Made by a program: the position numbers and the translations under genes. From positions 1 through 26,791 of the IMG/VR virus record IMGVR_UViG_3300017752_000124: a DNA stretch of 26,791 nt, one strand, 5' to 3'. Below the pieces are notes generated by a model that was given only the letters and a program-made list of their open reading frames with translations, had not been told where the DNA came from and made no database searches. Positions 1 through 26,791 of this stretch are shown here, piece after piece. This stretch comes from a virus. How positions within the stretch are numbered: position 1 is the stretch's first letter; each line of letters opens with the position of its first letter.

Positions 1-60
1 ACCGGAGAAGGATATAACAACATTCCCCTCCGGTAGTTTATATTCGCCAAGGTTAGCCAT
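1..60 (-). CDS. N-terminus of a probable PAPS-reductase-like PP-loop protein (partial)
   Basis: An ATG at 60-58 opens a frame that runs off the left edge, so only 20 residues are visible. They end in NVVISFSG. In phage PAPS-reductase/ATP-pyrophosphatase proteins a short beta strand followed by SFSGG is the nucleotide-binding PP-loop, usually within the first 20 residues, and this start fits that position. The start codon shares one base with the TAA stop of the upstream gene (TAATG), which indicates coupled translation. Only half of the motif is visible, so the family call is an inference; the existence of a coding start is better supported. Confidence 0.55.
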   Translation of the reverse strand, partial: MANLGEYKLPEGNVVISFSG

Positions 61-293
61 TAGAACGGAATTTCATCGTCCAGCTTTCCAGCAGCCGGAG
101 CCTGTTGCTGACGATTGCCATCATCCTCAAACAGCTTCAGCCAGACCTCACCCTCCTTATTCGGTAAAGGCAAACCCTCAAGCTTGATGCTGATCCCCTT
201 GTCATTCTGAAAGGCAATACCGTGACGCAGCCAAACAGGCTTATCACGACCAGGTACTTCCTTCGCTTGCACAACACTAAATCGCTTATTCAT
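60..293 (-). CDS. Small protein with SSB-like acidic C-terminal tip
   Basis: This is a 77-residue protein. The core (about residues 20-45, VWLRHGIAF then LEGLPLP) resembles small conserved proteins from plasmids and phages in which a conserved tryptophan is followed by a glycine and an aromatic residue; their function is not known to me. The last six residues are DDEIPF, preceded by a Gln/Ala-rich linker, which matches the tip bacterial SSB uses to recruit repair and replication proteins. The protein is too short for a full SSB OB fold. An AGGAG sits 7 bases before the ATG at 293, and a candidate promoter lies just upstream. It is plausibly a replication accessory protein or SSB mimic. Confidence 0.75.
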   Translation of the reverse strand: MNKRFSVVQAKEVPGRDKPVWLRHGIAFQNDKGISIKLEGLPLPNKEGEVWLKLFEDDGNRQQQAPAAGKLDDEIPF

Positions 294-325
294 GTGTATC
301 TCCTATACAACTTTACAGTGGGATT

Positions 326-354
326 ACGATATCGCATAGAAAACGATATTGCAA
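326..354 (-). promoter_or_regulatory. Candidate sigma-70-type promoter for the leftmost genes
   Basis: Reading the minus strand, TTGCAA (354-349) and TATCGT (331-326) are separated by exactly 17 bases, followed by a strong ribosome site and the ATG at 293. The -10 region lies in the palindrome CGATATCG, and ACGATAT occurs twice on the plus strand (326-332 and 343-349). This could serve as an operator. Match to the consensus is 4 of 6 in each box. Confidence 0.45.
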
Positions 355-360
355 TTACCG

Positions 361-396
361 CGTCACATTATTTGTGCACGTCACAGTTTTTGTGAC
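361..396. repeat. CGTCACA direct repeats and GTCACA/TGTGAC inverted repeat
   Basis: CGTCACA occurs at 361-367 and 379-385, 18 bases apart. The second copy forms a perfect 6-bp inverted repeat with TGTGAC at 391-396 around a 5-base spacer. The cluster lies just upstream of the candidate promoter at 326-354 and overlaps the end of the 48-residue gene. It could be a protein-binding array or a weak hairpin; no T-tract follows on the minus strand, so it is not a typical terminator. Confidence 0.35.
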
Positions 397-527
397 ACTA
401 AGCCACCAGCAAGATCCCTAATCACATTGGGAAACTTATCAGTAGGTATCAAACCAACCTGCTTACCATCATGGTAAATGCGCAGGCCATCCGGATAGAC
501 AACCCACACAGTCACACCATCATCCAT
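381..527 (-). CDS. Small hypothetical protein, 48 aa
   Basis: The frame starts at ATG 527 and ends at TGA 383-381, with an in-frame TGA four codons before the start that fixes it. The protein begins MDDGVTVWVVYPDG and continues with IYHDGKQVG, giving alternating hydrophobic and turn residues consistent with a small beta hairpin or sheet. The start overlaps the end of the 54-residue gene by 8 bases, so translation is probably coupled. I recognise no family. The overlap and the normal amino-acid composition support it as a real gene. Confidence 0.6.
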   Translation of the reverse strand: MDDGVTVWVVYPDGLRIYHDGKQVGLIPTDKFPNVIRDLAGGLVSQKL

Positions 528-684
528 AAGACCGCTTCATCCGCGTCTTAGCAGCCTTCTTAAACGCAGCGTCACTAGGCGCGCCCTTGCTACCCGGCTT
601 CCGCATCTTCTCGCCAGAGCCTTCAGCAATCCGCTTCTTCTTAGCGTGGATGTTCGCATATAATCCTGGTTTCTTATTTGGCAT
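520..684 (-). CDS. Conserved small basic phage protein, 54 aa
   Basis: The protein starts MPNKKPGLYANIHAKKKR and carries the segment GSGEKMRKPGSKGAP in the middle, followed by a basic Ala-rich tail. I recognise this pattern from small proteins in many environmental phage genomes; no function is established to my knowledge. High lysine/arginine content suggests nucleic-acid or virion binding. A TGA lies in frame five codons upstream of ATG 684, so the start is secure. It overlaps the preceding Pro-rich frame by 11 bases and the following 48-residue gene by 8. Confidence 0.8.
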   Translation of the reverse strand: MPNKKPGLYANIHAKKKRIAEGSGEKMRKPGSKGAPSDAAFKKAAKTRMKRSYG

Positions 685-811
685 TGGTAAACCCTTTCAT
701 GGTTTTCTGGAAAATAGTTTCGTGGGGGACTGTAGCTATAGTCGGCGGGGGCGGGGGGGCAGGGGGTGCCTGTTGCGATTGGGACGCCTTTTCGTCTCGC
801 CGGGATGCCAT
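674..811 (-). CDS. Proline-rich small protein, 45 aa (start uncertain)
   Basis: From ATG 811 the frame reads MASRRDEKASQSQQ, then APPAPPPPPP-type low complexity, then TIATVPHETIFQKTMKGF and a stop that overlaps the next gene. The second half looks like ordinary protein, and the Pro-rich linker is encoded by the C/G runs at 745-766. The open frame extends further upstream without an ATG to about 901 and includes a hydrophobic stretch (residues like FGLILALPY), so the true start could be farther upstream by an unusual codon or by frameshift. A different frame starting at ATG 908 covers the same DNA but turns into an arginine-rich shadow of the downstream gene. Between 812 and 910 I assign nothing firm. 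Confidence 0.4.
   Translation of the reverse strand: MASRRDEKASQSQQAPPAPPPPPTIATVPHETIFQKTMKGFTNAK
745..766 (+). repeat. G-run tract (three runs of 5, 7 and 5 Gs)
   Basis: Three G runs are separated by C and CA on the plus strand, with a fourth GGGGG at 724-728. The tract encodes the proline-rich linker of the minus-strand small protein. It has the composition of a possible G-quadruplex and is also a likely spot for slippage or sequencing-length errors. Confidence 0.5.
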
Positions 812-910
812 TGATTGCCTGCGGTGCGCTGCGTGTGCCTGTGCCGCGCTGTAGGGTAGGGCCAGTATAAGCCCGAACCATTGCCGGTAAGCTTGTTAGG
901 CTACCCATAC

Positions 911-1519
911 CTATGCCGCCTCTGTTTCGTCACTGTGCGGCTCTCTCAGTAGCTCTGACGCCTGATTGGCTAGCATTGCTGCGGCTCTCTCCTCGACGTC
1001 AGGTGATATCCACCACCCTGCGCCTTTTGCCCTACTGAAAAAGTCTGCTGTGAGGCACTGAAATTCGTCCCTAAACTTAGATAGGTCCAGTTCAGCTTGC
1101 GTGTTATGTCCAGACTTAGATTGAATTGCCTGCTGTTTAAGCATTGCCTCTGCTTCGCCTAGTTGTATTTGCTGTTTAGTTGTTAGTCTTGCCTTGATGC
1201 TTTCCTCTAGTTTCAGTGATGGATCATAAACGATGCGGTTGGCTGTTGACTTCTGGCCCTTGAAGAATGGCTTGCAGTAAGTGAGGTATCCGAGCTTGCG
1301 GAGCTTCACTGCGTGGTATGAAACGCCGGTCTTGCCCAAGCCTATGTCCTGCCCGATCCTTGCGAGTGAGACAAAGGTTCTTCCCATTGTGTCAGCGTAA
1401 GAGCAGAAAGCTACCAGCACCCGCAGAGTTGATGGCGTGATCCGTGGATCTTTGATCGCCCTGATTGGTACGATTGCGAACGCTCGCAGATCTTTGGCTC
1501 TGAGTTGTTTGGGTCTCAA
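911..1519 (-). CDS. Winged-helix DNA-binding protein, probable replication-module protein
   Basis: This is a 202-residue protein. Residues about 28-100 read as a winged helix: TPSTLRVLVAFCSYAD, then a recognition region around SLARIGQDIGLGKTGVSYHAVKLRKLGYL. This resembles helix-turn-helix domains of phage and plasmid replication initiators. The rest is a charged helical linker (about 105-150) and a C-terminal part with GAGWWISPDVEERAA. It overlaps the upstream gene by 4 bases (ATGA), placing it in one translational unit with two other replication-type genes. It may bind the origin or act as a transcription regulator; the sequence cannot separate these. Confidence 0.7.
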   Translation of the reverse strand: MRPKQLRAKDLRAFAIVPIRAIKDPRITPSTLRVLVAFCSYADTMGRTFVSLARIGQDIGLGKTGVSYHAVKLRKLGYLTYCKPFFKGQKSTANRIVYDPSLKLEESIKARLTTKQQIQLGEAEAMLKQQAIQSKSGHNTQAELDLSKFRDEFQCLTADFFSRAKGAGWWISPDVEERAAAMLANQASELLREPHSDETEAA

Positions 1520-2046
1520 AACGGATAATCCTCTATCGGGTCGGTAGGCTTTTCCTTCCGGGCATATGTCTCTATGCGGTTCTCTTCGAGGCTCTGCCGG
1601 TACATCTGTATCACGTTCATCGTGACGAGGTTTTTTTCCAACAATCTGTCTGCACCTGGTCCGCTTATGTATTCATCCCCGACCGCTTCGCCGTGGTTCA
1701 TGCGTCTGGCGTTGATTGCATCGCTATCCCACGCGACTGAAGTTTTCGGGCCTAGAATTGGTGGCTTGTACGCATCGGAGCATTTTTGTGCTGCTTTGAC
1801 CATGTTGTAGATGGTGGGCCATGATCGGGTGCGATTGTTCTTGCGGATGTCTTTGCCCATGTTGCGGAGAATGTTGGTTAGGCCTTCCTCGTTTATGCTG
1901 CTGACAATCTCTGAATTGATATCTTCAACCATTGCAGACATTTCGGTTGCTGCTCGTTCGGGCGTATGGTTTGCGGGTACGTCATACGACTGCAATTCCT
2001 TTTGCAGCCATGCGCCGATCGCTTTCGTTCTCTGCTCGTAGTTCAT
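1516..2046 (-). CDS. Unknown replication-module protein with SSB-like C-terminal tip
   Basis: This 176-residue, mostly helical protein sits between two winged-helix genes and overlaps both by 4 bases. A central stretch (RTRSWPT, about residues 72-78) recalls a short Trp-Pro motif common in phage helicase-loader-like proteins encoded just after an initiator. I cannot confirm that relationship. The C-terminus is acidic and ends EDYPF, close to the SSB C-terminal consensus, and is preceded by a Lys/Pro-rich linker. Position downstream of the initiator suggests a lambda P/DnaC-like loader role. No Walker A motif is visible, so it is not an ATPase loader of the DnaC type. Confidence 0.65.
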   Translation of the reverse strand: MNYEQRTKAIGAWLQKELQSYDVPANHTPERAATEMSAMVEDINSEIVSSINEEGLTNILRNMGKDIRKNNRTRSWPTIYNMVKAAQKCSDAYKPPILGPKTSVAWDSDAINARRMNHGEAVGDEYISGPGADRLLEKNLVTMNVIQMYRQSLEENRIETYARKEKPTDPIEDYPF

Positions 2047-2732
2047 TGGATCATCTTTCTATCTGTTGCCAGTGAGCCTAGAATAGCCTGCATCTGCTGG
2101 TCGCTTGTCATGTCTTGCAATGAAGGCTGTTGGATCTCATCGTCCCAGCGCTCACCATTCAACCAGGTTGCCAGGTGTGGCATGAATTTCTTGTCTTGGC
2201 TTCCCCATGCTCGGACAAAGAGTGCCAGTGAATGCTGTATCTGCTCGATGGTGGCTTTGGTCAGTGCCTTGGATAGTGCTTTGCGAGCTGTGCCTTTCCC
2301 GACTTTCTTCGGATAGATCTTCCAGAGATCATCAAAAATGGACATATCTTTAGAGGTTATATTTCCAAGGTTATTACTTACAAGGTTAAGGACTGGCAAA
2401 TTCTGCACGGGGGCACTAGCAGATTTTGCCATAGCCCCTGGCAAATTTTGCCACTCTTGTTTTGTTAGCTTTAAGCGATATCCGTTGCTTGTTTTGCTGC
2501 CATTGCTGCGGGTGCGTTGCACCTTCTCGATCAATCCTACTTGATGCAATTGCTCGATGTGCATCTGTACGGCACGTTTAGACATCTCGCATTCTTCTGA
2601 AAGTGTGGTGAGGCTAGGGAAGCAAGCGCCGGTCTCACTGTTGTGATGGTCAGCGATCCAATAAAGAACAATCTTTGTGGCCGGTTTAAGACCCTTCTGC
2701 TGCATCGCAAGTGCTGTCATATAGTGAGACAT
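2043..2732 (-). CDS. Replication initiator, lambda O-like organisation
   Basis: This is a 229-residue protein in two parts. Residues 14-88 form a winged helix (PATKIVLYWIADH, then CFPSLTTLSEECEMSKRAVQMHIEQL, then VGLIEK), the common N-terminal domain of phage replication proteins. Residues 131-199 contain FDDLWKIYPKKVGKG and HLATWLNGERWDDE, a conserved C-terminal pattern of phage and prophage replication initiators that probably contacts the helicase loader or helicase. The linker between is Asn/Ser-rich. The ATG at 2732 follows the RusA stop directly and has a GGGGTGA-type ribosome site. In lambda-like phages the origin often lies within such a gene; I see no clear iterons in it. Confidence 0.82.
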   Translation of the reverse strand: MSHYMTALAMQQKGLKPATKIVLYWIADHHNSETGACFPSLTTLSEECEMSKRAVQMHIEQLHQVGLIEKVQRTRSNGSKTSNGYRLKLTKQEWQNLPGAMAKSASAPVQNLPVLNLVSNNLGNITSKDMSIFDDLWKIYPKKVGKGTARKALSKALTKATIEQIQHSLALFVRAWGSQDKKFMPHLATWLNGERWDDEIQQPSLQDMTSDQQMQAILGSLATDRKMIQ

Positions 2733-3149
2733 CTATTCACCCCATGTAACAGTTGTTATCAGGCACGGCTCATTTCCGTACCGCTTGAATACCTTGAGGT
2801 CATAGACCTGGGCATCATCCTCAAAGACCACGCCGTTGAACGAATCTAACACGATTTTGGCGATATTATCAATATCTGGCTTGCCAGGATAGATCTCATC
2901 AGCTTCCGCTGCGGCCTTCTTTGCCTTCGTCCAGCTCTTCGGGATCTGGAATTGTGCCTTGATGACCATCTGACATGGCATTGTTGTCGGCTCTAACTGG
3001 TGCAGCACCATATAATTCGATGCAGTACCGGCCAGCCGATGCTCATATCTGCGCGTTTTCTCTGGCGTGTAGACCCGGCCTGTCCTGGTGAACCTGGGCC
3101 GACCTTTGCCGATCGGTTGACCAGGGAGCCAAATGTAAGTGCTGGTCAT
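2733..3149 (-). CDS. rusA: RusA-type Holliday junction resolvase
   Basis: This is a 138-residue protein with family signatures: GKGRPRF (residues 14-20) near the N-terminus, then KPDIDNIAKIVLDSFNG (90-106) and FEDDAQV (109-115). In Escherichia coli RusA three aspartates in these segments bind the metal and cleave four-way junctions as a homodimer; here D92, D94 and D111/D112 are the counterparts. The length is close to the family norm of about 120-140. The ATG overlaps the stop of the repressor-like gene by 4 bases. It would resolve recombination intermediates made by the ERF-type annealing protein encoded on the opposite strand. Confidence 0.93.
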   Translation of the reverse strand: MTSTYIWLPGQPIGKGRPRFTRTGRVYTPEKTRRYEHRLAGTASNYMVLHQLEPTTMPCQMVIKAQFQIPKSWTKAKKAAAEADEIYPGKPDIDNIAKIVLDSFNGVVFEDDAQVYDLKVFKRYGNEPCLITTVTWGE

Positions 3150-3388
3150 ATCCGTTTCAGCCAGTCTGTCACATCTGATTTGTCATCGTCTTCGATCACT
3201 ACGCCGACATCATCAAGGATCGCTTCCAGGCTTACAGATTGGTTCAATCCTTCCGATATCAATTCACTTGCCAAACGGCTTTGTGATATCCCCTGAGACT
3301 GCGAAGCGCTATCTAATCGGGCTTTGACACCGGCGGGAAGTCGGACCACCAAGGCTTTCTTTTCCTCTAGTTTGGTTTGATATTTCAA
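3146..3388 (-). CDS. Ribbon-helix-helix (Arc/MetJ-like) DNA-binding protein, probable regulator
   Basis: The core ALVVRLPAGVKARLDSASQSQG then SRLASELISEGL has the strand-helix-helix layout of ribbon-helix-helix repressors. The acidic tail (EDDDKSDVTDW) is outside the fold. An ATG exists at 3415 without a ribosome site; a TTG at 3388 has AAGGAAAG just upstream and removes a lysine-rich leader, so I prefer TTG and 80 residues. It is the first gene of the leftward block and faces the rightward operon across a 120-base control region with a palindrome, so it is a good candidate for the switch regulator that controls both directions and itself. Confidence 0.75.
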   Translation of the reverse strand: MKYQTKLEEKKALVVRLPAGVKARLDSASQSQGISQSRLASELISEGLNQSVSLEAILDDVGVVIEDDDKSDVTDWLKRI

Positions 3389-3415
3389 CTTTCTTTCCTT
3401 TCTTTTCAACCACAT

Positions 3416-3441
3416 ATCAAATACTTTAAAAAAAGTTTGAT
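3416..3441. repeat. ATCAAA / TTTGAT inverted repeat in the divergent control region
   Basis: ATCAAA (3416-3421) and TTTGAT (3436-3441) form an inverted repeat around an A/T-rich 14-base centre, directly upstream of the repressor-like gene. It could be a second operator or part of the leftward promoter, for which I see no convincing -35/-10 pair. Confidence 0.3.
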
Positions 3442-3448
3442 TTAGTTG

Positions 3449-3477
3449 TTGACCCTATTGTGATATCACCTTAGTCT
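3449..3477 (+). promoter_or_regulatory. Candidate promoter of the rightward operon with embedded palindrome
   Basis: TTGACC (3449-3454) and TAGTCT (3472-3477) are 17 bases apart, about 35 bases before the first gene. The spacer holds the perfect palindrome GTGATATCAC (3460-3469). A repressor bound there would block RNA polymerase. The -35 box is good and the -10 box is weak. Confidence 0.45.
3460..3469. promoter_or_regulatory. Palindromic operator candidate GTGATATCAC
   Basis: This is a perfect 10-bp palindrome between the -35 and -10 boxes of the rightward promoter, and within reach of the leftward start. Its GATATC core also occurs in the candidate promoter at 326-354. It is a natural target for the adjacent ribbon-helix-helix protein, though no binding data can be read from sequence. 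Confidence 0.4.
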
Positions 3478-3511
3478 AATTCACAGGACAACACAACAGG
3501 AGACTAGGACA

Positions 3512-3784
3512 ATGCAAACCATCACAACAAAATATCTCGGGCCAACAGATCATCGCGGTTCACGTTACAAGGCAACACACACCGGCAACTATACATCCGT
3601 TACACTGAGTGCCGACTATTCATTAAACGCTGAAGGCAACCACACAGCAGCCGCTATGGCCCTTGCAGAAAAGCTTGGATGGGAAGGCAACTACATGGGC
3701 GGACACACACAAGATGGCATGGTGTTTGTAAGCGATGATGGCGGTTACTGTTTCAAAGTAACTCGCAAAGTGGAGGCGGCGTGA
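3512..3784 (+). CDS. Conserved hypothetical protein, first gene of the rightward operon
   Basis: The 90-residue protein begins MQTITTKYLGPTDHRGSRYKA and continues with AAAMALAEKLGW and a glycine-rich end. The opening motif (threonine pair, Tyr-Leu-Gly-Pro, Arg-Gly-Ser-Arg) is familiar from short proteins on plasmids and phages across Proteobacteria, with no defined function known to me. AGGAG at 3498-3502 precedes the ATG. As the first gene after the divergent promoter it is probably expressed early. Confidence 0.8.
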   Translation: MQTITTKYLGPTDHRGSRYKATHTGNYTSVTLSADYSLNAEGNHTAAAMALAEKLGWEGNYMGGHTQDGMVFVSDDGGYCFKVTRKVEAA

Positions 3785-3999
3785 TGCAAACTCTATGGCA
3801 AACAGAAACGCATGAGGTTGATTATCACGCAGGATATCTTGTGATTGCAGAGAGCGACACGCAGAAAAGCTTTGTGGTTCAACTTCACGACAACAACGGG
3901 CACAACGTAACGTGCAAACAATTCACAGACGCAGCCAGCACACACGGCATTGACCGGGCTTGCAGCACATTCAAAAAACTAGCGGGGCGAGTACAATGA
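3784..3999 (+). CDS. Hypothetical protein, 71 aa
   Basis: ATG 3784 overlaps the previous stop; a GTG one codon earlier is also possible, and GGAGG lies 7-8 bases upstream of both. The protein alternates short hydrophobic and polar segments (VDYHAGYLVIAES, KSFVVQLHDNNGH), suggesting a small beta-rich fold followed by a C-terminal helix with ACSTFKKLAG. No family is recognised. It is tightly packed with both neighbours, which supports it as coding. Confidence 0.72.
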   Translation: MQTLWQTETHEVDYHAGYLVIAESDTQKSFVVQLHDNNGHNVTCKQFTDAASTHGIDRACSTFKKLAGRVQ

Positions 4000-4199
4000 C
4001 CAGACAGCAACTAATTGACGCAATGGATCAGGGCAAAACCGTACACTGGCACAACAAAGGATATATTTGCTATCGCACCGAGGGCGGCGAGTACCTCAAC
4101 ACATTTACCCCCACCAACAATACCATTGGCATTTTTCACCGAAACGGGATCGGCATGAACATAAAGCCAGAAGATTGTTTTATTGCAGGAGAAGAATGA
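3996..4199 (+). CDS. Hypothetical protein, 67 aa
   Basis: ATG 3996 overlaps the upstream stop by 4 bases (ATGA); an earlier in-frame ATG at 3960 lies inside the upstream gene and lacks a ribosome site. The protein begins MTRQQLIDAMDQGKTVHW and has YICYRTEGGEYL, with aromatic residues spaced as in a small beta sheet. No family is recognised. It is part of the chain of overlapping small genes. Confidence 0.7.
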   Translation: MTRQQLIDAMDQGKTVHWHNKGYICYRTEGGEYLNTFTPTNNTIGIFHRNGIGMNIKPEDCFIAGEE

Positions 4200-4294
4200 T
4201 GGACGATTGGAAAGAGTGGCTCAAAGATACTATCGGGGTGGTGAGCCTGTTTCTCACCTTCTACCTTTTGTTTTTCTTTGCGGGGGTTTTGTAA
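4196..4294 (+). CDS. Tiny single-pass membrane protein, 32 aa
   Basis: After MMDDWKEWLKD comes a continuous hydrophobic run, about residues 14-31 (VVSLFLTFYLLFFFAGV), long enough to cross the membrane, and the protein ends there. AGGAG at 4187-4191 precedes the two ATGs (4196 and 4199; either may be used). The start overlaps the upstream stop and its TAA overlaps the next ATG. An amphipathic acidic head with one membrane helix resembles small early phage inhibitors of membrane functions, but no role can be assigned. Confidence 0.6.
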   Translation: MMDDWKEWLKDTIGVVSLFLTFYLLFFFAGVL

Positions 4295-4467
4295 TGGATT
4301 GGACTAACGATCAGAAGATTGAAGGGCTTAAAGAGTGCATCGAAGAAAGCAAATCTGAAATCTCATATGCCCAAAGTCGCGGCGATGACTTCATGGCCTC
4401 AGAAGCAACTCAGGTTTTGAAAATGGCAGAAGCCCAATTAAAAACCCTAACAGAAGGTGTGCAGTAA
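4294..4467 (+). CDS. Small helical hypothetical protein, 57 aa
   Basis: ATG 4294 shares a base with the previous TAA. The protein is rich in Glu, Lys, Gln and Ala and is likely one long helix or helical hairpin (KIEGLKECIEESKSEISYAQ, then ATQVLKMAEAQLKTL), with heptad-like leucine spacing. This suggests a small coiled-coil dimer. No family is recognised. The TAATG junction on both sides supports coupled translation. Confidence 0.68.
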   Translation: MDWTNDQKIEGLKECIEESKSEISYAQSRGDDFMASEATQVLKMAEAQLKTLTEGVQ

Positions 4468-4679
4468 TGGGAAAGGTCAAAGACATATTCCAAGACCAAC
4501 GCGAGAGGGCTTCCAAGGTATGCCCTGAGTGCGATGGGGATGGCAAGGTGGTTAAGATCACTTACCGGGTCCAAAGCTTTAGTCGTGACATCGGTGAGCC
4601 ATACGAAGACCCGGTTGAATGTGAAACGTGCCAGGGAGAGGGCGCAGTATTTGTGGAGGAAGACGATGAAGATCTATGA
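4467..4679 (+). CDS. Small zinc-finger protein with two DnaJ-like CxxCxGxG motifs
   Basis: This 70-residue protein contains CPECDGDG (about residues 19-26) and CETCQGEG (about 52-59), the CxxCxGxG pair that binds one zinc ion in the cysteine-rich domain of DnaJ and in several small phage proteins. No J domain is present, so it is not a co-chaperone by itself. The C-terminus is strongly acidic (EEDDEDL). It might bind unfolded protein, DNA or a replication partner. The start shares a base with the previous stop. Confidence 0.75.
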   Translation: MGKVKDIFQDQRERASKVCPECDGDGKVVKITYRVQSFSRDIGEPYEDPVECETCQGEGAVFVEEDDEDL

Positions 4680-4986
4680 AGTAAACACCAAAAAGATGCA
4701 CCACCGCCACGCAGGGGACACTGAGATGGCGGCGGCGCACCAGGTGGCCGCAAAGGTGACAGGCAGGAGATTGGATACCCTGCGAGCGCTTTCGACCCTG
4801 GGAGGAGGGTCAGGGGAGCAGATAAGCGCCTCTTTGCGACTACCTATCACTAGCATAAGACCGCGCTTAACGGAACTGCAAGAAATGGAGTTGATTGAAG
4901 ACACCGGGCGGCGTCATAAAAACCAATACGGAAACGGCGAGATCATTTGGACCGTCACAAAATCAGGGGCAAAATATGTATATTAA
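4666..4986 (+). CDS. Winged-helix (MarR-like) DNA-binding protein, 106 aa
   Basis: I place the start at ATG 4666 because GGAGG lies 6 bases upstream; the longer reading frame from 4534 sits in a gene already accounted for. After a basic His-rich N-terminus, residues about 35-85 form a winged helix: LDTLRALSTLGG, then GEQISASLRLPITSIRPRLTELQEMELI and a wing containing RHKNQYGNGEIIWTVT. It is likely a small transcription regulator of the phage or host. It overlaps both neighbours. Confidence 0.75.
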   Translation: MKIYEVNTKKMHHRHAGDTEMAAAHQVAAKVTGRRLDTLRALSTLGGGSGEQISASLRLPITSIRPRLTELQEMELIEDTGRRHKNQYGNGEIIWTVTKSGAKYVY

Positions 4987-5461
4987 ATTCGAAGACATTC
5001 GGGACATGGCCGATCAGATCCGGTTATTGACCGGCGACGATCAGGACACCTTTCTTGACACGCTCGATGGTGAGACCGATGCGATGGACATCTTGGGCAA
5101 GCTTATCCAGGAGCGCACCGAATGCTCAATCTACGAAGGGTCAGTGAAAGAGTTAGCGGCGACATACACCGCCAGAGCAAAACGCTTGTCAGCAAAGCAA
5201 GATGCGCTCTCGATCACGATCGGACACTTGCTCGATGCAATGGGGCAAACTAAGATCCAGCACCCGTTGGCAACAGTCAGTCGGACCAAGCCGCGAAAGA
5301 AAGTTGTGGTGGTCGATCAGCACGACATTCCAAGCCAGCTAACAACAGTCACAGTCAAGCCAGACATGACCGCAATCAAAAAACAGATGGACGCAGGGGA
5401 GCTTGTGCCAGGTTGCGAATATCAGATGGGCAATTCATCTGTCACAGTGAGGATCAAATGA
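4976..5461 (+). CDS. Siphovirus Gp157-family protein
   Basis: From ATG 4976 (AGGGG upstream) the protein has 161 residues. Family features are an N-terminal helical part (DILGKLIQERTECSI at about 38-52), a long helix with KRLSAKQDALSITIGHLLDAMG (69-90), and a beta-rich C-terminal part with SRTKPRKKVVV and VKPDMTAIKKQMDAGELVPG (128-146). Gp157 proteins are commonly encoded next to phage annealing recombinases, as here with the ERF-type gene, and are thought to help recombination or DNA metabolism; their biochemical role is not settled. The frame is open upstream to 4895 but that part overlaps the winged-helix gene. Confidence 0.85.
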   Translation: MYIKFEDIRDMADQIRLLTGDDQDTFLDTLDGETDAMDILGKLIQERTECSIYEGSVKELAATYTARAKRLSAKQDALSITIGHLLDAMGQTKIQHPLATVSRTKPRKKVVVVDQHDIPSQLTTVTVKPDMTAIKKQMDAGELVPGCEYQMGNSSVTVRIK

Positions 5462-5592
5462 TAAAAACTAAAGATCTTACAGAATATGAGAGATATTTAG
5501 AAAGTATCATCATAGCGCAAAAGCTTAGAATACAAAAGTATGAAACAGTTGTTGAGCTTTGCAAGCAAATAGCGGGAGATAAAAATGAGTGA
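5458..5592 (+). CDS. Small hypothetical protein between gp157 and erf, 44 aa
   Basis: ATG 5458 overlaps the Gp157 stop by 4 bases, and its TGA at 5590-5592 overlaps the ERF start by 8. The protein is a lysine/glutamate-rich helix (DLTEYERYLESIIIAQKLR) ending in GDKNE. It is more A/T-rich than the surrounding genes. Two-sided overlap makes it likely to be translated; its role may be no more than coupling, or it may be a small partner of the recombination module. Confidence 0.6.
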   Translation: MIKTKDLTEYERYLESIIIAQKLRIQKYETVVELCKQIAGDKNE

Positions 5593-6310
5593 ACTACAAA
5601 AAGCCATGGCCGAGGTGAATGATCTCAATCGCACCCACGGCGTCACGCAGCGCGGCGGCAAGAAATACACGGAGGTTTTTGTGCGCGTCGAAGCATTCCG
5701 CAAGGCATTCGGCACAGATCATGGGATCAACACCGAGATATTGATGGATGATGGCAAGCGAGTTGTTATCAAAGCAGCGATCACTAACAGCTCCGGGATG
5801 GTTGTTGGATCTGGCATGGCCGAAGAGATCAGGGGACAGGGCAACGTCAACAAGACAAGCGCCCTGGAGAATGCAGAGACCAGCGCCATAGGCCGCGCAC
5901 TAGCATCCATTGGCCTGCATGGCGGGACATATGCCAGCCTCAATGAGATCGATGCAGTGCCACGCAAAGCCGCAGCGCAAAAGCAACAGGCTCAATCTAC
6001 GCAGCCGCCGCCAGCACCACCCGCCGGGGATATGCTCACACTGAAGAACCACATCGGCCAGGAGAAAGGGTCAGGAGACGCGCAGGACTTTACCGCTAAT
6101 CTTATCAAGCTAATTGCAGCCTATAACAAGCTAGAGGCTGACAAAGATGGAGTCGCAATCCCTCCACGCAAGCGCATGACAATGCTGCGCGAGCTGATCG
6201 AGCAGAACCAGCAGTCAATCGACAAGCTTTCTGATGGGTTTAAAGAAGAGATCGACAATCGATATAAGAATTGCCTCAAGATCTTGGGCGCACAGTTAGG
6301 AAAAGAATGA
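5585..6310 (+). CDS. erf: ERF-type single-strand annealing recombinase
   Basis: This is a 241-residue protein. The hallmark is the segment around residues 87-117, NVNKTSALENAETSAIGRAL then SIGLHGGTYAS, which closely resembles the core of ERF-superfamily annealing proteins and related phage Rad52-like annealers. Residues 1-85 supply the beta-rich front of the fold. After residue 125 a Gln/Pro/Ala linker (AAAQKQQAQSTQPPPAPPAG) joins a helical C-terminal part, probably for partner binding. Such proteins anneal complementary single strands in phage recombination and replication. It lies just after gp157, a frequent pairing. I cannot separate ERF from closely related annealing families by eye. Confidence 0.88.
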   Translation: MSELQKAMAEVNDLNRTHGVTQRGGKKYTEVFVRVEAFRKAFGTDHGINTEILMDDGKRVVIKAAITNSSGMVVGSGMAEEIRGQGNVNKTSALENAETSAIGRALASIGLHGGTYASLNEIDAVPRKAAAQKQQAQSTQPPPAPPAGDMLTLKNHIGQEKGSGDAQDFTANLIKLIAAYNKLEADKDGVAIPPRKRMTMLRELIEQNQQSIDKLSDGFKEEIDNRYKNCLKILGAQLGKE

Positions 6311-6495
6311 TGGAGACCTGGAAGCAAATGAAAGCGCGTCAGAAACGGGAGTTGATTGGCGTTGTTGAGGATCTGGCCGGTGAGGTAACGCAAGTAAATG
6401 CAGCACAGAAACTAGATATGTCGCAAGCTTTGCTCAGTGCCTTCTGCCGCAAGCACAGTATCACATGGGAGACAGACGGAAGGAAAAAGAAATGA
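6307..6495 (+). CDS. Small helix-turn-helix protein, 62 aa
   Basis: Two ATGs (6307, 6310) overlap the ERF stop; AGGA lies upstream. The sequence has a compact helix-turn-helix: GVVEDLAGEVTQVNAAQKLDM then SQALLSAFCRKHSI, with a basic end (GRKKK). The layout, in which AAQKLDMSQALLSAF reads as the turn and recognition helix, resembles the DNA-binding ends of small phage regulators. It overlaps the next gene by 4 bases. Role unknown. Confidence 0.68.
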   Translation: MMETWKQMKARQKRELIGVVEDLAGEVTQVNAAQKLDMSQALLSAFCRKHSITWETDGRKKK

Positions 6496-6938
6496 ATGGC
6501 AAGGATATCATCAAGTGCATCAAAGCAGCGGAGATGAAGCTGACAAAGAAAGAAACATCTGCTCTTATGTCGATACCTTACAAGAGAGTTGTTAAGATCT
6601 CGAAAGAATACGGAATAAAATTTATCGATGGAGGGCAGAGATCCGATGAACCAAGAAGGCAAGCAGGCATTGGCCCGAAGCCAACGTCAACTATCAATCA
6701 TGATCGAGACCGCAAAGAAACAAAACCGGCACAACCTACAGCAGCAATTAGAGAGCCTGTTCGCATTAGGCGAGATACTTCAAAGGGCCATTACAAAAGA
6801 AAACTAAAGAAGCGGCTCCGGGATATACTTCACAGCGACCTTGATCGTAGCGTCAAGCATGAGTTGGTCTACGCAGCCAAGTGGCAAGAACATCAACGCA
6901 GCATAAAGAATAAAACTAAGGTCGGCGGTGCGCTATGA
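6492..6938 (+). CDS. Basic HTH-like hypothetical protein, 148 aa
   Basis: ATG 6492 has GGAAGGAA upstream and overlaps the previous stop. The first 45 residues (IKAAEMKLTKKETSALMSI then KRVVKISKEYGIKF) look like a helix-turn-helix that parallels the preceding small protein, so the pair may be related. A proline-rich, charged linker (about 50-95) leads to a very basic helical end (YKRKLKKRLRDILH, then VYAAKWQEHQRS). It is likely a DNA-binding protein. A second frame of 53 codons is nested in the linker-coding part (see 6646-6807). Confidence 0.65.
   Translation: MNGKDIIKCIKAAEMKLTKKETSALMSIPYKRVVKISKEYGIKFIDGGQRSDEPRRQAGIGPKPTSTINHDRDRKETKPAQPTAAIREPVRIRRDTSKGHYKRKLKKRLRDILHSDLDRSVKHELVYAAKWQEHQRSIKNKTKVGGAL
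6646..6807 (+). CDS. Nested alternative-frame ORF, 53 aa
   Basis: In another plus frame inside the 148-residue gene, ATG 6646 to TAA 6805-6807 encodes a helical, Leu/Gln-rich peptide (MNQEGKQALARSQRQLSIM, then LESLFALGEILQRA). GGAGGG at 6630-6635 lies about 10 bases upstream. Its composition looks like a normal helical protein, while the host frame at this position is a low-complexity linker, so overprinting is possible. A chance open frame remains possible. Confidence 0.35.
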   Translation: MNQEGKQALARSQRQLSIMIETAKKQNRHNLQQQLESLFALGEILQRAITKEN

Positions 6939-7045
6939 ATGAAGAAGAAGTGCAGAAGAAGATTGAGATTGCAGGCGCGGTCGGCGCGCTTGCAGGCTTT
7001 GCCAGCGGTGTCGGCATTATGACCCTGGTGGCCATTATATTCTAG
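6935..7045 (+). CDS. Tiny glycine-rich membrane protein, 36 aa
   Basis: ATG 6935 overlaps the preceding stop by 4 bases (ATGA). After MNEEEVQKKIEI the rest is a single membrane segment rich in Gly and Ala (AGAVGALAGFASGVGIMT, then LVAIIF), with GxxxG-like spacing that favours helix packing. It is the last gene of the rightward operon. It could be a small membrane-active early protein; no family is recognised. Confidence 0.55.
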   Translation: MNEEEVQKKIEIAGAVGALAGFASGVGIMTLVAIIF

Positions 7046-7055
7046 GAAAGATCGT

Positions 7056-7124
7056 GCGGGTGGCCGTGTGAATGGGCGCATTCGGTAGCACGTTGACCAA
7101 CAAACAATATGTTGAACCACCCGC
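7056..7124. repeat. Nested inverted repeats at the convergent gene junction
   Basis: GCGGGTGG (7056-7063) is complementary to CCACCCGC (7117-7124). Inside lies a smaller hairpin with CAACA (7098-7102), a 7-base loop and TGTTG (7110-7114). The junction separates the rightward operon from the leftward lysis genes. It may fold as a bidirectional transcription end, though neither side has a U-tract, so it is not a textbook terminator. Confidence 0.4.
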
Positions 7125-7131
7125 TCGATAC

Positions 7132-7587
7132 TTAGATCATAAGCTCAAAGTGAGGTCCATCAATAAATGGCCTGCGACCCTGAGATCTACGCAAATCAAT
7201 ATAACTATTCATTGCATGTTCCATATCGCCCTCTGGGTACTGAGCAATATTCGATACAGACCAAGCTGCACCCCAGCGAATAGGCACATCGACAGCACGA
7301 GCGCCTTCCGCCATAGCGTCAGCAATCTCATCATAGAGATTAAGCTCCCAGCGGCCACCATCAATGTAAGCCATGAGATCCACAGCCAAACCATCAATGT
7401 GCTTTGACTTCATTGTCTGACTAGCACCCTTGGCAACAAGAGCTTTCTGCTCCTCGATCGTGCGCAGCCCACAGATCACAGAGAAGTCCTGCTTAGTCAC
7501 ATTGATTGCGTACTTTACAACAGCAGCCATACGCTCATCAACACCGGTCAGCCTATCAAGACTGCGCTTACCTAACTTGTAGCTCAT
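7132..7587 (-). CDS. Endolysin, M15-type L-Ala-D-Glu/D-Ala-D-Ala peptidase
   Basis: From ATG 7587, which overlaps the holin-like gene stop (ATGA), the protein has 151 residues; a longer frame from 7650 lies inside that gene. Zinc-binding pattern of the M15 peptidase group: SKHIDGLAVDL with H63 and D70, and GPHFEL with H146; preceded by CGLRTIEEQKALVAKG (residues 39-54), also typical, and RWGAAW (104-109). Enzymes of this group (phage T5 endolysin, CwlK) cleave peptide cross-links of peptidoglycan. No signal peptide is seen, so it depends on a holin for release. It is the last gene of the leftward late block. Confidence 0.9.
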   Translation of the reverse strand: MSYKLGKRSLDRLTGVDERMAAVVKYAINVTKQDFSVICGLRTIEEQKALVAKGASQTMKSKHIDGLAVDLMAYIDGGRWELNLYDEIADAMAEGARAVDVPIRWGAAWSVSNIAQYPEGDMEHAMNSYIDLRRSQGRRPFIDGPHFELMI

Positions 7588-7925
7588 TTCTTTAATCCTT
7601 TCATTGTCCGTATTCCAAACGATGCAGCGATCGAAGCATACATTGCCCATGAGAACCAGCTTGGCGCGGCTTCCAAATTCTTAAACCCTTGCTCCATGTA
7701 AGGCTGCAAACCAGGAACAAAGCTTCCTAGCACTATGAAAATAAAGCATAATGTCCAGGCTTCATCCTTCCAACTGTCACGACTAGCCTCTATTGCAGCT
7801 TGCTCCCAAGATATTTCCCCGGTCGCAATCTTCATTTTTGTTTCGGCTTCCGCTTTCTTTACAGCAGTCTTGCCATCGATATAGCTGGTCGCCAGACCCG
7901 CCACGCTGTTGAGTATGCCGATCAT
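7584..7925 (-). CDS. Holin-like membrane protein
   Basis: This is a 113-residue protein with an N-terminal hydrophobic patch, a charged helix (AVKKAEAETKMKIATGE), the motif SRDSWKDEAW (48-57) followed by a membrane segment (about 58-73), and a second membrane segment near the end (about 89-105) with AASFGIRTMK. The order of a SWKDE-type motif, two membrane helices and a basic tail resembles the three-transmembrane holin family found in gene transfer agents and many alphaproteobacterial phages. It lies immediately before the endolysin and overlaps it by 4 bases, which fits a holin. Confidence 0.75.
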   Translation of the reverse strand: MIGILNSVAGLATSYIDGKTAVKKAEAETKMKIATGEISWEQAAIEASRDSWKDEAWTLCFIFIVLGSFVPGLQPYMEQGFKNLEAAPSWFSWAMYASIAASFGIRTMKGLKK

Positions 7926-8233
7926 TTCTTGGCCTCCATTGCATTGAACCCGAAGTAAGCAGCGACAACACCAGACGCAGCAACCACATACACGGTGGCA
8001 ATGTCAGCGATCAAACCCGCAGCAGTCTCTAGGCCCAGCGCAGCGGCCCCTACAATGGCGAAAGGGTACAAGAGCATTCCAAGGGCGCAGGCAGTTGTAA
8101 GGCGTCTCTGAGTGTCTCTCTTTGCGTCTGCATCGTTAAGCTCACGCCATCGGTCTTCCAGGGCAAGCTTCTGCCATTCGACTTCATCAATCTTTCCGTC
8201 TTTGTTTACGTCTGCTTTTTCAAAGGATGTCAT
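7922..8233 (-). CDS. Membrane protein with a canonical EF-hand loop
   Basis: Residues 8-19 (DVNKDGKIDEVE) match the 12-residue calcium-binding EF-hand loop: D8, N10, D12, D16 and E19 at ligand positions with glycine at position 6 and isoleucine at position 8. The following helix (WQKLALEDRWRELND) is charged; two membrane segments follow (about 45-68 and 76-95), ending in NAMEAKK. AGGAG precedes ATG 8233. Similar proteins occur near lysis genes of marine phages. A role in lysis or membrane sensing is likely from position, not shown by sequence. Confidence 0.75.
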   Translation of the reverse strand: MTSFEKADVNKDGKIDEVEWQKLALEDRWRELNDADAKRDTQRRLTTACALGMLLYPFAIVGAAALGLETAAGLIADIATVYVVAASGVVAAYFGFNAMEAKK

Positions 8234-8242
8234 ATCTATCTC

Positions 8243-8662
8243 CTATCGAATTGGGTTCTTAACCAGGTCATCGAATGCTGACCAAAGATCTTCAATCTCA
8301 ATCTCGTATGTATCGAGCTTGTCACCGATCCCATCTGTTACGGTTGCTGACTTCTCAACCATTGATCTCAGGTCCATCAACGTGCGTTGTTGCTCAAGGA
8401 TGTTAGTCATTTGAGTGCTGATCTGCGTGAGCTGTGTGTTGAGGCCATCGACATTGTTCTGCACAAGCGTCTGCTCTATTGCCTGTATGCGTGAGGTTGC
8501 ATCAAGAACTTCAGTTACAGATTCTTCTAGTCCATTGAACCTAGAAATCGCATCATAGCCATAGTAAATACCACCACTAAGCCCAGATAAAACAGGCAAA
8601 GCAGCAGCAATATACCAGCCTCTAAAGACAAACTTACCAGCTTTGATCTCAACGTCTTCCAT
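8243..8662 (-). CDS. Single-pass membrane protein with long coiled coil
   Basis: This 139-residue protein has an N-terminal MEDVEIKAGKFVFRGW followed by a membrane helix (about 17-37) rich in small residues and then a long coiled coil (about 40-125) with TSRIQAIEQTLVQNN and QLTQISTQMTNILEQQ. The topology suggests a periplasmic or cytoplasmic rod anchored in the inner membrane, as in an inner-membrane spanin or tail/lysis accessory. The first base of the ATG directly follows the upstream stop. It has no family that I can name. Confidence 0.7.
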   Translation of the reverse strand: MEDVEIKAGKFVFRGWYIAAALPVLSGLSGGIYYGYDAISRFNGLEESVTEVLDATSRIQAIEQTLVQNNVDGLNTQLTQISTQMTNILEQQRTLMDLRSMVEKSATVTDGIGDKLDTYEIEIEDLWSAFDDLVKNPIR

Positions 8663-9439
8663 TTACGGATTGCCATATAGATTTTGAGCATGATCGTACA
8701 ACTCGTCTGCGGTTTTATTGTTTGAGGTTGTGTATTGTGTCCAGCCTGTACCTTCACCTTGGTCACCCCAAGTAATGATGTACTCGTTAGTGTCGAATAC
8801 AAAATCAACAGATGTGTACTCGCCAATTACAATGTTATTGTCAGCCACATATGTATCAATGCTGTTAGTAAGAGCTGTGTTTTGACTTGCTGCAAAGAAC
8901 GCGCCAGAGATCTGAGCCATACTGCTGACCGCACTTAACGCCTGATTATAGTTATCAACATGATCTTGAGTAATTGTGGTGTTTGCTAGAACTTCTTGAA
9001 GCGCCAAGCCTTCTGGTCTTGTGTCAGCTGTAGCCGCCATTTCTGACACCACAGATACAGTCATCAACGCAGCACTAGCCTCTGCCAACTCGTCAACGCT
9101 CATGCCTAACTCAAGCATTGCAGAAGCATACTCAGCATCAAACAACTCAGTCGCAGTCTCAGCCTCAGAAAAGTCCATAGCCAGCACCAGATCAACGGAC
9201 GCTTGATAGTTAGCTAGCATCTCATTAGTTACGATTGCTTCATCCAAACTATTGTTAGCAATGATCTGGCCTGCGCCTGCCATGTCAGTCGCTGCGTAAG
9301 CCATCAGAGCTGCCAGCTCCACCTGTTGTTGGATCACTGTCGCTGCGTCTTGAAGGTCGCCCACTTCTGTTGTCTGTTGACCTAGTGCGCCGGAAACGCT
9401 CAGACAAAGTAGGCTTGTTACTGTTACTCGTTTGAACAT
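8663..9439 (-). CDS. Exported hypothetical protein with signal peptide
   Basis: This 258-residue protein begins MFKRVTVTSLLCLSVSGALG, a typical signal peptide (basic start, hydrophobic core, small residues at the cut site near residue 20). The mature part is very acidic and Ala-rich, probably helical (ATVIQQQVELAALMAYAATD, then ELFDAEYASAMLELG), with an aromatic C-terminal part (EYIITWGDQGEGTGW). Low lysine and high Ala/Glu give it a composition unlike its neighbours. Its start lies 155 bases inside the preceding gene. It may be a periplasmic lysis or superinfection factor; I recognise no family. Confidence 0.75.
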   Translation of the reverse strand: MFKRVTVTSLLCLSVSGALGQQTTEVGDLQDAATVIQQQVELAALMAYAATDMAGAGQIIANNSLDEAIVTNEMLANYQASVDLVLAMDFSEAETATELFDAEYASAMLELGMSVDELAEASAALMTVSVVSEMAATADTRPEGLALQEVLANTTITQDHVDNYNQALSAVSSMAQISGAFFAASQNTALTNSIDTYVADNNIVIGEYTSVDFVFDTNEYIITWGDQGEGTGWTQYTTSNNKTADELYDHAQNLYGNP

Positions 9440-10043
9440 CGGGAAGCTCCTTTATGTCCATGCGTAAAAACTTATCCCAGAAAACTTTATCTTGCAAATA
9501 CCCCACAACGTAGGTCTCTGGGTCTGCTCTCATAGACTCGTAAGCATCACGGCCTGTAAGTATCCTTGCATTTGTTACGCTGTAGATAGGGCAAGGCGTA
9601 GAAGATAAAGCCATAGCTTTAAACACATGAGGCGCTGCGCACATGATTGACAGCCCAGATATCTGAAGACCTAAGCCATGTGGTTGCGGTTGACCCATGA
9701 GCCTAGCATCCTTGCGCCTATTACATTCTGGATCTTGTTCCATGTTGCCTTGAGCAATGCCAAACAAGCTGACCTGTATGCCGCTAGTCTTTGGCATGAG
9801 ACAAGAGTCAGTGCCACCCGCGCCCATGACAGTCGGCGCAGCCGCAGTTGGTGGGGGCTGTGAACCCGGTGAGCTACCCGGCCCATTGTATGTATTTTGA
9901 TAGGTCTCGTTGGTGTTGTTGCTTTCAACGGAGCTGTTGTTGTTGCCAGTGTTGCTATTGAAGTCACCCTCAACGCTCCCATCTTGGGCATAGCATAGAG
10001 ACCCTAGCCAAATCAGGGATATGGCAACGCATCTGACTCGCAT
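9285..10043 (-). CDS. Exported hypothetical protein with Asn/Ser-rich linker
   Basis: This is a 252-residue frame with a signal peptide (MRVRCVAISLIWLGSLCYAQ), then an Asn/Ser/Thr-rich segment (NTGNNNSSVESNN), a Gly/Pro linker, and a core with several cysteines (TDSCLMPKT, PECNRRKD, SIMCAAP, TPCPIY) that could form disulfides in the periplasm. Residues about 200-252 are Arg/Ser/Gly-rich and lie over the signal-peptide coding part of the next gene, so this tail may be a by-product of the overlap and a shorter ancestral end is possible. It overlaps the upstream lipoprotein gene by 31 bases. Confidence 0.7.
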   Translation of the reverse strand: MRVRCVAISLIWLGSLCYAQDGSVEGDFNSNTGNNNSSVESNNTNETYQNTYNGPGSSPGSQPPPTAAAPTVMGAGGTDSCLMPKTSGIQVSLFGIAQGNMEQDPECNRRKDARLMGQPQPHGLGLQISGLSIMCAAPHVFKAMALSSTPCPIYSVTNARILTGRDAYESMRADPETYVVGYLQDKVFWDKFLRMDIKELPDVQTSNSNKPTLSERFRRTRSTDNRSGRPSRRSDSDPTTGGAGSSDGLRSD

Positions 10044-10249
10044 TCCACCTCCAAAACATTTCTGAGGTCAGTGTTATCACACATAACGCGAAGGCCAGCG
10101 TCAGGAAACCCCATTGCAGCCAAGGTCTCTGCGTTCTTCCTTGCCTCACAGCTTGTTTCGCTCATGCAAACAGAGGGTAGCGAGATAGGAGTTGGCATTT
10201 TTATCTCTGCGCAGCCAGCTAGAAAGATGGGGATCGTAAGCCATCTCAT
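10013..10249 (-). CDS. Small lipoprotein, possible outer-membrane spanin-like protein
   Basis: This is a 78-residue protein starting MRWLTIPIFLAGCAEI. LAGC is a lipobox, with C12 the acylated cysteine after signal peptidase II cleavage. The mature part has proline-rich PTPISLPS followed by paired cysteines. A short lipoprotein in a lysis-neighbouring cluster recalls an outer-membrane spanin (Rz1-like), and the coiled-coil protein just upstream (10246-10446) could be its partner. The overlap with the upstream gene is 4 bases. The spanin role is an inference; the lipobox is direct. Confidence 0.72.
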   Translation of the reverse strand: MRWLTIPIFLAGCAEIKMPTPISLPSVCMSETSCEARKNAETLAAMGFPDAGLRVMCDNTDLRNVLEVECESDALPYP

Positions 10250-10446
10250 CCCATCTTCGTCAGGACTGCAAGCAAGAGTGCAATGATAGAACCTGTGGTT
10301 GCAATCATGATACCTTCCATGCGCTTAACGCGGCTGAACAGATCTTTGAATTGGATCTTAACTTCAGTCTTAATAGCGATGATTTCTTTCTCAAGGCTAT
10401 CAATGCGATCATGCGCAGATGCTATTGTACGTTTGTTCATTACCAT
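10246..10446 (-). CDS. Coiled-coil protein with C-terminal membrane anchor
   Basis: This 66-residue protein has a charged coiled coil (residues about 10-48: HDRIDSLEKEIIAIKTEV, then FKDLFSRVKRMEG) followed by a C-terminal membrane helix (IMIATTGSIIALLLAVL). The plan matches XhlA-like small phage proteins, which act with holins in some phages. Two starts are possible, ATG 10446 and ATG 10440. It overlaps the lipoprotein gene by 4 bases and starts just after the halogenase stop. Confidence 0.72.
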   Translation of the reverse strand: MVMNKRTIASAHDRIDSLEKEIIAIKTEVKIQFKDLFSRVKRMEGIMIATTGSIIALLLAVLTKMG

Positions 10447-10449
10447 TCT

Positions 10450-11757
10450 CTACTCTGGTTTAGTGGGCCATATAATGTCGGTTGGAAAGTCAGACTGATC
10501 TGTGATGTCACGGAGGGCCTGACGGTATGCTGTCTGCTCTGCGGCCACCGACGAGGCTTGATTTACTCCTAGGACACCTTCGAGCTTACTGCGAATACCA
10601 AGACCATCAAGGTTCTGTGCAAAAGATGGGGACCACCACAAGTTACTCAAGTGTAGGTAGTCCATAGAAGCCTGACCACTATCCATTATTGTTTGCGGTG
10701 CTGATCCAAATGCGCCTGCGGGGTAAGCGTGTTTTATCATGTCACAAAAAGCAGGGTCATACTTACCACTTTCCATGCAAAGCTCCCCACGTTCTTTTGC
10801 ATAATCCCAGAAGGGTGTGTTGTATTTAGACCCAGCAAAGTAGTGCATCATGATTATGCGTTCTACGTTTCTTACCAAACCTACATATTCCATGTTGGCC
10901 TGTTCTACAGGCACAAGACCCTGAAGGTAGTTAATTGCGTTGTCTATAACAGTGCTGGCCATACCAAAAGACATAGCTTCCAGAGGCTCTAAGAAGAATG
11001 ACGCATTACCATTGCTCGCTACTCTATCCGTAAAGTTACGGTTCTTTGAGTAGTTGTTGAAGCCAAACGAGTTAGTCTCTTCGCTTGGGGTCAAATCAAA
11101 GTCACTAAAGATTGCCTTGACGTCTTCTTTTACTTCTTCAAGGGTGTTGATGTCACTGTTATACAGATACCCAATGGAACATCTGTTTTGGAGGGGTATT
11201 CCAAAGACCCAACCATATGGGCGAGCAATTGTAAGCGTGTGAGAAAACTTGGGAGCGTCCCAGTAACACTGGTTAACGTGAACAGCGTTGACAGGGATGT
11301 AAGCAGACTGCGAGTGCTTACTGTAATCCTTGGGGCGACCAGAACAGTCAATGATGTAATCAGCATCAATGTCATCTGGTTTTACATTATGTTCAAACAA
11401 GTCAACATGATCTTTTAGTCTTCCATACACGTAGTCCTGCATCTTGTTTGCGTTAAAGTGCAAGGCCACTGTTGGTGAGGGAAACTCATGGAGAAACTCT
11501 TCTTCAGTGGCAGACCAACCCCGCTTGAAGATACCCGTTTTTACGTAGCCATCCACAAGATCAAAGTCTTTGGGACCAAACCCTAGGGTTCGATGCAGAA
11601 GGGAAGGGAGCACGAGAGTTGTCCCCTCGCCTACCGCCTGCGGTTTAATGTTAGGATCGTAGTGCCACTCAACTTTTGCTTCTGGAAAGCTAAGTTTCAT
11701 TTGCACCGCCGACATGCACCCAACAGTTCCACGACCTATGACCGCGTACTTCTTCAC
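10450..11757 (-). CDS. Flavin-dependent tryptophan-halogenase-like enzyme with tail-assembly-like C-terminus
   Basis: This is a 435-residue protein. FAD-binding motif GRGTVG at residues 8-13; AVGEGT (41-46) corresponds to the GEAT region; YVKTGIFKRGW (71-81) places K73 where halogenases carry the catalytic lysine; GWVFGIP (182-188) is the family WxWxIP motif with Phe in place of the second Trp; PLEAMSFG (258-265) supplies E260, the conserved glutamate. Flavin halogenases use FADH2, oxygen and halide to make hypohalous acid near the lysine. A cyanophage enzyme of this group (VirX1) has been shown to iodinate diverse substrates. Here residues 411-434 (from YRQALRDIT to FPTDIIWPTKP) match the C-terminus of the neighbouring tail-fibre assembly protein. 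It overlaps that gene by 4 bases. The usual partner reductase is not in the window. Confidence 0.9.
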   Translation of the reverse strand: MKKYAVIGRGTVGCMSAVQMKLSFPEAKVEWHYDPNIKPQAVGEGTTLVLPSLLHRTLGFGPKDFDLVDGYVKTGIFKRGWSATEEEFLHEFPSPTVALHFNANKMQDYVYGRLKDHVDLFEHNVKPDDIDADYIIDCSGRPKDYSKHSQSAYIPVNAVHVNQCYWDAPKFSHTLTIARPYGWVFGIPLQNRCSIGYLYNSDINTLEEVKEDVKAIFSDFDLTPSEETNSFGFNNYSKNRNFTDRVASNGNASFFLEPLEAMSFGMASTVIDNAINYLQGLVPVEQANMEYVGLVRNVERIIMMHYFAGSKYNTPFWDYAKERGELCMESGKYDPAFCDMIKHAYPAGAFGSAPQTIMDSGQASMDYLHLSNLWWSPSFAQNLDGLGIRSKLEGVLGVNQASSVAAEQTAYRQALRDITDQSDFPTDIIWPTKPE

Positions 11758-12194
11758 GACATGTCCAAAACAGAAGGAAGCGTTGGCCAGACCACAGAAG
11801 TTGGGAACGTAGCTTGAGCCGTAATATCCAACAAATCTGTTCGGTACTGTGTGACTTCCGTTTGTTCATCAGAAGTTAACCCACTCCATCGCATAGGATT
11901 TGAAACCACAGGGTCAACAAACGCCCGTAATTGGCTGGCTCTTAAAAGCCTAATTTCAGCAGCGTTAGCAGCATCTATTTCCGCCTGAGTGGGGGGTGTT
12001 GGGGCAATGTATGCCCCAATCGCACCGTCTGCCTGCATCTGGGCAAGCAGTACAGTGTTGTCGATAGTCATGTCGGCGTCATTTACATCTAGGGTATACG
12101 GCGTCCAACCTTCATACTCAGGCAGATTAAGAAAGCAGTCAATACGATTGCCTGTGTCGTCAATATAAACCGCGTCTTTGTAAACATATGTCAT
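11754..12194 (-). CDS. Tail-fibre assembly chaperone-like protein
   Basis: ATG 12194 shares a base with the preceding TAA and has GAGGT upstream, giving 146 residues. The N-terminus (MTYVYKDAVYIDDTGNRID) and the middle helix with AEIDAANAAEIRLLRASQLR lead to SNPMRWSGLTSDEQTEV and a C-terminal YRTDLLDIT with FPTSVVWPTLP. This ending is characteristic of phage tail-fibre assembly chaperones (Phage_tail_APC-like), which bind the fibre and either assist folding or remain at the tip. It lies between the fibre genes and the halogenase, and its C-terminus matches the halogenase C-terminus. Confidence 0.82.
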   Translation of the reverse strand: MTYVYKDAVYIDDTGNRIDCFLNLPEYEGWTPYTLDVNDADMTIDNTVLLAQMQADGAIGAYIAPTPPTQAEIDAANAAEIRLLRASQLRAFVDPVVSNPMRWSGLTSDEQTEVTQYRTDLLDITAQATFPTSVVWPTLPSVLDMS

Positions 12195-12664
12195 TAAGAG
12201 TACCTCACCCAAAGACCGGGAAATGATGGACCCCAGTTTGCACTAGCTTCAGGCGGGTTTCTCATTGCTGGAGTCATTAACCGCCAACTTCCCGAATAAG
12301 TCTGGTCACTTTGTAGGGAGGTATTGCTCGCAAAGCTGTTGTTCTGACTAGCAGTCAGACCTGTCGTACCAGAGGTAGAGGTTGTTTGGTTTGTAATAGC
12401 TACCGCTCCCCCCTCTATGCCACGGGATTCTAAATTGCTACCTGCGGTAGTCCTACCCTCTTTATAGCCTACCCCTTGAGTATTTGATTGCGAAGTGTCA
12501 TGTGCAACGGTGTACGTTCCCACTCCGTTGACGGCTGTACTAGCTCCAGTGGAAATATCTCCGCTTCCAAGAATGGAATTACCACCTACCGTCTTTAAAC
12601 CGCCTACATTCTGTAAGTTTCTGCTGTCATCAATAACGGTTGTACCGCTTACTTGAATAGCCAT
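12194..12664 (-). CDS. Fibre accessory / tip protein, 156 aa
   Basis: The start MAIQVSGTTVIDDSRNLQNV is a recurrent opening of phage tail-fibre-associated proteins in marine phages, followed by GNSILGSGDIS, Gly/Ser/Thr-rich beta-type sequence and an aromatic C-terminus (SANWGPSFPGLWVRYS). It is likely a fibre tip, adhesin or structural spacer next to the large fibre. The TAATG overlap with the assembly gene indicates coupled expression. There is no clear enzymatic motif. Confidence 0.72.
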   Translation of the reverse strand: MAIQVSGTTVIDDSRNLQNVGGLKTVGGNSILGSGDISTGASTAVNGVGTYTVAHDTSQSNTQGVGYKEGRTTAGSNLESRGIEGGAVAITNQTTSTSGTTGLTASQNNSFASNTSLQSDQTYSGSWRLMTPAMRNPPEASANWGPSFPGLWVRYS

Positions 12665-12682
12665 CTTCGTGTCCTTCCACTA

Positions 12683-15600
12683 TTAGCTGTTAAGTTGTGC
12701 TTTAAGTTCATCAATCTGAACCTGTTGTTCTTTGATTGCTTCGATAAGCACAGCGACCATGTTGCTATACTTGACCGACTTGATGCCTTCGTCATTGGTG
12801 CTGACTACATCCGGCAGTACAGCTTCTACTTCCTGAGCAATGACACCTATCTCTGAGCCGCCGTTCTCTAGCCAATCGAATGAGACACCACGCATTGCTT
12901 TCACTGCATCCAGTGAGCCTGTGAGCGTCTCTACGTTGGTCTTGAGTGTGGCGTCTGAAGTGGTGTTGAAATTGGTTGCAGTCGCATCACCTGTGACTGT
13001 AATTCCGCTGCTATTTGTTGAGAGACGGGCGATATTATCGTAGTAAAGGTCTACTGAGCCATTGTCATTAAAAACAGCAAAGGTCTCGTTATTACCAACG
13101 TCTGTAAATTTAACGAAACTATCTGACTGCACGAAAAGTGGACCTTCATCATTTCTAATGATTGAGTCGTTCCCAGCTACTTCTAGGTCTAATTTTGAGC
13201 TTACTGTGATTCCGCTGGCGGTGGTTTGGAGTTTTTGGGTTCCATTATGATAAAGATAGAGCGAGCCACCTTCTATCCCATAAAGAAACGCAGCGTTGGT
13301 ATCTGCCGCTCCTACTACCTCAAAATTACCCGCACTTATTTTTAAGTTACCAGTGCCTGTATCTTTTATCCAACTATGACTCGCATCGTGATAAATCTGT
13401 AGGTCATCAGATGCCCCAAATGTAGCTTTCTGACTATCACCTAAAGCAATCCCGTCTGTGGTAATTTCACCAGTGATGTCTACACCTGTGCTAGTAGTTT
13501 GAAATTTTTGGACATTATCATGCCTAAGTGATACTGATCCATCGGTTGTAAATACAGCTTTAGTTTCACTTCTAATTGCATTTTGAATGTAAAGTTGGTC
13601 TGCCGCTATAACTAAACTTCCACTACCATTTTCTGTAATATATGAGTTATTATCACTACTGCTATGATAAATCTGTAGGTCAGATCCAGCTCCGAACACA
13701 GCCTTATCATTGTCACCAAAGTTAATGTCAGCAGAGGTAGTCATGCCGTCTGTGGTAATAACACCAGTTACATCTACACCTGTGCTGGTTGTAGTCAGCT
13801 TCTCAGAATTAGCATGGCGTATGCTTACCGCCCCACCGGAGTTAGCAAGAAGATAAGTGTTCGTGCCGCCTTGGTCTTGTAACCGCAACTCAGATGCACG
13901 AACAAAAAGCCAACCGCCAGCGGAAGCATCATCAATATAGCTATGCGTTCCATCATGGTAAATCTGCAGGTCAGACCCAGCGCCGAAGATGGCTTTGTCG
14001 TTGTCACCGAAGGACAAATCACCCGTCATGCTATCGCCAGTGACTGCAACAAAGTCTGTAGCTGCGGCGGTGGCTGCTGTTCCTAAGTCACCCGGCTGTG
14101 TAGCTGAGGCAGCGAGTGCGCCTTGGGCTGCTGTGGCATAGTCAGTCGAGGCTGTAGTGGCTGCTGTTCCAAGCCCAAGGTTTGTCCTTGAGCCAGCGGC
14201 GTCAGCAACGTCCGAAAGATTGTTATTAACCAAGAGAGCGCCTGAGAGGGAAGCGTAGGCAGCAACCCACTGGCTACCCTCATAGACTTTCATAACATCG
14301 TCTGTGGTATTGAAGTAAAGCGCCCCGGAAACCAATGCGTTACCGTCATTATCTACTGTAGGATCGGACGCCTTGGCACCCAAATACCTGTCATCAAAGC
14401 TATCAAGGGCAGCAAGCGCCGCATCCTTTGCGGCTTCAGATGCCGTGGCGGAGTTTGCACTAGCCGTGGCCGATGCAGCCGCCTCGCCAGCCTTGGTTAT
14501 CGCAGTGCCAGCGTCAGTGGATGCAGATGCAGCCGAGGAGGCTGCGTTGGTTTGGCTTGTCAAAGCATTAGATGCGCTTGTAGATGCAGAAGATGCACTA
14601 GCAGCGGCGTTGGTCTCAGAGGTTTCGGAATTAGTCTCTGCGGTTTCGGCAGCAGCCTGCGCAGCAACACTAGCCACGCGGGAAGTTTCACTAGCTGTGG
14701 CGCTGTTCGAGCTATTAGCGGCGCTGTTGGCAGAATTGGTTTCGCTGGTAGATGCAGCCCCCTCACTGGCTAAGGCAGCAGCAGCACTTGCAGCAGCCTC
14801 GCCAGCCTTGGTTGTTGCAATGCCAGCCTGCGTGATGGCTGTGGACGCACTTGTTGATGCGTTAGTCTCAGCGGTTTCCGCTGCCACTTTTGCGGCTTCA
14901 GAAGCAGTCTTTGCTGTTTCGCTTGCGGCCTGCGCTGTTTCGGCATTGGTCTCCGCAGTTTCAGCAGCGGCCTGGGCGGCAACAGAAGCAACCTTAGATG
15001 TTTCACTAGATGTGGCGCTGTTGGCGCTATTGGTGGCGCTGGTAGCGGCGGCGTTCTTACTCGCCAAAGCAGATGCAGCATTCGTGCTCGCGTTTTGAAT
15101 GTCAGTAATATTGGTTGCGTTTGTATTGATGGATGCAATGTTTGTTGCGTTTGTGTTTACATTGGAAATATCTGTAGCAACAGTATTTACGCTTGCAATA
15201 GATGTCGCAACAGTCCCGATATCAGCACCATCAGCAGCGACAGTATTGATATTAGCCTGATTACTTGCAACAGATGTTACATTTGCGCTTATACTAGAAA
15301 CAGTCGTAACGTCTGAGGATATACCAGCAACCGTGCCGATGTCAGATCCGTCCGCAGCAACAGTCGTAACGTCTGAGCTAATACCGGCAACCGTAGTTAC
15401 ATTGCCAGAGATACCGGAAACAGTGGTGACATTTGCGCGGATCGTGTTGACGTTTGTAATCGCGTCAGTTGCAACCGTACCATCCTGGATCTCTGCCAGC
15501 GTCTTAATATCAGCAGAGATATTTGCTAGTGAATCGACATCCCCGATCTCTGGACCTGGTTCTGGATCGCCTGTGGTTGCGTTGAAGCCAAGAACCGTCC

Positions 15601-16027
15601 CCTTACGAGCGTCCTTGAGTGGTAGCTCTAGGTCAGTAAACACATCGCCAGGGTTTACAAACAAGCCACGACCAAGCTTCTCGTCAAGCTGTTGGGTCAT
15701 AATCACGTTACTGTCTAGCTGTTCATTCAAGCTGGAAGCGAGAAGATCACCGGCTGTAACAAAGTCTGTGGTGCGGGAAAGCTCACGGCCACCAATGATT
15801 GTAAGAACGTCTGACGCTACGAGGGCGGCTGTAAGAGTAATAGACCCTGTGCCATTTGCATTAATACTGACCGTATAATCGGTTGTCAGCGTCAACTCAG
15901 TCGTATTCTTGAAGACAGCGATATCACTATCTGTCAGGATGTTGAAAGTAAAGGCAAACGGGCCTGTTCCAGTATTACCTGTGAACTGAACGCGCCGCGT
16001 TACTGGATTGATTGCAATATCACTCAT
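12683..16027 (-). CDS. Long tail fibre with self-cleaving S74 chaperone domain
   Basis: This is an 1114-residue protein. Residues 1-145 resemble the T7 gp17 N-terminus that attaches fibres to the tail (RRVQFTGNTGTGPFAFTF, then GRELSRTTDF). Residues about 191-310 are twelve decapeptide repeats. Residues about 311-540 are an Ala/Ser/Thr-rich helical rod with repeated SVAAQAAAETAETN. Residues about 543-595 contain FDDRYLGAKASDPT and ALYFNTTDDVMKVYEG. Residues about 665-1020 carry four-fold FGAGSDLQIYH-type beta repeats. The last 91 residues (TSDATLK at about 1023) match the intramolecular chaperone (peptidase S74) with S1024 and K1029 as the self-cleavage pair. It should trimerise and bind the host receptor. 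A candidate promoter sits upstream. Confidence 0.9.
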   Translation of the reverse strand: MSDIAINPVTRRVQFTGNTGTGPFAFTFNILTDSDIAVFKNTTELTLTTDYTVSINANGTGSITLTAALVASDVLTIIGGRELSRTTDFVTAGDLLASSLNEQLDSNVIMTQQLDEKLGRGLFVNPGDVFTDLELPLKDARKGTVLGFNATTGDPEPGPEIGDVDSLANISADIKTLAEIQDGTVATDAITNVNTIRANVTTVSGISGNVTTVAGISSDVTTVAADGSDIGTVAGISSDVTTVSSISANVTSVASNQANINTVAADGADIGTVATSIASVNTVATDISNVNTNATNIASINTNATNITDIQNASTNAASALASKNAAATSATNSANSATSSETSKVASVAAQAAAETAETNAETAQAASETAKTASEAAKVAAETAETNASTSASTAITQAGIATTKAGEAAASAAAALASEGAASTSETNSANSAANSSNSATASETSRVASVAAQAAAETAETNSETSETNAAASASSASTSASNALTSQTNAASSAASASTDAGTAITKAGEAAASATASANSATASEAAKDAALAALDSFDDRYLGAKASDPTVDNDGNALVSGALYFNTTDDVMKVYEGSQWVAAYASLSGALLVNNNLSDVADAAGSRTNLGLGTAATTASTDYATAAQGALAASATQPGDLGTAATAAATDFVAVTGDSMTGDLSFGDNDKAIFGAGSDLQIYHDGTHSYIDDASAGGWLFVRASELRLQDQGGTNTYLLANSGGAVSIRHANSEKLTTTSTGVDVTGVITTDGMTTSADINFGDNDKAVFGAGSDLQIYHSSSDNNSYITENGSGSLVIAADQLYIQNAIRSETKAVFTTDGSVSLRHDNVQKFQTTSTGVDITGEITTDGIALGDSQKATFGASDDLQIYHDASHSWIKDTGTGNLKISAGNFEVVGAADTNAAFLYGIEGGSLYLYHNGTQKLQTTASGITVSSKLDLEVAGNDSIIRNDEGPLFVQSDSFVKFTDVGNNETFAVFNDNGSVDLYYDNIARLSTNSSGITVTGDATATNFNTTSDATLKTNVETLTGSLDAVKAMRGVSFDWLENGGSEIGVIAQEVEAVLPDVVSTNDEGIKSVKYSNMVAVLIEAIKEQQVQIDELKAQLNS
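15098..15457 (-). repeat. Decapeptide (30-bp) repeat array in the fibre gene
   Basis: Twelve ten-residue units follow with almost no gap, each ending in V or I after N/D (for example TTVAGISSDV, TTVSSISANV, NTVATDISNV). Identical 17-base stretches at 15301-15317 and 15361-15377 are 60 bases apart, that is two units. The array encodes a regular rod part of the fibre. Confidence 0.8.
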
Positions 16028-16052
16028 GTCGTTTTCCCGTTCCTTTGTTCAC

Positions 16053-16081
16053 TCTATAGCAGATTTCTACTGACATTCCAA
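16053..16081 (-). promoter_or_regulatory. Candidate promoter of the fibre-halogenase-lysis block
   Basis: On the minus strand TTGGAA (16081-16076) and TATAGA (16058-16053) are exactly 17 bases apart, 26 bases ahead of the fibre ATG. Each box matches 4 of 6 consensus positions. The site lies in the 60-base gap between the ejection and fibre genes, the longest gap in the late block apart from the one near 26240. Confidence 0.45.
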
Positions 16082-16087
16082 TAATCC

Positions 16088-18646
16088 TTATCGAAACCCG
16101 CCGCCCGTCTGGACGAAGCTCGATGGTGCAGCCCAATACTTAGTGTCATTCTGATTTTCAGCCCTTCGCTCGGCCCTTTGCAGATACCCCGGATTGTTCA
16201 TTTCCTGCAGCTGATACCAAACCATGTAATTCATAGCCTCTTTTGTATAGAACAAGTTTGCAAATGGCGTGTTGCTTTTAAGCAGTCTGATTGCATCGCC
16301 GCCAAAGTCTACATCTCCGCCAGTGACAACCCCTCTAGCTCTCTGGAGTAGGTCTATAGTTTCAGACACCGTTCCAATACCGGGGCCAGCCAGTGTCTCT
16401 AGTGTGCCACCGCCATACCTATTAGCCTCTCCAAATAGGAAGTCACCATATATACCCAAGCCGCCGCCCTGTAACGCCGCAGCAAGGAACGCCTCCGGTG
16501 AGGGCTCCCTCATCTCTCGGCCCTTTGCAACTTCCTTGAGCTGCATAACGTAATAACCAAGAACAGTTGTTCCGGCGACTGTGTTGATTAAACCAAGATT
16601 CGCTGCGACACCGCGCTTGAGCTGTTCGTTTAAAGACTTAGAGCCATAACCATATACCTGTCTCGCAAGAGGCTTAGTCAGAGCTGTTACTCCAAATGAC
16701 TTAAACTGAGTAAGAAAGCGAATGCCCTCACCGGCTAGTGTGCCGGGACGATACCCGCGTCTAAGTATTGCCCTTTCCTTTGCACCTGGTGACGGAACTG
16801 CATTGTCAGCCTCAGAAACCAGCAGCGCAAACATATTCTCCCTAACATTCAGATCACCAATCTCACCGGGGATAAGGTAGGTCTGACCATCTGGGCCTTT
16901 CTTTGCGCCTTTTCTGGCGGCGTCCCAACCCTTTGCGTCTATGCCGTATATACCCAGAATGCGCCTTAGATCTTCTGGGATTTTATCAAAGCTTTTAGAG
17001 GCCTCACGGCCAAGATCGTTTGCGATCATTAGGGTCACACCGCGCTTGTTGCTTTCTGTCCACGGTTGCAGAAGGTTTAACTTAAAGAACTGGCCTAAAA
17101 GCTTAGAAGTCTGGCCGGGAACATCATCAGCCGCGTTAAACCGAGACATGAAGTCGCCAAGCTGTCCTTCTATTCCAACAGAAAGTCGGTCTGAAAACTC
17201 ACGCATTTCACCAGCGTTCATACCTTTGAACACCGCAGTCAGACCGTCATTCCAGGCGTCCATCATAGATCTGCCCTGATACATTCTGTTTGATGCTATG
17301 AAGGCAACGTCTGACAATGCAGATATAAAAGCCCCGCCAAGCTTTGCCATAGTTTGCAACGCACGAAACCCGTGCATCCACCTGGCGATTGGCGTATGTG
17401 AACCAATGTTAATGTCACCAGTAACCTCATCAAGAGCAGCTTTGAATGTGAGTGCAGACGCTTCCCTTTTAATTCTTGCAAGCTTCTTAGGATCGTCTCT
17501 GTAATCCACTTCCATGCGCTTAATTACGCGATCAACCATAGCCTCTGGGTTCGTACCCAGCATTTCCATCAATGCCGTTGACCTAGCCGCAGAGTTGAGG
17601 TCTTGCATATACGCTTCTCTCAGAGAGGCTTTGCCAAACTTTTGATCGTAATTGTACCAATCATCAGAGCTTTTAAACGTCAGCAGCGCAGAGGCACTTT
17701 CCTTCTTTGCAAGGTTCCCAGGACCGGTAAACGCTTTGGCGATCTCTGCGCGATCCCCTTGCTTCCTGACGCCGCTAACGATTGCCGTGTAAGTCCTGTC
17801 CAGAAACTCCATCCTAGAAGCAACTATTGCAGCCTTGGCAGTCTCATCGGTCATATCCATAGATATCTTATACTCGCCGTCGAGCGTTCTATCCCAATCA
17901 ATATGTTCATTTACATATTCAGACCAAGCCTGCTTCCCCTCCTTGACCATGCGTCTTTGATCGTGACTTGCTGTAACTACCCGACCTTCTTTCAATCGAA
18001 TAAATGATCCAGCTATGTTTTCTCTCTTTAGAGCCGCGCGCTGATACTTAAACAGTATTTCACCAAGTTGCTTGGCTTCCTCACTTATTTTAATAACTCT
18101 CTCTGCTCCATCATCAAGCCTGTCTTTTATTTCTATAATGCCCTTGGGATCTTTTCTGTTGAGATCACCTAATACGTTTGCAACTTCTCGTTCAAAGTCG
18201 CCTTTCATATTATTAAACTGCGTTAAGAGTTTTGCCTTTTTCAGATCAGCAATAAGCCCACCAGCATACTCGCCCATCAGCGCGCCGTTTAACGCATCTA
18301 CCGATCTTCCAGCGCCCTCAAAAGCCCTGCTGGTACCCACAAGAACGGCCTCAAGCCCAAGGGAGGGATCATCTGTCATTTCGTCAGCGCGACGAACCAT
18401 AGCCATTATCTTTTGCTCTTTGAGAATGTTCATAAAACGATTGCGCTTTTCGATCTTAGCTGCAATCTCGGCCTCTTTGCCCATGACCAGACCGCGCTCA
18501 AAGATTGCATCCTCTGCACTCTTTAGGCCTTTCTGCGCGCCTCTGGCTTTCTTTTCATTATCTAGCTCTTTAATAATCTGTTTAAGCTGATCGTCGCTCA
18601 AACGTCCTTTATTAGCCTTGGTAATATCAACTAAGCAACTTTCCAT
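16088..18646 (-). CDS. Internal virion (ejection) protein, C-terminal gp16-like part
   Basis: This is an 852-residue protein. The front half is highly charged and helical (DDQLKQIIKELDNEKKARG, then KNRFMNILKEQKIM-type segments). The C-terminal third has hydrophobic and Gly-rich stretches (AANLGLINTVAGTTVLGYYV, then ALQGGGLGIYGDFLFGE, then NTPFANLFYTKEAMNY), a pattern I associate with the large ejection proteins of podoviruses that form the trans-envelope DNA conduit. It starts at ATG 18646, sharing a base with the upstream stop. I see no lytic transglycosylase motif. Function is inferred mainly from its size and gene order. Confidence 0.72.
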   Translation of the reverse strand: MESCLVDITKANKGRLSDDQLKQIIKELDNEKKARGAQKGLKSAEDAIFERGLVMGKEAEIAAKIEKRNRFMNILKEQKIMAMVRRADEMTDDPSLGLEAVLVGTSRAFEGAGRSVDALNGALMGEYAGGLIADLKKAKLLTQFNNMKGDFEREVANVLGDLNRKDPKGIIEIKDRLDDGAERVIKISEEAKQLGEILFKYQRAALKRENIAGSFIRLKEGRVVTASHDQRRMVKEGKQAWSEYVNEHIDWDRTLDGEYKISMDMTDETAKAAIVASRMEFLDRTYTAIVSGVRKQGDRAEIAKAFTGPGNLAKKESASALLTFKSSDDWYNYDQKFGKASLREAYMQDLNSAARSTALMEMLGTNPEAMVDRVIKRMEVDYRDDPKKLARIKREASALTFKAALDEVTGDINIGSHTPIARWMHGFRALQTMAKLGGAFISALSDVAFIASNRMYQGRSMMDAWNDGLTAVFKGMNAGEMREFSDRLSVGIEGQLGDFMSRFNAADDVPGQTSKLLGQFFKLNLLQPWTESNKRGVTLMIANDLGREASKSFDKIPEDLRRILGIYGIDAKGWDAARKGAKKGPDGQTYLIPGEIGDLNVRENMFALLVSEADNAVPSPGAKERAILRRGYRPGTLAGEGIRFLTQFKSFGVTALTKPLARQVYGYGSKSLNEQLKRGVAANLGLINTVAGTTVLGYYVMQLKEVAKGREMREPSPEAFLAAALQGGGLGIYGDFLFGEANRYGGGTLETLAGPGIGTVSETIDLLQRARGVVTGGDVDFGGDAIRLLKSNTPFANLFYTKEAMNYMVWYQLQEMNNPGYLQRAERRAENQNDTKYWAAPSSFVQTGGGFR

Positions 18647-20541
18647 TACGACACCGCCATACAGGCCGCAGCCTTTTTAGATAAGTCAGAATAAGCTTCT
18701 GCCTCTTCATCAATTCGTTTTAATGTTTTCATCTCTTCGATATGGTAGTCCATAAGCTCTCCACGCTCCTGAGATTGTAAAACAAGATATTCTGACGTTG
18801 CTATTTCATTATCAAGATTGCTCTCTTCCAATGAAGACCTAAACCTTTCGGCAGCCTGCGTATCAGCAAAAGGATCGCTATCGATGCCTTCTGCATACTC
18901 GGCCAGCTTTTGAGCTTTAATTTCTTTTTCCTGAGCAGCAATACGGAATGCAACGTCTCGTGCCATGTTAGACACATTTGCATAAGCGATCATTACATCA
19001 GAGCCGCTTTCAGACATTTCATCAACAGTAAGGGCGATCTCCTCCTCGGAAACATCTTTTATCCCATTGGCCTCAAGCTCCTGCCTGATCCCGGTCCGCA
19101 TACTTAGCTCGGCTTCAGCTTCGCTTACGGAATTGTTAGCCTCCCGCCAAGACTCCGCAGCCTCTAAATCTTCTCTAGCAAAAACCGGATCTCCGCGTTT
19201 TGTCGCCCCGATAGCTTCCATCAAAAGGTTTGGGTCTCTAGCGTCTATGTATCCTGCCTCAAAAGCGGCCTCGGCCATATCGTCCAGGTTGCTTTCACTC
19301 GCTGGGTTGCTTTCTGATCGATAGACCATCTTGTTGGTTTTTACGTTCAAGTACCCAGAAACAGGCTTGATATCCAAGTTTCTTAGCTCACCCCGGAACG
19401 TAGGGTCATTATCGTTAATTCCGCCACGCCGCTTAATAAATGTTAGGATATCTACAGGACGGTCAGACGCCTTAACCTTTGGAATTAAGACATCCACCCT
19501 CACGCTTTGGTCAGTAATCATCTGCCGGAGAGCGGTCTCATAATTAATCTTTAAAGCTCGCTGTTGCTTCTTTAGCTTCCTAGCCTTGAACACATTAGAC
19601 GCCGAAGCTTGCTCTGGAAGTTCTACAGCAGCCATCTCAGCTCTAATTTCTGTTTCTATGTCGTCAAAGTTAATGGTGTCTTTTGTGCCAATCTTTCCTA
19701 ACTTTCGAGCAAAGGCAGCGGTGAGTGGGCTTAAAACACCACCCAATGCACCACCGGCTCCAACATTGAAAAGCGCTTCTGTCATGGTGTAATCAAGTTG
19801 CTGTTGCTTTGACATTCCATAGACAAATGGCTCAACCAGTATGGCGCCACCCACGCCTTCAATAGCACCCGTTCTGGCGCGGCCCAAGGTTTTTCCGTAC
19901 TTTGCTACAGCCGCAGCTCTCGAACCCGGCCCCACAAACGGAACAAACATCAAACTAAATTCAAGAGGGTCCGTAGCCATTGCCAGCATACCCGCACCAA
20001 ATTTAGCAATACCGGGAATGAAGCCGCTTGGACTTCTGGAAATGATCGCGTTTCTTATGACTTCTGCTTTTTTGTTGTCATACAAAAGCTGCGCTTCTGC
20101 CGGGGCCATGAACCGATCATCATCAAACTCAAGCAAGTCCCCGAACTGCTCTCTGAGCTGATCTGGGCTTTGAAGCCTTCCGGCCTGCACAGCTTGTTCA
20201 TAGAAAATACTCTTCTGGGTTTCGCGCTCGGCATAGATATCTTCTAAAGCACTTCTTAATTGTTCGTACTTTACGGGGTCAGTTTCTAACGCCAGGTCTT
20301 GCTCTATAAGGCCTTGCCGCCGAATGCGCTCCCTATCCGCCTCATAGAACTGAGTGCGTTGCTCTTCCGTTATGGCCGATGTTGCCGCTGCGGTCTGCTC
20401 AAACGATTGTGCCAAAAGCTTGCGAAACATCGGAGTTTCAGAAATCTCTGTAGCTGCACGACCCAAGGTTACTCTGAGCCTGTCCGCAGTGGTTACAGCC
20501 AGCAATCTGTTTTGAGTGTTTAGCGGACGCGGTTGTAACAT
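18646..20541 (-). CDS. Internal virion (ejection) protein, N-terminal gp16-position part
   Basis: This is a 631-residue protein. N-terminal helices (QFYEADRERIRRQGLIEQ) precede SGFIPGIAKFGAGMLAMATD then PLEFSLMFVPFVGPG (about 170-210) and a Gly-rich hydrophobic patch (EALFNVGAGGALGGVLSPL), a signature I associate with very large internal virion proteins of podoviruses. A charged helical domain with EEIALTVDEMSESG follows. Its stop overlaps the start of the 852-residue gene, so the two may correspond to one large ejection protein split in two. No catalytic residues are recognised. Confidence 0.72.
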   Translation of the reverse strand: MLQPRPLNTQNRLLAVTTADRLRVTLGRAATEISETPMFRKLLAQSFEQTAAATSAITEEQRTQFYEADRERIRRQGLIEQDLALETDPVKYEQLRSALEDIYAERETQKSIFYEQAVQAGRLQSPDQLREQFGDLLEFDDDRFMAPAEAQLLYDNKKAEVIRNAIISRSPSGFIPGIAKFGAGMLAMATDPLEFSLMFVPFVGPGSRAAAVAKYGKTLGRARTGAIEGVGGAILVEPFVYGMSKQQQLDYTMTEALFNVGAGGALGGVLSPLTAAFARKLGKIGTKDTINFDDIETEIRAEMAAVELPEQASASNVFKARKLKKQQRALKINYETALRQMITDQSVRVDVLIPKVKASDRPVDILTFIKRRGGINDNDPTFRGELRNLDIKPVSGYLNVKTNKMVYRSESNPASESNLDDMAEAAFEAGYIDARDPNLLMEAIGATKRGDPVFAREDLEAAESWREANNSVSEAEAELSMRTGIRQELEANGIKDVSEEEIALTVDEMSESGSDVMIAYANVSNMARDVAFRIAAQEKEIKAQKLAEYAEGIDSDPFADTQAAERFRSSLEESNLDNEIATSEYLVLQSQERGELMDYHIEEMKTLKRIDEEAEAYSDLSKKAAACMAVS

Positions 20542-22943
20542 TAATTACTGGCCTCATTAAAATCATCGGCAAATATCTTGCCTTCTGCCGCAAAACCCTC
20601 TTCTGGGCTGACTATCGGATCAGCCTCAACTGTCGAAGGCGTAAAGTAGTCACCTGCACCGCCAGTTATTCCACCAGAAAGAACTCTACCCTCATTTTGC
20701 GCCATCCGCATTAGTCTCAAGGTTTCTCGACCACCGGAGAAGCTACTGTAAACCCGATCAACCACGGCACCTAAGTCTTCAAACTTAATTATAAAGCCGG
20801 TCGGAATCGGTGTTCCCTCATCATCATAGTGCAGCTCAAGACCGTCACCGGTGCTATTATTTACGAACTGACCATAATCCGCCAATGAAGTGAAGGCTAT
20901 GGCCTCGTCTACAAAATCAGGAACAGTCACAGATCTTCGTATATCAAAGCCATAAATGTCAAACGCCGCTTTTAATGCATCGTCTTGTTTTAATAGCTGA
21001 ACATTTTGTTTAACGTCCAGTTCCGAAAGGCCTATCGGAACAACGTAGGTTCCCGTTTCATCGCTGACAGTTTGTTTATAATCTGGAATAATATCATTAA
21101 GTGCGCTATTGAATGCCTCCTTAGCATCGGCACCATTCCGCATTCTCCACATTGCTACTTTTTTAACAACCTCAAGTTGCTCATTAACAATAAGTAGTCC
21201 CCCGTTGTCGCCACCTTTTAAGTAAGCCTCTTGGTACTCAACTAGCTGTGGTTCCGTTGTGATTATTTCGTTAAAATCACTTGCTGTTGTGGTGGGAATG
21301 TTCTTTTTAAGATCCTCTACGTTCATTCTGGAGACAGTAGCAAGCTCAAGCTGTATCCTGTCATCATCTTGCAAGTACATACTTCTGACATACTCGGGGG
21401 CTAATCCAGCATCGCGAAGCTCGCTAATAAACTTGTTAGCGTACTTGTCTCCTAGATTGTTTCCAATGTTAGAAAAAACTGTAGTAGCCACATCAGCGTC
21501 AACATTATCCATCATGGTAACAATGCCAGAAGCAAACCCTTTAGGCATGAGGTTTCTTTGAGCCTCGGGAACGCCGGTTTGTTCGTACTTTGTTTGGATC
21601 TGGTCAAAAACAAAAGCCAACTCTGAACTAGCAAGAGCAAAGTTTCCTGCGTTAATGCTGGTTTGAACCTCTGCTAAACTTTCACTTATTTCTTTATTTG
21701 TTGATATTACATACTTTGCAGCGTCATTTTCGAGAGCCGTTGTCTTATCAACCAAAGCTTGTCGAAAAGTCTCCATTCTTCCAATCGCAACTTTAGCATC
21801 ATCAGATGTTTTAATCTCTTCGTTTAACTGGCTTAATACAGAAAGAGCATCTTCTGCGGTCATGTCACTAAGCGAGCCAACATTGTTGACAAGATCCATA
21901 GTGCTTTCCCAAGAGTCAATTACCTTCTGGCCCTCTTCCTCACCGAACAAACCAAAAATCTTATCTTCGTCTAAAGCAAAATCAGGAGACGGTGCGCCGG
22001 TTTGCATGGCAATGGTTGCATTATTGTTAATGTAATCAACAGTTTCTCTTTGCCCTGTGGCTATCTCGCTTGCAAGGTTTGCTTCAAGCCTGTTTACGAA
22101 ATTTAAATTCTCGGAATAAGAAACTCCAGGCAGAGGTTTCTCCTTATACTTTTCAAGCAAGAACCTTTTTTCATTTATGCCAGCCGCTTCGTTAAATTGA
22201 TAAATCCTGTTTTCTTTAATTGCTACTTTAAGCGTTGATGTAGCCACTTTATTAGCAGTCTTCTGGCCAACTCCAAGATCAATTTGAGCCTGCACAAGCT
22301 CGGTAACGGCAGCTTCAATGCCGCTCTCTGTGGAACCAATTCCAGGTGCAGTTGCCCCATCTACAATCGCTTTCGATCTTGTCGAAACAGTGTCGTTGAC
22401 GCGCTGCGCCATAGCCGCCTTAGCTTTTCTGAAGGCTATTTCAGAATACCTATTATTATAGTCAGACGTTTTTCCTTGCAGCCTTGCTCCAAGGACACCA
22501 GCAGCAACAGGATCAACCACAGCCAATGAGGCCTTGTACCCATCATTAATGTCTGCCAGTGCAGCTTGATAAGCAGGCATAGACATATTAGTTTTGTCAG
22601 CCTCAATCGTTAAGGCCTGCATATCAGCAGTGGCAAGAGTTTCAATCTCAACCACAGCGATCCGGTTAGCGGCCTCGACAGCAGCTTTCTCAGCAATGCC
22701 TCTTGGGCCACCCTTTGCTTCTATAGCTTCAAGTGTTGGCAGAGCGCCCTCTTCGCGCACACGTTCCTGGCCACGCTCAACGGCCATCTCAGCAGATTTC
22801 TTGAATGCAAACTCAGACATCCGATCAAGTTGCTGAGAAAGGGTTTGGGCATATCTTGCTTGCTCCCGCGTGTCAGCGAAGTCAATATTACCTGGTTGAC
22901 GGGTTTGAAGGCCCAATCGCTGATATCTTGGAAGTTGTGCCAT
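20541..22943 (-). CDS. Internal virion protein, gp15-like
   Basis: This is an 800-residue protein. It begins MAQLPRYQRLGLQTRQPGNI, like podovirus internal virion proteins whose short basic N-terminus precedes a long helical body (QARYAQTLSQQLDRMSEFAF). The rest is largely helical and acidic, with GEEEGQKVIDSWESTMDLVN and a Pro/Gly-rich end (GGITGGAGDYFTPSTVE). In T7, gp15 is the middle of three core proteins ejected into the host envelope. The position between gp14-like and gp16-like genes supports the call; sequence similarity by eye is weak. Confidence 0.72.
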   Translation of the reverse strand: MAQLPRYQRLGLQTRQPGNIDFADTREQARYAQTLSQQLDRMSEFAFKKSAEMAVERGQERVREEGALPTLEAIEAKGGPRGIAEKAAVEAANRIAVVEIETLATADMQALTIEADKTNMSMPAYQAALADINDGYKASLAVVDPVAAGVLGARLQGKTSDYNNRYSEIAFRKAKAAMAQRVNDTVSTRSKAIVDGATAPGIGSTESGIEAAVTELVQAQIDLGVGQKTANKVATSTLKVAIKENRIYQFNEAAGINEKRFLLEKYKEKPLPGVSYSENLNFVNRLEANLASEIATGQRETVDYINNNATIAMQTGAPSPDFALDEDKIFGLFGEEEGQKVIDSWESTMDLVNNVGSLSDMTAEDALSVLSQLNEEIKTSDDAKVAIGRMETFRQALVDKTTALENDAAKYVISTNKEISESLAEVQTSINAGNFALASSELAFVFDQIQTKYEQTGVPEAQRNLMPKGFASGIVTMMDNVDADVATTVFSNIGNNLGDKYANKFISELRDAGLAPEYVRSMYLQDDDRIQLELATVSRMNVEDLKKNIPTTTASDFNEIITTEPQLVEYQEAYLKGGDNGGLLIVNEQLEVVKKVAMWRMRNGADAKEAFNSALNDIIPDYKQTVSDETGTYVVPIGLSELDVKQNVQLLKQDDALKAAFDIYGFDIRRSVTVPDFVDEAIAFTSLADYGQFVNNSTGDGLELHYDDEGTPIPTGFIIKFEDLGAVVDRVYSSFSGGRETLRLMRMAQNEGRVLSGGITGGAGDYFTPSTVEADPIVSPEEGFAAEGKIFADDFNEASN

Positions 22944-22959
22944 ATTCTAACCTAACTTA

Positions 22960-23415
22960 TTATAGTTGACCGTACATTACAGCGGCCTCGCCAACGCCAC
23001 CCATTGCAGCCACATCTGCGGTTTTCTGTGCCGTTGCCCCAGCCGATCTGTAAATACCACCTTGAGTATAGCCCTCGCTAAGAGCCATGGCCGCGTTATC
23101 AGCGGCAATATTAAACTCATCGATGCCTTCACCCATTGCAAACTGCTGAACGGTAACAGCCGACCCAGATGTAGGATCAACACCACCAGCACCAGCTCTT
23201 GCAACAATAGCGGCAAGTGTTTCATTCAATCTCTTCAATGCCTCTGATCCTTTTTGTTTATAGGCGATAGCTTCCGAGCGCCCCCTCAGCTCTGCCTGCG
23301 CTGCCTGTTGTTCGTAACTGGCTTGCTGTGCGCGACCAACATCACGCTGCGCGCTAGCTTGTGCGATCTTACTTCCGACTGATATTACCGGACCAATGAC
23401 TGCCATTGCTTCCAT
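22960..23415 (-). CDS. Internal virion protein, gp14-like
   Basis: This 151-residue protein starts MEAMAVIGPVISVGSKIAQA, a hydrophobic helix, followed by an Ala/Gln-rich helix (RAQQASYEQQAAQAELRG) and RAGAGGVDPTSGSAVTVQQF, a pattern typical of the small internal virion proteins of podoviruses. GGAG precedes ATG 23415 by 7 bases; a second ATG at 23406 is possible. T7 gp14 is the outer-membrane part of the ejection channel. Gene order places it right after tail tubular protein B, as in T7. Confidence 0.82.
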   Translation of the reverse strand: MEAMAVIGPVISVGSKIAQASAQRDVGRAQQASYEQQAAQAELRGRSEAIAYKQKGSEALKRLNETLAAIVARAGAGGVDPTSGSAVTVQQFAMGEGIDEFNIAADNAAMALSEGYTQGGIYRSAGATAQKTADVAAMGGVGEAAVMYGQL

Positions 23416-23418
23416 GTC

Positions 23419-25617
23419 TTAACTCCCCACGCTCAATCGGTACTCAAGACCGAGAACAATCATTTCCAACGGAACGCTCTGGCTGATAGTGATCTGTCCC
23501 GTTCCACTAAAGCCAAGCAATCCGTGCATAGTTTTTATGCCCGTGAACGGCTCGACCGGTGAATCCAATACATCTTCGCCAAAGTTCCTAAACGAAACCT
23601 GTTTGCCGTTGATAGTCATATCCTTCGTGCTGTTGACGATAGCATCAACCTGGATAATCCGCTTCTTAAAGCCCTGTACTGATCCAGAAGAAAGTACCGG
23701 CTCCGCAGGCATTGTCCTGGCTGTGACCGTATAGTTCAGCCCGACCTGATAGCTAGACGTAGCTGGTGAGGCAAAGGTGATTGTATATGGGGAGGCCGGG
23801 ACCACCTGTTCTGGCTCTAGGACGCCATCTCTTATGATCTTGACTGTCTCCCCCTGCAACTGGTCCATCGTCACTGAGGAGGCCGCTCCGCCGCTCTTAA
23901 CGCTATCCAGCGTGAGATCCGGGTCAAACTTCTCCAGCATATAATTATCGGACCCATTTATCGTGCGCTTAACGATTACATAGACATCTGCAACCTCTAC
24001 GCCGACAGCGATATACTCACCGTCCGTAACGAACCGGCTAGGTGCAATAACATTCTGACCAACCAGGATAGAGTAAACCGCCATAGATCCGTCAGTTCCG
24101 TTTACCACAAACAGACGATCAGACTCATCCGTAGACGCAGCCCTACGCGCAGCCATATCAACCGGATTCTTGAGCAAGTGAGAGCTTAGAGCTGATATAT
24201 TGCGCACCTGGTAAGATGCAGTCGTATCGCCAAACTGGAACACGTTGATTGATTTACCCTGGCGTTGAATAAAAATTGACGCGCCATTCAGCTCTTCGAT
24301 TGGAATACCAGCTTTTGATCCCAGGCGGGTCTGTGGCCGTACAAAGAATGTCGATGGAGTGATCGGCTCATTCGTTCCCTGCAAGATTACAAACTCACCG
24401 CCGGTCGTGAAGATCCGGAAGTCATTGCCAGAGAATAGATTAACGATTGTATTGAGCTGATTGGTATTAATCGTTGCCTCAACGCTCTCATCATCCAGGC
24501 CAGTACCAGCGGCGAAGTCAAAGTAGTTAATTACCCCAGAACCCCAGATTGTATTAGGGCGAGACTTAGAACCACCAAAGTACAACCGGCCCTCATGGAA
24601 CGCAGCAGAGCGTGGCCATCCACGGGTATTAGACCAAACATCTTCATACCCATGTTCACTTTCCCAAAATCCAGCAGTGACCTCATCGGTATCAAAGAAT
24701 GCAACTTCAGTTACCGCTTTCATTTCAGTTGGAGAAACATACTCGACATATCGAGCGCGGCCGAATGTGCTTGTGACTTGGGCGTATTCGCCAACGGCAG
24801 CAGGCGCAAATGCCTCTACCTTGTAACCCGTAGTATTGTCGGGCGCAGTATCCCACGCTGGATATACAGCAAGAACTTTTGTTGACGCAGTATAATCCTC
24901 AACGTGCCGCGTCTGACCCGATCCAGTGCCGGAAGTTAATGTTATGAACATACCGTTTGGCTGATCGTCAGTCGTATAGCTTGACGCAGACTTTAGCGTA
25001 ATGGTAGCCGCTCCACCGCCTTGCGCCGTTCCAGTATCGGTTGTTACGCTAGATGCGGTAATAGTGATGTTTCCACTAGATGCACTTGGCGTAATCGAAT
25101 AGTCAGGCATATGTGTATCGAAGGCATATGCGTACTGAGGCAAGTTAGTGATTGGCAAGTTTTCTAGCGTCCAGCTCGTATCACTGTTGCGCACCAGGCG
25201 TTTAGTTTGCAGATCCTCATGGCAGAGAATAAGAGTATCAACCGCTTGCGTATAGTTGATCTCATCCAGCATTGCTGTGGTTATGTCTGTTGCCGTAATG
25301 TAATCGTTACCGGAGCCATTGATGTTGGTCTGTAAGACACCAGCCTTGAACACATAGATCCGCTGAGTTACGAACACCAAGAGGTAGCTATCATCCACGC
25401 TAAACTCAAACGGGATTACCTTAAAGTCAGTAAAGCTTGAGCCAAAGTCATAGACAAACTTCATGCCATCACGGCGTTTAAAACCACCCTGGGGCTGGAT
25501 AATGACATTAGTGGCTTCCTCAAGAGCATTGCGATATTGCTCCAGATCGGTGCGAGCGCGAATAAGAGGATCAAGCTCGCCAACCGAGAAGTTCGTTTGG
25601 AACTGCATAATCCGCAT
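23419..25617 (-). CDS. Tail tubular protein B (nozzle, gp12-like)
   Basis: This is a 732-residue protein beginning MRIMQFQTNFSVGELDPLIR then YRNALEEATNVIIQPQGGFKRRDG, a strongly conserved N-terminus of podovirus tail nozzle proteins. The beta-rich body contains EGRLYFGGSKSRPNTIWGS and YFDFAAGTGLDDESVEATI, also typical. Six copies form the lower part of the short tail. The first ATG is at 25617 and a second at 25608; the weak ribosome site makes the choice uncertain. The stop of the preceding gene lies two bases upstream. Confidence 0.9.
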   Translation of the reverse strand: MRIMQFQTNFSVGELDPLIRARTDLEQYRNALEEATNVIIQPQGGFKRRDGMKFVYDFGSSFTDFKVIPFEFSVDDSYLLVFVTQRIYVFKAGVLQTNINGSGNDYITATDITTAMLDEINYTQAVDTLILCHEDLQTKRLVRNSDTSWTLENLPITNLPQYAYAFDTHMPDYSITPSASSGNITITASSVTTDTGTAQGGGAATITLKSASSYTTDDQPNGMFITLTSGTGSGQTRHVEDYTASTKVLAVYPAWDTAPDNTTGYKVEAFAPAAVGEYAQVTSTFGRARYVEYVSPTEMKAVTEVAFFDTDEVTAGFWESEHGYEDVWSNTRGWPRSAAFHEGRLYFGGSKSRPNTIWGSGVINYFDFAAGTGLDDESVEATINTNQLNTIVNLFSGNDFRIFTTGGEFVILQGTNEPITPSTFFVRPQTRLGSKAGIPIEELNGASIFIQRQGKSINVFQFGDTTASYQVRNISALSSHLLKNPVDMAARRAASTDESDRLFVVNGTDGSMAVYSILVGQNVIAPSRFVTDGEYIAVGVEVADVYVIVKRTINGSDNYMLEKFDPDLTLDSVKSGGAASSVTMDQLQGETVKIIRDGVLEPEQVVPASPYTITFASPATSSYQVGLNYTVTARTMPAEPVLSSGSVQGFKKRIIQVDAIVNSTKDMTINGKQVSFRNFGEDVLDSPVEPFTGIKTMHGLLGFSGTGQITISQSVPLEMIVLGLEYRLSVGS

Positions 25618-25618
25618 A

Positions 25619-26236
25619 TCAGTATCTCACATCAATAAGAGAGTAATCCTCAATGATCTGTGGCGGCTTGCCACGACTATCTATGTTCATAGCCTCGCGC
25701 ATCAGCCCACCACGGTTTGATTCACCAGGAGACCCGTATGCCAAGGCCCTGAAATAATCTGACTTGCTGATCTGATCTGTAATTGTAAACGCTAACTCAG
25801 CAGCGAGAGATGTACGGAGAAGTCGCACGAAGTAATTAGGCATCTTGCTCTCATCAATCGTACCTTGGTAGTCGATGAAAACCTTCTCGAAATTTGTGTA
25901 GAGCTGATCGCCGTAAACTTCCCATCCATACCGGACAGGGTTCTCGCCAATGCCTGCGCTAGTGAATAAGGCCAGAACGCCGGAGAGCATATCCCCTGGC
26001 ATTTGGTAAGCATACTTCCACTCGTCAATGGGGGCAGTAGAGAGGCGGTTCAGTTGCACCTTCTTAACGCTCCAGCTCCATTGATAGTTTGATAGCAAAG
26101 AATCTCTGAGGTCTGGATATAGTCGATCACAAGCCTGAGCCGAGTCAGATCCCTCTGTGAACGAAGATATCGGAGAAGCGCCCAGCAATATTAGTGCATC
26201 AGAGCAGATAGAAAGGGAGGTATCACCAGCAGCCAT
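25619..26236 (-). CDS. Tail tubular protein A (gp11-like)
   Basis: I start at ATG 26236 because GGAG lies 8 bases upstream and the longer frame to 26374 overlaps the next gene with no supporting site; the protein then has 205 residues. MAAGDTSLSICSDALILLGA then ACDRLYPDLRDSLLSNYQWSW and WKYAYQMPGDML are conserved features of podovirus tail tubular protein A (head-tail adaptor or gatekeeper ring). It is followed directly by tail tubular protein B. Confidence 0.9.
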   Translation of the reverse strand: MAAGDTSLSICSDALILLGASPISSFTEGSDSAQACDRLYPDLRDSLLSNYQWSWSVKKVQLNRLSTAPIDEWKYAYQMPGDMLSGVLALFTSAGIGENPVRYGWEVYGDQLYTNFEKVFIDYQGTIDESKMPNYFVRLLRTSLAAELAFTITDQISKSDYFRALAYGSPGESNRGGLMREAMNIDSRGKPPQIIEDYSLIDVRY

Positions 26237-26256
26237 AATCGTTCTCCGTAAGGGTG

Positions 26257-26284
26257 GAGGGAGCCAGCCGGAACCAGCTCCCCC
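26257..26284 (+). terminator. GC-rich hairpin between head and tail genes
   Basis: GGAGGGAGC-type bases at 26257-26264 pair with GCTCCCCC at 26277-26284 around a 12-base loop. On the plus strand it is followed by a T-rich stretch (TTCTTTT), the shape of an intrinsic terminator; on the coding (minus) strand the T-tract is missing and the hairpin could instead attenuate or protect the mRNA between capsid and tail genes. Confidence 0.45.
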
Positions 26285-26289
26285 TTCTT

Positions 26290-26529
26290 TTAGATTACAG
26301 CCGTTGTGATAACGCCTGATGTGTTGGTAGCTACGAGCGTTTGACCGCCATCGCTTCCGTATGTGTAAATCCAATCACCAGTAGTGATAAGAGCTTCAAC
26401 TGTGTTGAAGTAACCGGAGCCTGCAATAGCCGCCTTGTTGTCTGAAGCAGACTTGTAGCTATAGATTGCAGGAGCATTGCCGCTTTTAGAAGCGCCAACG
26501 GTTGCCCAATTTGCTGTTGCGAATGCCAT
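26290..26529 (-). CDS. Small conserved head-associated protein
   Basis: This 79-residue protein begins MAFATANWATVGASKSGNAP and continues with IYSYKSASDNKAAI, GYFNTVEALITTGDWI and a beta-rich C-terminus. Proteins with this opening lie directly downstream of the major capsid gene in many marine podoviruses, where a head-decoration or head-fibre role has been suggested from position. AGGAG precedes the ATG at 26529. No enzymatic motif is present. Confidence 0.78.
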   Translation of the reverse strand: MAFATANWATVGASKSGNAPAIYSYKSASDNKAAIAGSGYFNTVEALITTGDWIYTYGSDGGQTLVATNTSGVITTAVI

Positions 26530-26541
26530 GTCTTATTCTCC

Positions 26542-26791
26542 TTATTCAGTGCAAGAAATTTTGACAATGCCTTCGCCGTCAATTGAGACGGAACCAGCAG
26601 AGAACATGGAGCTAACCAAGAACGATGTCTTTTCTGGGACATAGTTGACTTCGGTTTTCTGAGCCATCGACTCAGCATAGCCCATGGAATCCTTGTGCCA
26701 GGCAAAGCAAGTACGAGTGGACGGCTTGGGAATGCCACCCTCATCGCGGTCGCCCATTGTCAAGATGTTGAAGCCCATGAATGTGTTGATC
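26542..26791 (-). CDS. Major capsid protein, C-terminal part (partial)
   Basis: The frame enters from the right edge (INTFMGFNIL at the first visible residues) and ends in the stop at 26542. The visible 82 residues contain STRTCFAWHKDSMGYAES, MAQKTEVNYVPEKTSF and a closing GEGIVKISCTE. This ending (Phe-x-x-His-Lys-Asp, then a variable loop and an I/V-rich final strand) is typical of podovirus major capsid proteins placed just before the small head-associated gene and tail tubular A. The start lies outside the window. Confidence 0.82.
   Translation of the reverse strand, partial: INTFMGFNILTMGDRDEGGIPKPSTRTCFAWHKDSMGYAESMAQKTEVNYVPEKTSFLVSSMFSAGSVSIDGEGIVKISCTE

Follow-up and report, generated by a model that had tools for sequence, protein, structure and literature searches.

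Introduction

Single-stranded DNA-binding proteins (SSBs) of the bacterial type (PF00436), among them E. coli SSB and ORF36 of phage Ab31, share a simple plan: an N-terminal domain, a disordered linker and a C-terminal tip of the DDDIPF type. ORF36 of Ab31 was reported to improve recombineering by its operon (Yin et al. 2019, as presented in the review PMC7516269). The SSB of phage HK620 needs its six-residue tip, NDYPPF, to stimulate the phage's own annealase, Sak4 (PMC5928155). Such tips may therefore have viral partners as well as host ones. A second point of comparison is the DnaB-helicase loader P of phage lambda (PF06992), a protein of 233 aa that ends in KGASV and whose gene overlaps that of O.

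Here we analyse a stretch of viral DNA of 26,791 nt (26.8 kb), the IMG/VR virus record IMGVR_UViG_3300017752_000124, a genome fragment that we call the window. The first-pass annotation had singled out two small proteins, here p1 and p2, as carrying SSB-like C-termini and had proposed that the phage uses them to compete for, or redirect, host enzymes that bind SSB. The tips prove to be conserved in both proteins, but p1 looks like an SSB itself. The best joint explanation, to which we give a probability of roughly 0.78, is that p1 is the phage's own mini SSB and p2 a lambda-P-like loader.

Two unrelated proteins with conserved C-terminal tips

The p1 gene (77 aa), an ORF with more than 80 viral relatives and a match to PHROG 18187, lies at the edge of the window, on the minus strand at positions 60..293 with its stop codon at 60-62. 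The p2 gene (176 aa) occupies 1516..2046, also on the minus strand. The first-pass annotation had placed both ORFs correctly and was right to call the proteins unrelated: p1 is predicted to be all-beta and p2 all-helical. The same leftward block holds a ribbon-helix-helix protein, the Holliday-junction resolvase RusA (2733..3149, minus strand; PF05866, E 8.5e-33), an O-like winged-helix replication initiator (2043..2732, minus strand; phrog_270 E 1.9e-39, HTH_36 2e-14) and, downstream of p2, a second O-like winged-helix protein (911..1519, minus strand; phrog_270 8.6e-6, and HTH_36 E 2.3e-5, a score just under the cut-off). Several longer relatives have two further ORFs after p1, of 139 aa and 511 aa, which we read by eye as the small and large terminase subunits.

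p1 ends in KLDDEIPF and p2 in DPIEDYPF. For a comparison of these ends, the viral relatives fetched numbered about 80 for p1 and about 50 for p2. The p1 tip (DDEIPF, residues 72-77, 63..80 on the minus strand) is retained in essentially all close relatives, as DDEIPF, DDSIPF, DDTIPF, EDVIPF or GDSIPF, with a few ending in -IPY or -IPW, and it stays constant although the linker in front of it shifts in length and composition. The p2 tip (EDYPF, residues 172-176, 1519..1533 on the minus strand) follows the pattern [ED][YN]P[FY] in most relatives, which end in EDYPF, EEYPF, EENPF, LDNPF or ENPY; one relative (L043) has an extra Gly. Over the last six codons, synonymous changes exceed non-synonymous ones in both genes (pN/pS 0.24 in p1, 0.30 in p2), a pattern that fits purifying selection on both tips. 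As a background we took the 749 distinct C-termini of ORFs of at least 100 aa from the same loci. A P-[FYW] end closely preceded by two or more acidic residues was found in 21 of them, 20 belonging to relatives of p1 or of p2 or to true SSBs and the last to an antisense ORF. Thus, the tips of p1 and p2 are not chance, and that they bind SSB-tip partners is plausible. The canonical SSB form is limited to p1, whereas in p2 the Ile or Leu of SSB gives way to Tyr or Asn.

What, then, does the p2 tip do? It probably docks on a replication protein, and we consider it doubtful that it would use the pockets that receive SSB tips. An even chance goes to the possibility that [ED][YN]P[FY] is a separate docking motif, directed at the phage initiator or at the host helicase or primase and not an SSB mimic. 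Several features suit such a motif: (i) position -3 is Tyr or Asn and not Ile or Leu; (ii) one relative (L106) lacks the tip, and the remotest relatives have -VKW or -LAW in its place; and (iii) p2 is flanked by two O-like proteins. Against it, a terminal acidic stretch followed by Pro and an aromatic residue resembles working phage tips such as NDYPPF of HK620 (PMC5928155).

A predicted SSB-like layout for p1

In an AlphaFold2 model built from 30 sequences (block-mean confidence 83-92 over residues 1-60), p1 is predicted to form strands at residues 3-11, 20-30, 33-38 and 53-56, followed by a disordered tail in which residues 62-74 have pLDDT under 50. The four-stranded domain (residues 1-56, 126..293 on the minus strand) is basic, with 10 K+R against 6 D+E in residues 1-55, and the tail is acidic, with 2 K+R against 6 D+E. 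These roughly 56 N-terminal residues are nearly invariant among the relatives fetched. The linker (residues 57-71, 81..125 on the minus strand) ranges from Gln/Ala/Pro-rich to Gly/Ser/Arg-rich among relatives and differs in length by up to about 16 residues. p1 thus combines a basic, predicted beta domain with two features of SSBs, a disordered and variable linker and a conserved C-terminus of acidic residues followed by hydrophobic-Pro-Phe.

Set beside PF00436 SSBs, the plan is the same and the linker is Gln/Pro/Gly/Ala-rich in both kinds. The difference lies in the domain, which in p1 is about half the size (roughly 56 versus 105 residues), has four predicted strands and matches neither PF00436 nor an OB fold. 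Foldseek and VIA-align comparisons of p1 with the PDB returned unrelated weak matches only (best Z 2.8), none of them an OB fold; a comparison with BFVD matched only unnamed or uncharacterised viral proteins, and profile searches of PDB sequences gave nothing useful. Because of the missing PDB match we do not claim an OB fold for p1, although the modelled four-strand domain may be a reduced one.

p1 matches PHROG 18187 over its full length (E 1.3e-5, residues 1-76 to positions 1-93 of the 94 in the profile), and by sequence it belongs to a large phage family, PHROG 18187/37570, to which PHROGs, Pfam and NCBIfam assign no function, fold or name; in Pfam (E <= 1) and NCBIfam the p1 domain has no family. 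Proteins of Pseudomonas, Bordetella, Microcystis and EBPR phages match the same profile, the Pseudomonas members at 2e-46. Some of the latter are deposited in GenBank as 'single-stranded DNA-binding protein'. The family is no member of PF00436. Within it, p1 represents a marine branch. In a pairwise search the window protein is remote from the Pseudomonas branch (33% identity, E 9e-3). With the tails removed, single hhalign comparisons joined the window family to the Pseudomonas family at 1e-7, to the latter pooled with other phages at 5.5e-9, and to a microvirus family at 2.9e-19. The microvirus members are unannotated, lie between internal scaffolding and replication genes and, unlike p1, lack the tip. 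A further scan, made with the distant branch, found 143 relatives; among the 65 distinct distant members whose ends we read out, 54 carry the canonical tip and 3 more end in Pro-Phe. The tails of the family match the tails of SSB models. Bacterial genomes searched with the marine p1 alignment, and plasmids searched for p1 relatives, yielded none, and in the open-licence literature we found no paper describing the family.

A p1-type gene in the slot of an SSB

In Pseudomonas phages, a p1-family gene directly follows genes for RecT and the YqaJ exonuclease, and in near-identical relatives a Pfam SSB occupies this same operon slot beside annealase and exonuclease. We compared one phage of each kind. 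L182 encodes a p1 relative of 91 aa and L199 an SSB of 152 aa (PF00436, 2.7e-41); both proteins end in ANDSFDDDIPF, and the phages have in common the upstream neighbours RecT (1.4e-28) and YqaJ (2e-25) as well as the downstream genes. Over the 500 bases that lead to the common ATG their DNA is 99% identical, through the N-terminal domain it is unrelated, and it becomes identical or near-identical once more about 25 bases ahead of the stop codon, over the last 30 or so coding bases; after the stop, identity is 94% over the next 600 bases. In about a dozen other Pseudomonas phages, similarity to the SSB operon starts at, or just after, the tail (at query base 1771-1774 in most matches and at 1835 in one). 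The slot is filled by the SSB version (ORF36) in Ab31, by a second, divergent type of SSB with the tip DSFDDDIPF in P27 and IME307, and by a p1-type gene in PAShipCat1, which in this one record ends in DDDIHF. An OB-fold SSB is thus replaced in the same operon slot with its tip kept.

Records with a p1-family gene have no PF00436 protein in any of the 18 that are of tailed-phage type, nor in either of the 2 from microviruses; both relatives with an SSB in the slot do have one. PF00436 had no match in the window, a 26.8-kb fragment of a genome that may encode a canonical SSB elsewhere. At 80 distant p1-family loci no SSB was detected nearby in single-seed searches, which are weak for absence. 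The same searches, whose counts are lower bounds for presence, found a recognised annealase, exonuclease, helicase or primase near the p1-type gene in at least 41 of the 80, and in a sample of the remaining loci Pfam and PHROGs revealed RecT, ERF, Sak, RecE-like exonuclease and primase neighbours. Because of the swap in the SSB slot, the lack of a Pfam SSB in records with p1-type genes and the recombination and replication neighbours, it is probable that the phage uses p1 as its own SSB.

The alternative proposed at the outset is that p1 and p2 are not DNA-binding SSBs and that their tips compete for, or recruit, host enzymes that bind SSB. That the tips are conserved in both proteins, and that two of them stand within one early block far above background, agrees with this proposal. 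Two free-standing tips competing for host enzymes are nevertheless not the best reading, and we regard it as unlikely: in a recombination operon, p1 relatives take the place of an SSB gene one for one, the records that carry them lack a Pfam SSB, and the p1 domain is conserved too, persisting without a tip in ssDNA microviruses. As for p2, its tip is conserved but non-canonical, and no result ties that tip to SSB partners.

The neighbours themselves, annealases and exonucleases of several families, could instead suggest that the p1 domain binds one of these enzymes and not DNA, its tip bringing the enzyme to SSB-binding host proteins. We give such an adaptor a slim chance, since RecT, ERF, Sak, YqaJ, helicase and primase neighbours would require a common surface on unrelated partners, whereas ssDNA is the partner that all of these have in common; moreover, a common role in ssDNA binding would explain the swap with an OB-fold SSB most simply. 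In mosaic genomes such as those of phages, a tail kept for some other purpose could serve as a recombination site, yet it is improbable that the Pseudomonas swap is accidental and functionally uninformative, because the start codon and the in-frame tip are kept in both versions, a second, divergent SSB type (P27, IME307) brings the same kind of tip to the slot, and where the mini version is present the record holds no further Pfam SSB.

A candidate minimal SSB class and its partners

How would p1 act as an SSB? We infer ssDNA binding, oligomerisation and the identity of the tip partners as follows. The basic beta domain of about 56 residues, probably oligomeric, would coat the ssDNA of phage replication and recombination, and the flexible linker would expose the DDEIPF tip. 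The tip would then dock in the SSB-tip pockets of replication and recombination enzymes, be they the phage annealase, host SSB partners or both.

We consider it fairly probable that p1 stands for a widespread, unnamed class of minimal SSBs, in which a bacterial SSB tip is attached to a small beta domain other than the standard OB fold. Such a class would occur in many tailed dsDNA phages and, tipless, in ssDNA microviruses, and would swap with OB-fold SSBs at the DNA that encodes the tip, the tip being constant and the DNA-binding domain replaceable. Should p1-type proteins bind ssDNA, few known SSB-type hubs would be smaller, the recruiting tip and not the OB fold would be the element that phages hold constant, and the DNA metabolism of tailed phages would be linked to that of ssDNA microviruses. 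The family comprises hundreds of unannotated genes that neighbour phage annealases of several classes, and recombineering could draw compact SSBs from it.

A candidate partner for the p1 tip is a 241-aa protein encoded on the plus strand at 5585..6310, which has no Pfam family. Two relatives, L135 and L145, carry in this slot a Pfam Sak annealase (~1e-38) joined to the C-terminal region of the 241-aa protein; for L135, the identity is 66% over residues 142-240. A Sak in the same slot with the same C-terminal region suggests that the 241-aa protein is probably an alternative single-strand annealing protein. Compared with a single Sak alone, hhalign gave E 9e-6 and a probability of 83%; we set aside a Sak score of 5e-30, since two relatives were shared by both alignments. 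Our motif-based first guess, an ERF/RecT-like protein, was unsupported by hhalign. The HK620 SSB, cognate of Sak4, offers with its six-residue tip a model for the possible role of the p1 tip, the difference being that the annealase there is Sak4 whereas the candidate of the window sits in a Sak slot.

p2 as a probable helicase loader

We lean slightly towards p2 being a lambda-P-like DnaB-helicase loader that would work with the O-like initiator whose gene it overlaps, as its sequence and structure model suggest. In the model, p2 consists of helices and a disordered tail. p2 follows the initiator gene with a four-base overlap (p2 starts at 2046 and the O-like gene ends at 2043), and lambda O and P overlap likewise. 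Pfam (E <= 1) gave no family for p2, lambda P (PF06992) included, and NCBIfam none. Weak matches of p2 to phage proteins covered less than 30%, fell partly under tail-sheath genes, and were judged chance and dropped. p2 differs from lambda P in its length (176 versus 233 aa) and in its tip, which the KGASV end of lambda P does not resemble.

Among solved structures, the best match to the p2 model was lambda P residues 31-119, onto which the helical N-terminal domain aligned with Z 9.0 (87 aligned residues, 3.5 A), AAA+ lid domains scoring within 1 Z of it. A lambda-P profile of eleven relatives scored 24.7 against p2, the highest of 60 column shuffles reaching 16.3, at an hhalign probability of only 5%. 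The ends of the structural alignment imply an offset of 24, which places SWPT of p2 (75-78) on FLPS of lambda P (99-102), and the motifs that follow are collinear, RRMNHGEAV in p2 and RINRGEAI in lambda P.

Separate inheritance of the p1 and p2 tips

In one viral relative (L106), p1, the probable mini-SSB, retains an SSB-like tip (IEDEIPF) although that of p2, the probable helicase loader, is gone, the p2 relative (L106 4001–4498) ending in EAYSELKH. Thus, inheritance of the p1 tip and that of the p2 tip are not coupled. A natural variant was found in the p1-type protein of PAShipCat1 (L224 1833–2111), whose C-terminus reads DDDIHF, not DDDIPF. Unannotated p1 relatives also occur in marine gokushovirus-like microviruses (L116, at 2853–3107, and L161–L181), where they are flanked by scaffolding and replication genes; these microvirus proteins carry no SSB tip.

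In the window, the p1 stop is overlapped by an incomplete ORF starting MANLGEYKLPEGN (1–59), which continues past the window edge. This ORF is unlike the 139-aa ORF (MARKKEDK...) that lies 3' of p1 in the other relatives read.

The Sak annealase position and other window genes

What stands in for Sak? In two relatives (L135 216–866 and L145 378–1028, both − strand), a Sak N-terminal domain is joined to a C-terminal region that is common to the 241-aa window protein (5585–6310, +; phrog_11717, unknown function). The Sak annealase position is occupied in the window by this 241-aa protein. Near this probable annealase lies a gene for a Siphovirus Gp157/Mu Gam-like end-protection protein (4895–5461, +; PF05565, 1.1e-14; phrog_253, 3.5e-21).

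Elsewhere, the start of a 435-aa ORF (10450–11757, −), MKKYAVIGRGTVG, looks by eye like that of a flavin-dependent tryptophan halogenase. A 1114-aa tail-fibre-like protein (12683–16027, −) contains long Ala/Ser/Thr/Asn repeats and, on visual inspection, a putative S74-type self-cleaving chaperone domain at its C-terminus.

Follow-up and report, generated by a model that had tools for sequence, protein, structure and literature searches.

Why does the halogenase of a marine phage end in a segment shared with a neighbouring tail-fibre assembly chaperone, and does this ending bring the enzyme to the phage tail? The window, that is, the whole stretch of DNA analysed, is an IMG/VR virus record of 26,791 bases, perhaps a fragment. 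Its halogenase ORF (10450-11757, minus strand, 435 aa, GTG start) consists of a native flavin-dependent halogenase part, residues 1-407 (10537-11757, minus strand), and a C-terminal tail of chaperone origin, residues 408-435 with the stop (10450-10536, minus strand), in which the added codons occupy 10453-10536 and the stop codon 10450-10452. Directly upstream, on the same strand, lies the chaperone gene (11754-12194; ATG at 12194, with an alternative TTG at 12212 giving an ORF of 11754-12212), assigned by PF16778 and by a PHROG match to tail fiber assembly, whose stop overlaps the halogenase GTG start by 4 bases. It is preceded by a small protein of 156 aa (12194-12664, minus strand), which gave no Pfam and no PHROG match, so that its label as a putative tail tip comes from place and sequence, and by a tail fibre gene (12683-16027, minus strand) matching tail-fibre PHROGs and carrying a Peptidase_S74 intramolecular chaperone (PF13884, 12803-12958). 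On the other side of the halogenase, the right flank (8240-10449, minus strand) holds the ORFs 10246-10446, 10013-10249, 9285-10043, 8663-9439 and 8243-8662. Two long ORFs among these, 9285-10043 and 8663-9439, have 155 bases in common that are read in different frames; relatives of both were present in 19 of 21 right-flank loci. Elsewhere in the window, two minus-strand ORFs (911-1519 and 2043-2732) each match phage replication-initiation families.

The halogenase and the shared C-terminal motif

Halogenase residues 411-434 (YRQALRDITDQSDFPTDIIWPTKP) and chaperone residues 117-140 (ATG numbering; 123-146 from the TTG) are identical at 14 of 24 positions, which confirms the count given in the preliminary description of this DNA. 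The BLOSUM62 local score of this pair is 89, a value reached by 0/1000 shuffles of the halogenase, the best of which attain at most 52. Searched against Phage_tail_APC (PF16778, cut-off 26.6 bits), halogenase residues 404-435 scored 35.2 bits over profile positions 29-60 of 60, and chaperone residues 85-146 scored 33.2 bits over positions 2-59 of 60. Because the shuffles fall short and both segments independently exceed the Pfam cut-off, the two endings are homologous and chance is untenable as an explanation. The span first quoted for the pair, 10456-11846, was slightly loose: the tail is 10453-10536 and the matching segment of the neighbour is 11775-11960. The halogenase tail corresponds to the second half of the Phage_tail_APC domain only; a complete domain with its R..R first half was not found in it, and R82 and R85, which lie in this missing half, are invariant across 34 aligned chaperones.

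The body of the enzyme belongs to the PF04820 family (1e-26; 94.3 bits, above the curated cut-off of 21). In an alignment of 52 rows, G8, G10 and G13 of GxGxxG, the dinucleotide-binding motif of flavin-dependent halogenases, are invariant, as are K73 and E260, which align with the Lys and Glu of solved members, the catalytic pair that we take to be K79 and E346 in PrnA. The motif WxWxIP, also typical of flavin-dependent halogenases, was not found in the window enzyme, which has W183-V-F-G-I-P at this place, and the second W is replaced by F in at least 90% of the 52 rows; since the motif reads WVFGIP, "halogenase" is used here as a family name and the activity is provisional. The predicted structure has the fold of flavin-dependent halogenases, with SttH as the best match (Z 35.5, rmsd 3.3, 362 aligned residues) and a Foldseek value of 5.8e-22 for PyrH. 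With the window enzyme as query, 64 of 50,697 phage records matched, the highest identity being 45.7% (S-RIM4, outside the clade described below). In a cellular search, 90 genome stretches fitted our patterns and one encoded a relative (Actinomadura, 24%), a result to be read with the fact that patterns drawn from viral enzymes detect close relatives only. For the chaperone, the AlphaFold2 model has a mean pLDDT of 93.8, and comparison with known folds gave no match at E <=0.001; the nearest protein was CV0426 (2kz6; Foldseek E 0.65, 31% identity; phmmer E 0.45).

Origin of the tail

We then asked where the ending comes from. Twenty close halogenase relatives were found in viral contigs, and across 83 loci we collected 88 halogenase ORFs, 87 of them with a complete 3' end; the tail is present in 0/87, the best short match being one inside a protein (L085, E 0.089). 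That the tail belongs to halogenases in general is thereby ruled out, and the earlier view that the ending is of the tail-fibre-chaperone type and not native to such enzymes holds. The nearest relatives (L004-L007, 98.8-99.3% identical, with L004 at 99.3% to the native part) stop at residue 406/407, where the tail begins. Scanning for the tail in other proteins covered 77 loci (72 of the 80 kept from 295 relatives, plus 5 from an exact-match search) and returned 92 ORFs, all of 58-160 aa. Two of these rows are one fused contig (89 aa seen), while the other 90 resemble small chaperones, an assignment made by likeness in a scan that could miss longer proteins or more diverged tails. A search for other phage enzymes with the same tail, which the preliminary description had recommended, thus returned none among the 92 ORFs beyond the fused halogenase. 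In four isolate phages the motif lies on annotated proteins of 106-145 aa. Several phage stretches (L135, L136, L138, L193, L242 and L243) carry 2-3 chaperone-like genes each.

Comparison of the DNA located the source. From 10537 to 12765 the window is 96.9% identical to L004, from 8240 to 10497 it is 96.8% identical to L024, in which no halogenase was found, and from 10245 to 10550 it is 95.4% identical to L192. At the tail site L192 has an 89-aa chaperone-like gene, and L024 likewise has an ordinary chaperone with the same motif ending. A copy of the neighbouring chaperone is excluded as the origin, as the DNA of the tail corresponds to the way in which the chaperone genes of L192 and L024 end; the neighbour's own ending reads WPTLPSVLDMS. 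The two parts meet at CCGCAGAG (10537-10544, minus strand), eight bases common, in frame, to the native halogenase end and to chaperone genes of relatives: the native halogenase end of L004 has GGCCGCAGAGTGA, and GACCGCAGAGCAGACAG is found in the chaperone genes of L168, L170, L180 and L190-L192. The chaperone of L024 lacks the CCGCAGAG joint. The left exchange point falls within the 3' end of the fibre gene, past the S74 domain, where L004 matches up to 12765 and the halogenase-free L192 and L024 match 12693-12979. Among 20 relatives of the right flank, a chaperone-like gene lies just upstream of the flank in 6, and other genes occupy this place in the rest, which counts against a resident chaperone as the general content of the site.

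By these sequence comparisons the window is a mosaic, L004-like from about 12765 to 10537, whereas both its right flank and the final 28 codons of the halogenase gene are those of phages with an ordinary chaperone gene at this site. Because the parts meet at an in-frame identity of 8 bases, the halogenase has lost its stop and has the last 28 codons of a chaperone as its C-terminus. An exchangeable tail-tip cassette (fibre end, tip, chaperone and halogenase) would have been swapped in beside a resident chaperone gene, and a crossover at the 8-base identity would have left the ending of the resident chaperone on the enzyme. The domain transplant proposed earlier stands in so far as the segment is foreign and was gained by recombination; what was gained is a half domain, and it did not come from the neighbouring chaperone.

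Searching for an exact match of 24 bases gave five contigs, of which four have a small chaperone-like gene and one (L169/L173) a further fused halogenase. The latter has the same joint on another backbone, which from base 172 on is 97.6-98.0% identical over 5113 bp to L191 and L180, where small ordinary chaperone ORFs lie at that place. Between the two fused genes there are 0/182 mismatches before the joint and 8/90 in the tail. Since they agree before the joint and differ in tail and backbone, a single fusion may have spread and had its tail replaced by local alleles, or else this joint was formed on two occasions. In L005-L007 a different joint in the chaperone end is off frame and leads to a stop at residue 406; the 3' end of the chaperone gene has thus acted repeatedly as an exchange point, and the enzyme does not need a tail in frame. 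An artefact of assembly has to be weighed since these are metagenome contigs and L173 is cut by its contig end inside the halogenase; we judge it very improbable, as the overlaps used in assembly are usually longer than the 8 bases that the two parts have in common at the joint, and the same joint recurs in two contigs with different backbones.

What the tail does is a separate matter. The preliminary description proposed a functional module by which the halogenase could dock to the fibre or to the partner of the chaperone, and two observations would fit: the tail is intact, in frame and motif-keeping in two contigs whose tail alleles differ, and the halogenase gene overlaps the chaperone gene. 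An open, motif-like tail in both contigs that bear it also speaks against a mere scar and could be explained by selection, with n=2 contigs. Against docking, the tail is absent from all related ORFs with a complete end, it lacks the first domain half with the invariant R82 and R85, nearly identical enzymes of the L004 type manage without it, and L005-L007 keep an off-frame chaperone remnant behind their stop. In AlphaFold2 models, most of the enzyme body is predicted with high confidence, residues 401-435 have block means of 37-54, and chaperone residues 111-140, which include the motif, reach 97-98; this difference is weak evidence, as the tail is covered by a single row of the halogenase alignment, the first, and such thin coverage is enough to depress confidence. 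Docking by the tail, possible but unsupported by these models and comparisons, is in our judgement improbable. We consider a recombination scar the simplest and most likely reading, and the tail is probably the trace of a cassette swap with no required role.

Linkage to the tail-fibre chaperone and possible role of the enzyme

Gene order bears on the enzyme independently of the tail. Patterns built on the halogenase alone brought 198 relatives, from which we retained 80. Among the 83 loci, 78 have an upstream gene that could be assigned, and the gene directly upstream is a member of a chaperone family in 42/78 and another gene in 36/78. Taking longest-ORF starts, the chaperone gene runs into the halogenase gene in 41 of the 42, the remaining locus (L016) having a 20-base gap. 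The chaperones form two sequence families: the window type (14 loci), in which PF16778 is over the cut-off in 14/14 records, and a second family (28 loci), in which 3/3 representatives tested are over it and the others were assigned by clustering. A quick tree was built from 62 of 85 enzymes (near-copies dropped) together with the window enzyme trimmed to 407 residues; it has 2 unlabelled rows and very long, uncertainly placed rows for L080 and L090, and it leaves out the phages whose halogenase lies by gp33, by metabolic genes or by the major head protein. On it, the 24 chaperone-linked representatives and the window enzyme make up one side of a single branch (SH-aLRT 99), together with L085, which has no upstream gene, and linkage requires 1 change compared with a shuffled mean of 19.4. 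With the chaperone directly upstream in so many loci and the linked representatives in one clade, a tie between the halogenase and tail genes is supported.

The order fibre, tip, chaperone, halogenase is kept in 14/14 window-type loci with several different right flanks. In the 28 loci of the second type, a long gene stands before the chaperone, glycine-rich (f3) or fibre (f32) in 24 and unclassified in 2 (L064 and L068), while L061 and L067 reach no further; the genes after the halogenase vary widely in both cassette types. The C-terminal domain of the 156-aa protein occurs in 14 contigs, the same 14 that have the halogenase, a count biased upward because the patterns were drawn from halogenase-linked tips. 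Several further features were seen among these loci. The glycine-rich genes before chaperone and halogenase (L053:3775-5676 and similar genes of L045-L077) include one tested copy with PF01391 collagen repeats. A putative terminase-large-like gene of 511 aa directly follows the halogenase in L015 (from 986), L016 (from 7224) and L022 (from 666). Outside the chaperone-linked clade, phages L079, L081, L094 and L101 carry neighbouring halogenase-family copies.

The earlier suggestion of an enzyme of tail assembly is retained for a different reason: gene order and clade point to it, and the transplanted tail does not. The enzyme would work in the tip module and be translated along with the chaperone, and its likely target would be an aromatic residue of the folding tip or fibre, or a ligand bound there. 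Selection was compared in six pairs of L010, L011, L013 and L014. The halogenase has dN/dS of 0.08-0.14, indicating that the enzyme is under strong purifying selection, the chaperone 0.24-0.49, and the tip 0.38-0.57, where three of six pairs have dS of 1.14-1.26 and are unsure. As the tip evolves fast and the enzyme does not, an enzyme reading the variable tip surface fits poorly, and a conserved target would be needed; an invariant Tyr and two Trp in 9 aligned tips are our guess at candidates. Since family members acting on peptides and proteins exist, a protein substrate in the tip module is plausible, and we put it forward tentatively.

The linkage could also be hitch-hiking. The halogenase would then ride with an exchanged tip cassette as an auxiliary metabolic enzyme whose substrate is a small molecule, as might be expected from those more distant phage halogenases examined, which lie beside gp33, metabolic genes and the major head protein, or beside gp59 and gp32, a carbamoyltransferase, NUDIX and a 2OG oxygenase. 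In a scan for the chaperone, moreover, 33/47 related loci have no halogenase within the stretch fetched, so that the enzyme is an optional addition to the cassette, kept in its own clade. This alternative is rather unlikely to our mind: linkage holds in 42/42 testable clade loci, over two chaperone families and several right flanks, which is above the expectation for loose riding, and even the more distant S-RIM4 halogenase has an annotated tail fibre gene within about 3.3 kb, without adjoining it. The most far-reaching version of a tip role, in which the clade is a tip maturation enzyme, co-made with the chaperone, that adds a halogen to some conserved aromatic residue in the receptor-binding tip and is brought to its substrate by the fused ending, is more doubtful still; if true, it would mean a halogenated virion protein on the phage tail tip. 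The account as a whole, a cassette-swap mosaic with a scar tail and an enzyme working in the tip module, is the one that we moderately favour. For phage halogenases, the chaperone-locked clade offers a concrete place to seek a substrate, the virion tip.

Comparison with known halogenases and host-recognition modules

A halogenase tied to tail fibres was not found among the literature matches listed, in a search that left subscription literature mostly uncovered, and halogenase, tail assembly chaperone and phage did not occur together in it. Among solved enzymes, PrnA, PyrH, RebH and SttH (PF04820) share with the window enzyme the family, the positions of the catalytic Lys and Glu and the fold. 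Unlike the PrnA type, the window enzyme has about 407 residues instead of the 476-535 of solved chains and WVFGIP in place of WxWxIP, is encoded in a phage tail-tip cassette and bears the extra chaperone tail. VirX1 (6qgm), a marine viral halogenase with a 531-residue chain that reportedly performs iodination, has the same fold but is only distantly related (E 9e-22 for its sequence against profile A5, and Z 27.3 for the fold). The same fold is also found in MibH (5uao), a lanthipeptide tryptophan halogenase, and RiPP brominases act on peptide tryptophan, a precedent for modifying ribosomal peptides or proteins (PMC10286304, PMC10858898); MibH and these brominases are biosynthetic, with no phage or tail context in the parts of the sources consulted. 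Earlier work has counted phage halogenases among auxiliary metabolic genes (PMC10452541).

On the side of the tail, the PF16778 chaperones have the same C-terminal motif in small ORFs of 58-160 aa, and the halogenase holds only positions 29-60 of 60 of their profile. The closest counterpart to the exchange is provided by the Alteromonas phages A5 and V22, where, according to the study, a fibre and its chaperone are shared by distantly related marine phages as part of an exchangeable host-recognition module, which is put down to transfer and recombination (PMC10579305); its main text contains the word "halogenase" 0 times. The joint in our window would record the swap of a host-recognition cassette, with the 3' end of the chaperone gene as the exchange point, and suggests that a swap of this kind can leave an enzyme fused to the end of a chaperone.
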